A stretch of 64,000 nt of DNA, taken from NCBI RefSeq assembly GCF_021556435.1, contig NZ_JAKGCU010000009.1, forward strand, positions 1-64,000, read 5' to 3'. Position 1 is the stretch's first letter; every line of letters begins with the position of its first letter. The DNA comes from Gordonia tangerina (lineage in GTDB: Bacteria > Actinomycetota > Actinomycetes > Mycobacteriales > Mycobacteriaceae). Made by a program: the position numbers and the translations under genes. The notes under the pieces were generated by a model. The model searched no databases. It was not told the origin of the DNA and saw nothing but the letters and a program-made list of their open reading frames with translations. Shown piece by piece: positions 1-64,000 of the stretch.

Positions 1-119
1 ACGTGTTACTCACCCGTTCGCCACTCGAGCACCCAGCAAGCTGGGCCTTTCCGTTCGACTTGCATGTGTTAAGCACGCCGCCAGCGTTCGTCCTGAGCCA
101 GGATCAAACTCTCCATGAA
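1..119 (-). rRNA. rrs: 16S ribosomal RNA, 5' end only (partial)
   Basis: Read on the minus strand, this stretch carries the universal 5' end of bacterial 16S rRNA (AGAGTTTGATCCTGGCTCAG and the following conserved block), up to the V1 loop and the conserved GGGTGAGTAACACGT. The rest of the gene lies beyond the left edge of the window. The exact mature 5' end is estimated by comparison with known 16S genes, where it falls about 8 nt before GAGTTTGATC. The V1 sequence is of the mycolic-acid actinobacterial type. Confidence 0.97.
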
Positions 120-626
120 AACCTATCGAAAACCACCAACCACAGGCCGGCAGACTTTCAACACAATCTCAGCCAGAGAGACAAAAACCTGACCAAACAA
201 AAACTAGCAACACCCACCCCACAGGGCAGATGCCACAAAAACAAAAATCATCCATATCCAAAAACACTTGGACACACGATGCCAAACAAATGGCATCAGA
301 CAATCCATCAACACACTATCGAGTTCTCAAAGAACACACACCCACCAGCACCACCCCGTGAAAGGGCGCTCACCTGCGAGCTTTCGTTCAATTTGGATTC
401 GCTGCCCGTCTCCGGCGCAACTCTTCCAACCTACCAGACGCTCTTCGCGGCCCGCAACTCTCGGTCGTGGTCCGATCGGGAGTGTCTGGCAGTCCGAGAT
501 GTCAAACCTGGCGCATCAAGCGACCCGGTCGATTTCTCGGGGGCGGTCAGTGCAGAACCCGGTTTCCCTTCCCCGTTTCCCCTCTCGGGGCGTCCGGGGC
601 GGCGCCGTGGCGCGCTGACTCGAAGA
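120..626 (-). promoter_or_regulatory. rRNA operon leader (pre-16S) with processing/antitermination motif
   Basis: There is no convincing protein gene between the 16S start and the divergent gene at 852. The A-rich part next to 16S (about 120-345) contains, on the minus strand, TGTTCTTTGAGAACTCGATA (311-336 region). This motif resembles the pre-16S leader element of mycobacterial rrn operons, which takes part in the RNase III processing stalk and antitermination. I infer that this is the transcribed leader. Open reading frames here have no family resemblance and atypical composition, so I reject them. Confidence 0.6.
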
Positions 627-655
627 AAGTTACGCACTCTCGCGGCCATATCCAA
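627..655 (-). promoter_or_regulatory. Candidate rRNA operon promoter
   Basis: On the minus strand TTGGAT (655-650) and TAACTT (632-627) are separated by 17 bp. They match the -35/-10 consensus of the housekeeping sigma factor reasonably well and lie upstream of the rrn leader. rRNA operons of this group often have several promoters, and others may lie between here and 850. This call is by eye only. Confidence 0.35.
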
Positions 656-851
656 ATCGCCTGGTCAGCAGCGTGGCTCCGCAGCATCATCGCAGGTCAT
701 AGACGTGCGTCCGGCCGCGATGACTGCGCACTACCCGGCCTGAGACGTGCGAATCTCTGTGTGATCTGCGCCATTGATCCCGTCCTTTTGGACAGTCACC
801 GGACCTCGATGGGCAGTTACTGCAGGTCAAGACCGTCCATAGCGTGAAGGC

Positions 852-1679
852 ATGACAGCGCTCGCTTGTGTCGACCCGCCGCCGACTCGCGTAGCGGTGC
901 GTCGCACCCTGAGTGTCCCCGCCGGCTTCGTCAACTGCGGTCCGTTCGCCTGGCGTCCGGGCATCGACGGAGTCGAGATCATCCACCGGCTGGACGCATC
1001 GACGATCAGCGACGCGTCGATGGTGGACGGACTACTTCATCTCGTGAACCTCGGGATCCTCGCCGGTCGGCATGCTTTCGAGCAGGCCGCGCTGGGTGTG
1101 ATCCGAACTTCTGCGCCCGATGATGACCGCGCGTGGGCGGCGTTCTACGACAATTCCCTCGCCGAACTGGCCGACGGACGCTCGCCTTTTGCCCCGATTC
1201 ATCTACGGGCCAGGTCTCTGGTGATCGGCGAGAGCGTTCTGGAGGTCGGTTCGTGTTTCGGTTTCCTCGCATTGCAGTGCGCCGGCGATGGCCGGCGGGT
1301 ACACGCCTGTGATATCTCCCCCGGTGCCACCGCGCTGCTGAAGTCTGCCGCGCGCCGACGTGGCGACGACGTGTCGGCGGTTGTCGGCGACGCGACCGCA
1401 CTCCCGTTCGGTGCCGACTCGGTCGACACGGTGACGTTGATCCACCTGCTCGAACACCTCGACGATGGCTCGGCTCGTCGTGCGTTGTCCGAGGCGTTGC
1501 GGGTGGCGCGCCGACGCGTCGTTGTCGCTGTGCCCTACGAAGACCACCCCAGTGAGCACTTCGGACATCTGTTGCGCTTGACTGCAAGCCACCTGCGTCA
1601 TTGGGCCGAGCTCGTAAAGCCTGCGACCGTCGAGTTCTTCGACGATCACGGCGGCTGGATGGTCCTCACCCCGCGATAG
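852..1679 (+). CDS. mftM: MftM-like SAM-dependent methyltransferase (mycofactocin oligosaccharide methyltransferase)
   Basis: A 275-residue class I methyltransferase. The SAM-binding motif I is VLEVGSCFGF (about residue 130), followed by an acidic residue in HACDISPGA, then DATALPFGADSVDTVTLIHLLEHL, a typical motif II/III. The protein resembles the mycobacterial MftM, which 2-O-methylates the oligoglucan of the redox cofactor mycofactocin. The neighbourhood also fits: a LuxR regulator, a histidine kinase, two iron-type alcohol dehydrogenases, a VWA protein and a MoxR ATPase follow on the opposite strand, the set found around mftM in mycobacteria. It is convergent with the regulator gene (12 bp apart) and divergent from the rRNA operon. 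I did not see the core mftA-F genes in this window. The name rests on recalled family resemblance plus context. Confidence 0.75.
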   Translation: MTALACVDPPPTRVAVRRTLSVPAGFVNCGPFAWRPGIDGVEIIHRLDASTISDASMVDGLLHLVNLGILAGRHAFEQAALGVIRTSAPDDDRAWAAFYDNSLAELADGRSPFAPIHLRARSLVIGESVLEVGSCFGFLALQCAGDGRRVHACDISPGATALLKSAARRRGDDVSAVVGDATALPFGADSVDTVTLIHLLEHLDDGSARRALSEALRVARRRVVVAVPYEDHPSEHFGHLLRLTASHLRHWAELVKPATVEFFDDHGGWMVLTPR

Positions 1680-1691
1680 ACCGTCGCATGA

Positions 1692-2345
1692 TCAGATCAA
1701 TCCTCGTTTGCTGGCGATGTACACGGCATCGGTGCGCTTGGAGACTCCGAGTTTGCGGATGATGTTGCGAATGTGGAACTTGACCGTCGACTCGGAGATG
1801 TAAAGCGTCTGCCCGATGCGTTTGTTCGACAATCCGTCGGCGAGCAGGCGCAGGACCTCGCGCTCACGCTCGGTCAAACCCTCCGACACCCCTCCCTCCC
1901 CGGACACCGTACGCAGCACGATCGCGGCGCTGCGCGGGTCGAAGGCGCTGCCACCCCCCGACACCGCCTGGATCGCACGGACAAGTTCGGTGGTGTCGAC
2001 GTCCTTCACGACGTAGCCGCGGGCTCCGGCCTTGACCGCGCGGACCACGAGGTCGTCGTCGAGGAATGTGGTCAACACCAGCGCGGCCACACCGGGGTGA
2101 CGCTGCGCGATCTCGCCGATCAGCCGTAGGCCCTCATACTCCGTGCCGGCGGTCAGCTTGAGGTCGACCACGACCACGTCGGGTCGACATCGGGTCACCT
2201 CGGCAAGTGCGTTCTCATACGAGTCCGCCTCGCCGACCACCGCGATCGACGACTCTCGGTCGAGCAGCGATCGGATGCCCTCACGCAACAGGGCGTGGTC
2301 GTCCACCAGCATCGTGCGAACCGCCGTGGTCTCGGGTGCTGTCAT
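1692..2345 (-). CDS. LuxR/NarL-family response regulator of the alcohol dehydrogenase locus
   Basis: 217 residues. The N-terminal receiver domain has the acidic pair in VDDHALLREG, the phospho-acceptor Asp at about 61 (VVVVDLKL) and the conserved Lys in GYVVKD. The C-terminal LuxR HTH (about 152-217) has LTEREREVLRLLADGLSNKR and STVKFHIRNI. The start ATG overlaps the kinase stop codon as ATGA, so the pair is translationally coupled. It is the last gene of the minus-strand cluster running from mdo. By context it should control alcohol oxidation genes in response to the kinase. Candidate binding sites lie upstream of mdo (9502-9534), but this link is inference. Confidence 0.92.
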   Translation of the reverse strand: MTAPETTAVRTMLVDDHALLREGIRSLLDRESSIAVVGEADSYENALAEVTRCRPDVVVVDLKLTAGTEYEGLRLIGEIAQRHPGVAALVLTTFLDDDLVVRAVKAGARGYVVKDVDTTELVRAIQAVSGGGSAFDPRSAAIVLRTVSGEGGVSEGLTEREREVLRLLADGLSNKRIGQTLYISESTVKFHIRNIIRKLGVSKRTDAVYIASKRGLI

Positions 2346-3787
2346 GTTGCCTCCCTCGTCCCCGAACCCGTGGCCCCGGTCACCGGGATCTCGACGCCGA
2401 TGCGCACACCGCCGAGGCGTGATCGTCGGATGCGCAGGCCACCGCCGAGTTCGGTTGCCCTGGTGGCCATATTGGCCAGACCGCGATGCCGCCCGGCCAG
2501 GTCGCCGAGCGTTGCGGCGCGCAACACCTTGCGCATGTGCGCCGGGTCCCCGTCCCCGTCGTCGTCAATGCTCAGCGAGATCAGGTGATCGCCGTAGGAG
2601 AGGGTCAGTCGGGCCGTGGACGCCTCGGCGTGCACGGCGGTGTTGAACAGTGCCTCCCCGGCGATCCGAAGGATGGCGTGTTGAACGTCGTCGGGCAGGT
2701 CTCGTGGTCTCCCCACCACACGCACCTCGGTCTCCAGGTCGGCCGGCATGTGCATCGAACACAGCCCGTCGAGAACCTCCCCCAGGCTCAACTCGCTGAC
2801 CGTCGGCGACTGGTTGAGCGCATAGATCACCGAGCGAAGCTGCTCGACCGCATCGCGCGTGAGTCGTCCGGCGACCTCGAGCCGCTCCGCCGTACGCGGT
2901 TCGGCATCGATCCGGCACACCTCGATCTGCATACCCGCCGACAGCACCGACTGCGTGACCGAGTCGTGCAGCTCTCGAGCGATGCGCTCGCGTTCCTCCA
3001 CCACGAGGCGTTGTCGCATGGCGGCGGACAATTCACGCTGTGTGCGCTCGAGTTCCAGGTTGCGCGCCGCAAGATCCCGAGCCTGTTCGGAAGCCTGCGC
3101 GTACGCGTGTTCGGCCCGGGTCAGCTGATGGCGGCTTTCCTCGAGGAGCGCGGCGTTGAGCAGCGCGACAGCTGCCTGACGCGCCAGAATCCGCATCACG
3201 ACGAGATCCGAGGAGTCCACCGGTGTGTGGGGCGGCGTCCATGCCGACAACCCGCCGACCACCCGGCCGTCGAGATGTACCGGCACATGCAGGTGATGAT
3301 CGTCGACCACCGGACGTGTCAGACGATCCATCTGATTGCGCAGGATGTCGTTGAGTCGGTTGAGCACGTCGGCGGGCAGGTGCCTCGGCGCCCGCGCCAT
3401 CTGAACGCCCTCGAAGGCGAGGATGGTGCCGTCCTGGGTCATCATCAGATGCCGTGGTCCCGTGCGATCGAGCTCGCCATCGCACAGCGCGAACACCACC
3501 CACTCCGCGCCCAGATGCTCTTGGGCGGCGCGCACGACCGACAGCACCAGGTTCTCGGGCCCCTCGGCGGTCTGCACAAGTGCCCGCGATATCCGGTCTA
3601 GCGCGTCGACGACCCGCGACAACCGCTGTTCCACTCCACGGAATTGCGCATAGTGGGATCCCTTGACCGAATGCAATCCGACCAGGGACTCCAACCGATC
3701 GTCGATTCCACCGACGACGTCGTGGTCGGGAGGCGCGTCCATCACCGGATCGACGGGCCCTGGCGCCGGGGCGCGGTGCCCGGCCAT
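2342..3787 (-). CDS. GAF-domain sensor histidine kinase (HisKA_3/NarX-like)
   Basis: 481 residues with no membrane segments, so probably a cytoplasmic sensor. A GAF-like domain spans about 60-215, a coiled linker follows (about 215-260), then the HisKA_3 box RIARELHDSV with the phosphorylated His (about 273), and a C-terminal HATPase with EALFNTAVHA (N box) and LSIDDDGDGD (G1). An ATG was chosen that overlaps the dehydrogenase stop as TGATG and has GGGAGG about 7 nt upstream; a GTG directly before it is the alternative. It sits between dhaT-like and the response regulator. The ligand is unknown. GAF sensing of a small molecule or redox cofactor is a reasonable inference. Confidence 0.9.
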   Translation of the reverse strand: MAGHRAPAPGPVDPVMDAPPDHDVVGGIDDRLESLVGLHSVKGSHYAQFRGVEQRLSRVVDALDRISRALVQTAEGPENLVLSVVRAAQEHLGAEWVVFALCDGELDRTGPRHLMMTQDGTILAFEGVQMARAPRHLPADVLNRLNDILRNQMDRLTRPVVDDHHLHVPVHLDGRVVGGLSAWTPPHTPVDSSDLVVMRILARQAAVALLNAALLEESRHQLTRAEHAYAQASEQARDLAARNLELERTQRELSAAMRQRLVVEERERIARELHDSVTQSVLSAGMQIEVCRIDAEPRTAERLEVAGRLTRDAVEQLRSVIYALNQSPTVSELSLGEVLDGLCSMHMPADLETEVRVVGRPRDLPDDVQHAILRIAGEALFNTAVHAEASTARLTLSYGDHLISLSIDDDGDGDPAHMRKVLRAATLGDLAGRHRGLANMATRATELGGGLRIRRSRLGGVRIGVEIPVTGATGSGTREAT

Positions 3788-4971
3788 CACAATGCCTCCC
3801 GATACAGCCGGTGTACGTCATCTGCAGTCGGTTGACGGGGATTGGTGGTCATGCATGCGTCGGCCAGTGCGTGGGCAGAGAGCACGGCGAGATCCTCGCG
3901 GCGAACCCCGAGCGGTGTCAACGATCCGGGCAGGCCGACGCGGGCGGAGAGGTCGGCGACACGCGCGGCGAACCGTTCGGCGGTCGTATGGGCCGACGAC
4001 GCGGCGGCGACACCCACCGCTTCTGCCAATTCGGCGTAGGGCTGCGGGTCGGTCTCGGCATTGAACCTGATGACATGCGGCAACAGCACCGCGTTGATCG
4101 CCCCATGCGGCGCATCGCACAGACCGCCCACCGGGTGGCTCATCGCGTGGGTCGCACCGAGGATCGCATTGGTGAACGCCATGCCGGCTTCGAGGGCGGC
4201 GTAGGCCATGTCCAGTCCGGCCTGTGCGTCGCCCGGGTCTTCCACCAGCCGCTCCAGACTGCGCCAGGCCGTACCGATGGCCGAGCGGGCCGCGATGTCG
4301 GTGAGTCGGTTGTGGGCGATCGACGCATAGGCCTCGATGCAGTGGGTGATGGCGTCCATCCCCGATTGCGCGACGACCTCCGGGGGCAGTGTTGCCAGCA
4401 CCCTCGGGTCGATGACCGAGACGTCGGGGACCAGCCCGCGACCGATGATGGTGACCTTGGTGCGGCGGTCGACGTCGTTGATGATGCAGAACTGCGAGAC
4501 ATCCGAACCGCTGCCGGCTGTGGTGGGTGCGGCGACCAACGGCGGCAGCGGTCGGCGGGCCCGATCGATGCCCTCGTATTCCAGAATGTGTCCGCCGTTC
4601 GCGGCGAGCACGGCAACTCCTTTGGCGGCATCGATGACCGATCCACCGCCGAGTGCGACGATGCCCTCACAGCGGGCCGATTCGTAGTGTTCGAGCGCGG
4701 CGGACACCTCGGGAGCGCGCGGATTCGGCGACACCCCGGTGAACGAATACACCTGCAGCCCCGACGAGCGCAGGCGATCGCACAGCTCCGAGTACCACGG
4801 GGTCGCCATCAACGGCCGGTCGGAGACGACCATCAGTCGCCGCACGCCCAGGCCATCGGCCGCACGCGGCACCTCGGCCAACGACCCGTGCCCGATGATG
4901 ATCTCCGGGGTGTGGAATTTGGCGATCCGCACACCGGTGCGGATCATCGTCGCGCCCGCCTCGGTTGCCAC
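3787..4971 (-). CDS. Iron-type (group III) alcohol dehydrogenase, 1,3-propanediol dehydrogenase-like
   Basis: 394 residues, usual for the family. The nucleotide-binding GGGSVIDAAKG motif is near residue 97. The metal-binding set follows (D in AQSGMDAITHCIEAY with its H, then H in GATHAMSHPVGG and H in CDAPHGAINAVLLPH). The family oxidises primary alcohols or diols, or reduces aldehydes, with NAD(P) and a divalent metal. It lies in the same transcription unit as mdo, moxR and the VWA gene, and is coupled to the kinase downstream. A similar gene (annotated as 1,3-propanediol dehydrogenase) is known in the equivalent mycobacterial locus. Substrate specificity cannot be read from the sequence. 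Whether it uses a bound nicotinamide and mycofactocin, like Mdo, is open. Confidence 0.85.
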   Translation of the reverse strand: MATEAGATMIRTGVRIAKFHTPEIIIGHGSLAEVPRAADGLGVRRLMVVSDRPLMATPWYSELCDRLRSSGLQVYSFTGVSPNPRAPEVSAALEHYESARCEGIVALGGGSVIDAAKGVAVLAANGGHILEYEGIDRARRPLPPLVAAPTTAGSGSDVSQFCIINDVDRRTKVTIIGRGLVPDVSVIDPRVLATLPPEVVAQSGMDAITHCIEAYASIAHNRLTDIAARSAIGTAWRSLERLVEDPGDAQAGLDMAYAALEAGMAFTNAILGATHAMSHPVGGLCDAPHGAINAVLLPHVIRFNAETDPQPYAELAEAVGVAAASSAHTTAERFAARVADLSARVGLPGSLTPLGVRREDLAVLSAHALADACMTTNPRQPTADDVHRLYREAL

Positions 4972-5024
4972 GTCACCTCACCCGTCCCAGCGCCGGTTGC
5001 CTGTTCGCGATCCTACGCGGGCGA

Positions 5025-6557
5025 TCACCGGTGTACTGGCCCGATCGCGTCGACCGACACCTGCTCCAACTCGGACAGGTCGTGGACAACATGGACCCGG
5101 TCGCACATCGTCGCGTAGGCGGGAAGGTCGCACGATCCCAGGCCCCAGGAATAGCTCGGCTCGGGCGTGATCCAGATCGTCTCCCGGGCCCGCCGCGTGA
5201 TCTCCTCGAATGCGGGCAGGTTGGGGTCCCGGCCGTTGGTTCGGCCGTCCCCGAGGACGATGACGGTGGTGCGACGGTTGACCGCGCCACCGAACTCCTC
5301 GAGAAAGGTCTCCAGCGCGTGTCCGTAGTCGGAGTCGGCGTCGGTGTCGAGCACTCCGCCGGCGGGTAGCCCCGAGACAACGAGCGACAACGCCTCCTCG
5401 GCTGGGTGCTCGGCGAACAGGTCGGTGATCTCGACGAGGTCGGCGACGAAGGCAAAGGACCGCACGTGGGCGACCATGCTCTGCAGCCCGTGCACGAGCT
5501 GCAAGGTGAACCGGGCCGCCGCACGCACCGACAATGACACGTCGGCCAGGACCAGCAGGCTGGGACGATCGGTGACCTTGGCGACCGTGACGGGACGAAA
5601 CGGCACCCCGTCGTAGCGCAGGTTCGCGCGCATGGTGCGAGCGCCGTCGACGGTGCCCCGCGCAGCGAGTTTGCGGCGGGCGCGCGGAGCTCCGTGCAGA
5701 CTGCGGATCAGGCGGCGGATCGATTCCTCGAGGCTCGCCCGGTCCTGCTCGTGGATCACCTCACGCACCGAGGCCTTGATCTCGCGGCTCTCCAGTTCGT
5801 GGTCGGTGGCCATCAATTGCTCGAGGTGATCTCGCAACTTCTCCGGCAGCCCGTCGAGTAGGCCGGCCAGCGCGCGCCGTAGCGCCGCCAACTCCTCGGC
5901 GTCTGGCTGTCCACCCGCGGACTCGTCGGTGTCGAGCCATTCGAGCAGCGCCATCTCCTGCGCGACGGAGAGCTCGGTGTCGAGCTCGGTCGGCGTACCG
6001 GCGACGAGATCACCCGGACGGCCCGGGTTGTGCAGTCGGGACACCGTGAGCTGCACCCGCGCGGCGGCCTCCGAGTTCGGGACCTCGTCGGCCGAGAGCA
6101 CGATCTCGTCCGTGAGCGATGCCATATCGAGTTTGTTGGCCTCCTGATGCAAGTTGTACTGCTCGGCGAGATCCTCCGGGTCGAAGTACTGCCGGATGTT
6201 GGACGGCGGTCCGTGACTGTGTCCCTGCTGCGGAGTCTCGCTGACGTCCTCGGACAGCGTGTACTCCTCGAGTTCGCCGGTGTCGCTGAGATCGTCGTGG
6301 CTGTGCGAGTGCCCATGCCCGTCGTCGCGGTCGACCACCGGCCGCAGACCGAAAAACCGGTCGAAGACCTCGTTGAAGGTGTCCTCGTCGCGGCGGTCCT
6401 TGATCAGGCATACCTCCAGTGCCGATCGCAGCAGCTCACGATCGGCGAGGACTTCCGCCGTCGCGGTGGCTCGCATGGCATCCATCGCCTCGGATACACC
6501 GATCCGTATCCCGTGTAGTCGTAGCAACCGGACGAACCGGTGCAGCGCCCCTTCCAT
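5025..6557 (-). CDS. VWA-domain protein (CoxE-like partner of MoxR ATPase) with His-rich stretch
   Basis: 510 residues. The C-terminal VWA/CoxE-like domain has the MIDAS motif ADVSLSVR (about residue 343) and LGDGRTNGRDPN further on. The N-terminal half is helical and acidic and contains DDGHGHSHSHDD (about 77-88) and QQGHSHGP, which look like metal-binding segments. VWA proteins of this type pair with MoxR AAA+ ATPases to mature or insert metal cofactors in enzymes such as CO dehydrogenase. The gene begins 10 bp after the MoxR gene on the same strand, so the two very probably act together. Likely clients are the two metal-dependent alcohol dehydrogenases of the locus (inference). Confidence 0.85.
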   Translation of the reverse strand: MEGALHRFVRLLRLHGIRIGVSEAMDAMRATATAEVLADRELLRSALEVCLIKDRRDEDTFNEVFDRFFGLRPVVDRDDGHGHSHSHDDLSDTGELEEYTLSEDVSETPQQGHSHGPPSNIRQYFDPEDLAEQYNLHQEANKLDMASLTDEIVLSADEVPNSEAAARVQLTVSRLHNPGRPGDLVAGTPTELDTELSVAQEMALLEWLDTDESAGGQPDAEELAALRRALAGLLDGLPEKLRDHLEQLMATDHELESREIKASVREVIHEQDRASLEESIRRLIRSLHGAPRARRKLAARGTVDGARTMRANLRYDGVPFRPVTVAKVTDRPSLLVLADVSLSVRAAARFTLQLVHGLQSMVAHVRSFAFVADLVEITDLFAEHPAEEALSLVVSGLPAGGVLDTDADSDYGHALETFLEEFGGAVNRRTTVIVLGDGRTNGRDPNLPAFEEITRRARETIWITPEPSYSWGLGSCDLPAYATMCDRVHVVHDLSELEQVSVDAIGPVHR

Positions 6558-6567
6558 CCTGCTCGCC

Positions 6568-7992
6568 TCAGAACGGCCGCTTGCCGGTGCCGCCTCGTCG
6601 CTGGAACGACCGGCTCCCCTGACCCGGACTCACACCGCCCTTGGTACCGGCCTCGCTGCGGGCGCCCGGCGATCCGTAGTAGTCCTGTCCGTGACGCCCC
6701 GGAAGATCTTTGGCGGCCCGCCGCGCCGGCCCCGAGTTCGTCTCGTGCCCGGGCGAATGGTCATGATCGTGGGAATGCCCGTGGTCATGGGAGTGCCCGT
6801 GGTCGTGCGAGTGGCCGTGGTCGTGCGAGTGCCCGTGCAAATGTTCGGGCACTTCGGCATTCGGATCGACCAACCTGGGCATGGCATCGATCGCACGAGT
6901 CAGGTCCCGGTCGTATTTGACCACGACATTGGCGGTGTCGGAGAGGATCTCGGCGGTGAGGTCGTCGGCACCGAGAACAGCGAGGGTCCGCGCCCAGTCG
7001 ATGGCCTCGGAGATGCTCGGCGCCTTGCGCAGATCCAGCTCGCGCAACCCGCGCACGATCTGCACGAGCTGTGCGGCCAATGCCTCCGACAACCCGGTGT
7101 CCTTGGACTTGATGATCTCCAGTTCACGGTCGGCATCGGGGTAGTCCAGCGACAGGTGCAGGCAGCGTCGTTTGAGCGCGGCCGACAGATCCCGGGTGTT
7201 GTTGGAGGTCAACACGATCATCGGCTGGTGGGTAGCGACGAAGGTACCGATCTCCGGCACAGAGACCTGATACTCGGCGAGCAGTTCCAGCAAGACCGCC
7301 TCGAGCGCTTCGTCGGCACGATCGACCTCGTCGACGAGCAGTACCACCGGCCTTTCGGAGCGCACGGCTTCCAGCAGCGGCCGCGGTGCGAGGAAGCGTT
7401 CGGAGAAGAACACGCTCTCCTCGGCACCAATCCGGTCGACCGCTTCGGTGAGTGTCGCGGCATCCTCGACGACCTGGCTGATCTTCTCGCGCAGCACCTG
7501 TGTGTAGAGCAGCTGCTTGCCGTAATCCCATTCGTAAAGCGCGGTCGTCTCGTCCTGGCCCTCGTAGCACTGCAGGCGCAACAGGTGGCGTCCGGTGACC
7601 TCTGCCAGTGTCTTGGCGAGTTCGGTCTTGCCGACTCCCGCAGGCCCCTCGAGCAGGATCGGCTTGTCCAGCCGGCTCTGCAGGAAGACCGTCGTCGCGA
7701 GGCGCTGATCGGCGAGATAGCCTGCTGCGGCGAATTTCTCGATCACGTCGGCGACGTCGGTGAAGGGGGGCGACCCTTCGTGACGCCCGCTCGTTCCTCG
7801 CGGGCTCCTCAGGGGACGGGCGGATCCCCCGTCATCCGTGCCACCCCCGCGGGGTGATTCCCCGTCACCCGTGCCACCCCCAGATCGGGGTGGCCGTTCC
7901 CCACCGGTGCCACGCGAGCCACTCATGGACCGGGCGGGATCGGGGCTCGTCGGTCCGAACTCGTCGGGCTCGTCGGCGAACTGCACGGACAT
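6568..7992 (-). CDS. MoxR-family AAA+ ATPase with His-rich tail
   Basis: 474 residues. The N-terminus (1-75) is low-complexity Gly/Ser/Pro/Arg. The AAA+ core follows with Walker A EGPAGVGKTE (about 115), Walker B VVLLVDEVDRAD, sensor-1 VLTSNNTRDLS and an Arg-rich box RRCLHL. After the AAA+ lid comes a striking segment with the repeated unit GHSHDH four times, ending in DHDHSPGH (about 390-415), then a basic tail. MoxR ATPases act with VWA proteins as metal-insertion or activation chaperones. The His tail suggests handling of Zn, Fe, Ni or Co. It lies directly downstream of mdo behind two hairpins, and upstream of the VWA gene. The role in dehydrogenase activation is inferred from context. Confidence 0.9.
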   Translation of the reverse strand: MSVQFADEPDEFGPTSPDPARSMSGSRGTGGERPPRSGGGTGDGESPRGGGTDDGGSARPLRSPRGTSGRHEGSPPFTDVADVIEKFAAAGYLADQRLATTVFLQSRLDKPILLEGPAGVGKTELAKTLAEVTGRHLLRLQCYEGQDETTALYEWDYGKQLLYTQVLREKISQVVEDAATLTEAVDRIGAEESVFFSERFLAPRPLLEAVRSERPVVLLVDEVDRADEALEAVLLELLAEYQVSVPEIGTFVATHQPMIVLTSNNTRDLSAALKRRCLHLSLDYPDADRELEIIKSKDTGLSEALAAQLVQIVRGLRELDLRKAPSISEAIDWARTLAVLGADDLTAEILSDTANVVVKYDRDLTRAIDAMPRLVDPNAEVPEHLHGHSHDHGHSHDHGHSHDHGHSHDHDHSPGHETNSGPARRAAKDLPGRHGQDYYGSPGARSEAGTKGGVSPGQGSRSFQRRGGTGKRPF

Positions 7993-8046
7993 CGGTGTCT
8001 CCGGTTCTGTGGGCGGGTCACGGTGATCGAAATTGGGGTGGTGAAT

Positions 8047-8120
8047 GCAGACGGGTGGCGAAACCTGGTCGGGGGCAGTGGATTCGCCACCCGTCTGCGC
8101 CGTAGGGGTGGCGCCCCTAC
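8047..8120 (-). terminator. Two hairpins after mdo: terminator or attenuator inside the cluster
   Basis: A perfect 16-bp stem (8047-8062 with 8083-8098, key arm GCAGACGGGTGGCGAA, 20-nt loop) is preceded on the transcript by a 7-bp stem GTAGGGG/CCCCTAC (8102-8108 with 8114-8120) that overlaps the mdo stop codon. No long T tract follows on the minus strand, so this is better seen as a partial terminator, attenuator or 3' stabiliser that lowers expression of the MoxR-VWA genes relative to mdo. Confidence 0.6.
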
Positions 8121-9409
8121 GAGATCAGGTCATCGAGGTCGCCGTTGAAGGCGTGATCGACGACAGGTCGCACGGTTTCGAACGTGCACTCCTTCGGGTT
8201 ACCCGGAGTGCAGGCGTCGCCGAGCACGTGGTTGGTGATCGCGTCGATGGACTCCGGCGCACCCGAGATCTCCTTGCGGTTCTCGTAGAACTTGGTCGGG
8301 CCCTGACCGAGCCGGTTCTTGATGTGCGAGTCCTGCGTCACGTCGGTGAACTTCTCCGGGATACCCACATCGCGCAGCAACCGGATCGCCGCATTGAGCG
8401 CCTGATCAGCAGCCTGAACCTTGGTCATACCGTGCGTGTCGACGCCCATCGCCTCGGCGAGATCGGCAAAGCGCTCGTAGAGCACCGGCATGTTGAATGC
8501 CCACACACGCGGCAGCGCGATCGCATTGTTGAGTCCGTGGTGGGTGTCGTAGAAAGCCGACACCGCGTGGCTGATCGAGTGGATGATGCCCAGGCCGCCC
8601 GAATTGAAGGCCTGCGCCGCGATGTACTGCGCGTACATCATGCCCTCGCGGCCGGCGAGTTCGGTGGGGTTCCACGTGGCCTCACGCAGGTGTCGTGCGG
8701 TCAATCGCACCGCATGCAGTGCATTGCCCATCGACGGCGGGAAGTTCAACCGCGAGACATACGGTTCGGAGGCGTGCGCGAGCACGTCGAACCCGCACTG
8801 TGCGGTGAACGCGACCGGGCAGTCGTAGTAAAGCACCGGATCGTCGATCGCGAGGGTGGTCACCGACGCGTCGTCGAACGCCACATACTTGTGCGGCTTG
8901 TCCGGGTCGGTGGTGGTGTCGGTGATGACGTAGGCCCAGGAGGTCTCCGATCCCGTGCCCGCCGTGGTGGACACCGCGATATGCGGCGGGTTCTTCGGGT
9001 TCTCGCTCTTGTTGAAGCCTTCGAACTCGTTGATGTTTCGTCCGTCGTGCGCCACCGAGATGCGCGCTCCCTTACACGCGTCATGGGCCGATCCACCACC
9101 GATCGAGATGAAGGAGTCACACTGCTCGGAGTTGTAGAGCGACACCGCGTCCATCACGTTGTAGTCCTTCGGATTGGACTCCACCTGATCGAACAGCACC
9201 ACTTCCAGTCCGTGGTACTTGCATGACTCGACGATCTTGTGGACGGTGTCGCTGCCCCGCAGTCCGGTGGTCATCACCAGGGTGCGCTTGAAACCCAGCT
9301 TCAGCGCCTCGGGTCCGATCATCTCGTGGGCGCCGGGGCCCATCATCGCCCGCGGGAAGGGATGGAACTCTTTGATGGGGAATGGTTTGAGTAGCTCGTC
9401 GACCTGCAT
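8117..9409 (-). CDS. mdo: NDMA-dependent methanol/alcohol dehydrogenase (Mdo/Mno), iron-type ADH family
   Basis: 430 residues from the ATG chosen for its AGGAGG 9 nt upstream; an earlier in-frame ATG lacks this. The N-terminus MQVDELLKPFPIKEFHPFPR is typical of actinobacterial methanol:NDMA oxidoreductases. Metal and cofactor motifs are IGGGSAHDACKGA (near 104), STTAGTGSETSWAYVITD, AQCGFDVLAHASEPYVS, HSISHAVSAFYDTHHGLNNA. Enzymes of this family oxidise methanol and other primary alcohols with a tightly bound NADP(H) that needs an external acceptor; in mycobacteria the natural acceptor is mycofactocin. It is the first gene of the minus-strand cluster and probably the most highly expressed. The nearby mftM supports the mycofactocin link. 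Confidence 0.88.
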   Translation of the reverse strand: MQVDELLKPFPIKEFHPFPRAMMGPGAHEMIGPEALKLGFKRTLVMTTGLRGSDTVHKIVESCKYHGLEVVLFDQVESNPKDYNVMDAVSLYNSEQCDSFISIGGGSAHDACKGARISVAHDGRNINEFEGFNKSENPKNPPHIAVSTTAGTGSETSWAYVITDTTTDPDKPHKYVAFDDASVTTLAIDDPVLYYDCPVAFTAQCGFDVLAHASEPYVSRLNFPPSMGNALHAVRLTARHLREATWNPTELAGREGMMYAQYIAAQAFNSGGLGIIHSISHAVSAFYDTHHGLNNAIALPRVWAFNMPVLYERFADLAEAMGVDTHGMTKVQAADQALNAAIRLLRDVGIPEKFTDVTQDSHIKNRLGQGPTKFYENRKEISGAPESIDAITNHVLGDACTPGNPKECTFETVRPVVDHAFNGDLDDLIS

Positions 9410-9466
9410 GGTGACTGTCCTCCTGCGCGCGCTGCGCGATATCGGCATCGGTGGTGAACACCGGCG

Positions 9467-9534
9467 ACGTTACGCGCGTCACACTGGCGGACAACAGATC
9501 TCGGAGTGCAAACCCGCCCTTGGCGCCGGAGTGC
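9467..9534 (-). promoter_or_regulatory. Candidate mdo promoter with upstream direct repeats
   Basis: On the minus strand TTGTCC (9494-9489) and TAACGT (9472-9467) are spaced by 16 bp. Upstream of the -35 lies an 8-bp direct repeat (plus-strand CGGAGTGC at 9502-9509 and 9527-9534) with a period of 25 bp. Its position would suit an activator such as the LuxR-type regulator of the cluster. Found by eye, so tentative. Confidence 0.35.
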
Positions 9535-10358
9535 TATCCGGTTGGCACCCGGCGCCCTGTCCGTTCGGACAGGGCGCGCATGGTGTCCACGTCGAATCCC
9601 CACGGCAACTCGAGACGGTGCCGCGCCAACGTCTCCGCGTCGGCCAGTACATCGAGGATGGCGCCATCGGCGACGACCCGCCCCTCGTCGACGATCACCG
9701 CCCGGTCGCACAGCTGCGCGGCGTAGGGCAGGTCGTGAGTCACCACGATCATCGTCGTGTCCAGTCCGATCAGCGTCTCGGCGAGTTCGCGGCGCGCGAC
9801 GGGATCGAGATTGGCCGACGGCTCGTCGAGGACCAGCACGTCGGGCCGGCATGCCAGCACCGATGCCAGCGCCCCGCGACGACGCTGACCCCCGGAAAGG
9901 TGATGGGGACTGCGCTGCGCCTGCTCGCGCATCCCGACCGCGGCCAGCGCCTCGTCGACACGTTCGGCCAGCGCCTGCCCCTCGACGCCGAAATTGGCGG
10001 GTCCGAAGGCCACGTCCTCGGCGAGGGTCGGCATGAAGAGCTGATCGTCCGGATCCTGGAACACCACGCCCACCTGCCGCCGGACCTCGCGCACCGATTT
10101 CTTGTCGACGATCCGCCCGTGGATGGACACGACACCTTCGGTCGGCGTCAACACCCCGTTGAGGTGCAGCATCAGGGTCGTCTTCCCTGCGCCGTTCGGC
10201 CCGAGCAGAGCGACCCGCTCGCCTGCGCGGATTCGCAGGTCGACTCCGTCCAGAGCCCGATGCCCATCGGGATAGGTGTATCGGACGCCGCTGACCTCGA
10301 CCGCCACACCGGTCGACGGGAGCGGCTCCGAACCAGCAGTGGACTTCCGACGTATCAT
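9534..10358 (-). CDS. cbiO: Cobalt/nickel ECF transporter ATPase CbiO
   Basis: 274 residues. Walker A is LLGPNGAGKTTLMLHLNG, the Q-loop VFQDPDDQLFMPTLAEDVAFGP is characteristic of ECF/CbiO ATPases, the signature is LSGGQRRR and Walker B is VLVLDEPSANLDP, followed by the switch His in VVTHDL. The ATG at 10358 was chosen because it overlaps the CbiQ stop as ATGA and has GGGGAG just upstream. The longer reading frame adds 22 residues with no family resemblance. It energises Co2+/Ni2+ import with CbiM and CbiQ, and is the last gene of the operon. Confidence 0.92.
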   Translation of the reverse strand: MIRRKSTAGSEPLPSTGVAVEVSGVRYTYPDGHRALDGVDLRIRAGERVALLGPNGAGKTTLMLHLNGVLTPTEGVVSIHGRIVDKKSVREVRRQVGVVFQDPDDQLFMPTLAEDVAFGPANFGVEGQALAERVDEALAAVGMREQAQRSPHHLSGGQRRRGALASVLACRPDVLVLDEPSANLDPVARRELAETLIGLDTTMIVVTHDLPYAAQLCDRAVIVDEGRVVADGAILDVLADAETLARHRLELPWGFDVDTMRALSERTGRRVPTG

Positions 10359-11131
10359 GTTGCTCCCCATGAGATCACGGCGATAATCACAGCGATGGTC
10401 GCGGGCGTGGTCACCGCGAGCCACTGACGCGCGCTGGCACGCGCCGACCCGGCGACGCCGGGCATCTCCGGAATGGCGCCGCTGAAACCGCGCGACATCA
10501 TCGCGAGATGCACACGTTCGCCACGTTCGTAGGACCGCAGGAACAGCGCACCGATACCCTGTGCGATCGCGCCGGCCCGATGCAGAGTGCGCGGTGAGTC
10601 ACCGCGCGCCAACCGAGCGATGTGCATCCTGCGGATCTCCGCCGACAACAGATCCGCGTACCGCAACATCATGACGATCACCGGCGTCACGGTGGCAGGC
10701 ATGCCGAGGCGCGTCAGCGCCACCGGCAGCGCACTGGCCGGGGTGGTCGCCGCGAACGTCAGCGAAGCCGCCACCCCGAGCGTGCCCTTGATGACAATCC
10801 CCCACGCCGCGTAGAGCCCGGCCACCGACAGCGACATACCCGCGACGTGCACGCGCTCACCGCCCTCGGAGAACGGCAGCAGCACTGCGAGCACGACGAA
10901 CGGCGCCTCGATGAGCATGCGCGGCAGAATCCATCTCAGCGGGATCGTTGCGAACCGCCAGATCGTCAGCAGTATCGCTGCGTAGAGCACGTAGGGCCAG
11001 AACACTTCGCGGGGCGTGGCCACCACGGCAAAGACGAACACCACCAACGCCGCCAACTTGGCCTCGGCAGGTGCCCGATGTACCACCGATGTTGCGGATC
11101 GGTACAGCGGGTGTGCGTGGCCGGCGCCCAT
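10355..11131 (-). CDS. cbiQ: Cobalt/nickel ECF transporter transmembrane protein CbiQ
   Basis: 258 residues with about five membrane segments (for example around 26-60 and 70-88). The cytoplasmic coupling region has the two family motifs: the one near IRRMHIARLARGD and, further on, SYERGERVHLAMMSRGF. CbiQ is the T component that couples the ATPase to the substrate-capture protein CbiM. It lies 15 bp after the PDGLE gene and overlaps cbiO by 4 bp. The N-terminal GAGHAHPLY is common in CbiQ proteins linked to cobalt. Confidence 0.9.
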   Translation of the reverse strand: MGAGHAHPLYRSATSVVHRAPAEAKLAALVVFVFAVVATPREVFWPYVLYAAILLTIWRFATIPLRWILPRMLIEAPFVVLAVLLPFSEGGERVHVAGMSLSVAGLYAAWGIVIKGTLGVAASLTFAATTPASALPVALTRLGMPATVTPVIVMMLRYADLLSAEIRRMHIARLARGDSPRTLHRAGAIAQGIGALFLRSYERGERVHLAMMSRGFSGAIPEMPGVAGSARASARQWLAVTTPATIAVIIAVISWGAT

Positions 11132-11146
11132 GGTGCTGACTTCGGT

Positions 11147-11539
11147 TCAGCGTCGGCTGACGCCACGGGTCGCGGTGCGACCGTCGGCCCGGCGTCGAGC
11201 GATCAGCCAGAACACGGCAACCGCAACGGTGAGGGTCACCAGCACGCCGATGACGCCTGCGACGCCGTTGGAGTACCCGATTCCACCGACCGAGTAGTCG
11301 GCGAGGGGCGATGATGCCAGCGCGTGTTCGGTGGCGTGCTGCGCGATACAGTCGCCGGTCAGATTCTCGGTTCCGTTCACCACGATCGTCTCGCATCCGC
11401 GCAATGTCGTGGAGTCGAGCCCGTCCGGCGAGGCACTGGCCGCATACGACACGACACCGGCGATGACGAGCGCCGCCAAGCCAAAGACCACCAGGAATGC
11501 CCGGCGACCCAAGCGGTGTGCGCGGTTGGACGTGGTCAT
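11147..11539 (-). CDS. PDGLE-domain membrane protein (CbiN-type component)
   Basis: 130 residues with one N-terminal membrane helix (about 14-32) and one C-terminal helix (about 92-113). Between them is the family signature SPDGLDSTTL and later HALASSPLADY, which define PDGLE proteins. These replace CbiN in many Co/Ni ECF transporters, either fused to CbiM/NikM or separate as here. The start ATG overlaps the cbiM stop as ATGA. Two Cys (in GCET and GDCIAQ) in the extracytoplasmic loop could form a disulfide. Confidence 0.85.
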   Translation of the reverse strand: MTTSNRAHRLGRRAFLVVFGLAALVIAGVVSYAASASPDGLDSTTLRGCETIVVNGTENLTGDCIAQHATEHALASSPLADYSVGGIGYSNGVAGVIGVLVTLTVAVAVFWLIARRRADGRTATRGVSRR

Positions 11540-12237
11540 GCGTGCGCTCCCGTCCTGGTGGTGTCCGCGGCCACCGTCTGCGGTCGGGACCGCAGGAGGT
11601 ACACGAGGTCGGGGCGGGTGCGGGCGACTGCCATCACGGTGACGGCGGTGATCAGCCCCTCCCCCACACCGATGAGGGCGTGCGTACCCCACATGTAGCC
11701 GGCCACAGCGGTCAGCGACTGCGTCGCAGCGCCCCCGATCTCGTATTCGACGATGAATCCGGTTGCGGCCGCGAGCGTTCCACACAGGGCGGCGACAAAG
11801 GCCACCACTCCCAGACGACCGACCGTCCAGGTTCGGCGCGCGATCAATCGCATCATCCCGACTGCCACCGCGTAGCCGACGACGGTGGAGATCAGCGCCA
11901 TGTTCGTGATGTTGGCGCCCAGCGCCGTGACCCCGCCATCGGCGAACAGCAACGCCTGCACGATCAGCACGATGGCGATACACAAGGCTCCGGTGAACGG
12001 CCCCACCAGGATCGCGGCCAACGCCCCACCAAGCAGATGACCGCTCACCCCGGGCAGGATCGGGAAGTTGATCATCTGGACCGCGAAGATGAACGCGGCG
12101 ACCAGACCTGCCATCGGTACCGTCTTCTCATCGAGGTCGGCGCGAGCGCGCCAAGCACACAGCGCGAGGCCGACCACCGCGATCACCGCAAATACGGCTG
12201 ACGTCGGCGCGTCGATGATGCCATCACTCATGTGCAT
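11536..12237 (-). CDS. cbiM: Cobalt/nickel substrate-capture protein CbiM
   Basis: 233 residues with about seven hydrophobic segments. I start it at the ATG that gives MHMSDGIID, because the family requires Met1-His2, whose amino terminus and His2 bind the metal; a longer frame with 12 extra residues would destroy this site. Further family features are HLLGGALAAILVGPFTGAL and the conserved Asn/His in ALGANITNMALI. It is the first gene of the cbiM-PDGLE-cbiQ-cbiO operon. Metal preference (Co or Ni) cannot be fixed from sequence. The cobalamin adenosyltransferase gene nearby favours cobalt. No cobalamin riboswitch was seen upstream. Confidence 0.92.
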   Translation of the reverse strand: MHMSDGIIDAPTSAVFAVIAVVGLALCAWRARADLDEKTVPMAGLVAAFIFAVQMINFPILPGVSGHLLGGALAAILVGPFTGALCIAIVLIVQALLFADGGVTALGANITNMALISTVVGYAVAVGMMRLIARRTWTVGRLGVVAFVAALCGTLAAATGFIVEYEIGGAATQSLTAVAGYMWGTHALIGVGEGLITAVTVMAVARTRPDLVYLLRSRPQTVAADTTRTGAHA

Positions 12238-12300
12238 CGCCACCGTGGTGGACGAAGAGGTCGTCGGGAACATGGTCGAACCGTAAGCACACCACCGTCA

Positions 12301-12334
12301 TCTGTCCACTTATTCAGATGTTTAAGTGGACAGA
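12301..12334. promoter_or_regulatory. Perfect 12-10-12 inverted repeat, probable metalloregulator operator
   Basis: TCTGTCCACTTA and TAAGTGGACAGA form a perfect 12-bp inverted repeat around a 10-nt AT-rich spacer, 64 bp upstream of cbiM and 30 bp after the ArsR stop codon. ArsR/SmtB regulators bind such dyads at promoters. No T tract follows, so a terminator is less likely. The probable user is the adjacent NmtR-like regulator. Confidence 0.6.
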
Positions 12335-12363
12335 CTGGCCGATCGGTCAGGTGGGGTCCTGCA

Positions 12364-12699
12364 CTACGAGTGACCGGCACCCATCCAATGCAGCAATTGA
12401 TGGACGGTTTCGTCGTCGAGCCGGTAGCTCACCGAACGGCCCTGCCGGGTGGAGCTGACCCACCCCTGGTGTCGAAGCACCCGCAAAGCCTGCGAGACAG
12501 CCGTTTCGGTCCGGCCCACCGCCGCGGCCAGATCGCCCACGATGATGCCCGGCCGCCGATGCAGCACGATCAGGATCTCCAGCCGGTGTGGATCGGACAG
12601 CAGGTCGAACCTGGTGGACCACGCGGCGATGTCCACATCGGCGGCATGCGGGGACGGGGCGTTCGCGGCGCCCGGTCGGTGACCGTGGTCGGCGGTCAC
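12364..12699 (-). CDS. ArsR/SmtB-family metalloregulator, NmtR-like
   Basis: 111 residues from a GTG that lies 1 bp after the murA stop codon. The winged HTH is clear: LLSDPHRLEILIVLHRRPG, DLAAAVGRTETAVSQALRVLRHQGWV, and the wing RQGRSVSYRL. The N-terminal extension TADHGHRPG with another His later resembles that of mycobacterial NmtR, whose N-terminus and C-terminal His/Asp residues bind Ni/Co. Here the C-terminus has HQLLHWMGAGHS. It probably represses the cobalt uptake operon, or an export gene elsewhere, through the palindrome at 12301-12334. The ribosome-binding site before the GTG is weak, so expression may depend on coupling to murA. Confidence 0.82.
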   Translation of the reverse strand: MTADHGHRPGAANAPSPHAADVDIAAWSTRFDLLSDPHRLEILIVLHRRPGIIVGDLAAAVGRTETAVSQALRVLRHQGWVSSTRQGRSVSYRLDDETVHQLLHWMGAGHS

Positions 12700-12700
12700 C

Positions 12701-13957
12701 TCACTCGCCCACTCGCTCGATCTCTCCGCCGAGGTTGCGCAGGTTCTCCACAAAGTGCGGATATCCGCGGTCGATGTGCTCGACGTCGTGCACCTCGGTC
12801 ACCCCGTCGGCGACCAGCCCGGCCAGTACCAGACCCGCACCGGCCCGGATGTCCGAACACCACACCGGGGCGCTGGACAATCGCTCGATGCCGCGGAGCA
12901 CCGCATGATGTCCATCGGTGCGTGCATCGGCACCGAGTCGCACCATCTCCTCGACGAAGCGGAAGCGCGCCTCGAACACATTCTCGGTGATCACCGACAT
13001 CCCGTCGGCAATCGCGGCCATACCTATCGCCATCGGCTGCAGGTCGGTCGGGAATCCGGGAAACGGCAGTGTCGACACGTTCACCGCGGTCGGGCGACGA
13101 TCCTGGCGCACCCGGAATCCGTCGTCGAACGTGTCCACCATGGCCCCGGCGTCGCGCAGCTTGGTGAGGACCAGCTGCAGGTGGTCGGGCGAAACACCGC
13201 GCACGGTGACGTCGCCGCGTGTCATCGCCGCGGCGATTCCCCATGTCGCACCGACGATGCGATCTCCGACGACCCGGTGGGTGGTCGGATGGAGTCGGTC
13301 CACGCCGGTCACGGTCAGCGTCGACGTGCCGGCTCCGTCGATCCGCGCGCCCATCTGCTGCAGCATCACGCACAGGTCGACGATCTCCGGCTCGCGCGCA
13401 GCGTTGTCGATGACGGTCACCCCCTCGGCGAGCACCGCTGCCATCAGGATGTTCTCCGTGGCACCCACCGATGGGAACTCCAGTGCCACCGGCGCACCGA
13501 CCAGGGTGTCCGCTTCGGCCACCACACAGCCGTGTTCGATGGAGCTGTGCGCCCCGAGTGCGCGCAGACCCGCCTGATGCATGTCCAACGGCCGAGAGCC
13601 GATGGCGTCGCCGCCGGGCAGGGCGACCACCGCACGGTGGCATCGTGCCATCAGCGGACCGAGCACACAGACCGAGGCGCGGAACTGCTTGACCGCATCG
13701 AAATCGGCGTGGAACTTCGGTTCGGCAGGCGCATCGATCACCACGGTGTCGCCGTCGATCGACACCACCGCACCGAGCCCCCGCAACACGTCGGCCATCA
13801 GCGGCACGTCGGCAATCTCGGGTGAATTCGTCAGTGTGGTGGTGCCCTCGGCCAGCAACGAGGCGGCCATCAGTTTCAGCACACTGTTCTTGGCCCCGCC
13901 GACGGAGACCTCGCCGGACAGGCGGGCGCCACCGGACACCAGAAAACGATCACTCAC
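12701..13957 (-). CDS. murA: UDP-N-acetylglucosamine 1-carboxyvinyltransferase (MurA), Asp-type
   Basis: 418 residues, full length. It catalyses the first step of peptidoglycan synthesis, transfer of enolpyruvate to UDP-GlcNAc. N-terminal [16 protein letters not shown] is the substrate-binding motif. In the active-site loop the usual catalytic Cys is replaced by Asp ([11 protein letters not shown], about residue 116), as in mycobacterial MurA; this change is known to give fosfomycin resistance. C-terminal motifs [14 protein letters not shown] are complete. It is the next gene after the adenosyltransferase, the same order as in mycobacteria, where murA precedes the rRNA operon. Confidence 0.97.
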
Positions 13958-13966
13958 GGTGCCACC

Positions 13967-14614
13967 TTAGCCTTCGTCGGCGCTCGTTCCGCTCGGACCG
14001 CCGCCCCGCTGACCCGCCCCGGGCCGCGCACGATCCCCACCCGGCACCCACTTCACGTCCCCGCCACCGACGGGCGGCCGATTCGCGACGCGCGCCAGGA
14101 TGAACAGCAGGTCCGACAGTCGATTCAGGTAGCGGGCCGGCAGCACGCTGGTGGTGTCCGGTTCGGCGTCGACGGCCGCCCACGCGGAGCGTTCGGCCCG
14201 GCGGGCGACGGTTCGCGCATGGTGCAGCAGGGCGCTCAGTCGCGTGCCCCCGGGAAGAATGAAGGAATCCAGCGAGGGCAGCCCCTCACCGAATTCATCG
14301 CACCAGCTCTCCAGCGCGTCGATGTAGCTCTGTTCGATCCGCAGCGGCGGATACTGCGGATTCTCGATCACCGGTGTCGACAGGTCGGCTCCCGCGTCGA
14401 AGAGATCGTTCTGAACTGTCGCCAGCACGGTGGCGATCTCGTCGGGGACCTGGTCGGCCAGAGCCAGCGCCATCCCGATGACCGCATTGGCCTCATCGCA
14501 GTCGGCATACGCGCCGACTCGCAGGTCGGTCTTGGCCACCCGGGAGAAATCGCTGAGACCAGTCGTGCCGTCGTCGCCGGTGCGTGTGTAGATGCGGGTG
14601 AGATGAACAGCCAT
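13967..14614 (-). CDS. Cob(I)alamin adenosyltransferase, PduO type
   Basis: 215 residues. The N-terminal ATP-binding motif IYTRTGDDGTTGL and the later SALLHHARTVARRAER and RYLNRLSDLLFILAR are hallmarks of the PduO/MMAB family, which transfers the adenosyl group of ATP to cob(I)alamin to make the B12 coenzyme. The C-terminal 25 residues are low complexity (Gly/Arg-rich). It stands 9 bp upstream of murA. Together with the cobalt transporter this suggests an active B12 economy, though no B12-dependent enzyme is in the window. Confidence 0.93.
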   Translation of the reverse strand: MAVHLTRIYTRTGDDGTTGLSDFSRVAKTDLRVGAYADCDEANAVIGMALALADQVPDEIATVLATVQNDLFDAGADLSTPVIENPQYPPLRIEQSYIDALESWCDEFGEGLPSLDSFILPGGTRLSALLHHARTVARRAERSAWAAVDAEPDTTSVLPARYLNRLSDLLFILARVANRPPVGGGDVKWVPGGDRARPGAGQRGGGPSGTSADEG

Positions 14615-14649
14615 GGTCTGAATCTAGTGCCCCGCGTCGCGTAGGTCGC

Positions 14650-15093
14650 TCACGCGGTACGGCGTCGCTGGGACCGCTCGTTCTGCCGCGACTCCAGCCA
14701 GGACTGGAATGCAGTAACCGCCCCGGGCGCCATCGCCAGTTCGTAGGCTCCACCGTGGGCGTCCGCGCCGGCGGCCAACTCCACGATCACCATGCCCTCC
14801 AAGATGTCGGACTCACTACCGAATGGCCGGCGCCGTCCGGTGATCTCGATCGATTGCCGCACCAGCGTGCGGGTGGGGCCGGGCCGCAGCGCGGTGAGCC
14901 GGAAATACCGCAAGGCGTCGTCACTGTAATGAACGGTGCCGTGACGCCACCCCTCGTCGTCGGCGGCCGGGATCGGGCGCAACAGTACGGGCGTGCCCAT
15001 TCGACGCAGCTGACTCAATCGGTACGCCAACAGGCCACACACGATCAAGGCGGCGACCAGTAGGACACCGAGCAAGATCGCTACCAACGACAC
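14650..15093 (-). CDS. DUF2550 family membrane-anchored protein
   Basis: 147 residues from a GTG with GGAGG 8 nt upstream; the longer open frame runs back through the ATP synthase terminator and is unlikely to be translated. One N-terminal membrane helix (about 2-22) is followed by a soluble domain with WRHGTVHYSDDALRYFRLTALRPGP and FGSESDILEGMVIVEL. The family is restricted to Actinobacteria and conserved immediately after atpC in mycobacteria (Rv1312 type). Its function is not known. Confidence 0.85.
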   Translation of the reverse strand: MSLVAILLGVLLVAALIVCGLLAYRLSQLRRMGTPVLLRPIPAADDEGWRHGTVHYSDDALRYFRLTALRPGPTRTLVRQSIEITGRRRPFGSESDILEGMVIVELAAGADAHGGAYELAMAPGAVTAFQSWLESRQNERSQRRRTA

Positions 15094-15223
15094 CAGGCGA
15101 ACCTCCGAAAACGACCGACGTGGGGCTGAGGCCAGAGCGCGGGCGGTCACGCACCGGCAACGAGTCGAGCGACTCGAGCGGTCTTTTCCTCCTCCAGCAT
15201 GCCAGACGGATCCGGAAAGACGA

Positions 15224-15263
15224 CAACGGCCGGTCACCGCCAACTGGCGGTGACCGGCCGTTG
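15224..15263 (-). terminator. Transcription terminator of the ATP synthase operon
   Basis: An almost loopless perfect 19-bp stem (arms 15224-15242 and 15245-15263, core CCGGTCACCGCCA/TGGCGGTGACCGG) lies 11 bp after the atpC stop codon. A short T-rich stretch follows on the minus strand. Confidence 0.8.
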
Positions 15264-15274
15264 AGCCGAGCTGT

Positions 15275-15655
15275 CTACTTGGCGGTGTGTTCGGCCGCGA
15301 CCAACCGGGAATGCGCGCGGTTGTACTCGTCGGAGCCGGGGTCGGCAGCTTCCATGGCCGCGCGCTCGGCAGCGGCATCGATGCCGTCGGCCCACTGCGC
15401 CGACTCGGCGAGGATGGTCACCGCCTCGCCCGTGACCGACAGGAATCCACCCTGGACGGCGAGCGTGCGACGGTTGCCGCCCTCCTCGACGACCACCACG
15501 AAACCGCCGGCCACCAACTGGCCCAACAGCGGCTCGTGGTTCGCCATCACACCGAGCTCACCAGAAGTGGTCTGCGCGATCACGAAGGTCGCCTCACCCG
15601 AGTAGAGCCTGTCGTCAGCGGCGACGACCTCGACGTGAAAGGACTTCTCTGCCAT
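15275..15655 (-). CDS. atpC: ATP synthase epsilon subunit
   Basis: 126 residues. FHVEVVAADDRLYSGEATFV starts the beta-sandwich and ELGVMANHEPLLGQL is the conserved epsilon loop. The C-terminal helical part is as short as in mycobacteria, where the C-terminus latches ATP hydrolysis. It is the last gene of the atp operon, 9 bp after atpD, and is followed by the terminator. Confidence 0.96.
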   Translation of the reverse strand: MAEKSFHVEVVAADDRLYSGEATFVIAQTTSGELGVMANHEPLLGQLVAGGFVVVVEEGGNRRTLAVQGGFLSVTGEAVTILAESAQWADGIDAAAERAAMEAADPGSDEYNRAHSRLVAAEHTAK

Positions 15656-15664
15656 GGTGGTTCG

Positions 15665-18080
<2,416 letters not shown>

Positions 18081-18122
18081 GAGCTCTCACCCCTTCCTGC
18101 GGACGAATGTCGGACGACGCGA

Positions 18123-19754
18123 TCACGACTTGCGGACCGTGATCTGCTCGTGTTCGACGTTCTCCGAGTCCATCGCCTTGGCCTCGGCCTCGTTCACGAC
18201 CCGCTTGCCGTCGTGGGTGAGGTAGCTGTTCTTGAACTTGTTGGTCTCGTCGACCAGCGCCTCGGCCTGATCGTCGGAGAGAGCCTTGCCGCCTGCGATC
18301 GAGTCGTAGACGCCCTTGGCCTCATGGTGCAGGTGGCTGAGCAGCTGCGTCTCAAAGTTACGCACGTCGTCGACGGGCACCGAGTCGTAGTGGCCTTCAC
18401 CGCAGAGGTAGATCGAGACGATCTCGTCCTCCACCGAGAAGGGGCTGTACTGGTCCTGCTTGAGCATCTCGACCCAGCGCGCACCGCGCTCGAGCTGCGC
18501 CTTCGATGCGTCGTCGAGGTCGGAGGCGAAGGCCGAGAAGGCTTCGAGCTCGCGGAACTGTGCCAGTTCCAGACGCAGCGAACCGGAGACCTTCTTCAGT
18601 CCCTTGGTCTGTGCGGCACCACCCACGCGCGACACCGACGTACCGACGTTGATTGCCGGGCGAACACCCTTGTTGAACAGGTCCGACTCCAAGAAGACCT
18701 GGCCGTCGGTGATCGAGATGACGTTGGTCGGGATGAACGCCGAGACGTCGTTGGCCTTGGTCTCGATGATCGGCAGACCGGTCATCGATCCGCCACCCAT
18801 CTCGTCGGAGAGCTTCGCGCAACGCTCCAGCAGACGGGAGTGCAGGTAGAAGACGTCACCCGGGTAGGCCTCGCGGCCCGGCGGGCGGCGCAGCAGCAGC
18901 GAGATGGCACGGTAGGCCTCGGCCTGCTTGGTCAGGTCGTCGAACACGATCAGGACATGCTTGCCCTGGAACATCCAGTGCTGCCCGATGGCCGAACCCG
19001 TGTACGGAGCGAGCCACTTGAAGCCCGCGGAGTCCGACGCCGGGGCGGCAACGATGGTGGTGTACTCCATGGCGCCGGCCTCTTCCAGCGCGGTCTTGAC
19101 GCCGGCGATGGTCGAACCCTTCTGGCCGATCGCGACGTAGATGCAGCGCACCTGCTTGTCGGGGTCGCCGGAGTCCCAGTTGGCCTTCTGGTTGAGGATC
19201 GCGTCGATGCAGACCGCGGTCTTACCGGTCTTGCGGTCGCCGATGACCAGCTGACGCTGCCCGCGGCCGATGGCGGTCATGGCGTCGATGGCCTTGATGC
19301 CAGTGGCCAGGGACTCCTCGACGGGCTGGCGCTCGAGCACAGAGGCCGCCTGGAGTTCGAGCACGCGCTGCTCGTCGGCCTCGATGTCACCGAGGCCGTC
19401 GATCGGGGCGCCGAGCGGGTCGACGACGCGCCCGAGGAACTTGTCGCCGACGGGCACCGAGAGCACCTCGCCGGTACGGCTGACCTGCTGGCCTTCTTCG
19501 AGTGACTCGTAGTCACCGAGGATGACCGCACCGATCTCGTCCTCGTCGAGGTTCAGGGCCACGCCGAGCACGCCACCCTCGAACTGCAACAGCTCGTTGG
19601 CCATCGCGCCGGGCAGGCCGCTCACGTGAGCGATGCCGTCCGAGGTGTCGGTGACGATGCCCACCTCGTCACGGGAGGCATCGGCTTCGAACGACGAGAC
19701 ATACTGCTCGATCGCTCCCTTGATTTCGTCTGGTGAGATCGTCAACTCCGCCAT
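18123..19754 (-). CDS. atpA: ATP synthase alpha subunit
   Basis: 543 residues. It has the alpha-type Walker [53 protein letters not shown] as key block, and the Arg-finger region [14 protein letters not shown]-like (here [11 protein letters not shown]). The C-terminus has an extension of about 30 residues ending in [13 protein letters not shown], like the mycobacterial alpha C-terminal extension, which is known to restrain ATP hydrolysis. Confidence 0.98.
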
Positions 19755-19821
19755 GGGTTTTCGTCTTTCTTGCTCAGTCCGGCTGGTGGTTTGTCAGTTG
19801 CTGGGTTGGGTTCGGTGCAGG

Positions 19822-21171
19822 TCAGCGCGGCAGGCTCTCGGCCGCCTTCGCCAACCGGGTCGCGACATCGGCGTCGATCACCTCATCGCCGACACCGATC
19901 CGCAGGCCGCCGATGATCTCCGGATCTATCTCGGTCTGCACCGAGATGGTCCGCCGGTAGATCTTGCCGAGCACGGTCGACAGACGCGCGGTCTGTGCGT
20001 CCGACAGCCGGGTCGCGGACACCACGTGCGCCACCGATTCGCCGCGACGGGCCGCGGCCAGTTCGGCCAGGTGATCGACGGCAACCTCGGAGGGCTGACC
20101 GTGCAGCAGCACGATCAGATGCGACAGCAGATACCAGGTGTGCGACCCGACCTTCTCGCCCACCAGCGAACGCAGCAGTTCGACGCGACGCGCACCGTCG
20201 TGGGTGTGATCGGACAACAACGACGCCAACTGTGGGTTCTGGTCGAGCAGCCGTCCGACGGCGAACAGTTCGGTCTCGACCTGCTCGATCGATCCGTCAC
20301 GCTCCGCCGCGGTCAGGACGACCAGTGCGTTCTGTCGGCGTAAGGCCGCGGTGAGGTCTGCCGCGGTCGACCACCGCTGTTTGACGGCGGCAACCAGGAT
20401 GTCCACGACGATCTGCGACACCTTGCCGCCGAACAGGTTCTGCACAAGGGCGACCTGCCCGTCGACGTTGTCCTCGTCCTCGGTGAGCCGCTTGCGCAGC
20501 ACCGGGTTGCCGTCGATGACCCGGATCACCTCGGTCAGCTCGGTGGCCGCCGTCGTGAGCGCCGCGGAGTCGAGTGACTGCGAAGCCGAGTCGAACTCGG
20601 CGGCCACGGCGAGCGCAGCGTCACGGCTCGACGCCCGCATCGAATGCAACCCGATCAGATCCGCGGTGTGCGGGACCTGCGTGGACGGTCCGCCGGCCGC
20701 CATCGCCTCGAGCTCGTCGATGACCCGATCGATGCTGTCGGACTGGGCACCCGGGTCGGCGAGATGATCTCGGACCAACTTGCCGGCCCCGTCCACGGCG
20801 GTCAGGCCGAGGTCGCTGCGCAGCTCGCGGATCAGATTCGACCGGTTGAGAGCCACCTGGGCCTTACCGTGTTCACTGATCCGCTTGACCTCGGAGTCGA
20901 CCTGCGCGGAGAAGTCCTCGGCGATGCCCTTGGCATCGGTGAGCGCGTTCTCGTGCATCTCCTTGGCCTCGGCCTTCGCCTCGGCGAGGGCACGTTCGTG
21001 TGCGGCCTGGGCGTCGGCCACGCGCTCCTCGGCAGCTGCGCTGTCGACGACCTGCTGGTTGATCGCCTCCTTCTGCGCCTCCACCATTCGCGACAGCGGC
21101 GGCCGCACGTACTTCCAGAACAGGAAGCCGATGAGCGCGAAACCGATCAGGTTTCCAATGACGATGTCCAC
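19822..21171 (-). CDS. atpFH: ATP synthase fused b/delta subunit
   Basis: 449 residues. The N-terminal 20 residues form a membrane helix (MDIVIGNLIGFALIGFLFWKY with GTG start), followed by a long b-type coiled coil (about 25-170) and a delta domain (about 180-445). This b-delta fusion is the mycobacterial arrangement: it forms part of the peripheral stalk together with the separate b subunit. The start codon follows the atpF stop codon directly (TAAGTG), so the two are coupled. Confidence 0.96.
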   Translation of the reverse strand: MDIVIGNLIGFALIGFLFWKYVRPPLSRMVEAQKEAINQQVVDSAAAEERVADAQAAHERALAEAKAEAKEMHENALTDAKGIAEDFSAQVDSEVKRISEHGKAQVALNRSNLIRELRSDLGLTAVDGAGKLVRDHLADPGAQSDSIDRVIDELEAMAAGGPSTQVPHTADLIGLHSMRASSRDAALAVAAEFDSASQSLDSAALTTAATELTEVIRVIDGNPVLRKRLTEDEDNVDGQVALVQNLFGGKVSQIVVDILVAAVKQRWSTAADLTAALRRQNALVVLTAAERDGSIEQVETELFAVGRLLDQNPQLASLLSDHTHDGARRVELLRSLVGEKVGSHTWYLLSHLIVLLHGQPSEVAVDHLAELAAARRGESVAHVVSATRLSDAQTARLSTVLGKIYRRTISVQTEIDPEIIGGLRIGVGDEVIDADVATRLAKAAESLPR

Positions 21172-21663
21172 TTACTTCACCGTTCCTGTCGACTCGGGTG
21201 CCGCGGCAGCGGACGGCGCCACCTCGGTGCCCAGCACGCGGCTGGCGAGTACCGCCGAGAGACGGTCGACCTCGGCGCGTGCCGTCGCGGCCGCGTCGTC
21301 GCCGTCCGCCTTCAATTGCGCGACGCTGTCGGCCAGCACCGAATCCGCTTCCGCGGTGGCACGTTTCTTGGCCTCCGACAACTGCTCATTGCCGTCGGCA
21401 CGGGCCTTGTCCCGAATACCGGTGGCATCGCCCCGGGCGTCCTTGAGCGCTGCCCGGTATTCGGTCTCGGCGTCTGAGTAGCTCGCCGCAGCCGCCCGGT
21501 TGTCCTCAACGGTCTTGGCGACCCTGGCATCACGTTCGTCGAGCACCTTGAGGATTGGCGGCACGACCATCGTCCGGATGATGAGGAAGACGATGACGAA
21601 GATCAGCAGACACACGAAGAATGTGCCATTGGGGATGAGGAAGTTCTCTGCGGCGAGATTCAT
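21172..21663 (-). CDS. atpF: ATP synthase b subunit
   Basis: 163 residues with one N-terminal membrane helix (about 13-35, FFVCLLIFVIVFLIIRTMVV) and an Ala/Glu/Arg-rich coiled coil. It pairs with the b part of the fused subunit in the peripheral stalk. Length and position (after atpE, abutting the fusion gene) agree with the mycobacterial operon. Confidence 0.95.
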   Translation of the reverse strand: MNLAAENFLIPNGTFFVCLLIFVIVFLIIRTMVVPPILKVLDERDARVAKTVEDNRAAAASYSDAETEYRAALKDARGDATGIRDKARADGNEQLSEAKKRATAEADSVLADSVAQLKADGDDAAATARAEVDRLSAVLASRVLGTEVAPSAAAAPESTGTVK

Positions 21664-21713
21664 GGTGCGGATATTCCCTTTGATCCTTGGAGGATCTGGT
21701 CGTCAGACCGAGA

Positions 21714-22829
<1,116 letters not shown>

Positions 22830-22833
<4 letters not shown>

Positions 22834-23243
22834 AGCTGCTTACGCAGTCCTTTCATCACCGGAATCACCGTGTTGAGCACCAGAACGACCTGGCCGATGG
22901 CGAGTCCGAACATCGCGCCCAGCCCATCGGGCCGGACCAGGAAAGCCGCCACCAGAGCGAGGACGGTGATGGCCCCGAGGCGAACGGCTGAGTTGACGGC
23001 AAGAGCTTGCTTGCGAGGGTGTTCTTGCGCGGCCACGACCTCGACCGCTCGCCGGACCAGGATCGCGTTCACGAAGATCGCGACCGTTCCGGCGACGAAG
23101 AAGACCGCGAACCATGTGTGCCCGACGGCGATGCTGATGCCGATGACGACGGCGACGACGACCGCGGCGATGATCGCCGGGCGACGCAAACCGGTCGGCG
23201 CGGCGGGGTAATACGACGTCGAGTCAGGGGCTGCTGTGCTCAT
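22830..23243 (-). CDS. AtpI-like membrane protein, first gene of the atp operon
   Basis: 137 residues from the ATG with GAGGAGAGG just upstream; the longer frame runs into the promoter region. Four hydrophobic segments (for example [18 protein letters not shown] and [19 protein letters not shown]). It corresponds to the Rv1303-type gene found before atpB in mycobacteria, an AtpI-like protein probably helping c-ring assembly or Mg2+ handling; the exact job is not known. Confidence 0.82.
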
Positions 23244-23476
23244 TCGCCTCTCCTCAACTCCTCCCCGCCCGTGGGCACGGGTCAACGCGCGTGCGATCGG
23301 CGACCCTCGTCACCGGACGTAAGCTCACGGTTTTCTGTGACACTACCAACACCGGCGCCCGTGCCCACCGGGGGGTATGCACGGTCCGGAGCAGGGGTCG
23401 GCCGATGCGGGCGGCGAACACGCCGGCACGTCGTCCGGAAATGGCGCGCCGCGTCGGCAACCACCTACTACAGGCG

Positions 23477-23482
23477 ATAGTA
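23477..23482 (-). promoter_or_regulatory. Candidate -10 element of the ATP synthase operon promoter
   Basis: TACTAT on the minus strand lies in an unusually AT-rich stretch (about 23465-23520) of the 290-bp gap between wecA and the AtpI-like gene. No good -35 is seen at 17 bp, so this is weak. If right, the transcript would have a leader of about 225 nt. Confidence 0.3.
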
Positions 23483-23533
23483 CATGCTTTTTACCAAAGC
23501 CTTACCTTGGGGTACTTCCTATCGCACCCGCGG

Positions 23534-24820
23534 TCAGGTTCGCGGCGTGACCGGACCGTCGGCCCCGGCACGCTCGGCATGACCACGCGTCCGGATCTCG
23601 GCGTACCGGCGATGCAGCCGTGGCGCCATGGTCGCCAGCAACGCGACGATCAGTCCTGCGCCGAACATCGGCGCGACAACCGATATCGGGAACAGCGTAC
23701 TGGCCGCGGCGGAAAACGCCAGCACACCGACCCAGAGGTAGATGATCAGCGCAACCCGGCGCTGCGAATGTCCTAGTTCGAGCAGTCGATGGTGCAGATG
23801 CATCTTGTCGGGTGTGTAGAAGCCCACCCCGGCACGCGTGCGGCGTACCACCGCCATCAGCATGTCGAGCATCGGTACGAACACGACGGCTGCGACCAGG
23901 ATCAACGGCGAGAGCAGAGTGAACACGTCGGCCGGTCCGTAGGCGTTCATCGCGATGCGGCCCGACGCGCTGGTCGATGCCGCCGCGAGCATCAACCCGA
24001 TGAGCATCGCCCCTGAATCGCCCATGAAGATTCGTGCCGGCGAGAAGTTGTGCGGCAGGAAGCCCAGGCACGCACCGGCCAGGACCGTCGAGATCAGTGC
24101 GGGCGGATAATAGCTGACATCGCCGCCCTGATCGTTGAGCAGTCCGAGGGAGAACATGGCGATGGCCGACGCGGCGATGAGTCCGAGGCCGGCTGCCAAG
24201 CCGTCCAGACCGTCGATGAAGTTGACCGCGTTGATGGTCGCGACCGTGATGGCGACGGTGAGCAGGCCGGCCTGCAGCGGGTCGAGGACCACTGTGCCGA
24301 TGTCGGCGAACGGGACGTAGAGCAGATACCAACTGACGCCCATGATCACGAGTACGCCGGCCGCGGTGAGTTGGCCCGCGAATTTCGTGAGGGCGTCGAG
24401 GCCCCACCGGTCGTCGATGACACCGACCACCACGATCACCGTGCCGGAGACGATCACCGCGCTCATATCACTGGTGTAGGCGAAGCCACGCGTGAGTGCG
24501 GGAAGATTGGCGGCCAACGCGATGGCCGCCACGACTCCGGCGAACATCCCGAGTCCACCTAGCCGCGGCGTGGGAATGACGTGGACATCGCGGACCCGCG
24601 GCACCGCGACGGCGCCGACGCGGATCGCGAACACCCGCACCAACGAGGTCAACAGGTAGGTGACCGCGGCGGCCGTCAACGCGACGAGCGCCAGCTCACG
24701 CAACGGCACACCGGCACCACCGGTGTCGACCACCGACGAAGCCATCACCTGGACGCCGACCCCCGGGGCGCCCGGCGACAGTCCGGGGAGGCCGGCGACG
24801 GTATCGAACACCGTCTTCAC
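23534..24820 (-). CDS. wecA: Decaprenyl-phosphate GlcNAc-1-phosphate transferase (WecA/Rfe family)
   Basis: 428 residues with about 11 membrane segments. Catalytic motifs of the MraY/WecA superfamily are present: VVGVIDDRWGLD, NAVNFIDGLDGLAAG, FSPARIFMGDSGAMLIG and the HxH loop PDKMHLHHRLLELGHS. The mycobacterial homologue makes the lipid-linked GlcNAc-P that starts the arabinogalactan linker. The first 25 residues vary; a second ATG at codon 26 (24745) is a possible start. It follows the SHMT-like gene with the start codon almost touching its stop, and precedes the atp operon as in mycobacteria. Confidence 0.93.
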   Translation of the reverse strand: MKTVFDTVAGLPGLSPGAPGVGVQVMASSVVDTGGAGVPLRELALVALTAAAVTYLLTSLVRVFAIRVGAVAVPRVRDVHVIPTPRLGGLGMFAGVVAAIALAANLPALTRGFAYTSDMSAVIVSGTVIVVVGVIDDRWGLDALTKFAGQLTAAGVLVIMGVSWYLLYVPFADIGTVVLDPLQAGLLTVAITVATINAVNFIDGLDGLAAGLGLIAASAIAMFSLGLLNDQGGDVSYYPPALISTVLAGACLGFLPHNFSPARIFMGDSGAMLIGLMLAAASTSASGRIAMNAYGPADVFTLLSPLILVAAVVFVPMLDMLMAVVRRTRAGVGFYTPDKMHLHHRLLELGHSQRRVALIIYLWVGVLAFSAAASTLFPISVVAPMFGAGLIVALLATMAPRLHRRYAEIRTRGHAERAGADGPVTPRT

Positions 24821-24821
24821 G

Positions 24822-26039
24822 CTACCCGCCGAGCCGGAGCTGGATTTCGTGGCGGATGTCGGCGTGTTGGGTGGCCCCGACGTCCACCGCGAGTGCGCGT
24901 GTCATCCAGTCGGCCACGTCGCCCATCGCATCGGGTCCGAGGCCCGCGAGTACGGCGCACGGCGTCCCGAACCTGATCGCGGACCCCTCGGTCACGGGCC
25001 GGCTGTCGAATGGCAGGACCGCCCGGTCCACCACGATCCCGGCCGAGGCCAGTCTGCGTTGGGCCTCGATGCCAGTGAGTCCCCGTTCCGACACGTCGAC
25101 AACGGCGAGATGCAGGTCAGTGCCGCCGCTGACGACGCGCAGTCCCGCGGCGGTCAGTGCCTCGCCGAGTCGCTGCGCGGAGGTCACCGTCGCCGCGGCG
25201 TACTGCGCGAAGCCCTCGCCGCCCGACTCGCGCAGACACACCGCCTTCGCGGCGATCGAGTTCATCGAGGGACCTCCCTGCACGAACGGATGCACCGCCT
25301 TCTGCAGGACCGCACGGTGCTCGTCCCGGGCGAGGATCATGCCGCCCCGGGGGCCCTGCAGCACCTTGTGCGTCGACAGGGTCACGACGTCGGCGTGTGG
25401 TAGCGGAGAATCCACGACCCCGCCGGCGACCAGACCCGCCAGATGCGCGGCGTCCACCCACAGGATCGCCTCGGCCTCGTCGGCGATGGTGCGCAGCAGG
25501 GCAAAATCGAACGACCGCGAGTGCGAGGAAGCGCCGGCGACGATGATCCGCGGTCGGTGCAGCAGCGCGAGGTCACGCAATTCGGTGTAGTCGATCCGTT
25601 CGTCGGAGCGCCGCACACCGTAGTGGATCGGCGCGAACCAGCGACCAGAGAAGTTGGCCCGGGACCCGTGCGTCTGATGACCACCGTGGCGCAACCCGAG
25701 TGCCAGAATCGGATCGCCCGGCTGCGCGAAGGCGGCGTACACCGACAGTCCGGCAATACTCCCCGACAGCGGCTGGACGTTGACGTAGTCGGCTCCGAAC
25801 AGTGCTGCTGCGCGTTCGATGGCGAGGTTCTCCACCTCATCGGCGACCGAACACCCGCCGTGATACCGCGCGCCCGGGTACCCCTCGGCATACTTGGCGC
25901 CGAGGTCGGAGGTGAGCGCCGCGCGCACCGCGGGACTCGCCGGCGTCTCCCCGGCGAGCAGCTGCAGCGTCGAATCGCGACGCCGGGTCTCACGTTCCAG
26001 CAGATCCGCGACCTGCGGATCGGAGAGCGAACCCGCCAT
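24822..26039 (-). CDS. Serine hydroxymethyltransferase-like PLP enzyme
   Basis: 405 residues, fold type I PLP enzyme. The PLP Lys lies in VVTLSTHKVLQGPRGG (family usually STTHKT); AAHLAGLVAGG carries the Asp/His that stack on PLP, and KYAEGYPGARYHGGCSVADEVE the substrate site. SHMT proper converts serine and tetrahydrofolate to glycine and methylene-THF. The sequence is shorter and more divergent than a housekeeping GlyA, so it could be a paralogue with other beta-hydroxy amino acid substrates. It is inserted between sua5 and wecA, a spot where mycobacteria have no such gene, and lies 3 bp after sua5. Confidence 0.8.
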   Translation of the reverse strand: MAGSLSDPQVADLLERETRRRDSTLQLLAGETPASPAVRAALTSDLGAKYAEGYPGARYHGGCSVADEVENLAIERAAALFGADYVNVQPLSGSIAGLSVYAAFAQPGDPILALGLRHGGHQTHGSRANFSGRWFAPIHYGVRRSDERIDYTELRDLALLHRPRIIVAGASSHSRSFDFALLRTIADEAEAILWVDAAHLAGLVAGGVVDSPLPHADVVTLSTHKVLQGPRGGMILARDEHRAVLQKAVHPFVQGGPSMNSIAAKAVCLRESGGEGFAQYAAATVTSAQRLGEALTAAGLRVVSGGTDLHLAVVDVSERGLTGIEAQRRLASAGIVVDRAVLPFDSRPVTEGSAIRFGTPCAVLAGLGPDAMGDVADWMTRALAVDVGATQHADIRHEIQLRLGG

Positions 26040-26042
26040 GGA

Positions 26043-26699
26043 TCAGTGCGCGGTCAGCACATCGGCGTCGAGGTCGAGCACCTCGGCGATGGCCTGCGTG
26101 GGCACTGCACCCTCCCGCAGAATCCGCGGGGTGGCGCCGGAAAGGTCGACGATGGTCGATGCCTGCGCCGCGGCCGCCGGCCCGCCGTCGAGGTAGATCG
26201 AGACGGCCTCGCCGAGTTGCTCGCGCGCCTCGTCGGCCGTGGTGGCCGGTGAACGCCCGGAGACGTTGGCACTCGAAACGGCCATCGGGCCGACCTCGCG
26301 GAGCAGGTCGATCGCCACCGGATGCAGCGGCATCCGGAGCATCACCGTGCCGTCGGTGTCACCGAGGTCCCAGGCCAGCGACGGCGCCTGCGCCACCACC
26401 AGACTCAGGCCACCCGGCCAGAATGCCTCCACGAGGTCACGCGCGGCGGTCGACACCGACAGCACCAGGCCGTCGATCGTGTGCCACGATCCGACCAGAA
26501 CCGGGACCGGCATGTCGCGCCCACGCCCCTTGGCAGCCAGCAGCGACGCGACCGCGTCGGAGTCGAATGCATCGCAACCGATCCCGTAAAGGGTGTCGGT
26601 CGGCAGCACCACCAGCCGACCGGCTTTCGCCGCGCCGACGGCCGCGCGGATGCCCGCCGCCCTGGTGTCCGGTTCACCGCAATCGAATACCGTGCTCAC
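26043..26699 (-). CDS. L-threonylcarbamoyladenylate synthase (Sua5/YrdC)
   Basis: 218 residues. KAGRLVVLPTDTLYGIGCDAFD and KGRGRDMPVPVLV (with KxR motif) are typical YrdC elements, and SSANVSGRSPATTADEA ends the domain. It makes the threonylcarbamoyl-AMP used for t6A37 modification of ANN-decoding tRNAs. No C-terminal Sua5 extension is present. It overlaps prmC by 4 bp and is part of the prfA-prmC-sua5 translation cluster. Confidence 0.93.
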   Translation of the reverse strand: MSTVFDCGEPDTRAAGIRAAVGAAKAGRLVVLPTDTLYGIGCDAFDSDAVASLLAAKGRGRDMPVPVLVGSWHTIDGLVLSVSTAARDLVEAFWPGGLSLVVAQAPSLAWDLGDTDGTVMLRMPLHPVAIDLLREVGPMAVSSANVSGRSPATTADEAREQLGEAVSIYLDGGPAAAAQASTIVDLSGATPRILREGAVPTQAIAEVLDLDADVLTAH

Positions 26700-27625
26700 C
26701 CGGCCATCTTCCCACGGGCCTGCGGGGTGCGACCGTCGGCCCGCCGTCCCGTCGCGAAGCGCAGACGACCGGCGAGGTCGGCATGTGCGCGCACATCGAC
26801 GAACTGCCCGGTCGACTCCAGCGCGGTCAGCACCGACACCGATGTGGTGTCGTCATGCTCGATCCCGACATATCCGCCGGGTCGCAGCAGATCGGCAACG
26901 ATCGGCACCATCGGTTCGATCACCGTCATGCCGTCGGGTCCGGCGAAGACCGCCTCGGGTGGATCGTGGGCCACCTCCGGCGCGATCGTGTGACCGTCCG
27001 GCACATAGGGCGGATTGGCCACCACGACGTCGACGCCGGCCGGGGCGATGAGCTCGAGCATCTGTTCGGCATCTGTGACATCGGCGCAGCACACCGAGAT
27101 CCGCGCGGCGATGTCGGCGGCGGCCGCATCGACGTTGCGCCGCAACCAGTGCAGCGCGCGTGGCGAATACTCGACGGCGGTCACCCGCACACTCGGCACC
27201 AGCGTCGCCACCGCGATCGCCAGCGCACCGCTACCGCTGCACAGGTCCACCAGTTGCGTCCCGGCGGTGTCCGCCAGCGCGCGGGCCGCCCAATCGGCCA
27301 GGAACTCGGTTTCTGGCCGCGGAGTGAAGACGCCCGGCCCCACGGAGAGATCGACAGGCCCGAAGGCTGCAGTACCAGTGATGTGCTGCAACGGGATTCG
27401 CTCCGCGCGCTGCGCAACGGCGTGGTGGAATCGGGCCCGGGCGTTGTCGGACACGGCATCGACGAGCAGCAGGCGCCCGCGGTCACACCCCAGTGCATCG
27501 CACAGCAACCACTCGGCGTCGGCGCGGGGGCTGTCCACCCCGGCTTCGGCCAGACGCTGTGCCGCCCATCGGAGTTCGGCCGCCACCGGGCGAGCGCCGA
27601 CCGACCCGCCATCCGGTTGACTCAT
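26696..27625 (-). CDS. prmC: Peptide chain release factor N5-glutamine methyltransferase (PrmC/HemK)
   Basis: 309 residues. The N-terminal helical domain is followed by the SAM-binding motif QLVDLCSGSGALAIAVA and the catalytic VVANPPYVPDG, the NPPY signature. Upstream TPRPETEFLADW is also diagnostic. It methylates the Gln of the GGQ motif of release factors. It starts 4 bp after prfA, whose product is its substrate. The C-terminus has a basic tail after residue 290. Confidence 0.95.
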   Translation of the reverse strand: MSQPDGGSVGARPVAAELRWAAQRLAEAGVDSPRADAEWLLCDALGCDRGRLLLVDAVSDNARARFHHAVAQRAERIPLQHITGTAAFGPVDLSVGPGVFTPRPETEFLADWAARALADTAGTQLVDLCSGSGALAIAVATLVPSVRVTAVEYSPRALHWLRRNVDAAAADIAARISVCCADVTDAEQMLELIAPAGVDVVVANPPYVPDGHTIAPEVAHDPPEAVFAGPDGMTVIEPMVPIVADLLRPGGYVGIEHDDTTSVSVLTALESTGQFVDVRAHADLAGRLRFATGRRADGRTPQARGKMAG

Positions 27626-27629
27626 CGAC

Positions 27630-28706
27630 TCACTCGGCCTCGAGTCGCGCCTGACGGTCGGCGGCGATCAGCGCATCGAGCAACGCATCCATGTCGCCTC
27701 CGAGCACCGCATCGAGATTGTTGGCCTTGTAACCGATCCGGTGATCGGAGATGCGGTTCTCCGGAAAGTTGTAGGTGCGGATGCGCTCGGAACGGTCCAC
27801 CGTCCGGATCTGCGCGGCGCGTCCCTCGGCTGCGGCGGCCTCGGCCTCCTCTTCGGCGGCGAGCTGCAGCCGAGCAGCGAGCACCTGCATCGCACGCGCC
27901 TTGTTCTGCAGCTGGGATCGCTCGTTCTGACAGGTCACCACGATGCCGGTCGGCAGATGGGTGAGCCGGACCGCGGAGTCGGTGGTGTTGACGCCCTGGC
28001 CGCCTTTACCCGAAGACCGGTAGACGTCGACGCGCAGATCGTTCTCGTCGATCTGGACCTGTTCGACCTCTTCGGGCTCAGGGTAGATGAGCACACCTGC
28101 GGCCGAGGTGTGGATTCGTCCCTGGGACTCGGTGACCGGGACCCGCTGGACGCGGTGCACGCCACCCTCGAACTTCAGACGAGACCAGACTCCGTCGCGC
28201 AGCTGCTCTTTGGCCTTGATGGAGATGGTCGCCTCTTTGTAACCACCCAGATCACTCTCGGTGACCCCGAGGACCTGTACCTTGTAGCCCCGTCGCTCGC
28301 AGTACTTGAGATACATCCGTGCCAGGTCGGAGGCGAACAGCGCCGACTCCTCACCACCTGCGCCCGACTTGATCTCGAGCACCACGTCGTCACCGTCATG
28401 CGGGTCGCGGGGGGCGAGCAGGTCGGTGAGCGTGGCGTCCAGCTCGGCGACGCTCGCCTCCAGCGCCGGCAGCTCCTCGGCGAAGGAGGCGTCGTCGGCG
28501 GCGAGTTCCCGCGCGGCGGTGAGGTCGTCGCGGGCCGCCTCGAGCCGACGATAGGTCGCCATGATCGGCGCGAGCTCGGCGAACCGTTTCCCGACCCGGC
28601 GGGCAGCGGTGGGATCGTCATGCAATGACGGGTCGGCGAGTTGCGCCTCCAGGCCCGCATGTTCGGCGAGGATGTCGTCGATCGCCGACGGACTCTGCGT
28701 GGTCAC
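27630..28706 (-). CDS. prfA: Peptide chain release factor 1
   Basis: 358 residues, standard length. The GGQ loop [22 protein letters not shown] enters the peptidyl-transferase centre; the codon-recognition region with the PxT motif ([12 protein letters not shown]) follows the domain-2 pattern of RF1 rather than RF2. It terminates at UAA and UAG. It lies downstream of rpmE and upstream of prmC. Confidence 0.97.
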
Positions 28707-28773
28707 GGGACCTCACTTCTCCCTGAGATCGAATCTGAATCGAGAAACGGCGACATCGATCGCCGAAATGACA

Positions 28774-28818
28774 ACGACGCCCACCCGGCGTGCATCGCAC
28801 GCGCGCGGTGGGCGTCGT
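28774..28818 (-). terminator. Hairpin after rpmE
   Basis: A perfect 12-bp stem ACGACGCCCACC/GGTGGGCGTCGT (28774-28785 with 28807-28818) lies 8 bp after the rpmE stop. It would terminate or attenuate transcription between rpmE and prfA. Confidence 0.7.
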
Positions 28819-28826
28819 CGGTACAG

Positions 28827-29054
28827 CTACTTGGCGTCGGCGTTCTTGGTCCGCTTGCCGTAGCGCTTCTCGAAGCGGGCAACACGGCCGCCGGTGTCGA
28901 GGATCTTCTGCTTACCGGTGTAGAACGGGTGGCACTGCGAGCAGACCTCGACGTTGATACGTCCGTTGTCCGCGGTGCTGCGGGTCTCGAAGGTGTTGCC
29001 GCAACCGCAGACGACTGTGGTCGTCGCGTACTCGGGATGGATTCCCTGCTTCAT
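28827..29054 (-). CDS. rpmE: 50S ribosomal protein L31 (zinc-binding form)
   Basis: 75 residues from MKQGIHPEY; the upstream extension of the open frame is not L31-like. The zinc ligands VCGCGNTF and [14 protein letters not shown] are complete, so this is the C+ form. The ribosome-binding region has AAAGGGA about 8 nt upstream of the ATG. In mycobacteria rpmE directly follows rho; here a reductase gene on the opposite strand separates them. Confidence 0.97.
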
Positions 29055-29272
29055 CTGGTTGTCCCTTTCTGTGGTCGCCGGGTCACCGTCGGGGATCGAC
29101 GGTGTGAACCGGAACCGGACTCGACCGCTCAGTATGCCACGCGGATCCCGCAGCGAAGAAATCCGTTCCGGACCCAACACCACTGCACGATCCACGCGGT
29201 CATCGCGCGATCCTTCGGCACCAACGCGACCCCCACCGCGTTCATTCCCGCACGCCATATGAACTACCGTGC

Positions 29273-29286
29273 TTAGGCATACCTAA
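29273..29286 (+). promoter_or_regulatory. Iron box (IdeR/DtxR-type operator), candidate
   Basis: TTAGGCATACCTAA matches the core of actinobacterial iron boxes (AGG...ACCTAA arms). Extended to 19 bp it agrees with the DtxR consensus at about 12 positions. It lies 64 bp upstream of the likely start of the flavin reductase gene, where a repressor would block the promoter. Repression under iron sufficiency is inferred. Confidence 0.6.
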
Positions 29287-29349
29287 CTCACGATGCCTTC
29301 CGGGCATCGCACACCGCCCGCGACGAACGGGCCAACCCGCGAGGATCCC

Positions 29350-30546
29350 ATGCCGCTCGACAGTTCTTCTCCCCCGGTGCTGCGCGAATCGAGCTCCCGC
29401 CACGTACCGACGCGTGTGAGGTCGAAGTGGTCGAGGAAGAACCCCTATCGGGCGACGGTGGTGGCGAACACCGTGCTGTCCGGTCCGGGTTCGGACAAGG
29501 AGGTCCGCCACATCGTGCTCTCGCTCGGTGACAGCGGGATCGAGTATCAGCCCGGTGATGGCATCAACGTCTGGCCGGTGAACGACCCGGACGTGGTCGC
29601 CCGGATCATCGATCGGTTGGGCGTCGCACCCGACACCCCCGTCGCCGATCGCCGCACCACCCGAGCGCTCTGCGAAGCACTGACCCATGGATACGAGGTC
29701 TGCACCGCGCCGGAAGATCTGCTGCGACTGATCGCGTGCCGGACCGGCAACCCCGAGCTGAACAGCCTTGTCGCCGACGACGTCGCCCGGGATGCCCGCG
29801 ATGCCTGGCTGGCCGGCAAAGACGTCCTCGATCTGCTCGAGGTCGACCGCTCGGTGGTCATCGCCCCCGAGGAACTGATCGCCCAATTGCGTCCACTCGT
29901 GCACCGGCAGTACTCGATCTCGTCGAGTCCGCTGGTGCATGGCTCGACCGTCCACCTGACGATGGCCACTGTGCGTCATGACGGAGCCGACCGACGCCGC
30001 GGCGGCACATGCTCGACCTTCGTCGCCGACCGCCGACCGGCGGGCACCGAGGTCGACGTGTTCGTTTCGGCCAACCGCGCCTTCCGTCTGCCACCCGATG
30101 ACATCAAGGCCATCATGATCGGCCCGGGCACCGGTATCGCGCCGTTCCGCGCATTCCTGCACGAACGTGCGGCCCGCCGGGCCAGCGGTGGCAACTGGCT
30201 GTTCTTCGGCGACAGACACCGCGAACACGATCACATCTACGCCGACGAGATCGAGGGCTTCGTCGCCGACGGCCTGCTGAGCCGCGTCGACCTGGCTTTC
30301 TCCCGTGATCAGGAGCACAAGATCTACGTTCAGGACCGGATGCGGGAACAGGGCGCGGCGCTCTACGCGTGGCTGTCGGAAGGAGCGCACATATACGTCT
30401 GTGGAGACGCGACCCGGATGGCCCCCGATGTCGATACCGCGTTGCTCGACATCATCGCCGAGCACGGCGGGCTGTCGACGACCGCAGCCCACGGCGTCGT
30501 GGACGAACTGCGGCGCACCAAGCGCTACGTGCGCGACGTCTACTGA
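29350..30546 (+). CDS. CysJ-like FAD/NADPH flavoprotein reductase lacking the flavodoxin domain
   Basis: 398 residues from the ATG preceded by GAGG; an earlier in-frame ATG only 6 bp after the iron box is less likely. It has the FAD-binding HRQYSISSSP and GGTCSTFVADRR motifs, and the NADPH-binding MIGPGTGIAPFRAFLHER, FFGDRHREHDHIYADE and YVCGDATRMAPDVDTAL. This is the diflavin reductase module of sulfite reductase alpha subunit or cytochrome P450 reductase without the FMN domain. The acceptor could be a ferredoxin/flavodoxin, a sulfite reductase or a siderophore-bound ferric ion. The iron box upstream points to iron metabolism. It is inserted between rho and rpmE on the opposite strand. Confidence 0.85.
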   Translation: MPLDSSSPPVLRESSSRHVPTRVRSKWSRKNPYRATVVANTVLSGPGSDKEVRHIVLSLGDSGIEYQPGDGINVWPVNDPDVVARIIDRLGVAPDTPVADRRTTRALCEALTHGYEVCTAPEDLLRLIACRTGNPELNSLVADDVARDARDAWLAGKDVLDLLEVDRSVVIAPEELIAQLRPLVHRQYSISSSPLVHGSTVHLTMATVRHDGADRRRGGTCSTFVADRRPAGTEVDVFVSANRAFRLPPDDIKAIMIGPGTGIAPFRAFLHERAARRASGGNWLFFGDRHREHDHIYADEIEGFVADGLLSRVDLAFSRDQEHKIYVQDRMREQGAALYAWLSEGAHIYVCGDATRMAPDVDTALLDIIAEHGGLSTTAAHGVVDELRRTKRYVRDVY

Positions 30547-30560
30547 CGGGCTAGACGACA

Positions 30561-30601
30561 CAGCTGCCGGTTGACGCTTCGATCGCGTCAACCGGCAGCT
30601 G
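30561..30601. terminator. Bidirectional terminator between reductase gene and rho
   Basis: A perfect 17-bp stem (30561-30577 with 30585-30601, core GCTGCCGGTTGACGC) with a 7-nt loop lies between two convergent genes, 15 bp after one stop and 29 bp after the other. It can serve both strands. Confidence 0.8.
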
Positions 30602-30629
30602 TGGTGATCCCTCGCGCCGACGGGTGGGA

Positions 30630-32609
30630 CTAGTCGTCGTTCATCGCTCCCGGCGCGGTCTTCTGGACCTGCATCAGGAACTCCACGTTCGACTTGGTCT
30701 TCTTCAGCTGGCTGATCAACAGGTCGATGGCCTGCTGGGAGTCCAGACCCGACAGCACACGGCGCAGCTTGTGCACGATCTGGAACTCCTCCGGCGACAG
30801 CAGGAGTTCGTCCTTGCGAGTACCGGACGGGTTCACGTCGACCGCGGGGAAGACTCGGCGTTCGGCGATCTTACGATCGAGCTTCAGCTCGGCATTGCCG
30901 GTTCCCTTGAACTCCTCGAAGATGACCGTGTCGCCCGTGGAGCCGGTCTCGACCATCGCCGTCGCGATGATCGTCAGCGATCCGCCGTGCTCGATGTTGC
31001 GTGCCGCGCCGAGGAACCGCTTCGGCGGATAGAGCGCGGTCGAGTCGACACCGCCGGAGAGGATGCGACCCGATGCCGGGGATGCGTTGTTGTAGGCGCG
31101 CCCGAGTCGGGTGATCGAGTCGAGCAGCACCACCACGTCTTTGCCGTTCTCCACCAGCCGCTTGGCACGCTCGATCGCGAGTTCGGCGACCGACGTGTGA
31201 TCTGACGGCGGACGGTCGAACGTCGACGCGATGACCTCGCCCTTCACCGAGCGCTGCATGTCGGTGACCTCTTCGGGACGCTCGTCGACGAGCACCACCA
31301 TCAGATGGCATTCCGGGTTGTTGATGGTGATCGCGTTCGCGACGTCCTGCAGAATCGTCGTCTTGCCTGCCTTCGGCGGCGACACGATCAGCGCACGTTG
31401 TCCCTTGCCGATGGGCATTATCAGGTCGATGACCCGGGTGTCGAGCCGCTCGGGGGTGGTCTCCAGACGCAGCCGCTGATTAGGGTACAGCGGCGTCAGT
31501 TTGCCGAACTCGGGGCGCTTCTTCGCGGTGTCGATGTCGGTGCCGTTCACCGAGTCCAACCGGACGAGCGGGTTGAACTTCTGGCGCTGGTTGGGCTGCT
31601 CGCCCTCGCGGGGCACCTTGACCGCACCGGTAATGGCGTCACCCCGGCGCAGGCCGTTCTTCCGGACCATGTTCATCGATACGTACACGTCGTTCGCACC
31701 CGCGAGATAGCCCGAAGTACGCACGAATGCGTAGTTGTCGAGCACGTCGAGGATGCCGGCGACGGGCTGCAGCACATCGTCCTCGGAGACCTGGGGTTCC
31801 GCACCGCCCGACGAGTCACGGTCACGCCCGCGGCGACGTTCCCGGAACCGGCGTCCCCGCCGGCCGCGGCCGCTGCCGTCTCCGTCACCGTCGTCGTCGC
31901 GGTTGTTGCGCTGATCCCGGTTGTTCTGACCACCCTGGTTGCCCTGGCCGTCCCGGTTGTCGCGCTGGTTGTTGTTGTCGCGGCCGCCCTGCGAGTCCCG
32001 GTTCTGGTTCCGGTTGGGGCTGTTCTGATTGCGGTTGCGCCCGCGATTGCGCTGGTCATCACCGGATTCGTCAGCGCCGGCGGTGGGTGCGGCCTCGGCG
32101 TCCTTGGGTCGCTTCGACTCGGCGTCGGTCGACTTCGCGGCGACCTCCCCATTGCCCGCCGCCGTGTCGGCGGTGGCCTCGCTACCCGATTCCTCGGCTG
32201 CAGCGCGAGCGCGTCGACGACCCCGCGCCGGGGTCTCGCCGTCCTTCACCGCAAGCTGGTCGGAGTCGGACTCGGTGCTGGTCGGCGCCTCGGCCTTGGG
32301 ACGACGTCCCCGCCCCTTGGCCGGCGCCGACTCTTCCTCGGCGAGGCTCAACTGAGCCGACTCACCCTTCTGGGCTGCGCCGGAGGAGGCCTGACGTTCC
32401 TTGATGGCGGCGATCAGGTCGCCCTTGCGCATACCGGAGGTGCCCTTGATGCCGAGTTCACCGGCGAGTGCACGTAGCTCTGTGAGCACCATCCCGGACA
32501 GCCCACTACGGGCGCGGGTCGAGGAGCCACGTGTGGTCGAACTCACCGCAGGCGAGGAATCCTCGCTGTTCGAGGATGCTGGTGCGGTGATCAGGTCCGT
32601 TTCCGTCAC
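30630..32609 (-). CDS. rho: Transcription termination factor Rho with long Asn/Arg-rich insertion
   Basis: 659 residues from a GTG with AAAGGA 5 nt upstream. Rho_N domain is at about 35-75 (GMVLTELRALAGELGIKGTSGMRKGDLIAAIKE in two halves). A disordered acidic/basic region follows, including an Asn/Arg/Gln/Gly-rich stretch (about 185-270, with units such as NRNQNSPNRNQNRD and RDNNNQRDNRDGQGNQGG). Then the cold-shock RNA-binding domain, Walker A VSPPKAGKTT, the Q/R loop regions SGGVDSTALYPPKRFLG and the RNA-translocating motor. Rho ends untranslated transcripts. Insertions here are typical of high-GC Actinobacteria, but the composition is notably prion-like. Confidence 0.97.
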   Translation of the reverse strand: MTETDLITAPASSNSEDSSPAVSSTTRGSSTRARSGLSGMVLTELRALAGELGIKGTSGMRKGDLIAAIKERQASSGAAQKGESAQLSLAEEESAPAKGRGRRPKAEAPTSTESDSDQLAVKDGETPARGRRRARAAAEESGSEATADTAAGNGEVAAKSTDAESKRPKDAEAAPTAGADESGDDQRNRGRNRNQNSPNRNQNRDSQGGRDNNNQRDNRDGQGNQGGQNNRDQRNNRDDDGDGDGSGRGRRGRRFRERRRGRDRDSSGGAEPQVSEDDVLQPVAGILDVLDNYAFVRTSGYLAGANDVYVSMNMVRKNGLRRGDAITGAVKVPREGEQPNQRQKFNPLVRLDSVNGTDIDTAKKRPEFGKLTPLYPNQRLRLETTPERLDTRVIDLIMPIGKGQRALIVSPPKAGKTTILQDVANAITINNPECHLMVVLVDERPEEVTDMQRSVKGEVIASTFDRPPSDHTSVAELAIERAKRLVENGKDVVVLLDSITRLGRAYNNASPASGRILSGGVDSTALYPPKRFLGAARNIEHGGSLTIIATAMVETGSTGDTVIFEEFKGTGNAELKLDRKIAERRVFPAVDVNPSGTRKDELLLSPEEFQIVHKLRRVLSGLDSQQAIDLLISQLKKTKSNVEFLMQVQKTAPGAMNDD

Positions 32610-33032
32610 GGATGTCCTTTCGTTCCCCCGAGCAGAGCGTGGGCTCGCCGGGGTTCCTTTGTCACCCCGCCGCATTCGGCGGGCTTCGTCCCCGTCGGAG
32701 ATGTCCCTGGGATTCTCCTCAGAAGACGGTCAGAAGAAATGTGGTCCGCTCCGGTGTGTCCGATGGACGTGCTCGGCGACTCCTGACAGAAGATCATGCG
32801 ACCGGCACCGGGCCAGCAGCCTGGATCGTAGATCGGAGAGGAGCACGGCAAGACAAGCCTGCGCGGCTAGACCCGTTCATCGTAACTCGTCCGGATGATA
32901 CGGGCAACATACCGACGGTTCCAATTCTTCCCGATGCCCCACAGCTCGCTCATGCGCGACGACCCGAGTCGTCTCTGTCGGCACAACCGCATCGGACGCG
33001 CGTCGGATCGGACACGCATCGGATGTAGGGCC
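32610..33032 (-). promoter_or_regulatory. rho leader and promoter region (423 bp without a gene)
   Basis: No convincing coding sequence is present. A good minus-strand promoter match is TTGGAA (32924-32919) and TATCAT (32900-32895) with 18-bp spacing, which would give an untranslated leader of about 280 nt before the rho GTG. Long leaders fit the known autoregulation of rho genes. A cluster of CGCATCGGA-like imperfect repeats (32987-33024) lies next to the thrB stop codon. An 81-codon minus frame inside the leader has no family resemblance. Confidence 0.45.
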
Positions 33033-33992
33033 TCAGGATGGCCGCGTGATCTCGACTCCCCCGGCGATGGCCACCGTCGACGGTACGTATCCGGAAGCAA
33101 GCGCGATGTCGCGCGCGTCTGCGGGAACCGGTCCGGCCGACAACACGAGCACGGTGGGCCCAGCGCCGGAGACGGTCGCAGCCAGGCCACGTGCGCGCAG
33201 TTGCGCAACGAGGCCGGCGGTGGGGGCCATCGCGTCGGCCCGGTAGTCCTGATGCAGTCGATCCTCGGTGGCGGCGAACAATGCCGTGGGATCGGAGGTG
33301 AGCGCCACCACGGCCAACGCCGCACGGCTGACGTTGAACACCGCATCGCGTCGCGGCACCGATTCCGGCAGCAGGCCACGCGTCACCGAGGTCGACGACT
33401 CGGTATCGGGCACGAACACCGTCGCAGTGATGTCCGGGTGCACCACCAGTCGTCGTGCGCGGTAGCGGTTCTGGTGGGCCCCATGTTCGATCCAGGTCAC
33501 CACGGCCGAACCGAGCACACTTGCGGCCGCATTGTCCGGGTGTCCTTCGAATTCCGAGGACAGCTGCACCATCTCGTCGGCGTCGAAGGCGTCGCGCACC
33601 CCCGCACCTTCCAACAGGCCCGAGGCCGCGGCGAGACCGGAGACGGCCGCGGCCGCCGAGGACCCCAATCCGCGTGAATGCGGAATCGCGTTGACACACC
33701 GCAGCTTCAACCCACCGGCCACCGCACCTGCCGCATCGAGGCCGCGGAAGATGGCGCGCGCCACCAGATGTGAGGCGTCACGCGGGACCTCCAGGGCGGC
33801 TTCGCCGATCACCTCGACTTCGACCCCGGATGCGGTCGTCTCCACGATCAGTTCGTCGTAGATCCCCAGCGCCACGCCCAGGCAGTCGAATCCCGGCCCC
33901 AGGTTCGCGCTCGACGCGGGAACCCGCACGCGCACCGAAATTCCTTCGGGGATCAGCACTCTGGCGTCACTGACGGCCGTCTCATCGGTCAT
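33033..33992 (-). CDS. thrB: Homoserine kinase
   Basis: 319 residues. GHMP-kinase motifs are present: VRVPASSANLGPGFDCLGVAL, the ATP-binding IPHSRGLGSSAAAAVSGLAAA, and the C-terminal ATVSGAGPTVLVL. It phosphorylates homoserine for threonine synthesis. I start at the ATG giving MTDETAV; an in-frame ATG 42 bp earlier overlaps the end of thrC. No strong ribosome-binding site distinguishes them. It is the last gene of hom-thrC-thrB. Confidence 0.95.
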   Translation of the reverse strand: MTDETAVSDARVLIPEGISVRVRVPASSANLGPGFDCLGVALGIYDELIVETTASGVEVEVIGEAALEVPRDASHLVARAIFRGLDAAGAVAGGLKLRCVNAIPHSRGLGSSAAAAVSGLAAASGLLEGAGVRDAFDADEMVQLSSEFEGHPDNAAASVLGSAVVTWIEHGAHQNRYRARRLVVHPDITATVFVPDTESSTSVTRGLLPESVPRRDAVFNVSRAALAVVALTSDPTALFAATEDRLHQDYRADAMAPTAGLVAQLRARGLAATVSGAGPTVLVLSAGPVPADARDIALASGYVPSTVAIAGGVEITRPS

Positions 33993-34014
33993 CGCGGTGT
34001 CCACACCCGGGGAC

Positions 34015-35094
34015 TCAGCGGACACCGAGCGCATCGGCCACGGCCACCGGGTCCACGGGGATCGCCTCCACTTCCGGCATCCCGGACAGCGCGGTGTCCG
34101 GATCCTTGAGACCGTTACCGGTCACCGTGCAGACCACCGTCGAGCCGGCCGCGACCCAGCCGTCGGCGCGTGCGGCGAGCAGACCTGCGACACCGGCCGC
34201 CGATGCCGGCTCCACGAACACACCCTCGCGCCCGGCGATGAGACGATAGGCCTCGAGCAGCTTCTCGTCGGTGGCGGCCCGGAACTGTCCGGAGGATTCC
34301 TCCTTGGCGGCGACCGCCTGGTTCCAGCTCGCCGGCGAACCGATCCGGATGGCGGTGGCGATGGTCTCCGGCTCCTTGACCGGTGCACCATCGACCAACG
34401 GCGCGGCCCCGGCGGCCTGCACACCCAGCATGCGCGGTACCGACCCACTCACACCGTCGCGGTGGTACTCGGTGTAGCCCTTCCAGTACGCGGTGATGTT
34501 GCCCGCATTGCCCACCGGAAGCGCGTGGACGTCGGGAGCGCGACCGAGCACGTCGACGATCTCGAACGCGGCGGTCTTCTGCCCCTCGATCCGGGACGGG
34601 TTGACCGAATTGACCAGTTCGATCTCGCCGAACTCGGCGGTCGCCTTACGTGCGAGCTCCAGGCAGTCGTCGAAGTTGCCCTGGACCTGGATGATCTTGG
34701 CACCGTGCATGACGGCCTGCGCAAGCTTGCCCATCGCGATCTTGCCCTCGGGGATCAGCACCGCGCAGGTGATCCCGGCCCGCGTGGCGTATGCGGCAGC
34801 CGACGCCGAGGTGTTGCCGGTCGATGCGCACAACACGGCGGTCTTGCCGTTGTTGACCGCGGTACTGACGGCCATGGTCATCCCGCGGTCTTTGAACGAC
34901 CCGGTCGGGTTGAGCCCCTCGACCTTGAGGTACACCTCGCAGTCGGTGATCTCCGACAGGTGCGGCGCGGCGATGAGCGGCGTCCCACCCTCCAGCAGGG
35001 TGACGACGCGCCAGTCGTCACCGACCGGGAGTCGATCACGGTAGGCCTCGATCAATCCGGGCCACTGCCGGTGCACCGGGGTCACGTCAGTCAT
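34015..35094 (-). CDS. thrC: Threonine synthase
   Basis: 359 residues from the ATG with AAGGA upstream; 22 codons more are open but unrelated. The PLP Lys lies in [15 protein letters not shown], the phosphate-binding loop is [15 protein letters not shown], and [15 protein letters not shown] is the substrate loop. It converts O-phosphohomoserine to threonine. It overlaps hom by 8 bp. Confidence 0.96.
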
Positions 35095-36397
35095 CGGTTC
35101 CTTCCAATCGCAGAACGCTCGACACTTTGAGCACTGCATCCATGTCTTCGAGTGCGGCAACGCATTCCGATTGCGCCCGGTCGGGTGCGCGATGCGTCAT
35201 CAGGATCAGCCGCGCGTCGTCGCCGGCACCCTCCTGCCGGACCGCGGCGATCGAGACCGACCGCTTGGTGAACTCGCCGGCGACTTGCGCCAGCACCCCG
35301 GCCCGGTCGGCCACCTTCATCGAGATGTAGTAGCGCGTCGGCACATCGTCGACCGGCGCGATCGGGAGCGACGCGTACGTCGACTCCAGCGGGCCGCGAC
35401 CACCGTGCACCTTGTTGCGCGCCGCCATCACCATGTCGCCCAACACCGCCGACGCGGTGGGTGCGCCACCGGCACCCTGACCGTAGAACATCAGTCGCCC
35501 GGCGTTCTCGGCTTCCACCACAACCGCGTTGAACGCTCCGCTGACGGTGGCCAACGGGTGGGTCAGCGGAATCAGGGCCGGGTACACGCGCGCCGAGATC
35601 CGCTGCCGCCCGTCCGCGTCGTGGACGCGCTCACAGATCGACAGCAGCTTGACCGTGCAATCGAACTTCTTCGCCGCGACCAGGTCGGCCGCGGAGACCG
35701 AGGTGATGCCCTCGCGGTGCACGTCGGCCGCGGTGACCCGGGTATGGAAGGCGATGGACGCGAGGATGGCCGCCTTGGCGGCGGCATCGTAGCCCTCCAC
35801 GTCGGCCGTCGGGTCGGCCTCCGCGTATCCGAGTCGGCCGGCCTCGGCCAGGGTGTCGGCGTAGTCGGCGCCCGTCTCGTCCATCGCACTGAGGATGAAG
35901 TTGGTGGTGCCGTTCACGATTCCGGCCACCCGTTCGACGGTGTCACCGGCCAGCGACTGCATCAGCGGGCGCACCACCGGGATCGCGCCGGCGACGGCTG
36001 CCTCGAAGTACAGATCCACCTTCGCATCGGCTGCCGCGGTGGCGAGTTCGCCGGTGTACTCGGCCAACAGCGCCTTGTTCGCGGTGACCACCGACTTGCC
36101 GTGCTCCAGTGCCGTACGGATGAGACCGCGGGCCGGGTCGATCCCGCCCATGAGTTCCACCACGATGTCCACGTCGTCGCGGGCCACCAGCGCGTCCGGA
36201 TCGTCGGTCAGCAGCTCCTGGGCGACCTTGCGGGGTTTGCTCAGGTCGCGCACCGCCACGCCGCGCAACTCCACCGGCGCACCCACGCGGGATCGCAGAT
36301 CATCGGCATTGTCGGCGATGATGCGCACCACTTCGGCACCTACATTTCCCATGCCGAGCACGGCCACGCCGATGGTGCGATCTGGGGTCGGGTTCAT
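35087..36397 (-). CDS. hom: Homoserine dehydrogenase with ACT domain
   Basis: 436 residues. N-terminal Rossmann fold [16 protein letters not shown], then the catalytic region [25 protein letters not shown]-like (here [31 protein letters not shown]), and a C-terminal ACT domain (about 350-430, [21 protein letters not shown]) that binds threonine for feedback control in this family. It supplies homoserine for threonine and methionine. It overlaps lysA as ATGA. Confidence 0.97.
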
Positions 36398-37815
36398 TCG
36401 GTCACCTCCAAGGCGAGGAAGTCGTCGATGGTCTCACGGCGCAACATCATTCGGGCCGATCCGGCGCGCACCGAGGTCACTGCGGGACGCAACACCATGT
36501 TGTAGCGGCTCGACATCGAATAGCAGTACGCCCCGGTTGCGGCGACGGCGACGAGGTCGCCCGGACCGACATCGCCCGGCAGCCAACAGTCCTTGATCAC
36601 GATATCGCCGCTCTCGCAGTGTTTACCGACCACCCGACTGACCACTGCGGGCGCCTCGGAGACCCGCGACACCAGGCGAATGTCGTATTCGGCCTGATAC
36701 AGCCCGGTCCTGATGTTGTCACTCATGCCACCGTCGACGGAGACGTATCGGCGGGTGAGGTTCTTGCCGACCGTCACATCCTTGACCGTGCCCACGCGGT
36801 ACAGGGTGACCGTCCCGGGTCCGGCGATCGCGCGACCCGGCTCCACGGCGAGGGTGGGCATCGGGAGGCCGACGGCGGCCGACTCGCGCCGCACGATGTC
36901 GGCGAGAGTCTCCGCGACGTCACCGATCGGCAGCGGGTCGTCCTCCGGGAGATACGAGATACCCAGTCCGCCACCGAGATCGACGATCGACAGCTGGGAC
37001 GTCTTGTCGACACCGAATTCGGCGACGACGTCTTTGAGCAGGCCCAAGACGCGGTGGGCAGCGACCTCGAAGCCGTCCATGTCGAAGATCTGCGAGCCGA
37101 TGTGGCTGTGCAGACCCACCAGGCGCAGGTTGTCGGTGGCGAAGACCCGGCGCACGGCCGCCATCGCCACTCCCCCGGCAAGCGCAAACCCGAATTTCTG
37201 GTCGTCGTGCGCGGTCGAGATGAACTCGTGGGTGTGGGCCTCCACACCCACGGTGACCCGGACGAGTACATCGGCGACCACCCCGCGCGCACCGGCGAGC
37301 TCGTCGAGCCGCTCGATCTCGACCATCGAATCGAGAACGATGTGCCCGACTCCCATGTCGAGTGCCAGCGCCAGTTCCTCGACGCTCTTGTTGTTGCCGT
37401 GCAGGGCGATTCGCTCCGGCGGGAAACCGGCGTGCCGGGCGATGGCCAACTCACCGCCGGTGCACACGTCCAGCGACAGCCCCTCCTCGTCCACCCACCG
37501 GGCGATCTGGGTACTCAGGAAGGCTTTCGACGCGTAGTGCACGCGGCCGTAGGGGCCGAACGCCGCGAGCATGTCGGCGCAGCGGGATCGAAAGTCCGCC
37601 TCGTCGACGATGAACAGCGGAGTGCCGTAGGTGTCGGCGAGTTGCGCCACGCCGACTCCGGCGATCTCGACCTCACCGGTGTCGCGACGCGCAGCATTGC
37701 GCGGCCACACGTGCGCCGGGATCTTCGCGAGTTCGGCGGGGTCGCTGGGCCGCTCGGCGAGATGCGGTGCGGCCAACATCTCGGCATGCCGGGGTCCGGC
37801 GGGGTGCGCGTTCAC
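36394..37815 (-). CDS. lysA: Diaminopimelate decarboxylase
   Basis: 473 residues from a GTG that overlaps the argS stop codon (GTGA). The PLP Lys is in [20 protein letters not shown] and GGGLGISY are the conserved phosphate-binding segments, and [11 protein letters not shown] contains the Cys of the active site from the second subunit. It makes L-lysine from meso-DAP. The N-terminal 30 residues form the usual actinobacterial extension with HVWPRNAAR. Confidence 0.96.
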
Positions 37816-39464
37816 ATCCGCTCCGGTGCGCTGACGCCGACCAGGTCGAGCCCGTTGGCGATCACCTGACGGGTCGCATCGCACAACGCCAGCCGCGCGG
37901 CGTGGATGTCGGCGGCGGGTTCGTCGCCCTGCGGGAGCACACGGCACCGGGCGTAGAACCGGTGATAGGCGCCGGCGAGACTCTCCAGGTACCGACAGAT
38001 CCGATGTGGTTCACGCAGTTCCGCGGCGGTCGCCACCACCTCGTCGAAGTCGCCGATGGTGCGGATCAGGTCGCCTTCGGCGGGGTCGTCGAGCAGATCC
38101 AGATGCGAGGTCGACATCGTCAACCCCAGATCGGCGGCGTTGCGCGACAACGCCGACAACCGGGCGTGTGCGTATTGCACGTAGTACACCGGATTGTCGT
38201 TGGACTGCTTGCGCAGCAAGTCGAGGTCGATGTCGATGTTGACGTCGACCGACGAGCGGATCAGCGCATATCGTGCGGCGTCGGTTCCCACCGCGTCGAC
38301 GAGGTCGTCGAGGGTGATGACGGTGCCCGCCCGCTTGCTCATGCGCACCGGTGTGCCGTCGCGGACCAGATTGACCATCTGGCCGATGAGCACCTCGACG
38401 CTCGCCGGGTCGTCACCGAGCGCCGCCGCCGCGGCCTTCAATCGGCTGATGTAGCCGTGATGATCGGCGCCGAGCATGTAGATGCAGAGGTCGAAGCCGC
38501 GGTTGCGCTTGTCCTTGTAGTACGCGATGTCACCGGCGATATAGGCGGCGTCGCCGTCGCTCTTGATGACCACGCGGTCTTTGTCGTCGCCGAAGTCGCT
38601 GGACCGCAGCCACCAGGCGCCGTCGGCCTCGTAGAGGTTGCCGTTGGCCTTCAACTCGCCGATACACTCGTCGACCAGCCCGGACGTGAACATCTTGTTC
38701 TCGTGGGTGTAGACGTCGAAGTCGGTGCCGAAGTCGTGCAGGCTGGTCTTGATGTGGTCGAACATCGACTCGACCCCGACGGACCGGAACGTCTCGAGCC
38801 GCTGCGCATCGGGCTGGTCGAGCACATCAGGCACCTGCGCGAGAACATAGGCCGCGATCTCGGCGATGTAGTCGCCGGCATAGCCGTCCTCCGGGGTGGC
38901 CTCCCCACGTGCCGACGCCTCCAGTGAACGGGCGAAGCGATCGATCTGCGTGCCGTGATCGTTGAAGTAGTACTCGCGGGTGACCGCGGCGCCGCGTGCC
39001 GCGAGTACTCTGCCGAGGGCGTCGCCGACAGCCGCCCACCGGGTGCCGCCCAGATGGATGGGCCCGGTCGGATTGGCCGACACGAACTCGAGGTTGATGC
39101 GTCGTCCGGCGAGATCGTCGCCCCGGCCGTAGCCCGCGGCACTGTCCAACACCGAGGCGACCACGGAATTCTGCGCGGCTGCCGCCAGCCAGATGTTCAC
39201 AAAGCCCGGCCCGGCGACCTCGGCTTTCGCGATGCCGTCGGTAGCGGCGAACGCGTCGGCCAGCCAGCCGGCGAGGTCGCGCGGTGCCACACCGAGCTTT
39301 TTGCCGAGCCGCAGCGCGATGTTGGTCGCATAATCGCCGTGGTCAGCGTGGCGCGGCCGCTCGACCACGACGGATTCGGGCACGGCCGCATCATCGAGCC
39401 CGCGGTCGCGGACGACGGTCACGGTCACCGTGCGCAGCAGCGCAGCGAGGTCGGCGGGAGTCAC
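37812..39464 (-). CDS. argS: Arginyl-tRNA synthetase
   Basis: 550 residues. The class I HIGH-like motif is in [23 protein letters not shown] (HLGG), and the KMSKR-like motif is [18 protein letters not shown]. The C-terminal DALR anticodon-binding domain ([16 protein letters not shown]) is complete. It begins the argS-lysA-hom-thrC-thrB run and is divergent from the DUF3105 gene 179 bp away. Confidence 0.97.
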
Positions 39465-39643
39465 GGAACATCATCCTATTGGCCCATGTCCCCGCAGGGA
39501 TAATCGCCTCCGCCTGCCCGGCGTGCGCGTGGGCGAAAACCGGCATTTCCGACGTTGCGTAGACTGGCCGTCGCTGTGCCGATCTCCCCGCCGCCGCGGG
39601 GAGATCGACGTTCGGCGGCGAATGAGATCGGTGAAAGAGAGCT

Positions 39644-40498
39644 ATGGCGCGCACCCCGGGAGCCAACGTCCCCAAGGCCGGCCGAGGATCGGGTGCCCGG
39701 CGCGGCATCGACTGGATGATCGTCGGGGCCATCGTGCTGGTGCTCGCGCTGATCGGTGGTCTGATCTGGTACCTGCTGCCGAAGTTCCGCGACCAGCAGG
39801 AAGCCCAAGAACTCAAACCGCAGACGGTTGCGGAGTTCGTGCCATCGGCGCAGAACCCGGACCCGTCCGACGCGATCGATGGCGTCACCAAGATCTATTA
39901 CCAGGCCGCTCAGCACGTGCGGGCCGACCAGCGCGTGGCCTACGACCAGTCGCCGCCATTCGGCGGCCCGCACGACGAGGTCTGGGCCACCTGCACCGGC
40001 ATCGTGTACCCGGACGCATTGCGCTCGGAGAACGCCGTACATGCGCTCGAGCACGGCGCGGTGTGGATCGCCTACAACCCGGACACGATCAGCGACGCGG
40101 ACCTCGACGTGCTGACGAAGAAGGTCATTGGTGAACAGTTCCTGTTCATGTCGCCGTATCCGGGCCTGGACCAGGCGATCTCACTGCAGAGCTGGGGACA
40201 TCAGCTGAAGCTCGATACCGCCGACGATCCGCGCGTCGACCAGTTCATCACCGCCTTGCGACGCAACACCACGCCCGGCGTCTACTCAGAGAATCCGGCC
40301 GCCGCGGCGTTCCCCGAGACGCAGGCCGCCTGTGCCGCCATCCCGGGGGCCTTCGACCCCAGCGACCCGCCGGCTGCCGACGAGGGCCAACCCGGCCCTG
40401 ACGCCGTGCAGATGGACGGGACCGGCGCGACGTCGGGCGCCGGTCAGGACATGGGCACCGGCGCACAGGCGCCGACCGACGCAACGGGTACGCCATGA
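39644..40498 (+). CDS. DUF3105 membrane-anchored protein
   Basis: 284 residues. One N-terminal membrane helix (about 24-45) follows a basic leader, so the bulk is extracytoplasmic. The DUF3105 core has HVRADQRVAYDQSPPFGGPH, NAVHALEHGAVWIAYNP and ISLQSWGHQLKLD; the His residues could bind a metal. The C-terminus is an unstructured Asp/Ala/Gly-rich tail. It is coupled to the DUF305 gene (ATGA overlap), a pair common next to argS in related actinobacteria. Function unknown. Confidence 0.85.
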   Translation: MARTPGANVPKAGRGSGARRGIDWMIVGAIVLVLALIGGLIWYLLPKFRDQQEAQELKPQTVAEFVPSAQNPDPSDAIDGVTKIYYQAAQHVRADQRVAYDQSPPFGGPHDEVWATCTGIVYPDALRSENAVHALEHGAVWIAYNPDTISDADLDVLTKKVIGEQFLFMSPYPGLDQAISLQSWGHQLKLDTADDPRVDQFITALRRNTTPGVYSENPAAAAFPETQAACAAIPGAFDPSDPPAADEGQPGPDAVQMDGTGATSGAGQDMGTGAQAPTDATGTP

Positions 40499-41379
40499 CC
40501 GACGGTGACGGTATGACCGACGGTGACGGTATGAACGACGGGGCGCACGATGCCCACGGAACCGACCGCGAGGACCGGGCACCCGATCCGGAATCAGCTG
40601 CCGCATCACGCAGGATGTTGCTGAGCACCCTGGCCACGGTGGCTGTGCTCCTCGTGGGGATGGGGCTGGGCCTGCTTATCGCGTCCATGCTGCACAGCGA
40701 CGACGCGGAGTCCGACGCGGCGCCCGCGACCGATTCCGCTGCGGTCGGGTTCGCCCAGGACATGATCCGCCACCATGAGCAGGGAGTCGAGATGGCGGCG
40801 ATCGAACTCGAGAACGGTACCGACCCGCAGGTCCGCAGCATGGCCTTCGACATCCTGACCACGCAGAGCAACGAGATCGGGCAGATGCAGTCGTGGCTGA
40901 CGAGGTGGGGTCAACCTCTGATCAACCCGAGCAGCCCGATGGCGTGGATGGGTCACGAGATGAGCGACTCGGCGGCGTCGTCGGGCACCCCGCACGACCA
41001 CGGCACCTCCGACGGGCACGAGCACGGCACCTCCGACGAGCATTCCGCGGCGCACGACGGCGCAGGCATGGCGCCCGAGGATGCGATGCCCGCAGTTCCA
41101 TACGCCGAACCCCCGATGCCCGGGATGGCCACCCCGGCCGAGATGGACCGCTTGCGGTCGACACAGGGCGCCGACACCGACGTCTACTTCCTGCAGCTCA
41201 TGCTGCGCCATCACGAGGGCGGGATCGAGATGATGGAGTACGCGACCGACCCCGACCAGGTCTCCGAGGACTACGTTCGTGCCCTCGCCGCCGGCATGCA
41301 GCGCACTCAGACCAAGGAGATCGCGATCCTCACCGCGATGATCGGCGAACGTGGCGCACAGCCCCTGCCGATGAACTGA
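40495..41379 (+). CDS. DUF305 exported protein with two DUF305 units and a His-rich linker
   Basis: 294 residues. One membrane helix at about 45-65. Two ferritin-like helical motifs, FAQDMIRHHEQGVEMA and FLQLMLRHHEGGIEMMEY, define the DUF305 family, some members of which bind copper in the periplasm. Between them lies a His/Met-rich stretch (HDHGTSDGHEHGTSDEHS, about 163-180) likely to bind metal. The 5' end holds an 18-bp exact tandem repeat giving MTDGDG twice, so the start could be any of three ATGs. It is convergent with the next gene. Confidence 0.85.
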   Translation: MTDGDGMTDGDGMNDGAHDAHGTDREDRAPDPESAAASRRMLLSTLATVAVLLVGMGLGLLIASMLHSDDAESDAAPATDSAAVGFAQDMIRHHEQGVEMAAIELENGTDPQVRSMAFDILTTQSNEIGQMQSWLTRWGQPLINPSSPMAWMGHEMSDSAASSGTPHDHGTSDGHEHGTSDEHSAAHDGAGMAPEDAMPAVPYAEPPMPGMATPAEMDRLRSTQGADTDVYFLQLMLRHHEGGIEMMEYATDPDQVSEDYVRALAAGMQRTQTKEIAILTAMIGERGAQPLPMN

Positions 41380-41397
41380 ATCGGACGTGACCGACGG

Positions 41398-42048
41398 TCA
41401 ATCCTGGTCCCAGCGCGGAAGCGTCAGGGCGGCGGACAGCCAGAAGCACACCGCCCCGACGAACGTCCCGGTGTTGGCGACCGACTGGCTGATCACCACC
41501 CCGGTGGAATCCACGTATGCGCCGACCGCGGAGACCCCGAAGGCGATGCAGCCGAGCAGGTTGATCTGCACCGCCCACCACTCTCGTCGTCCCGGCGCCC
41601 AGATCCGCACCGCGTGGGCGAACACCAGCACCGCGAGCACCCCGCTCACCAAGAAGGCGACCGATCCCGCAGCGTCCGGCGTCCAGACCTGCCGCCTCTC
41701 CTGCACGACGGTGTCCGCGTGCAGAGCCGCTGCGGTGCTCACGTTGAACAACAGGGTTCCACCGAACTGCGTTGCCGACGAAAGCCATTCGGTGCGAATG
41801 TGTTTTCGCCCGGATACCTCGGTGGTGGCGTCGCCACTGAGCACCAGTTGGATCAGCGCAGCACCGGTGAAGAACCAGGCACCCACGAAGAAACTCACAT
41901 TTGCGGCTGACGAACCCGCCCATGCAACGAACCCCGGTGCCGACCCGAGCGCGAACAATGCGGATCCGATCATGAATCCCCAGCACTGCTTGTCGACGGT
42001 GGCCGCGAAGTACCGATCCGGTCCGGTAGCGGCGACTTGTGTAGTCAT
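41398..42048 (-). CDS. Multi-pass membrane protein, YrhK-like
   Basis: 216 residues from the ATG giving MTTQVAATGPD; the longer frame runs into a repeat region. About six hydrophobic segments arranged as three similar pairs, with repeated elements WGFMIGSALFALGSAPG, QFGGTLLFNVSTAAAL and NLLGCIAFGVSAVGAY. This recalls YrhK-type repeats, but I am only moderately sure. No function is known. There is no clear ribosome-binding site. It is a single gene between the DUF305 gene and the integrated element. Confidence 0.65.
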   Translation of the reverse strand: MTTQVAATGPDRYFAATVDKQCWGFMIGSALFALGSAPGFVAWAGSSAANVSFFVGAWFFTGAALIQLVLSGDATTEVSGRKHIRTEWLSSATQFGGTLLFNVSTAAALHADTVVQERRQVWTPDAAGSVAFLVSGVLAVLVFAHAVRIWAPGRREWWAVQINLLGCIAFGVSAVGAYVDSTGVVISQSVANTGTFVGAVCFWLSAALTLPRWDQD

Positions 42049-42134
42049 AGGTGAATCTTGCGGTGCGGACCCCGATTCGGCGCGGCAAACCGGGCAACGT
42101 TCATCGAAGATTGATTCGCATCGTGCAGGTGCAT

Positions 42135-42242
42135 CGCACACCGACCGGAGGTCGGCAGGGATGTGACAGTGCGCCCGCGCAAAAATCTTTCAAACCACAG
42201 TGGGCGCACACCGACCGGAGGTCGGCAGCGATGTGACAGTGC
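42135..42242 (+). repeat. Tandem pair of 38-bp repeats (period 70 bp) abutting attL
   Basis: Two copies (42135-42172 and 42205-42242) differ by one base and share CGCACACCGACCGGAGGTCG followed by a GATGTGACAGTGC end. Each contains a CCGACC/GGTCGG hairpin. An A/T-rich spacer lies between them. The second copy runs into the 22-bp att core. Confidence 0.85.
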
Positions 42243-42260
42243 CCCCGATAGGATTCGAAC
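42239..42260 (+). other. attL: 22-bp copy of the tRNA-Arg 3' end
   Basis: GTGCCCCCGATAGGATTCGA plus two further bases is identical to 56934-56955 inside the intact tRNA-Arg(CCG) gene. The match ends abruptly on both sides, as expected for the identity core of a tyrosine-integrase att site. The integrase gene begins 156 bp further right. Confidence 0.92.
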
Positions 42261-42415
42261 TTGCCGTTTCGGTCCTGCCGTTGGTAGCCGATGATCTGGC
42301 GTTTCGCGCCTCTCACCTGCTGCTACGTCACGATACACTAATGCCACGCGTTGTCACCAGATGACGCAAATTGACACGCGGATAGTCACGCGGATCGCAC
42401 GACAGGATGGGGTAG

Positions 42416-43552
42416 ATGGCAGGAAAGAAGGGTCACCGAGGGTGGGGATACATCCGGAGACTCCCGTCCGGCCGCCACCAGGCGTCCTACATCGGACCCG
42501 ACTTGCAGCGCCACACCGGGCCGACGACGTACGCGAGCAGAGTCGACGCAGAAGGCTGGCTTGCGACCGAACGACGCAAGATCGAACTCGACGCATGGGA
42601 GCCACCGCGACTGGCGAAAGACCGCGCACGAGCCCAGGTCGTCACCGTCGCCGACTACTGCGAGCGGTGGATCGCCGAACGCCGCATCAAGCCCGGCACT
42701 CGCACCGTCTACACGTCGATGCTCACCAACCACATCGCGCCCACGATCGGCACTGTCGCGCTCCGCAACCTCTCCCCTGCCGCTGTACGTGCCTGGTACT
42801 CCAACCTCGGAACCGACCACCCCCGACGCAACTCCCATGCGTACGGCCTACTGCACGCCGCGTGCGCCACCGCGGTCGCAGACGGCCTGATGCCGGCGAA
42901 CCCGTGCTCGATTCCGAAGGCGATGAACCCATCCCGGCGCCGCGACCCTCTCATCCTCGAGATCCCCGAGGTCGAGGCTCTGGCTGCTGCGATCCGCCCC
43001 GACCGCCTGCGCGCGCTGATCCTGCTGTCCGCTTGGTGCGGCGCACGATGGGGCGAGGTGTCCGAGCTCCGCCGCCGCGACTTCTCCGACGGCTGCGAAG
43101 TCGTCACCATCTCTCGCGCAGTCGCACGCCGCGACGGCGAATACCTCGTCGACACACCGAAATCCGGCAGAGGCCGCGCAGTAGTCGTGCCACCGCACAT
43201 ACGCGCCGACGTACAGAGACACCTCGACGACAACGTCGGCCGCACTGGGGATGCGTTACTGTTCCCGGCTGCTGGGGGCGGGCACATGAACTCGCGAGTC
43301 TTCCAGAAGGACTACTTCGACCCGGCCGCCGAAGCCATTGGCCGCAAAGGGCTACGTCCGCACGACCTCCGCCACTTCGCCGGCACCCAGGCTGCCCGCG
43401 TCGGGAACCTCGTGGAGACGATGGGGCGGCTCGGGCACTCGACCGTCAAGGCGAGTCTCATCTACCAGCAGATCGTCAGCGGACGCGACGCCGAAGTGGC
43501 TGCCGCGTTGTCGGCTCTCGCCAGCAGCCCGAAGGGCAACGATGATGAGTGA
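42416..43552 (+). CDS. int: Tyrosine recombinase/integrase
   Basis: 378 residues. An N-terminal arm-binding part (about 1-60, GWGYIRRLPSGRHQASYIGPD) is followed by a core-binding domain (about 75-165) and the catalytic domain. Catalytic residues: R211 (GARWGEV), H316 and R319 (PHDLRHFAGT), H341 (GRLGHST) and nucleophile Y350 (ASLIYQQI). It integrates the element into tRNA-Arg(CCG), as judged by the att sites. Two CACGCGGAT direct repeats (42375-42383 and 42387-42395) just upstream could be arm-type sites. The ribosome-binding site is weak. Confidence 0.96.
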   Translation: MAGKKGHRGWGYIRRLPSGRHQASYIGPDLQRHTGPTTYASRVDAEGWLATERRKIELDAWEPPRLAKDRARAQVVTVADYCERWIAERRIKPGTRTVYTSMLTNHIAPTIGTVALRNLSPAAVRAWYSNLGTDHPRRNSHAYGLLHAACATAVADGLMPANPCSIPKAMNPSRRRDPLILEIPEVEALAAAIRPDRLRALILLSAWCGARWGEVSELRRRDFSDGCEVVTISRAVARRDGEYLVDTPKSGRGRAVVVPPHIRADVQRHLDDNVGRTGDALLFPAAGGGHMNSRVFQKDYFDPAAEAIGRKGLRPHDLRHFAGTQAARVGNLVETMGRLGHSTVKASLIYQQIVSGRDAEVAAALSALASSPKGNDDE

Positions 43553-43997
43553 CATCGAATCCGCGATTGAGCAGCTGCGCGCGATCGCCGACAGCGAGAA
43601 GGCCCACCGCCGCCATCGCGTTGTGTGCGCTGTATGCGGCAGCGACGTTCTCATTGTCTGGAACACTGACCCCCTCGTCATGCGCGTCTCAGAGACCGCG
43701 GGAAACAACTATTACCCAGCGCGCAGCGGTGAGATTGATCCACCCGGCGATGACTCATTCGCCGCCGAATGGTCACGGGCGCAACGGGACACCGCGATTA
43801 ACAAACGGGCGAAACGGTGGAGCCGCCCCTACCTTTGTTCCGACATCCTCGACGCGGCGCTACGAACTGACACCCCGCCACCGCTGAGGCTGCCTTGCCG
43901 ATGCGCCCAACCTGTCCACGTGAGCATCCCTCAATTGGTTCTGGATATCGAGACACACCGTGACAAGCGAAGCCTCAAGCCGACACGGTTGCGGTAG
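43542..43997 (+). CDS. Hypothetical phage protein with Cys pairs
   Basis: 151 residues, unknown family. It starts with ATGATG overlapping the integrase stop, with AAGGG 5 nt upstream. It contains CAVCGSDVL (about 28-36) and CRCAQP (about 117), four Cys that could bind zinc, separated by an acidic/aromatic region including NNYYPARSG and WSRAQRDTAINKRAKRW. Its coupling to int suggests a role in element maintenance, but this is only context. Confidence 0.6.
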   Translation: MMSDIESAIEQLRAIADSEKAHRRHRVVCAVCGSDVLIVWNTDPLVMRVSETAGNNYYPARSGEIDPPGDDSFAAEWSRAQRDTAINKRAKRWSRPYLCSDILDAALRTDTPPPLRLPCRCAQPVHVSIPQLVLDIETHRDKRSLKPTRLR

Positions 43998-44056
43998 TGT
44001 AGGCAGCATCGTCAGGCGGGAGCCCGCGAATGCCTCGGCAGTGCTGAGGAAGTTTC

Positions 44057-44081
44057 GACACTCAATGGGCGTGCGAGTGTC
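44057..44081 (+). promoter_or_regulatory. Inverted repeat upstream of the xis-like gene
   Basis: GACACTC and GAGTGTC (44057-44063 and 44075-44081) form a 7-11-7 dyad 23 bp before the ATG of the excisionase-like gene; a further TGACAC follows at 44098. It may be an operator for the early operon or a directionality-factor site. Confidence 0.4.
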
Positions 44082-44104
44082 AGGTCCAATCATGGAGCTG
44101 ACAC

Positions 44105-44305
44105 ATGCCCAAATCGCCGACGGTCTCTCGCCGTCTCGAATCACTCACCAACGCCGCCGAATACGCTGACGTCTCTACGCGCACAATCCGCCGCTACATC
44201 GCAGCCGGTCGACTGACCGCCTATCGCGTCGGGCCGCGCCTCATCAAGGTCGACCTTAACGACCTCGACGCCATGCTTCGCCCAGTCGGGGGTGACGCAG
44301 CATGA
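44105..44305 (+). CDS. xis: Excisionase-like helix-turn-helix protein
   Basis: 66 residues of the MerR/excisionase type (HTH_17-like): LTNAAEYADVSTRTIRRYIAAGRLTAYRVGPRLIKVDLNDLDAML. Proteins of this size and position act as recombination directionality factors in phiRv1-like elements. It is first in a chain of overlapping genes (stop overlaps the next ATG). A repressor function is the alternative. Confidence 0.82.
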   Translation: MPKSPTVSRRLESLTNAAEYADVSTRTIRRYIAAGRLTAYRVGPRLIKVDLNDLDAMLRPVGGDAA

Positions 44306-44391
44306 GGCACACCAACTACGACCAGCTCGAGCATCACGCCGATCTCGGGCTCACCGAGGACGGCGACCTCGTCGGCGGTGATGTCGAATGA
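44302..44391 (+). CDS. 29-residue micro-ORF coupled to its neighbours
   Basis: MRHTNYDQLEHHADLGLTED followed by nine more residues. Its ATG overlaps the stop of the xis-like gene (ATGA) and its stop overlaps the ATG of the next gene (ATGA). The double coupling suggests it is translated; it may only carry ribosomes to the next gene. Composition is acidic with three His. No family known. Confidence 0.5.
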   Translation: MRHTNYDQLEHHADLGLTEDGDLVGGDVE

Positions 44392-44696
44392 GTCCCGGAA
44401 ACGCCGCCGCCCCCGGCCGGGCAACCAGGGGCGGACGCGAGACTTCAGATGGCGGACGGAAGCTCGACCCCGAGTCTATCAACCTCGACGCCTATCTCGA
44501 TCCAGCCGACAGGCTCATGTTGGCCGCGTTGCGCGAGGGCACATTCGTCCTCGCTGTCCGTTGCCGGGTCTGTGGCGCTCCCCTGACGTCGAAACGCTCT
44601 CGCGCACTCGGCGTCGGCCCTGACTGCCGGCGCCGCACGGTCGACCGTCGTCATGACACGAACGGTTGCGCGGCGAAGGCCGGTGGTCCCGCGTGA
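44388..44696 (+). CDS. DUF6011-like small zinc-binding phage protein
   Basis: 102 residues. The C-terminal half has FVLAVRCRVCGAPLTSKRSR then ALGVGPDCRRR, the pattern CxxC...S...G.GP.C seen in DUF6011 proteins of actinophages. The N-terminus is Gly/Arg-rich and disordered. It overlaps both neighbours by 4 bp. Function unknown; a nucleic-acid role is plausible. Confidence 0.68.
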   Translation: MSPGNAAAPGRATRGGRETSDGGRKLDPESINLDAYLDPADRLMLAALREGTFVLAVRCRVCGAPLTSKRSRALGVGPDCRRRTVDRRHDTNGCAAKAGGPA

Positions 44697-45010
44697 GCTA
44701 CCCCGAAGTCCGCAACTACGTCCAGCGTCTCGTCGGCGAGCACGGCGGCCCGGCGCCAATAGCTGGATCGCCCACCTGGTGCGCGCTGTCTGACGACAAC
44801 CCGGCGAAACTCCTGGCTGTCCTGCATTGCGGCACTCGCTGGGTCCTCGAGGAGGCTATGGCGTCCATCGACGAACGTCGCCTCGCCGAGAAGGCTGCCG
44901 CGGTCGAAGTCTCCCAGGCCGCCGACTGGGCACGGGTCGGATCCGAGATCCGGCGCCGCGACGAATGGCTGCGCACGCACCCATGGGCGAAGCGGGAGGT
45001 GAGCGCGTGA
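44693..45010 (+). CDS. DUF2742 family protein (phiRv1/phiRv2-type)
   Basis: 105 residues from a GTG overlapping the previous stop. It resembles DUF2742 proteins of mycobacterial prophages: SYPEVRNYVQRLVGEHGG, PTWCALSDDNPAKLLAVLHCG and AADWARVGSEIRRRDEWLRTHPWAKR. It always sits next to the ATPase gene in such elements, so a part in replication is likely. The start of the next gene overlaps its stop as GTGA. Confidence 0.72.
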   Translation: MSYPEVRNYVQRLVGEHGGPAPIAGSPTWCALSDDNPAKLLAVLHCGTRWVLEEAMASIDERRLAEKAAAVEVSQAADWARVGSEIRRRDEWLRTHPWAKREVSA

Positions 45011-46083
45011 CCGACACCCTTCTGCACAGCCTCGTCAGCGCCGAATGGCTCGACCGCCAGACCTTCCCCCCGCTCGTCGAGGTCGTGCCCGACATCATCA
45101 GCGAAGGCTTCGGCCTCGTCGTCGGACCACCGAAGGCCGGCAAGTCGTGGCTCGTCGGCAACATCGCGATGTCCGTCTCCGCCGGCGGCCGCGCACTCGG
45201 CAAGGTACCCGTCGCTCAACGGCCGGTCCTGTATGCCGCTCTCGAGGACGGACACCGTCGACTGCAGAGCAGGTTCCGCACCATCGCCGAGGGGCAGGCA
45301 CTCCCCGCCGCGCTCGACGTCCTCATCGACATCGAACCCGGCATGGTGCGCCACACCTTCGCCGAATGGCTACTACGACACCAGGACTCACAGCCGTTCA
45401 TCATCCTCGACACCCTCGGACGGGCACGCCCACAACGCAAGGCCGGTGAGGACGCCTACATCGCCGACTACCAACTCGGCGCCGGTCTCAAGGCGCTCGT
45501 CGACGAGATCCCGGGCTCAGGGCTCCTCGCGGTGCACCACAGCCGCAAAGCGGAATCGTCAGACTTCGTCGATGCCGTGTCCGGGACACAGGGCATCGCG
45601 GGCAGCGCCGACTACGTCCTGGTGCTCAACCGCAAACGGCAGTCCGACGAGGCTGTCCTGTCGGTGACCGGCCGCGACGTCGCGGAACGCGAGGTCGCGC
45701 TACGCACGGACTCAGGTCGATGGACTCTCGACGGTATCGACGTCCCAGCCGCCAGCCGCACCGTCGAGATCCGCCGCGAACGCGCCAACCTCGGCGATCG
45801 GAGCTCGCAGGTGCTCGACATCGTTGCCGCGAAAGGCGAGGCACGCGCCGCGGACGTCGCAGAGTCGCTCGGAATCTCGAACGACGACGCCGGCCGCTAT
45901 CTCCGACGCCTCGTCGAGGGCGGTCGGATCACCAAACGAGGTCGCGGAGTCTTCGCCCTATCACTGTCCGAAGCGTCCGAATGTCCGATCCCACCAGTAA
46001 CGCCAAGGTCAACTGTCCTCCCTTTCCGAACGCCTTCGGACACACCGGACGCTTCGGACACCCCTACACACCAGGAGAACTGA
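45007..46083 (+). CDS. RepA/RecA-like ATPase (AAA_25) for element replication
   Basis: 358 residues from GTG. A RecA-type core with Walker A VVGPPKAGKSWLVGNIAMSV (about 40), Walker B QPFIILDTLGRARP, and the SGLLAVHHSRKAE and GSADYVLVLNRKR segments typical of RepA-like hexameric helicases/ATPases. The C-terminal part (about 260-325) is a winged-helix domain (ADVAESLGISNDDAGRYLRRLVEGGRITKRGRGVFAL). It probably loads on or unwinds the replication origin of the element. No separate primase is seen. Confidence 0.85.
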   Translation: MTDTLLHSLVSAEWLDRQTFPPLVEVVPDIISEGFGLVVGPPKAGKSWLVGNIAMSVSAGGRALGKVPVAQRPVLYAALEDGHRRLQSRFRTIAEGQALPAALDVLIDIEPGMVRHTFAEWLLRHQDSQPFIILDTLGRARPQRKAGEDAYIADYQLGAGLKALVDEIPGSGLLAVHHSRKAESSDFVDAVSGTQGIAGSADYVLVLNRKRQSDEAVLSVTGRDVAEREVALRTDSGRWTLDGIDVPAASRTVEIRRERANLGDRSSQVLDIVAAKGEARAADVAESLGISNDDAGRYLRRLVEGGRITKRGRGVFALSLSEASECPIPPVTPRSTVLPFRTPSDTPDASDTPTHQEN

Positions 46084-46086
46084 ACG

Positions 46087-46497
46087 ATGACCATCTCACC
46101 CAACCTCGCCACCGACATCCTCATCCACGCCGCACGCCAGACCGTCGCCTGCCACGAGTGGGTTGACGACCGCCTCGGCGATCACGGCGTCTGCGACGAC
46201 CTCCCCGACGAGACCGAAGCACTCGCCGGCCGCACCGCCGACCTCCGGAGAGCCGTCCACGAGTTCACCCACTACAGCGACCGACGACCAGTCGCAGCGG
46301 TCGAGATCATCGACGGTCACACCCACGTGCACTACACCTTCGAGGCGATCATCGAGCAGCCCGGCGAACGGCTGCTGTTCACCTCGCGACGCCCAGCCGA
46401 CCCTGACGAACCCGACCGAGGGCACTACCGCGTGTACGCCGACGACAGGGCCGCAACACTGCGGGTCGAGGCCTACGGGCCGCTGGAGTTGGCATGA
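46087..46497 (+). CDS. Hypothetical phage protein
   Basis: 136 residues, mostly alpha/beta, with AARQTVACHEWVDDRLGDHG and VEIIDGHTHVHYTFEAII. The HTHVHY cluster could bind a metal, but I cannot assign a family. It starts 3 bp after the ATPase gene and overlaps the next gene by 4 bp. Confidence 0.65.
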   Translation: MTISPNLATDILIHAARQTVACHEWVDDRLGDHGVCDDLPDETEALAGRTADLRRAVHEFTHYSDRRPVAAVEIIDGHTHVHYTFEAIIEQPGERLLFTSRRPADPDEPDRGHYRVYADDRAATLRVEAYGPLELA

Positions 46498-46706
46498 CCA
46501 ACCCGACACCACCGACGCATCCTCGTGAGCGCTCCGACGAGACGCCGTTCGTGTGCCGGCAGTGCGAGGCGCCCTGCCGCACATACAAGGGCAGCACATG
46601 GCGATGGACCTGCACGCGCTGCATCGACCGCGAGATGGCCCGCCGCGAGAAACGCGCCGCCAGAGCACTCACGAAGCAACGACGAAAGACAGGTGTCGCC
46701 CGATGA
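46494..46706 (+). CDS. Small zinc-ribbon protein
   Basis: 70 residues. FVCRQCEAPC and WRWTCTRCIDREMARRE give a CxxC...CxxC zinc ribbon, followed by a basic tail (EKRAARALTKQRRKTGVAR). Likely nucleic-acid binding. Coupled to both neighbours by 4-bp overlaps. Confidence 0.65.
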   Translation: MTNPTPPTHPRERSDETPFVCRQCEAPCRTYKGSTWRWTCTRCIDREMARREKRAARALTKQRRKTGVAR

Positions 46707-46984
46707 CCAGCCGCTCCACCGCTGCACGCCAATCCGCCGGCGCAACCGCCAGCATCATCCACGCAGCCACCCACTACCTCGACGGATACACCCTCAGCGA
46801 AGCCGTCGACATCCACACCGCCGGCCTCAACCGCCGCGAACTCGTCCGCATCGTCGACCACCTCGCAAACGCCCTGTCGATCGCGATCGACGGCGACGGC
46901 ATCAACCTCGAGGCCACCATCGCCGAGCTACAGCGACTCGGCGACGACGACACCACGCAGGACAGCGAGCCGGGGGGTGGGTAG
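46703..46984 (+). CDS. Hypothetical helical protein
   Basis: 93 residues starting at the ATG that overlaps the previous stop. Helical sequence with TASIIHAATHYLDGYTLSEAV and ELVRIVDHLANALSIAI, acidic C-terminus. Last gene of the tightly coupled early operon; 96 bp follow before the next gene, including TTGACT at 47007 as a possible -35. Confidence 0.55.
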   Translation: MTSRSTAARQSAGATASIIHAATHYLDGYTLSEAVDIHTAGLNRRELVRIVDHLANALSIAIDGDGINLEATIAELQRLGDDDTTQDSEPGGG

Positions 46985-47080
46985 GCATCGCAGATCAGTG
47001 GGGACCTTGACTCGGCCAGGGGCAGTCGATCTCTCTCTCCGGCGTTTTTTCCACCACACAACAACCACAGGAGCACCACG

Positions 47081-47332
47081 ATGACCGTCACACGATCCCC
47101 CGGCGCCAGCGACTACCAGCGCGCCGCCGCACTGTTCCTACACCGCCACCGATATGACGTCGAAGGTGTCAATGCCGTTCTCCTCGAAGCCGAGGGTGAC
47201 GATCGGCTGACCGAGATGATCCTGGCACTCCTGAACATCGCCCGGATGGCCCCCGTCCCACTCGCGACCGGTGAAGGCGTGGCAGGGCTGCAGGCAATTG
47301 CTCTGCACATGCTCGAAGCTGGTGACCCGTGA
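47081..47332 (+). CDS. Hypothetical helical protein
   Basis: 83 residues, with GAGCACC upstream as a weak ribosome-binding region. Helices around DYQRAAALFLHRHRYDVEGVNAVLLEAE and LTEMILALLNIARM. It resembles in style the previous gene product and may be an early protein or the small protein before the head genes. No family recognised. Confidence 0.55.
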   Translation: MTVTRSPGASDYQRAAALFLHRHRYDVEGVNAVLLEAEGDDRLTEMILALLNIARMAPVPLATGEGVAGLQAIALHMLEAGDP

Positions 47333-47468
47333 TGTCCGCGAGATGCGCTACAGTCGAAGACAGCTCGGTATCGCCGACCACGCCAGACCCCGGGAGTGAC
47401 GGGCAACCTGGACAATCCGCGTCGCCATGCATGGTCTCAATTCCGCATGCGCAGACAAAGGCGACTAC

Positions 47469-48008
47469 ATGAGCAGAAATTCTCTCTCGCGCACCCTCTT
47501 TCGATCCGCACCCGTCGAAAAGGTCGAAGGCCGCACCGTGTTCGGCCTCGCTGTTCCCTACGGTGACGTCATCGACGTCAACGACTTCGGCGGCTACCGC
47601 GAATCGTTCGAACGAGGCGCATTCGCCAAGACCATCAAGGCTCGCGGCGACAAGGTGAAGCTATTCACCGGACACGATCGGCAGCGCCTGCCGATCGGCA
47701 GGGCGACCGAGCTCCGAGAGAGTGCAGCAGGCCTACATGCGGCGTTCGAGATCGCCGCCACCCGAGACGGCGATGATGCACTCGAACTCGTCAAGTCGGG
47801 CACGGTCGACTCCTTCTCGATCGGGTTCCGGCCCATCGCCAGCCGTTCCGACGGTGACGTCACCGTCATGACCGAGGTCGCTCTGATGGAAGTTTCTCTC
47901 GTCGGCATTCCGGCCTACGAGGGAGCCGCCATCGCCGGCGTGCGCTCCCACCACCAACGCATCTCCACCGCAGCGGCATCCGCCCGCCTGCGACTCCTCA
48001 ACCTCTGA
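47469..48008 (+). CDS. HK97-family prohead protease
   Basis: 179 residues from the ATG with AAAGG upstream. Typical of the S78/U35 family: VFGLAVPYGDVIDVNDFGGYRE, catalytic His69 in LFTGHDRQRLPIG, and catalytic Ser117 in VDSFSIGFRPI, with EVSLVGIPAYEGA near the end. It would cleave the N-terminal scaffold domain of the capsid protein encoded 15 bp downstream. Confidence 0.93.
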   Translation: MSRNSLSRTLFRSAPVEKVEGRTVFGLAVPYGDVIDVNDFGGYRESFERGAFAKTIKARGDKVKLFTGHDRQRLPIGRATELRESAAGLHAAFEIAATRDGDDALELVKSGTVDSFSIGFRPIASRSDGDVTVMTEVALMEVSLVGIPAYEGAAIAGVRSHHQRISTAAASARLRLLNL

Positions 48009-48023
48009 AAGAGAGGCTCCACC

Positions 48024-49601
48024 ATGCTCAGGCTCGAAGATCTCCTGAAGAAGACCGTCGATCAGATCTGGTCGATGAACATCAGCCTCAGCGACCTGGA
48101 ACGGTTGCAGGGCGAGGCCCGTGACCGCGCCCGCGCTCTGGTCACGCGCGCCGAAGACAACGGCACAGACCTGCAGGGTGACGACGCCGCCACGTTTGAC
48201 GACCTCGCGACGGTCGCTGAACGTGTCAGCGAGGTCATCACCGAGATCCGCGACCGCGCGCAGCGCGCCAACGCGCTTGTCGGAGCGACGCGAGGCGCCG
48301 GCGGGCTGACCATCGATCGCGGCCTCAGCGGTGCCGGAAACGGTGGCGGCTACGACCGCGATGCGATCCGCGAACCGGGCAGCGTCGAGGACTACCGCAC
48401 CCGCTCCGGCCGCGACCCGTGGAATCTGTCGGAGATCCGCACTCTGGGTCGCGACAGCACCGATCTCGCTGCCGAGCTGCGCGGGCGGGCGCTGTCGGCG
48501 ATCGAGAACATGCGCGGTGCGTCCGACAAGGTGCGGCAGGCCGCGACGTCGATCATCGAGGAATTTGACGACAAAGACTCCAGTCTGGCCCGCCAGGCGT
48601 TGATCACTTCGAGCCCTGCGTATTTGCGTGCGTGGACGAAACTCGCCAACGGCCGGCAGGCGACGCTGACCGCCGAGGAGTCGCAGGCCGTGGACGCCGC
48701 GAACTCGCTGCAGCGCGCAATGTCGCTGACCGACGCCAACGGCGGCTACCTGGTGCCGTTCCAGCTCGACCCGACGGTGATCATCACCTCGGCGGGTTCT
48801 CAGAACGACATCCGGCAGTTCGCCCGTCAGGTCGTGGCCACCGGAGACAAGTGGCACGGCGTCAGTGCGGGGGCGGTGTCGTGGTCGTGGGATGGGGAGG
48901 CCACCGAGGTCTCCGACGACTCGCCGACCTTCGCGCAGCCCGAGATCGACATCTTCAAGGCCCAAGGGTTCGTCCCGATCTCGATCGAGGCGATCGCCGA
49001 CGCCGCGAACGCAACCGAGGAGGTCGCGAAACTCCTGGCGTTCGGTAAGGACGAACTCGAGGCTCAGGCGTTCGTCACCGGCAACGGCACCACCCAGCCC
49101 GAGGGCATCATCACCGGACTCGACGGCACCTCGGCCGAAATGAACGCGACGACCGCCGAGACGTTCCAACTCGCGGACGTCCACGCGCTGCGGTCAGCGT
49201 TGCCTGCTCGACACCGCAAGAACGGCGCCTGGCTCGCGAACGATCTGATCTACAGCCAGATCCGACAGTTCGACACCTCCGGCGGTGCAGGCCTGTGGGA
49301 ATACCTCGGCGCCGACCGACCCGACATGCTCCTCGGCAAGCCCGTCGGCGAAGCCGAAGCGATGGACGGCACGATCAACCCGGCCGTGACCGCCGACAAC
49401 TTCCTCCTGGTGTTCGGCGCGTTCAGCCACGGCTATGTGGTCGCTGACCGTTTGGGTATGGCAGTGGAGCTAGTTCCGCACCTATTCGGCGCAAACCGTC
49501 GTCCGACCGGTCAGCGCGGCTGGTACGCCCACTATCGGACGGGTGCCGGGGTCGTCGACCCGGGCGCATTCAAGATGCTCAACATCGCGACCACGGCGTA
49601 A
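48024..49601 (+). CDS. HK97-family major capsid protein with N-terminal scaffold domain
   Basis: 525 residues. The first ~110 residues are charged and helical (a delta/scaffold domain, SDLERLQGEARDRARALV), then a Gly-rich linker, and an HK97-fold shell domain with TDANGGYLVPFQLDPTVI, FVPISIEAIADAANATEEVAK, FVTGNGTTQPEGIITGLDG and the C-terminal RTGAGVVDPGAFKMLNIATTA. Good ribosome-binding region (AAAGAGAGG). It is the building block of the head. No portal gene precedes the protease, which is unusual. Confidence 0.94.
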   Translation: MLRLEDLLKKTVDQIWSMNISLSDLERLQGEARDRARALVTRAEDNGTDLQGDDAATFDDLATVAERVSEVITEIRDRAQRANALVGATRGAGGLTIDRGLSGAGNGGGYDRDAIREPGSVEDYRTRSGRDPWNLSEIRTLGRDSTDLAAELRGRALSAIENMRGASDKVRQAATSIIEEFDDKDSSLARQALITSSPAYLRAWTKLANGRQATLTAEESQAVDAANSLQRAMSLTDANGGYLVPFQLDPTVIITSAGSQNDIRQFARQVVATGDKWHGVSAGAVSWSWDGEATEVSDDSPTFAQPEIDIFKAQGFVPISIEAIADAANATEEVAKLLAFGKDELEAQAFVTGNGTTQPEGIITGLDGTSAEMNATTAETFQLADVHALRSALPARHRKNGAWLANDLIYSQIRQFDTSGGAGLWEYLGADRPDMLLGKPVGEAEAMDGTINPAVTADNFLLVFGAFSHGYVVADRLGMAVELVPHLFGANRRPTGQRGWYAHYRTGAGVVDPGAFKMLNIATTA

Positions 49602-49623
49602 CGCCCTCACTCATTCGGCAGGA

Positions 49624-49923
49624 ATGGGACAGGTGACGTACGACCCGGAACGGATCGAGGAGCTGCATCGCGAGATGCGGCAACGCGTGGGCGGTTTCGT
49701 GACTCAGGTGATGGTTGAGTACGGATTCACCGAGCTCGAGGCGAAGCATCTGGTGTACGCGACCGCGTGGATGCAGCTCGAGGAGCGTGTCGAGCACGAG
49801 TTCGGGCGCTGCGCATTGTGCGGCCAGTTCGAACTGGCGGTCACGCTCGCAGATCTCGGTGCTGGTCCGGAGCTTCGGATCGTTTCGGGTTGTGCGTCAA
49901 CCTGTCCCACCCAGGACAGATAA
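49624..49923 (+). CDS. Hypothetical protein between capsid and tape measure
   Basis: 99 residues from MGQVTYDPE; the ribosome-binding site is too close to this ATG, so a GTG three codons on is possible. Helical, with GFTELEAKHLVYATAWMQLEERVEHEFGR and Cys residues in RCALCGQF and GCASTC that might bind zinc. Position would suit a connector or tape-measure chaperone, but the sequence does not show this. Confidence 0.55.
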   Translation: MGQVTYDPERIEELHREMRQRVGGFVTQVMVEYGFTELEAKHLVYATAWMQLEERVEHEFGRCALCGQFELAVTLADLGAGPELRIVSGCASTCPTQDR

Positions 49924-49935
49924 GGCGGTCGGACA

Positions 49936-52900
49936 GTGGCCGACAAAGTCGCAGATTTGTATGTTGATCTTTCAGTTCGCGGCGATGACTTCGATGACCG
50001 GTTGCGGCAGTCGAAGCAGGGCCTCGACCAGATGGGTAAGGCTGCCGATGATTCGGCGGAGAAGGTGCGGCAGTCGGCGCTGAAGTCGGCCAACGCCTAT
50101 GAGCGTGTGCGCACCGAGGTGGACAAGGCGGGCTCGGCGTCGCGGGCTGCGGCGCAGAAGCTGACTGACGCGACCGAGCGCGCGAAGTTGGCGGCCGACC
50201 GGCATGCCGACGCGGTGAAGAAGTACGGCACCGAGTCTGATCAGGCGGTGCGCGCGTCGAAGCGGTTGAGTGACGCGAACAAGGAGATTGAGCGCGCCCA
50301 CAAGGCTGCTGAGCGTGCGGCCGACCAGTACACGGTGAAGCAGAAGCAGGCCGCGAATGCGGCTCAGCGCGCGGCGCAGGAGATGCGTCGCGCCGGCGAA
50401 GAGATCGACACGGCGATGCCGGACGGGTCGAAACTCGACGGGTTCATGGACAAACTCGGCCAACTCGGCGATGCCGGGTCGAATGCGGGAGCCCAGTTCG
50501 GCGGTTCCTTCATGGCGGGGTTTGCGCCGAAGGTTGCGAGCATCGGCAGCAAGGGCGGCCCGATCGGTGCCGCAATCGCCGGTGTCGCTGTCGTGGGTCT
50601 GGCGGCCGGTGCACTGTTGGCGAAGTCGATCGCTGACGGCGCGAAGCGGCAGGAGGACCAGAACCTCATCCAGGCTCAACTCGGGCTCGACGAGGAGACT
50701 GCCGCACGCCTCGGAAGGGCCGCGTCTGAGGCGTACATGGGCAACTTCGGCGACTCGGTGCAGGAGAACATGGACACCATCGCCGCGGCCATGCAGACCG
50801 GTCTCGTCCCACGCGATGCGTCGCAGGCCGAACTGCAGACGATCAACGAGCAACTCGCGACGGCGGCGAAGACGATGAAGACCGACATCCCGGAGACTGC
50901 GCGCGCCGCCGGTCAGGCCATCAAGACCGGGCTGGTCAAGGATGGCACCGAGGCGATGGACCTACTCGTCACCGCGAGTCAGAACGGTCTGAACATCTCC
51001 GACGACCTCCTCGACACGGTCAACGAGTACTCAACCCAGTGGCGCAAGGTCGGCATCGACGGTGAGACCGCGCTCGGTTTGATCGCGCAGGCCACCCGCA
51101 ACGGCGCCCGCGACACCGACGTCGCCGCCGACGCGATCAAAGAGTTCACCGTCCGCGCCACCGACGGATCGAAGTCGACTGCGGATGCGCTGCAGGGTCT
51201 CGGCTTGAATGTCGGCGACATCACCAGCCAGCTCGCCCAGGGCGGCGAGGGCGCCCGCAACGGCCTCGACACGATCCTCGACAAACTGCGGGAGATGCCG
51301 CCAAGCGTCGAGAAAAACCAGATCGCGGCCGCCCTGTTCGGCACCCAATGGGAAAACCTCGGTGAGGCGTTCGACCACTTCGACCTGTCGGGTGCGCGTG
51401 ACGAGCTCGGCCAGACCGCCGGCGCCACCCAGCGCGCCGCCGACGTGATGGCCAGCGGCCCCGGTGCAGCGATGCAACAGGCACGCCGCACGCTCGAGGA
51501 AGCCACCACCGGCATCAAGCAGGACATGGCCGAGGCGTTCGGTCCCATCGCAGCAGACATCGCGGATGGGATCGCAGACAACAAGGACGAGCTCGTCGCC
51601 TTCTTCGCCGACATCGTCTCTGCTGCATTAGATTTCGGTATCGCGATGGGCAACACGGCCGCGGGGTTCCTGCACGTGTGGGGCACCGCGACCGGCGGGA
51701 TCGGCGACATGGTGGGTCAACTGGTCGAATCCATCGGGTCAGGCATGTCGATCATCGGTGGTCTGATCTCCCACATCCCCGGACTCGACGGCATCGGCAA
51801 GGGTCTCGAATCGGCCGGTCACAAAGCCCGGGGCATGGGCGAGGCGATCTCGAACATGGGTGAAAGTGCCCACGGCGCCGCGAACTACATCGCCGACGAA
51901 CTGGTGCCGGGTATGGCGAACGCGCGCGACCGGGCCAGCGAGGCCGGCGACGAAGCACGCGCCACCGCCGCCGGCATGGACATCCTCACGGCATCGGTCA
52001 TCGGCATCCCCGACGAGAAGACCATCCTCATCAACGACAACAGCCCCGAGACCAAGGCCCACCTCGAGGAACTGGGGTTCAAGGTCACCACCCTGCCCGA
52101 CGGCACCGTGCGGGTGACCGCCGATACCGCGCAGGGCGAGCGGACGATGGACGAGTTCATCAACCGTCCCCGCACCGCGAAGGTCGTCGTGTACGCCGTC
52201 GACGAGAACGGCAACTCGGTCACCACCAACTCGGCGTTCGGCCAAGGGCTCGGTGTCCTCAAGAACGCCGACGGCGGTATCGACGGGTCGATGCCCGACC
52301 AGGCCATGATCCAAACACCCCGCGGCCGCCGAGGTCTGATCCAGTGGGCCGAGCCCGAAACCCAGGGTGAGGCATTCATCCCCCTCGCGCCCGGTAAGCG
52401 CACCCGCTCCACCAGCATCCTGTCCGAGGTGGCCGACCGGTTCGGGTACCGGCTCGCATCCTTCGCCGACGGCGGTGTCACCACACCGGGTCTGACTACG
52501 ACTGAGCAGCAGTCGATGTGGAACCAGCTGTCAGGCCAGTTCCCTGACGCGGTCATGTCGTCGGGCACCCGCACCATTCAGACCGAGGGGCACGCCGACT
52601 ACCACAACGCGGGCAAGGCGATCGACATCACCGGATCGAATATGGGTGCCATCGCCGCGTGGATCGCGCAGACCTACCCGGACAGCCTCGAGCTCATCCA
52701 TTCGCCGTTCAACCACAACATCAAGGATGGGCGCAACGTCGGGGACGGTGTCGCGTTCTACGGCGCCGACCAGATGGCCGCTCACGCCGATCACGTCCAT
52801 TGGGCGCTAGGCCGACAGGCCACACCCGCCGCGGCCCCCGCTGCCGCGCCCGGACCAGCGATATCGACCGTGCCGCTCACCCAGAACCCCGACGGCTCCT

Positions 52901-53970
52901 GGACCTCGCCAGATCCGGCGTGGGCGCACCTGATCGAACGCGAGTCCGGCGGCAACCCGGCGATCGTGCAGGGCATCCAGGACGCCAACTCCGGCGGCAA
53001 CGAAGCCTCAGGTCTGTTCCAGATCGCCAAGGGCACCTGGTCGGGTTACGGCGGCACAGAGTTCGCCCCGACGGCAGGTCAGGCCACCCCTGAGCAGCAG
53101 GCCGAGGTCGCCGCGCGTATCTTCAACGCCGAGGGCGGCAGCCCGTGGGGTTCGGGCATGCCTGGCCGCGAGGACGACGCCGGCCTGCGCGCAGGACTCA
53201 CCACGCAAAGCTTCCCGGCGCCGGGAAATGGTCCAGCGGCCACGGCCCCCGCGGGTGTGCAGCAGGTGTACGTGGTCGGCGGCCGCCTCGACGGCGCGAC
53301 CCCGGCCACCGACACCCAGAACGTGGCGGTCGCCGACAGTCCCAATCTGCCGAAGACCGACGAGGTCGTCGTCACCACCCCACTCATGCGCGGCCGCGAC
53401 CCGATCACCCTCTCCCCGAACGCACCAAACATGCGACGGTTCGCCAACGGCGGCATCGAAGACCACACCGCGCAGATGGTCCGCCCCGGCGACTACCGAC
53501 TGTGGGGCGAACCCGAGACCGGTGGCGAGTCCTACATCCCGCACGCCCGATCCAAACGCCCCGAGTCACTCAAGATCTGGGCCAAGACCGGCCGCATCCT
53601 CGGCGTCCGAGGGTTCGCATCCGGCGGGTTCGGCGGCTACACCGCGGACACGCGCGACGCCAGCGCACCACAGAACCTCTACGACCTGCTCTCACTCGGC
53701 GCCGGGTTGGGGTTCGCCGGCGCCAGCATCGCAGGCCCCTACATCGGCATGGCCCGATCCGGGAACTGGACCCTCGGCGACCTCGCACCGACTGTGTCGA
53801 CCTCGGCCAACGACATCCCCGGGCTCACCGACGCCACCCGCGAACAGACCGACGCACTGCTCGACATGCTCAGCAAGATCCTGCAAGCCACCAAGGACGG
53901 CAAGACCGTCGTCATCCGCGACGACGGTCCCAGCAACGCCAGCATCTCCCTCACCAGGAGCGGCCGATAG
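49936..53970 (+). CDS. Phage tape-measure protein with M15-like and lysozyme-like segments
   Basis: 1344 residues, GTG start. An N-terminal coiled coil (about 20-160, Ala/Lys/Glu/Arg-rich) leads to a hydrophobic segment (about 205-235) and a TP901-type tape-measure core; more hydrophobic stretches at about 545-625. In the C-terminal third YHNAGKAIDI (about 888) and HADHVHWALG (about 948) recall the metal ligands of M15-type peptidases, and WAHLIERESGGNP with ASGLFQIAKGTW (about 995-1030) a transglycosylase/lysozyme domain. It sets tail length and may cut peptidoglycan during DNA entry. No tail tube, baseplate or assembly chaperone genes surround it. Confidence 0.9.
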   Translation: MADKVADLYVDLSVRGDDFDDRLRQSKQGLDQMGKAADDSAEKVRQSALKSANAYERVRTEVDKAGSASRAAAQKLTDATERAKLAADRHADAVKKYGTESDQAVRASKRLSDANKEIERAHKAAERAADQYTVKQKQAANAAQRAAQEMRRAGEEIDTAMPDGSKLDGFMDKLGQLGDAGSNAGAQFGGSFMAGFAPKVASIGSKGGPIGAAIAGVAVVGLAAGALLAKSIADGAKRQEDQNLIQAQLGLDEETAARLGRAASEAYMGNFGDSVQENMDTIAAAMQTGLVPRDASQAELQTINEQLATAAKTMKTDIPETARAAGQAIKTGLVKDGTEAMDLLVTASQNGLNISDDLLDTVNEYSTQWRKVGIDGETALGLIAQATRNGARDTDVAADAIKEFTVRATDGSKSTADALQGLGLNVGDITSQLAQGGEGARNGLDTILDKLREMPPSVEKNQIAAALFGTQWENLGEAFDHFDLSGARDELGQTAGATQRAADVMASGPGAAMQQARRTLEEATTGIKQDMAEAFGPIAADIADGIADNKDELVAFFADIVSAALDFGIAMGNTAAGFLHVWGTATGGIGDMVGQLVESIGSGMSIIGGLISHIPGLDGIGKGLESAGHKARGMGEAISNMGESAHGAANYIADELVPGMANARDRASEAGDEARATAAGMDILTASVIGIPDEKTILINDNSPETKAHLEELGFKVTTLPDGTVRVTADTAQGERTMDEFINRPRTAKVVVYAVDENGNSVTTNSAFGQGLGVLKNADGGIDGSMPDQAMIQTPRGRRGLIQWAEPETQGEAFIPLAPGKRTRSTSILSEVADRFGYRLASFADGGVTTPGLTTTEQQSMWNQLSGQFPDAVMSSGTRTIQTEGHADYHNAGKAIDITGSNMGAIAAWIAQTYPDSLELIHSPFNHNIKDGRNVGDGVAFYGADQMAAHADHVHWALGRQATPAAAPAAAPGPAISTVPLTQNPDGSWTSPDPAWAHLIERESGGNPAIVQGIQDANSGGNEASGLFQIAKGTWSGYGGTEFAPTAGQATPEQQAEVAARIFNAEGGSPWGSGMPGREDDAGLRAGLTTQSFPAPGNGPAATAPAGVQQVYVVGGRLDGATPATDTQNVAVADSPNLPKTDEVVVTTPLMRGRDPITLSPNAPNMRRFANGGIEDHTAQMVRPGDYRLWGEPETGGESYIPHARSKRPESLKIWAKTGRILGVRGFASGGFGGYTADTRDASAPQNLYDLLSLGAGLGFAGASIAGPYIGMARSGNWTLGDLAPTVSTSANDIPGLTDATREQTDALLDMLSKILQATKDGKTVVIRDDGPSNASISLTRSGR

Positions 53971-54104
53971 AACCTCCGTGGTGTCCCGAGCGTCAAGCCG
54001 ACCACCGAACATGCGGCCAAGGCGAGCCCACGACCCGACCTTTCTCGGAGAGGCCCGACCTGCGCCCGGACACCGCGGAACCCAAACCACCGACGGAGAC
54101 TCCA

Positions 54105-54440
54105 GTGCCCAATCGACCACCCCGAGTGTGCAACCGCTGCCGACAGACCTACCTCGGCACCCGCTGCCCGTGCAGACCCGCATGGGAAGGATCACGCAAA
54201 GGCCGCGCCGGCTCCACCCGAGCATGGCGCGCCCTCCGCACCCGCCAACTCGCCGACCACCCGATCTGTCAAACCCCCGGCTGCACCGCGCTCGCCACCG
54301 AAGTCGACCACCGTGTCAACGTCGCCGCTGGCGGCACCGACGACCCCAGCAACCTGCAGTCGCTATGTGCACCTCACCACCGCGCCAAGACCCAAGCAGA
54401 AGCACACCGGGGGGCGGGTCAGCATCGAGAAACGCCATAG
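54105..54440 (+). CDS. HNH endonuclease
   Basis: 111 residues from a GTG with GGAG 6 nt upstream. N-terminal zinc-binding Cys (VCNRCRQTYLGTRCPC), then CQTPGCTALATEVDHRVNVAAGG and NLQSLCAPHHRAKTQ, the complete HNH motif. In many phages such an HNH protein lies beside the terminase and is needed for packaging; here no terminase follows. The next 251 bp contain no gene apart from the promoter described with the following gene. Confidence 0.9.
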   Translation: MPNRPPRVCNRCRQTYLGTRCPCRPAWEGSRKGRAGSTRAWRALRTRQLADHPICQTPGCTALATEVDHRVNVAAGGTDDPSNLQSLCAPHHRAKTQAEAHRGAGQHRETP

Positions 54441-54691
54441 GGGCGGACACCGGCTGGGGAAGGTTCCTGCATTCCTGCTCAGATTGGGGGAACTTTTTTC
54501 GCCGCTGGGCAACGCCCTGAGCTGCGGATATGTCGGATTTCGGCCGATTCGAGTTCTCGAAGGTGCTGGTGACCCGCCATCGCTTCCAGTTGAGTGTGAA
54601 AAAAGAGAGCTTCCCAGCCGGTGGCCGGTCGGAGTCCGCGTTTCGAACGGGACCCACCCCCCCTACCTGGGGTTCTGTACCCTGATCGGCT

Positions 54692-55255
54692 GTGACCTTT
54701 GGCGAAACACTGGGTGATCTCGCTGCCAGCCCAGCGATGGGCGCCATTGTCGCCCTCGCTGGCGTCGGTGCCACGATGTGGTTCAACCACCGCAGCAATG
54801 AAGCTCAACGTCGCGAACGCCGGTCGACGAGTCTGCGCGACGAGGTCGCAGTGTTGCTCGGCGAGGAAGCCACCACCAAGGAACTTCACGCAGATGTGTT
54901 CTATAGGTCGCTTGAACAGTGGATGCAAAGGTCGAATCCGGATGGTGTCCGAGAGCGTGGCGACGCCGTCATGGCGGCGCGAGCTCCCTACATCGAGCAC
55001 TGTGCGAAGCTGCGTCGTCTCGCGATTCGCATCACACTGTTCGCTGACGATCCAGCAATCGTCCGAGCCCTTGACCGATTCCGCGACCTCCAATGGAACG
55101 CGCCGATGAAAGCCGCGCACAGCGACGAGAGCGGAGTCGCGGGGCTTGACGCGTACGAAGAGCTCTGCAGAGAACTCGCCTCGATGTTCGGCGACCTCGA
55201 AGCCGCGACCTGGATGTACCTACATCCGCCGGAAGCCACGGGCAGAGGGGCGTAG
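54692..55255 (+). CDS. Membrane-anchored protein of unknown function, probable cargo gene
   Basis: 187 residues with one N-terminal membrane helix (about 14-32, PAMGAIVALAGVGATMWF) and a charged helical domain (REVAVLLGEEATTKELHADV-like, LRRLAIRITLFADDPAIVRAL). The GTG lies 8 nt after TACCCT (54678-54683), a -10-like element, so the mRNA is probably leaderless and made from its own promoter in the lysogen. Such single genes at the end of prophages often protect the host. No family recognised. Confidence 0.6.
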   Translation: MTFGETLGDLAASPAMGAIVALAGVGATMWFNHRSNEAQRRERRSTSLRDEVAVLLGEEATTKELHADVFYRSLEQWMQRSNPDGVRERGDAVMAARAPYIEHCAKLRRLAIRITLFADDPAIVRALDRFRDLQWNAPMKAAHSDESGVAGLDAYEELCRELASMFGDLEAATWMYLHPPEATGRGA

Positions 55256-55492
55256 AGCCCCAGTCTCGGTGACCCCCCAGGGCTGACCCCCACTTGACCG
55301 CTGACCGTCGTCACCCCACGACCCCTAGCCCCAATCTGCCGCGACGGCAGGGGGTATCGAGGTATGACCCTCGTCGAAACTGATCAGGAGTCGGGAGGGG
55401 TGCGGGTGCCGGTTCACTCGCCTATGCGCTGTCAGCACGAGACCGGGGTCGCCTGGTTTTAGTCGGGGCGACTCAGATGAACGACCAGATGA

Positions 55493-56188
55493 TCAAGCCT
55501 TGGGCTGGTTGCGGCGTTCGAGGACTTGGCGGAACGTCGCGTGGATGTCGTTGATCTCTTCGTCGCTCAACTTGTCGGCACGTGCGAGCGCCCACGTCAG
55601 CCAGCGCTCCACGTCCTTGCGGCGCGAGACCTGCCGCCGTTGGTTGGCGACCCGGGCACAGTCGACACAGTCCATCTCAGCCCAGAACTCGCCGTCAGGC
55701 CCCTCGTACTCCTCGGTCGGAGCAGTCGGATTGAAGTCGGCTTCTGTGAGGTCGCGACCACCATTTACTGGCACCGGCACCATCACGCCGCAATAAGCGC
55801 GGATAGTCGCGTGGCCGTGTTCTCGCGCATCTTCGGCGTCCGCCTTGAGCCAGATATGTGACAGGTACGGGTTCTGTGGTTGGAGCTGGCGGTACTCGTC
55901 GCGGAGCTTGTCGAGGTGCGGCCTGCTGCGGGCGAGGATTCCGTAGTCCGGTGTCGCACCGCGAGCGATGAGGTCTAACTCCTCCTCGCGATCGCGAACA
56001 GGTGAGTAGTACTCCAGGATTGCGTGGGTGGTGACCTTCGAACACTGCGAGCATTTCAGGTCGCCGAGTCCGCGGTAGCCGTCAGCTCCCCGCACGTCTA
56101 TGCCGCCTAGACGGTGTCGCCTGGGTCGTTTGCATGTGCGTGGTTGGCCGCATTCGCAGCACAGTGCCTGTCGTGTTGGTTCGCTCAT
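55493..56188 (-). CDS. Hypothetical Cys-rich phage protein
   Basis: 231 residues. Three Cys pairs: LCCECGQPRTC (about 9-19), LKCSQCSKVTTH and MDCVDCARVANQRR, together able to bind two or more zinc ions. The middle part is charged and helical with an EEYEGPDGEFWAE stretch. Found with similar look in actinophage genomes, but I cannot name the family. It is the last gene of the convergent four-gene operon at the right end. Confidence 0.65.
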   Translation of the reverse strand: MSEPTRQALCCECGQPRTCKRPRRHRLGGIDVRGADGYRGLGDLKCSQCSKVTTHAILEYYSPVRDREEELDLIARGATPDYGILARSRPHLDKLRDEYRQLQPQNPYLSHIWLKADAEDAREHGHATIRAYCGVMVPVPVNGGRDLTEADFNPTAPTEEYEGPDGEFWAEMDCVDCARVANQRRQVSRRKDVERWLTWALARADKLSDEEINDIHATFRQVLERRNQPKA

Positions 56189-56466
56189 GGCATTGACCGT
56201 TCCACGAGGTGCCGTGCGACGATCATGTCCAGCAACTTCTGCCCGACCGCCGACCCGACGAGCGGTGAACCGTCGTCGCCGAGTTCCGTACCTGCAGGTA
56301 GGGCATCGTCGATGGCGTCCTCAGTCGACCAGATAGCCTCCCGGAGCCGGGAAGCCATTCCAGGGGCAGCCGCGGTGCTCATCACCGCGGCTGCCGCTTC
56401 GTACGTGGTCCACGCGCTGTCGATGAGCTGCTCGACCACATCGGTGACGGGGATCGCGGCGGTCAT
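56185..56466 (-). CDS. Hypothetical small protein
   Basis: 93 residues, helical, DVVEQLIDSAWTTYEAAAAV and SAVGQKLLDMIVARHLVERS. Overlaps both neighbours by 4 bp, so it is translated in the same operon. No function suggested by sequence. Confidence 0.6.
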   Translation of the reverse strand: MTAAIPVTDVVEQLIDSAWTTYEAAAAVMSTAAAPGMASRLREAIWSTEDAIDDALPAGTELGDDGSPLVGSAVGQKLLDMIVARHLVERSMP

Positions 56467-56657
56467 GCGTCGGCCCCGCAGTCCGCGGGTGCGGTCAGTT
56501 CCACGTCAGCAACGCCGAGGAGGTCGGCGACGGACACACCAAGGGCGTCGGCGGCTGCGAAGCAAGAGGCGACTGACGGGGAGTCGGCGGCGTCGAGGTC
56601 GCCGCGCAGCGAGGCTCGGCCGGATTCGCGGACCCGGAGCGCTTCGTCGCGGTTCAT
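56463..56657 (-). CDS. Small XRE-like protein with shortened HTH
   Basis: 64 residues. The part RESGRASLRGDLDAADSPSVASCFAAADALGVSVADLLGVADVEL matches the second half of XRE/Cro HTH domains (the SPS..TL..LADALGVS..DLL pattern), while the first recognition helices look degenerate. It could be a remnant or an unusual regulator of the element. ATG overlaps the stop of the small membrane protein gene. Confidence 0.5.
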   Translation of the reverse strand: MNRDEALRVRESGRASLRGDLDAADSPSVASCFAAADALGVSVADLLGVADVELTAPADCGADA

Positions 56658-56770
56658 GCGTGCCACCCCAGCTCGATGCACGCAGACATGACGGCGAGCG
56701 GGACGAAGTACAAGCAGAGGATGAAGACCACCGCGTAGGCGACGGCGGATAGGGTGTGATGACGGTGCAT
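56654..56770 (-). CDS. 38-residue single-pass membrane protein
   Basis: Begins MHRHHTLSAV, then one hydrophobic helix (about 9-30, including VVFILCLYFVPLAVMS) and ends ELGWHA. GGAAGG lies 8 nt upstream of the ATG, and the stop overlaps the next ATG (ATGA), so it is probably translated as first gene of the right-end operon. Small membrane proteins of prophages can act in superinfection exclusion or as holin-like proteins; neither is shown here. Confidence 0.55.
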   Translation of the reverse strand: MHRHHTLSAVAYAVVFILCLYFVPLAVMSACIELGWHA

Positions 56771-56931
56771 CGGAGTTGCCTTCCGTTGTGCCGAGGCCTC
56801 GGAAGGTGTTGGAGCACCGACCGGGGCCGCTTTGCATTCAACGGAGAACAGAGACGTGCGATGTGGAATCGCACCGGGATCGCAATCGCACGGAGATCAG
56901 ACCGGAAATTGCCTCTGACCTGCGAACTTGC

Positions 56932-57007
56932 TGGTGCCCCCGATAGGATTCGAACCTATGGCCTTCTGCTCCGGAGGCAGACGCTCTATCCCCTGAGCTA
57001 CGGGGGC
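56932..57007 (-). tRNA. tRNA-Arg (anticodon CCG), intact, attB target
   Basis: Minus-strand gene with acceptor arms GCCCCCG (57007-57001) and CGGGGGC, D arm GCTCAGGGGATAGAGC, anticodon loop CTCCGGA (anticodon CCG), T arm TAGGTTCGAATCCTA, and an encoded CCA at 56934-56932. The element sits directly on its 3' side and restored the gene end at integration. It lies 81 bp after the sbcC-like gene on the same strand. Confidence 0.95.
56934..56955 (+). other. attR: 22-bp att core inside the tRNA-Arg gene
   Basis: Identical to 42239-42260. It covers the T-arm 3' half, acceptor strand, discriminator and part of the CCA. Excision between the two copies would remove about 14.7 kb and leave a complete tRNA gene. 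Confidence 0.92.
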
Positions 57008-57088
57008 TCATCGGGCGAGGGTTAGCGTAGCGCACCCGCCGGGGTGATCCCAAAACCGGGGCGGCGCGTCGCGCCCTGCCCTCGATCG

Positions 57089-59701
57089 TCACACGGCGAC
57101 GATCTCGGCCTCGTCGACACCCCGGTATCGGTCGGGGCTGCATGTCAGCACGATGACCTGCGCGTCGCGCCCGGCCGCGGTGAGCACCTCTCCCATGGCC
57201 GCGATCCGGTGCGGATCGCTGTAGCCGAGTGCGTCGTCGAGGAGCACCGGCACTCCGTCGGCCTCGTCGACGAGCGTGGCGCAGGCCAGCCGGGTGAGCA
57301 GTGCCAACTGTTCGCGCGCCCCGCCGGACAATGCCTCGTGCGCGATGGTGAGGCCATCGACGGTGCGCGACACCACTTCCAGGTTGTCGTCGACATCGAA
57401 ACTCACTCCCGCTCCGAATACGTGGGCACCCAGCTCCGCCAGGCGCCGGGCGAAGGGGTCGGCGTAGCGGGTGCGTGTCTGCTGACGTTTGTCCACGAGC
57501 GTCCGGTACAGCAGCTCGGCCGCGTCGGCACGCCGCTGTACGCGGTCCCGGGCTGCGATGGCACTCTCGAGTTCTGCCGTCGCGTCCTGGAGCAGGTCGA
57601 GGCGCGACTCGTCACGGTAGAGCTCGATCCGCGCGCGGAGTTCGGTGGCGGAGCGTTCGAGGTCGGCATGTTCGCGCGCAATCGCGGCGAGGTCGGCGGT
57701 CACCCGCTCCCGCCGTAACTCGATCTCGGCGACGTCGAGACGCGCGAGCTCGGTCTCGAGTCGACCGAGCCGGTCACGTGCCTCACCGAGCCGCGTGGCC
57801 GCGGCCTGCACCGTTCGTCGCGCATCATCGTCGCTGAGTTGCGCGAGCATCTCGGCGCGGCGTCTTTCCAGCTCGACCATGCGGCCAGCCAGTCGCTCGC
57901 GCTCCTCCCGAGCCATACGCCCCTCGGTGCGGGCCTCCCGTGCGGCCGAATGCTGCTGTGTGACCGCACGTTCCGCCGACATCACCAGTTCGGAGAGCTC
58001 ACGCTCGGTCCCCGCGAGCGACGCGATGTCATCGGGGTCAACGTCGGCGCCTGCCGACTCCGTCTCGATGATGGTGCGCAGCTCGTCACGTCGTTCGACC
58101 ATGGCACGGTGGCTTCGGTCACCGATGAGTTCGCGTGCCCGTCGTTGCGAACTCGCCCGCCGCTCCACCAGGCTCGCGCGCTCTCGCGCCCGATCCGCAT
58201 GGTCGTCGAGGCCGGCGAGCCCGTGGGTGGCACAGAACGCCGCTATCTCATGGTCTACCGTTGCGAGTTCTTGTGCCGGAGCGGCGGTGTCGGCACCGGG
58301 GCGGACCGTGACCGTGACCACTCCGGCGACCTCTATGACCGCGTCGGTCACGGCCACCCGATCGGCGGTGTCGGCCACGGCCTCACCATCCACGGTGACA
58401 GTGCTCGCACCGGTCGGTTCGACGGTGAAGCGCGCCGCGACCGCTTCCAGCCGCGCCTGAGCCACCGCACGACGCCGCGCCAGGTCGACCGCGGTGTGGA
58501 CCGCGGACGCATCGACGGTGTTGGCCCGCAGCGACTCGTCGAGAGTCGACGACTCGGCGGCGATGCGATCGAGTTCGACGAGCCGTTCATCGAGATCGCG
58601 CAGTTCGCGACGTTGTTCTCGAACGCGCTGCGCGGACTGCGCCGCCGACAACGCGGTCTGGACCATCTGCCAGCGTTCGCGGACGGCATGCAACTCGTCC
58701 TCGAGGTGTCGCGCCGAGGTCTCAGCGCGTTGCGCCCGTGCATCGTGGTCGGCGATCCCGGCTCCCAGCCGTTCGGCATCGACCGTCGCTGCGGCGATCT
58801 GCGCCGCGACCCGCTCCCGATCGACGACATCGCGCTGCGCCAGCTGACTGGCCGTGAGCAGATGCCGCACCTCGGCGTCGGCCGCCGCCTGCTCGGTCTG
58901 TAGACGCTCGATTTCGGTCCAGCTGATCGCGAGTTCGTCGCGCTCGACCTCACGCAACTCCCGGGTGCGCGCGAGTTCGGACCGGCGATCGAGGAGGCTG
59001 CGAAGGCGCTGCGCATCGGCGTCGACCGCGTCTCGGGCGTCGGCAAGTGTCCGGCAACGCTTGTCGAGCTCGTCGGCGGTCCGCATCGCGGCGGCGAGTT
59101 CGCCAGTGGGCCGGCCCTGACCCAAGGTCCGGTAGCGACGGTACTCGGCCTCGGCGGCGTCGATGAGGGCCTGTTCGGCAACCTCCGCCGACGCGGAATC
59201 CGCTGTGTCACTGTCGGACTCCGAAGCCCGATCCAGAGCACGGGCGAGAGCGGCACTGTCGCCCATCGGACGACCGGCCGCGTCATCGGCCTGCAACAAC
59301 CGAAGAGCGCGGAACAGCGTGAGATCGGCGTGTCCGCCCAGGATCTCCAGTACGCGTTCGTGCGCGTCGCGCCCGGTGAGCTGTTCTGGACGCGGCCGAT
59401 GGATGCTCAGATTCGTCGCCGGCTGCCGATTGAACCGCTTCGAGTAGGTGAAGTGCCAAGGGCCGCAGGATATCTCGACCTCGACCTCGGTACCCACCTC
59501 ACGGCCGGCCGGCATGATCGCACGGACCTTCGCCGCTTTGCTCTCGGCACGGACGTCGAGCAGCAACTCAAGAGCCTCGATCATCGAGGATTTGCCCGCC
59601 TCGTTGGCGCCCTCGACGACGGTCACCCCGCGTTCGGCGAACCGGATGTCCCGGTCGGCGACACCCCGGTACTCGTGCAGACGCATCCGATGGAGCCTCA
59701 T
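57089..59701 (-). CDS. SbcC/YhaN-like SMC-type ATPase
   Basis: 870 residues. N-terminal Walker A VVEGANEAGKSSMIEALELLL, a long coiled coil (about 180-740, very rich in Arg/Glu/Ala) and C-terminal signature ALSGGAREQLALLTRLACA with Walker B VPVLLDDALGYSD. The coiled-coil middle lacks the CxxC zinc hook of Rad50/SbcC; a globular hinge-like part lies at about 410-490 instead. This matches YhaN-type proteins. With the phosphoesterase encoded just upstream (ATGA overlap) it should form a DNA end-processing nuclease complex. Confidence 0.85.
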   Translation of the reverse strand: MRLHRMRLHEYRGVADRDIRFAERGVTVVEGANEAGKSSMIEALELLLDVRAESKAAKVRAIMPAGREVGTEVEVEISCGPWHFTYSKRFNRQPATNLSIHRPRPEQLTGRDAHERVLEILGGHADLTLFRALRLLQADDAAGRPMGDSAALARALDRASESDSDTADSASAEVAEQALIDAAEAEYRRYRTLGQGRPTGELAAAMRTADELDKRCRTLADARDAVDADAQRLRSLLDRRSELARTRELREVERDELAISWTEIERLQTEQAAADAEVRHLLTASQLAQRDVVDRERVAAQIAAATVDAERLGAGIADHDARAQRAETSARHLEDELHAVRERWQMVQTALSAAQSAQRVREQRRELRDLDERLVELDRIAAESSTLDESLRANTVDASAVHTAVDLARRRAVAQARLEAVAARFTVEPTGASTVTVDGEAVADTADRVAVTDAVIEVAGVVTVTVRPGADTAAPAQELATVDHEIAAFCATHGLAGLDDHADRARERASLVERRASSQRRARELIGDRSHRAMVERRDELRTIIETESAGADVDPDDIASLAGTERELSELVMSAERAVTQQHSAAREARTEGRMAREERERLAGRMVELERRRAEMLAQLSDDDARRTVQAAATRLGEARDRLGRLETELARLDVAEIELRRERVTADLAAIAREHADLERSATELRARIELYRDESRLDLLQDATAELESAIAARDRVQRRADAAELLYRTLVDKRQQTRTRYADPFARRLAELGAHVFGAGVSFDVDDNLEVVSRTVDGLTIAHEALSGGAREQLALLTRLACATLVDEADGVPVLLDDALGYSDPHRIAAMGEVLTAAGRDAQVIVLTCSPDRYRGVDEAEIVAV

Positions 59702-60972
59702 CGAATCCTCCCGGTGAGGCGATGCAACAGGGCCAGCGCATCGCGCGCGTTGCGCGCCTCGTCGAGGTCGGTGGATCCGCTGCGGTCGAACAGCTCCTCG
59801 GCGGCCTCCCGGACGTAGCCCCCGACCCCAAGGTCGGCTAGGTCACCATCGTCGGCGACCACCACGAGATCTTCCGCGCCGTCCGGCCGGGTGACCGAGG
59901 CGAATCGGTCGGCGGCCTCCTCGAGCAACTCGTCGAGCGCTGCCCCCTCCGTGACCGACACCGACCCGACGAGCCGCAAACCGAGCACCACCCTCGGTTT
60001 GTCGTCGATGTCGTCGAGTCGCCGGCGCAACGCCTCGATGTCGGCGAGTCCGGCGATGTCGGCCGACACCGTCCGAAATGACCACTGCCCCACCCGATGC
60101 GGAACCACGTCGACATCGCGCGACGAACCGGAACGGCGCAGGGTGACCGCGAGGACATGGCCGGGCTCCTGCTCGATGTGATCGAAGTTGGTGACCTCGT
60201 GTGCACCCGGGTACCACACCCGTCCGGTGGTCCCCACCGAGGTGACCGAGTGCCGATCGCCCAGAGCGACATAGTCGAGCAGGCCACCGTCGACCGCGGC
60301 CTCCACCGCGGCGAGCCCGATGAGCGCCTCGTCGCCGCCCGGGGTCAACGCGTCGACACCGCCGTGGCCCACCATCACCCGGATGGCGTCGGCAGGCGCG
60401 AGACGTGCTACCTGGGCGGCCACCAGATCGGTTCCCGGCTGCTTGTGCGACCAGGGCGCAGCGATCAGCTCGACACCCGCGCGCACCTGATGCACACCTG
60501 CACCCGAAAGCACCGTGACGTTGTCCGGGCAAGCCTGCGCAAAGGTCCGGGAACGATAGATCCCCGCCGCGTCGAAGGGATCATGGTTGCCCGGCAACAG
60601 GTATACGGGGATTCCATAGGCGCCGAGAGCGTCGAGGGTGCGGCGGATGATCTTCGACGACACCCGATGGTCTTCGAAGACATCCCCGGACACCACCACG
60701 AACTCGGCGTCCACCTCGGCGGCGAGTGTGCCGATGCGTTCGACGGCCTCGTGGCGCGCGGCGGTGTAGGCATGCGCGGCGTCGGCATCGAGGTGGCGCC
60801 GCGTCATCCCCAACTGCCAATCGGCCGTGTGCAGGAAGGTCACCTCGTGCGCGGACCCGGCCACCGATCCCGGCGACTCGAGCCGGCCTGCGCCCGCCGC
60901 CACTGGCCGGGACCGGTTCGGCTGTGTCTGGTCGGGATCGAACCCCGGCAGGTCGAACAACGGCACGGTCAT
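59698..60972 (-). CDS. SbcD/YhaO-like metallophosphoesterase (DNA repair exonuclease)
   Basis: 424 residues from an ATG with GGGAGG 7 nt upstream. After a Pro/Asp-rich N-terminus (1-42) come the calcineurin-like motifs: FLHTADWQLG, FVVVSGDVFEDH, LLPGNHDPFD, VMVGHGGV and LGDRHS. These bind two Mn2+ ions. A C-terminal region (about 330-424) probably contacts the ATPase. Equivalent to Mre11/SbcD; the family trims double-strand ends and hairpins. First gene of the two-gene operon. Confidence 0.88.
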   Translation of the reverse strand: MTVPLFDLPGFDPDQTQPNRSRPVAAGAGRLESPGSVAGSAHEVTFLHTADWQLGMTRRHLDADAAHAYTAARHEAVERIGTLAAEVDAEFVVVSGDVFEDHRVSSKIIRRTLDALGAYGIPVYLLPGNHDPFDAAGIYRSRTFAQACPDNVTVLSGAGVHQVRAGVELIAAPWSHKQPGTDLVAAQVARLAPADAIRVMVGHGGVDALTPGGDEALIGLAAVEAAVDGGLLDYVALGDRHSVTSVGTTGRVWYPGAHEVTNFDHIEQEPGHVLAVTLRRSGSSRDVDVVPHRVGQWSFRTVSADIAGLADIEALRRRLDDIDDKPRVVLGLRLVGSVSVTEGAALDELLEEAADRFASVTRPDGAEDLVVVADDGDLADLGVGGYVREAAEELFDRSGSTDLDEARNARDALALLHRLTGRIR

Positions 60973-61063
60973 GTCTCACCTCCCACTCTCGAGCCGCATC
61001 CTACGAGCGTGGACCGACACACTGTGGGAGGCGAAGCCGTGAGCTGGTGCGGTGCCGCGCGGA

Positions 61064-62587
61064 TCAGGCCGTTGCGACGGGCCCGGCCGCCGCGCTGTCG
61101 CCGGCCTGCGCACCCTGCCCACCAGGCGCGGGCACACCGGCCTGATGACGAGGTGTGACGAAGAACAGGGCCGCTGCCACGCCGATCAACAACACTGCCG
61201 CGGGCAGGTAGAGCGACTGACCCATGGCGGTGGCGAAGCCGTCCCGGACCGCATCGGGTAGCTGGCCGCCGGCGCTGTGGTGTTCGGTGTCGACTCCCGG
61301 GAGCAGAGTGGCCAGACGCGTCTGCATCAGCGCGCCCACCGCGGCGCTGCCGAGCACCGAACCGATCATCCGCGTGGTGTTGTACACGCCGGCGCCGGCG
61401 CCGGCCTGATGCCACGGCAGGTTGCGGGTCGCCGTGGCTGCCAACGGCGCCCAGATCCCGGCCGACGCGACGCCCATCAGACACATCGGGATGATCAGCA
61501 GCCACACCGGGGTTTCCGGACGGGCGATCATGCCTAGCCAGCCGACCGCAACGGCGTTCAGCAGCAACGCAGAGGCGATGATCGTACGTGGGTGCACCCG
61601 GTCGAGGACCCGACCGACGATCGGCGCGAGTGCACCGGTCAGCAACGCCATCGGCACCATCATCACCGCAGCCCGGGTGGGTGACATGCCACCGACGAGC
61701 TGCAGGAAGAACATCGTGGGGATCATCAGACCGGAGATCGCGAAGCCCATCGACGCGATCCCGATGTTGGCCAGGGAGAAGTTGCGGTCGGCGAAAAGCG
61801 ACAGCGGCACCAACGGTTCGCCCTTGATGCGCGATTGCCACCACACGAACAGAGCCATGAGCACCACGCCGCCGATGATCAGTGACCAGATCAAGGCGTT
61901 CCAGCCGTACTTCTCGCCGTCCTGAATTCCGAAGACGAGCGCGAACATACCCGCTGCCGACAAGGCGACACCGAGCCAGTCGAATTGATGGTCGTGCGTT
62001 TCCACGTCGGGCACGAGCACAGCGGCCAACACCAGGCCGACGACGCCGACCGGCAGGTTGACGAAAAAGATCCACTCCCAGCCCAATCCGTCGGTCAGGA
62101 TGCCGCCAAGCAGCGGTCCCACCAGCGTCGCGACGCCGGCGACGGTGCCCCAGACGCCCATGGCCGCACCACGCTTCTCCGGCGGGAAGATGCGGGTGAT
62201 CAGCGCCATCGTCTGCGGGGTGATCAAGGCGGCGCCGACACCCTGGAGGGCTCGGGCGGCAACGAGTTCACCGATGGTGTCGGAGAATCCGCACCAGACG
62301 CTCGCGATCGTGAATACCAGCAAGCCGATCTGGTAGACGCGTTTCGGCCCGTACTTGTCGCCGAGACGGCCGGTGATCAGCAGCGGGACCGCGTAGGTGA
62401 GCAGGTAGGCGCTGGTGACCCACACGATGCCGTTCACGTCGGTGTCGAGTGCGGTCTGGATCTGCGGCTGCGCCACGGCGACGATCGTCATGTCCACGAG
62501 GATCATGAAGAAGCCGACACACAGCGCCAGCATCGCCGCCCAGGGCCGGGTGGTCAGCGGCACGGCGGGGGTTGATGGAGAGGTCAT
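61064..62587 (-). CDS. MFS drug/proton antiporter, DHA2 (14-TM, EmrB/QacA) family
   Basis: 507 residues from the ATG overlapping the PadR stop (ATGA). About 14 membrane segments. Motif A is GRLGDKYGPKRVYQ, motif B region VAARALQGVGAALITPQTM, motif C-like GPLLGGILTDGLGWEWIFFVNLPVG, and the D1-motif LDMTIV-like sequence (LVDMTIVAVAQPQIQ) in TM1. Export of cationic dyes or antibiotics is typical. Its coupling to a PadR gene suggests induction by the exported compound. The C-terminus is a disordered Gly/Ala tail. Confidence 0.92.
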   Translation of the reverse strand: MTSPSTPAVPLTTRPWAAMLALCVGFFMILVDMTIVAVAQPQIQTALDTDVNGIVWVTSAYLLTYAVPLLITGRLGDKYGPKRVYQIGLLVFTIASVWCGFSDTIGELVAARALQGVGAALITPQTMALITRIFPPEKRGAAMGVWGTVAGVATLVGPLLGGILTDGLGWEWIFFVNLPVGVVGLVLAAVLVPDVETHDHQFDWLGVALSAAGMFALVFGIQDGEKYGWNALIWSLIIGGVVLMALFVWWQSRIKGEPLVPLSLFADRNFSLANIGIASMGFAISGLMIPTMFFLQLVGGMSPTRAAVMMVPMALLTGALAPIVGRVLDRVHPRTIIASALLLNAVAVGWLGMIARPETPVWLLIIPMCLMGVASAGIWAPLAATATRNLPWHQAGAGAGVYNTTRMIGSVLGSAAVGALMQTRLATLLPGVDTEHHSAGGQLPDAVRDGFATAMGQSLYLPAAVLLIGVAAALFFVTPRHQAGVPAPGGQGAQAGDSAAAGPVATA

Positions 62588-63213
62588 GCGTCGGCGTCCT
62601 TCTCGTGCGGTGCGGTGGAGGCGGCGACGGCCCGGAAGTCCGGGTCGTCGAGCCAGGCGATGGAGTGGTTTGTCAAACGTTCGAGCAGGCCACGGAGCCA
62701 GTCGATCTGCGCACTCAATGTCGTGATGCGACAGCCGATGTCGAGATAGAACATCTCCGCCTTGCCGCTGTCGGCGGCCTCGGCGGCGCCCACGCGCAGG
62801 TTCTCGAGTTCGGCGCACATCTGCGTCAGCCGCGTGGTGAGCAGCTCGATGACACGCGACCGCGGCAGTCCATGGGCCTCCGAGAGCGCCAGATACAACT
62901 GTGGATACTCCGTCGGATGCCCTTCGAGCAGCTGCTCGAGGCTGCGCGCCAAGGCGGCGCGGCCGGTGGCGGTGATGCGATAGATCGTCCGCTCGGGGCG
63001 ATTGCCCTCCCGCTCGACGTCGTGAACCTCGATCAGCTCTTTGTCGGACAATCGGTCGACCGTGTGATAGAGCGTGCCGGGCCGGAATTTCACGAGGCGG
63101 TCTTCGCGCCGCTCGATCGTGGTCTGAAACATCTCATAGGGATGCATCGGCCGCTCGGCCACCAGCCCGAGCACGAGTACCGCCAGGGGCGGCAACATCC
63201 CGTTCGCCGACAT
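62584..63213 (-). CDS. PadR-family transcriptional regulator
   Basis: 209 residues. The N-terminal winged HTH (LAVLVLGLVAERPMHPYEM, FRPGTLYHTVDRLSDKELIEVHDVEREGNRPERTIYRITATGR) is classic PadR; the C-terminal helices (about 110-190) form the dimerisation and ligand region. GAGGA stands 7 nt upstream of the ATG. It is co-transcribed with the MFS exporter. The palindrome 32 bp upstream of its start is the likely autoregulatory site. Confidence 0.94.
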   Translation of the reverse strand: MSANGMLPPLAVLVLGLVAERPMHPYEMFQTTIERREDRLVKFRPGTLYHTVDRLSDKELIEVHDVEREGNRPERTIYRITATGRAALARSLEQLLEGHPTEYPQLYLALSEAHGLPRSRVIELLTTRLTQMCAELENLRVGAAEAADSGKAEMFYLDIGCRITTLSAQIDWLRGLLERLTNHSIAWLDDPDFRAVAASTAPHEKDADA

Positions 63214-63244
63214 GCGCTGATCCTCGCTCGCTATCCGAAGTCAA

Positions 63245-63262
63245 ATATTCCAGATGGAATAT
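63245..63262. promoter_or_regulatory. 7-4-7 palindrome, probable PadR operator
   Basis: ATATTCC and GGAATAT separated by AGAT, in a short AT-rich island between the divergent padR and reductase genes. On the minus strand it is followed by TTGACT (63243-63238), so a bound protein would overlap the padR promoter region. Confidence 0.6.
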
Positions 63263-63303
63263 ACCGTTTCGACCATCTTCTGCCAACCGTCGGACGGGGT
63301 CAT

Positions 63304-63309
63304 TACTGT
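63304..63309 (+). promoter_or_regulatory. -10 element for a probably leaderless transcript
   Basis: TACTGT lies exactly 7 nt before the ATG of the reductase gene, and no ribosome-binding site precedes the ATG. This spacing is that of leaderless genes in actinobacteria, with transcription starting at the A of ATG. No clear -35. Confidence 0.45.
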
Positions 63310-63316
63310 GGATCAC

Positions 63317-64000
63317 ATGACCACCAACAGCCCCCGCACCGCCGCGGCCGCCCCCACCGAGGGAGCGGCGACCGAGCAGGGTGTCTATGTGACCACCGGA
63401 CAGGAGTTCGTCCGGGACACGAACTACATCGACACACGGATCACCCGCGACGGCCGCGACGGTTACCCCGTCGAGGCAGGCCGCTACCGCCTGGTCGTCG
63501 CCCGGGCCTGCCCATGGGCCAACCGGACGATCATCGTGCGCCGCCTCCTCGGCCTCGAGAACGCGCTGTCGATGGGCATGTGCGGACCCACCCATGACTC
63601 GGACTCGTGGACCTTCGACCTCGACCCCGAGGGCCTCGACCCGGTGCTGCAGATCCCTCGTCTCAAGGACGCGTACGAGAAACGGTTCCCCGGTTACCCC
63701 AAGGGGATCACCGTGCCCGCGGTGGTCGACATCCCGACCGGTGCGGTGGTCACCAACGACTACCCGCAGATCACCATCGACTTCGAACTCGAATGGACCG
63801 ACCACCACCGCGAAGGCGCACCGGAGCTCTATCCCGAACATCTGCGCGGTGAGATCGACGAAGTCAACCGGGGTGTGTACACCGAGGTCAACAATGGTGT
63901 CTACCGTTGCGGCTTCGCCGGGGACCAGGAGGCCTACGAGAAGGCCTACGACCGGCTGTTCGCCAAGCTCGACGAACTCTCCGAGCGCCTGGCCAACCAG
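63317..64000 (+). CDS. Glutathionyl-hydroquinone reductase-like protein (partial, runs off the window)
   Basis: 228 residues visible, the gene continues past the right edge. The thioredoxin-fold active site RLVVARACPWANRTIIVRRLLGLE has the CPW motif of glutathionyl-hydroquinone reductases (YqjG/Ecm4 group of glutathione transferases); SWTFDLDPEGLDPVLQIPRLKDAY and ITVPAVVD are also typical. Since actinobacteria use mycothiol, the thiol partner may be mycothiol rather than glutathione. Possible role: reducing thiol adducts of quinones. Divergent from padR-MFS, so it may share the PadR operator. Confidence 0.85.
   Translation, partial: MTTNSPRTAAAAPTEGAATEQGVYVTTGQEFVRDTNYIDTRITRDGRDGYPVEAGRYRLVVARACPWANRTIIVRRLLGLENALSMGMCGPTHDSDSWTFDLDPEGLDPVLQIPRLKDAYEKRFPGYPKGITVPAVVDIPTGAVVTNDYPQITIDFELEWTDHHREGAPELYPEHLRGEIDEVNRGVYTEVNNGVYRCGFAGDQEAYEKAYDRLFAKLDELSERLANQ

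Follow-up and report, generated by a model that had tools for sequence, protein, structure and literature searches.

A MoxR-type ATPase and a VWA protein that accompany the mycofactocin-linked methanol dehydrogenase Mdo: a possible dedicated maturation machine

How does the mycofactocin-linked methanol dehydrogenase Mdo become active? It oxidizes methanol as well as ethanol in soil bacteria akin to Gordonia and Mycobacterium. Alcohol use by M. smegmatis requires this enzyme, which is also the proposed mycofactocin reducer (PMC11778925, PMC6529628). No account of how Mdo itself is made active was found in the literature. A locus of Gordonia tangerina places beside mdo the genes of a MoxR ATPase and a VWA protein, madB and madC; a near-obligate AAA+/VWA partner is a direct, testable answer to the question. 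Our preferred reading, to which we give a probability of a little under one half (0.48), is that the two act as a maturation machine devoted to Mdo, an AAA+/VWA device like NorQD whose most likely task is to load the active-site metal of the enzyme.

The window (the whole stretch of DNA analysed) comprises 64,000 nucleotides, positions 1 to 64,000 of contig NZ_JAKGCU010000009.1. The initial annotation had described two iron-type alcohol dehydrogenases (Fe-ADHs), a MoxR ATPase, a VWA protein, a kinase/regulator pair and an MftM-like methyltransferase in one locus, and NCBIfam and Pfam scores place all of them there:

852 to 1679, forward strand: mftM, mycofactocin oligosaccharide methyltransferase (NCBIfam NF041255, passed with 348 bits against a cut-off of 200)
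1692 to 2345, reverse strand: madR (mnoR-like), LuxR-type response regulator (NF047785, 345 bits, cut-off 300)
2342 to 3790, reverse strand: madS (mnoS-like), GAF sensor histidine kinase (NF047786, 669 bits, cut-off 500)
3787 to 4971, reverse strand: second type III Fe-ADH (PF00465/PF25137)
5025 to 6557, reverse strand: madC type 2, VWA_CoxE protein (PF05762, 108 bits)
6568 to 7992, reverse strand: madB type 2, MoxR AAA+ ATPase with a His-rich C-terminal tail (PF07728, 53 bits, cut-off 22)
8117 to 9409 (open reading frame to 9448), reverse strand: mdo, NDMA/mycofactocin-type methanol dehydrogenase (TIGR04266, passed with 685 bits against a cut-off of 625)
9556 to 9573, no strand: perfect 18-bp palindrome CCTGTCCGTTCGGACAGG, 147 bp upstream of mdo

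The reverse-strand order is thus mdo, madB, madC, second Fe-ADH, madS, madR, probably a single operon in Gordonia, with mftM convergent to it; mdo likely starts at 9409 (MQVDELL) rather than at 9448. The methyltransferase is, by its family score, a true MftM and not merely MftM-like. The palindrome occurs just once in exact form in the whole genome (5.29 Mb), is kept, with changes, in all ten aligned upstream regions (the window and nine Gordonia loci), and is probably the operator of MadR. Mycofactocin genes are present in the genome of the window (MftC at G000:C64), as in all eight Mdo genomes of a sample of the class.

The association of the pair with Mdo is close to one-to-one. Of the 301 family genomes surveyed, 132 carry Mdo together with MadC and 166 carry neither; two have MadC only and one has Mdo only (phi 0.98), all three mismatches being contig ends; the pair might have been found mostly without mdo, and this is not what the genomes hold. 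At 77 of 80 named Mdo loci madB and madC lie directly downstream of mdo; two of the others end at a contig boundary and one is a second copy (locus L104 has full flanks and no pair, and the pair of the same genome lies at L096). A sample of 246 genomes of the class contains full-length MadC in eight and Mdo in the same eight, nine copies of each, and neither was detected in 14 control genomes. The proposal of a MoxR-VWA pair dedicated to Mdo is accordingly strongly supported. Correlating protein distances between loci is a weak test, because the loci were picked by Mdo identity: trimmed proteins from 74 loci give Pearson coefficients of 0.91 for MadB-MadC, 0.62 for Mdo-MadC and 0.60 for Mdo-MadB (Spearman 0.65, 0.45 and 0.38), and untrimmed reading frames from 46 loci give 0.25-0.29 for Mdo against MadB or MadC and 0.36 for Mdo against MadS.

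Could the client be the neighbor on the other side? The second Fe-ADH adjoins madC in the window and, on sequence comparison, shows the D-H-H-H set typical of a type III metal site (a pattern that we take to be that of its metal ligands), the same as in Mdo. Its best NCBIfam match is ErcA (NF041833), with 440 bits against a cut-off of 550, which leaves it outside that family; by position it would correspond to MSMEG_6239 of M. smegmatis, a putative 1,3-propanediol dehydrogenase. It was found, however, at 47 of the 80 Mdo loci (some stretches being too short for a call), as against 77 for the pair, and in layouts like that of the Nocardioides locus L080 it lies several genes off on the opposite strand. 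As an alternative client, which the initial annotation had allowed, this dehydrogenase is very improbable.

Nor does the pair follow the cofactor: of the 76 genomes in the class sample that are positive for mycofactocin, 68 are without full-length MadC, which weakens the earlier suggestion that it might swap a bound nicotinamide with mycofactocin. The distribution of MadC tracks Mdo, not mycofactocin or the second ADH. A CO dehydrogenase-type (CoxDE) system that stands beside mdo by chance would have identical Pfam families. Against this, the genome of the window encodes, besides madB, three strong genes of the MadB-like kind, of which two sit with genes for XdhC, 2Fe-2S or molybdopterin enzymes, and in the genomes surveyed full-length MadC was found without Mdo only at a contig end. 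That co-occurrence contradicts a chance neighbor, and we set the idea aside as next to impossible.

A CbiMQO cobalt transporter beside mdo was considered as a metal source or part of the system and dropped: CbiM was found at 10 of 80 loci, all of them in Gordonia, where it is missing from one of 11 loci; CbiO was found at 15, five of these just 30-36 % identical. Deleting mnoSR in M. smegmatis lowers a cobalt transporter (PMC11303327), for which a B12-dependent diol dehydratase would be a simpler reason.

The residues by which MadB, MadC and Mdo may be judged are these:

7624 to 7647, reverse strand: MadB Walker A, GPAGVGKT, invariant in 9 of 9 aligned proteins
7318 to 7347, reverse strand: MadB Walker B, VVLLVDEVDR, with D221 and E222 invariant in 9 of 9
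6742 to 6843, reverse strand: MadB His-rich tail, with four GHSHDH units (residues 387-410, window 6763-6834)
6664 to 6711, reverse strand: MadB C-terminal motif KDLPGRHGQDYYGSPG, in 5 of 5 aligned type 2 proteins, one with F for H
6288 to 6326, reverse strand: MadC His patch 1, DDGHGHSHSHDDL, residues 78-90, with H83, H85 and H87 invariant in 53 of 53
6204 to 6230, reverse strand: MadC His patch 2, QQGHSHGPP, residues 110-118, with H113 and H115 invariant in 53 of 53
5523 to 5543, reverse strand: MadC first MIDAS loop, DVSLSVR (DxSxS), with D339, S341 and S343 invariant in 9 proteins of both types and 53 of type 2
5232 to 5267, reverse strand: MadC later MIDAS-like loop, TVIVLGDGRTNG, with G436 and D437 invariant in the same two sets
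8258 to 8332, reverse strand: insertion (373-397) specific to Mdo within the C-terminal domain, with KNR invariant, missing from the second ADH

MadB has the AAA domain of a MoxR ATPase, including both Walker motifs and the sensor residues, and MadC the VWA domain and DxSxS MIDAS expected of a MoxR partner; candidates for the MIDAS threonine are T378 (invariant in the nine proteins of both types) and T431 (invariant in the 53 of type 2). The predicted model of MadC is weak (mean pLDDT 64, pTM 0.44). It matches NorQD chain 9qhe_G with a Foldseek E of 5.6e-5 and 9qh8_G with Z 11.6 over 179 residues at 3.9 A (VIA-align rows mainly in residues 291-504), a VWA fold that also scores alike against many unrelated proteins; the His stretch that follows the N-terminal domain is modeled with low confidence and is probably disordered. 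No PHROG family matches MadC, and its profile found no match among PDB sequences at E 0.1. (An apparent madB-madC gene fusion in genome G442 was dropped, since the madB concerned carries a frame shift.) The alignment of Mdo to solved type III methanol dehydrogenases stops near profile position 365; its D221, H225, H290 and H304, which from their type III spacing we take to be the metal ligands, are invariant in nine of nine aligned proteins across both types of pair. As with NorQD, the pair goes with one putative metalloenzyme, the metal binding of Mdo being judged from these ligand residues. We counted as support the near-obligate one-to-one linkage, the constant gene order, the intact Walker and MIDAS residues and a VWA fold that also matches NorD as solved in complex with NorQ.

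MadB-MadC pairs fall into two subfamilies, and that of the window is type 2. All 31 type 2 Mdo proteins surveyed have a MadC of the same type at a distance of 1.2-1.6 kb, and five genomes with two Mdo, all Gordonia, have both MadC types. The tail of type 2 MadB is found at 77 of 77 loci, 67 by script and 10 read by eye. At least six His in 20 residues occur in all 67 tails scored by script, and in 48 of 48 with another anchor (29 loci without that anchor were left out); the same density is reached by 46 of 47 called MadB reading frames as against 4 of 756 unclassified neighboring frames and 1 of 36 second-ADH frames, and is thus far above background. The ATPase had been described as ending in four GHSHDH units: the units are real, but 64 further residues come after them. 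These include the KDxPGRHxxxYYGxPG motif, present in many relatives though not all (its strict form, PGRx2-5YYG, at 33 of 77 loci). The two His-rich patches reported for the VWA protein are likewise there, and five of their His are shared by all 53 aligned type 2 MadC proteins; they are shorter than the MadB tail, and none of 62 called MadC frames reaches six His in 20. These clusters on MadB and MadC look able to hold metal. Type 1, of which 20 loci were examined, keeps the gene order and has neither the MadB tail nor the MadC patches. Type 1 pairs nevertheless accompany an Mdo with the same four ligands, and the His segments must therefore be dispensable for the basic job; the split is a natural control for their role.

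What, then, might the pair do? Mdo probably needs it for activity, and the preferred maturation reading can be spelled out in steps: 1) a MadB hexamer would grip the VWA domain of MadC; 2) MadC would hold Mdo through its MIDAS and N-terminal domain; 3) ATP hydrolysis would stretch the MadC linker and so open Mdo; 4) metal would then be loaded at D221, H225, H290 and H304, much as proposed for iron insertion by NorQD. The tail of type 2 MadB and the five invariant His of the MadC linker would keep metal near the client, and type 1 would do the same basic job without metal-binding segments. MoxR-VWA pairs provide precedents for metal insertion (PMC13036017, PMC12657314). Metal loading of Mdo is left as plausible only, because type 1 pairs accompany Mdo without a His-rich segment. 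It also counts against this part of the reading that we know of no such pair for further type III ADHs sharing these ligands (among them the second Fe-ADH here and the solved Bacillus enzymes). On the supporting side, zinc bears on the operon: MSMEG_6240-6242 of M. smegmatis, annotated as "hypothetical," "ATPase AAA" and alcohol dehydrogenase, are all zinc-responsive, falling 24-28 fold in a zur mutant and 3-4.6 fold in excess zinc (PMC7174638). The effect is repression of the operon and is compatible with several readings. A bolder version, which we consider doubtful, has type 2 MadB-MadC carry its own metal cargo, tail and linker His handing metal straight into the opened client, a metallochaperone and unfoldase in one; type 1 would then rely on free metal, and the five Gordonia genomes that have both sets would use now one, now the other.

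The main rival to metal loading is nucleotide removal of the CbbQO kind: MadB-MadC would remodel finished Mdo and clear its closed cofactor site of a nucleotide that is inhibitory or a dead end (ADP-ribose, or damaged or misbound NAD(P)), the His segments merely buffering or sensing metal. Their absence from type 1 agrees with this, as does the NPKDY stretch of Mdo, invariant in nine of nine aligned proteins, which resembles a stretch that Haft found near NAD; some of the dehydrogenases linked to mycofactocin are nicotinoproteins whose NAD(P) does not exchange (PMC3023750). In the related enzymes of Bacillus, ADP-ribose is a strong inhibitor, and the action of their activator is explained by its removal (PMC12926040). 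On the other hand, the five invariant MadC His would need another reason. To our knowledge no inhibitor of this kind has been described for Mdo. The 68 of 76 mycofactocin-positive genomes without full-length MadC tell against the idea as well, since other mycofactocin-linked nicotinoproteins (Haft's families) presumably work without it. We think a reactivating role unlikely on balance, if worth pursuing.

Less likely again is a role in assembly, with the pair as a chaperone that puts the Mdo oligomer together or brings Mdo to an electron-transfer partner, the mycofactocin oxidation system for example. NDMA methanol oxidoreductases are decamers. So is a related Bacillus methanol dehydrogenase (PMC6102214). 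The conserved insertion in the C-terminal domain of Mdo, missing from the second ADH, speaks for this role as well. Related decameric type III ADHs nonetheless assemble, as far as we know, without such a pair, and the next most regular neighbor of mdo is mftM (71 of 80 loci, as against 77 for the pair), with no further gene cluster approaching these counts.

Returning to the maturation machine, how does it compare with systems already named? NCBIfam holds families MadB (NF047784) and MadC (NF047783), as well as MadR and MadS. The window pair is homologous to the first two, in an identical order beside Mdo, ADH, MadS and MadR, and differs in scoring under their cut-offs (MadB 368 bits against 475, MadC 263 against 600, and thus outside both families) and in its His-rich segments, which are missing from type 1; the type 1 members at locus L042 score 548 bits with the MadB family and 742 with the MadC family. 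An activase of this kind had been thought new, and no paper linking MadB-MadC to Mdo was found; the families themselves already exist. Where the name Mad comes from could not be traced in the accessible literature, where a MadRS is an Enterococcus antimicrobial-peptide system. Judged by annotation and order, the mno operon of M. smegmatis, MSMEG_6236-6242, holds the same genes; it responds to ethanol (PMC6529628). An active Mdo in foreign hosts may depend on the pair, and if the preferred reading holds, nicotinoprotein dehydrogenases would be added as a client class to the MoxR-VWA machines.

NorQ-NorD, the iron-insertion pair of nitric oxide reductase, likewise joins a MoxR ATPase to a VWA protein equipped with a MIDAS, an N-terminal domain and a linker, and its client is a single metalloenzyme (PMC13036017, PMC9976466); the Mad client, in contrast, is an Fe-ADH-type dehydrogenase, the Mad linker has invariant His, and metal insertion is putative for the Mad pair. 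The Rubisco activase CbbQ-CbbO is also a MoxR-VWA pair devoted to one enzyme (PMC12657314). An inhibited state of Mdo, in contrast, is hypothetical. Mdo and PQQ methanol dehydrogenase are unrelated enzymes; both use a peptide-derived redox cofactor. The PQQ enzyme too has a MoxR-VWA set, MoxR with MoxC/L, for calcium insertion (PMC12657314), and one may see in MadB-MadC and Mdo a parallel, by analogy, to this other provision for a methanol dehydrogenase.

On the minus strand of the window six genes follow one another in series: mdo, encoding the NDMA/mycofactocin-type methanol dehydrogenase (Mdo), madB (MoxR ATPase), madC (VWA_CoxE protein), a second Fe-ADH, and madS and madR (kinase and LuxR-type regulator); mftM, the mycofactocin oligosaccharide methyltransferase gene, lies convergently behind this run. 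ADH-madS and madS-madR overlap by 4 bp each, and the intergenic gaps are 124 bp (mdo-madB), 10 bp (madB-madC) and 53 bp (madC-ADH). The initial annotation's account of the locus stands overall, with two corrections: the GHSHDH block is not the end of MadB, and mdo probably starts at 9409. Three features of the region are discussed here:

3787-4971, minus strand: second Fe-ADH
9534-14614, beyond mdo: cbiO, cbiQ, PDGLE protein, cbiM, ArsR/MarR-like regulator, murA, PduO-type adenosyltransferase
9556-9573: perfect 18-bp palindrome, 147 bp upstream of the probable mdo start, within the end of the cbiO frame

The closest named relatives of the window's Mdo are from Gordonia, and most genes of the block beyond mdo are common to 10 of 11 Gordonia loci. 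The nearest match of the second Fe-ADH is ErcA (NCBIfam name: regulatory ADH-like protein), and its gene adjoins that of the kinase; it may act in sensing.

MadB-MadC is very likely (probability about 0.85) a machine dedicated to Mdo. In an even draw of 246 genomes from the class, full-length MadC (defined as >250 bits) occurs in 9 copies in 8 genomes, and Mdo (TIGR04266 over cut-off), likewise in 9 copies, occurs in the same 8; the next MadC matches reach at most 158 bits, mainly over the VWA part, and neither protein was found in 14 control genomes. MftC, the marker of mycofactocin biosynthesis, is present in 76 of the 246, all 8 included, which leaves 68 mycofactocin genomes without full-length MadC. 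Among 301 genomes of the family, MadC was found in 134, Mdo in 133, both in 132 and neither in 166, and the mismatched genomes (G435 and G504 with MadC only, G457 with Mdo only) are all cut at contig ends. These genome searches scored only the best 4 to 6 candidates per genome; MadB was searched for in the window's own genome and in the loci. That genome holds three further strong MadB-like genes, each with other neighbours: the first comes after an aldehyde dehydrogenase-like gene and before a VWA gene and a cytidylyltransferase-like gene, the second is accompanied by a VWA and a 2Fe-2S domain, and the third by XdhC and a molybdopterin enzyme.

The 80 named loci collected with Mdo (the best 80 of 415 relatives) stand for the window's type, since all are at least 81% identical to the window's Mdo. 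In 77 of them madB and madC follow mdo; two others (L059 and L117) stop just past mdo, and the third, L104, is an additional mdo copy in Pseudonocardia acidicola K10HN5, with full flanks and without madB-madC nearby, in a strain that carries the full mdo-madB-madC set elsewhere (L096). The module often sits beside mycofactocin biosynthesis genes, MftC being found within the retrieved stretch, about 10 kb or less away, in 42 of the 80 loci (L057-L136), none of them among the 11 from Gordonia. Separately, madB is frame-shifted in L152 (genome G442), and madC of G419 (G419:C1:3125231-3126717) is divided between two frames; sequencing error is likely for both, because the two genomes are estimated to be about 80% complete.

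The pair exists in two types: the window's (type 2) carries His-rich segments, and the other subfamily (type 1) is without them. With contig-cut or split genes left out, type 1 scores 815-975 bits for Mdo and up to 799 for MadC, type 2 641-695 and 237-293. In each of the 31 type 2 Mdo-MadC pairs from the family sample the two genes share a contig and are 1.2-1.6 kb apart; adjacency and gene order of type 1 were checked in 20 loci (4 + 16). Five genomes of the window's genus (G139, G428, G446, G454, G526) hold both types of both Mdo and MadC. These segments are genuine, conserved features: a His-rich tail is found in 77 of 77 type 2 MadB (67 by script, 10 by eye), and H83, H85, H87, H113 and H115 are invariant in 53 aligned MadC (the window's and 52 of the 77 available). 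Six or more His within 20 residues occur in 46 of the 47 MadB (of 77) that the ORF caller picked up, against 4 of 756 unclassified and 1 of 36 second-ADH ORFs. Type 1 has at most 3 His per 20 residues (16 of 16 MadB, 16 of 16 MadC), and no His-rich stretch was found by eye in the other four loci; the segments are therefore accessory.

Mdo itself, whether type 1 or type 2, retains the four residues presumed to bind its metal. It contains an NPKDY stretch, such a stretch near NAD having been tied to mycofactocin by Haft (PMC3023750), and at 373-397 about 24 extra residues, absent from the second ADH and with an invariant KNR, which are a candidate docking element.

The palindrome upstream of mdo is a candidate operator, probably bound by MadR. 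It is the single exact copy in the 5.29-Mb genome, is matched with up to 2 mismatches at 10 places (against 3 for a backward-read control), and is kept, with changes, in all 10 aligned upstream regions (the window and 9 Gordonia loci); the MnoR palindrome of M. smegmatis, also single-copy, is placed 137 bp upstream of MSMEG_6242 (PMC11303327). A version with 3 mismatches at 12334-12351, about 60 bp upstream of cbiM, may be due to chance, since 31 of 100 shuffles equalled or exceeded the real sequence in their number of matches within the window.

In M. smegmatis, growth on ethanol is reported to require MSMEG_6242, and ethanol to raise expression of MSMEG_6236-6242 in the wild type, not in mft mutants, whose basal level is higher (PMC6529628). 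MSMEG_6240 and MSMEG_6241 would be MadC and MadB, judging by gene order and annotation. Expression of MSMEG_6240, 6241 and 6242 is reported to fall 24-28 fold in a zur mutant, 4.6-6.4 fold in an smtB mutant and 3.0-4.6 fold when zinc is in excess, the last values for 6240 and 6241 bracketed in the source (PMC7174638); the operon is thus metal-responsive, in the direction of repression by zinc. A term find in the Rhodococcus mnoA paper (PMC9502362) met no mention of MoxR, ATPase or von Willebrand, nor do these appear in the MnoSR paper (PMC11303327). Searches of an open-access collection, which lacks most subscription papers, yielded no account linking mycofactocin/nitrosoaniline enzymes to a MoxR-von Willebrand pair; the one paper matching both mycofactocin and MoxR concerns prophages in M. 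chelonae.

What, then, does the pair do to Mdo? Metal loading, proposed in the initial annotation, has roughly even odds of being its main act. Searched by sequence, the MadB profile picks up chains of Midasin, NorQ and CbbQ. In the MadC model (53 sequences, mean pLDDT 64, pTM 0.44), residues 1-70 form a helical N-terminal domain predicted with confidence; both His patches fall in the low-confidence residues 72-118, which are followed by helices and by a VWA domain at about 330-490. In the Foldseek ranking, which contains many VWA domains, NorD from the NorQD complex comes third (E 5.6e-5), and VIA-align gave Z 11.6 over 179 residues at 3.9 A against 9qh8_G, a score that many VWA domains tie. 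NorQD is described as needing carboxylates on the client surface and an intact VWA domain (PMC9976466), and its ATPase is proposed to stretch the linker of NorD, letting iron into the client (PMC13036017). By position, the His patches of MadC, coming after the N-terminal domain, would sit where a NorD-like linker would be.
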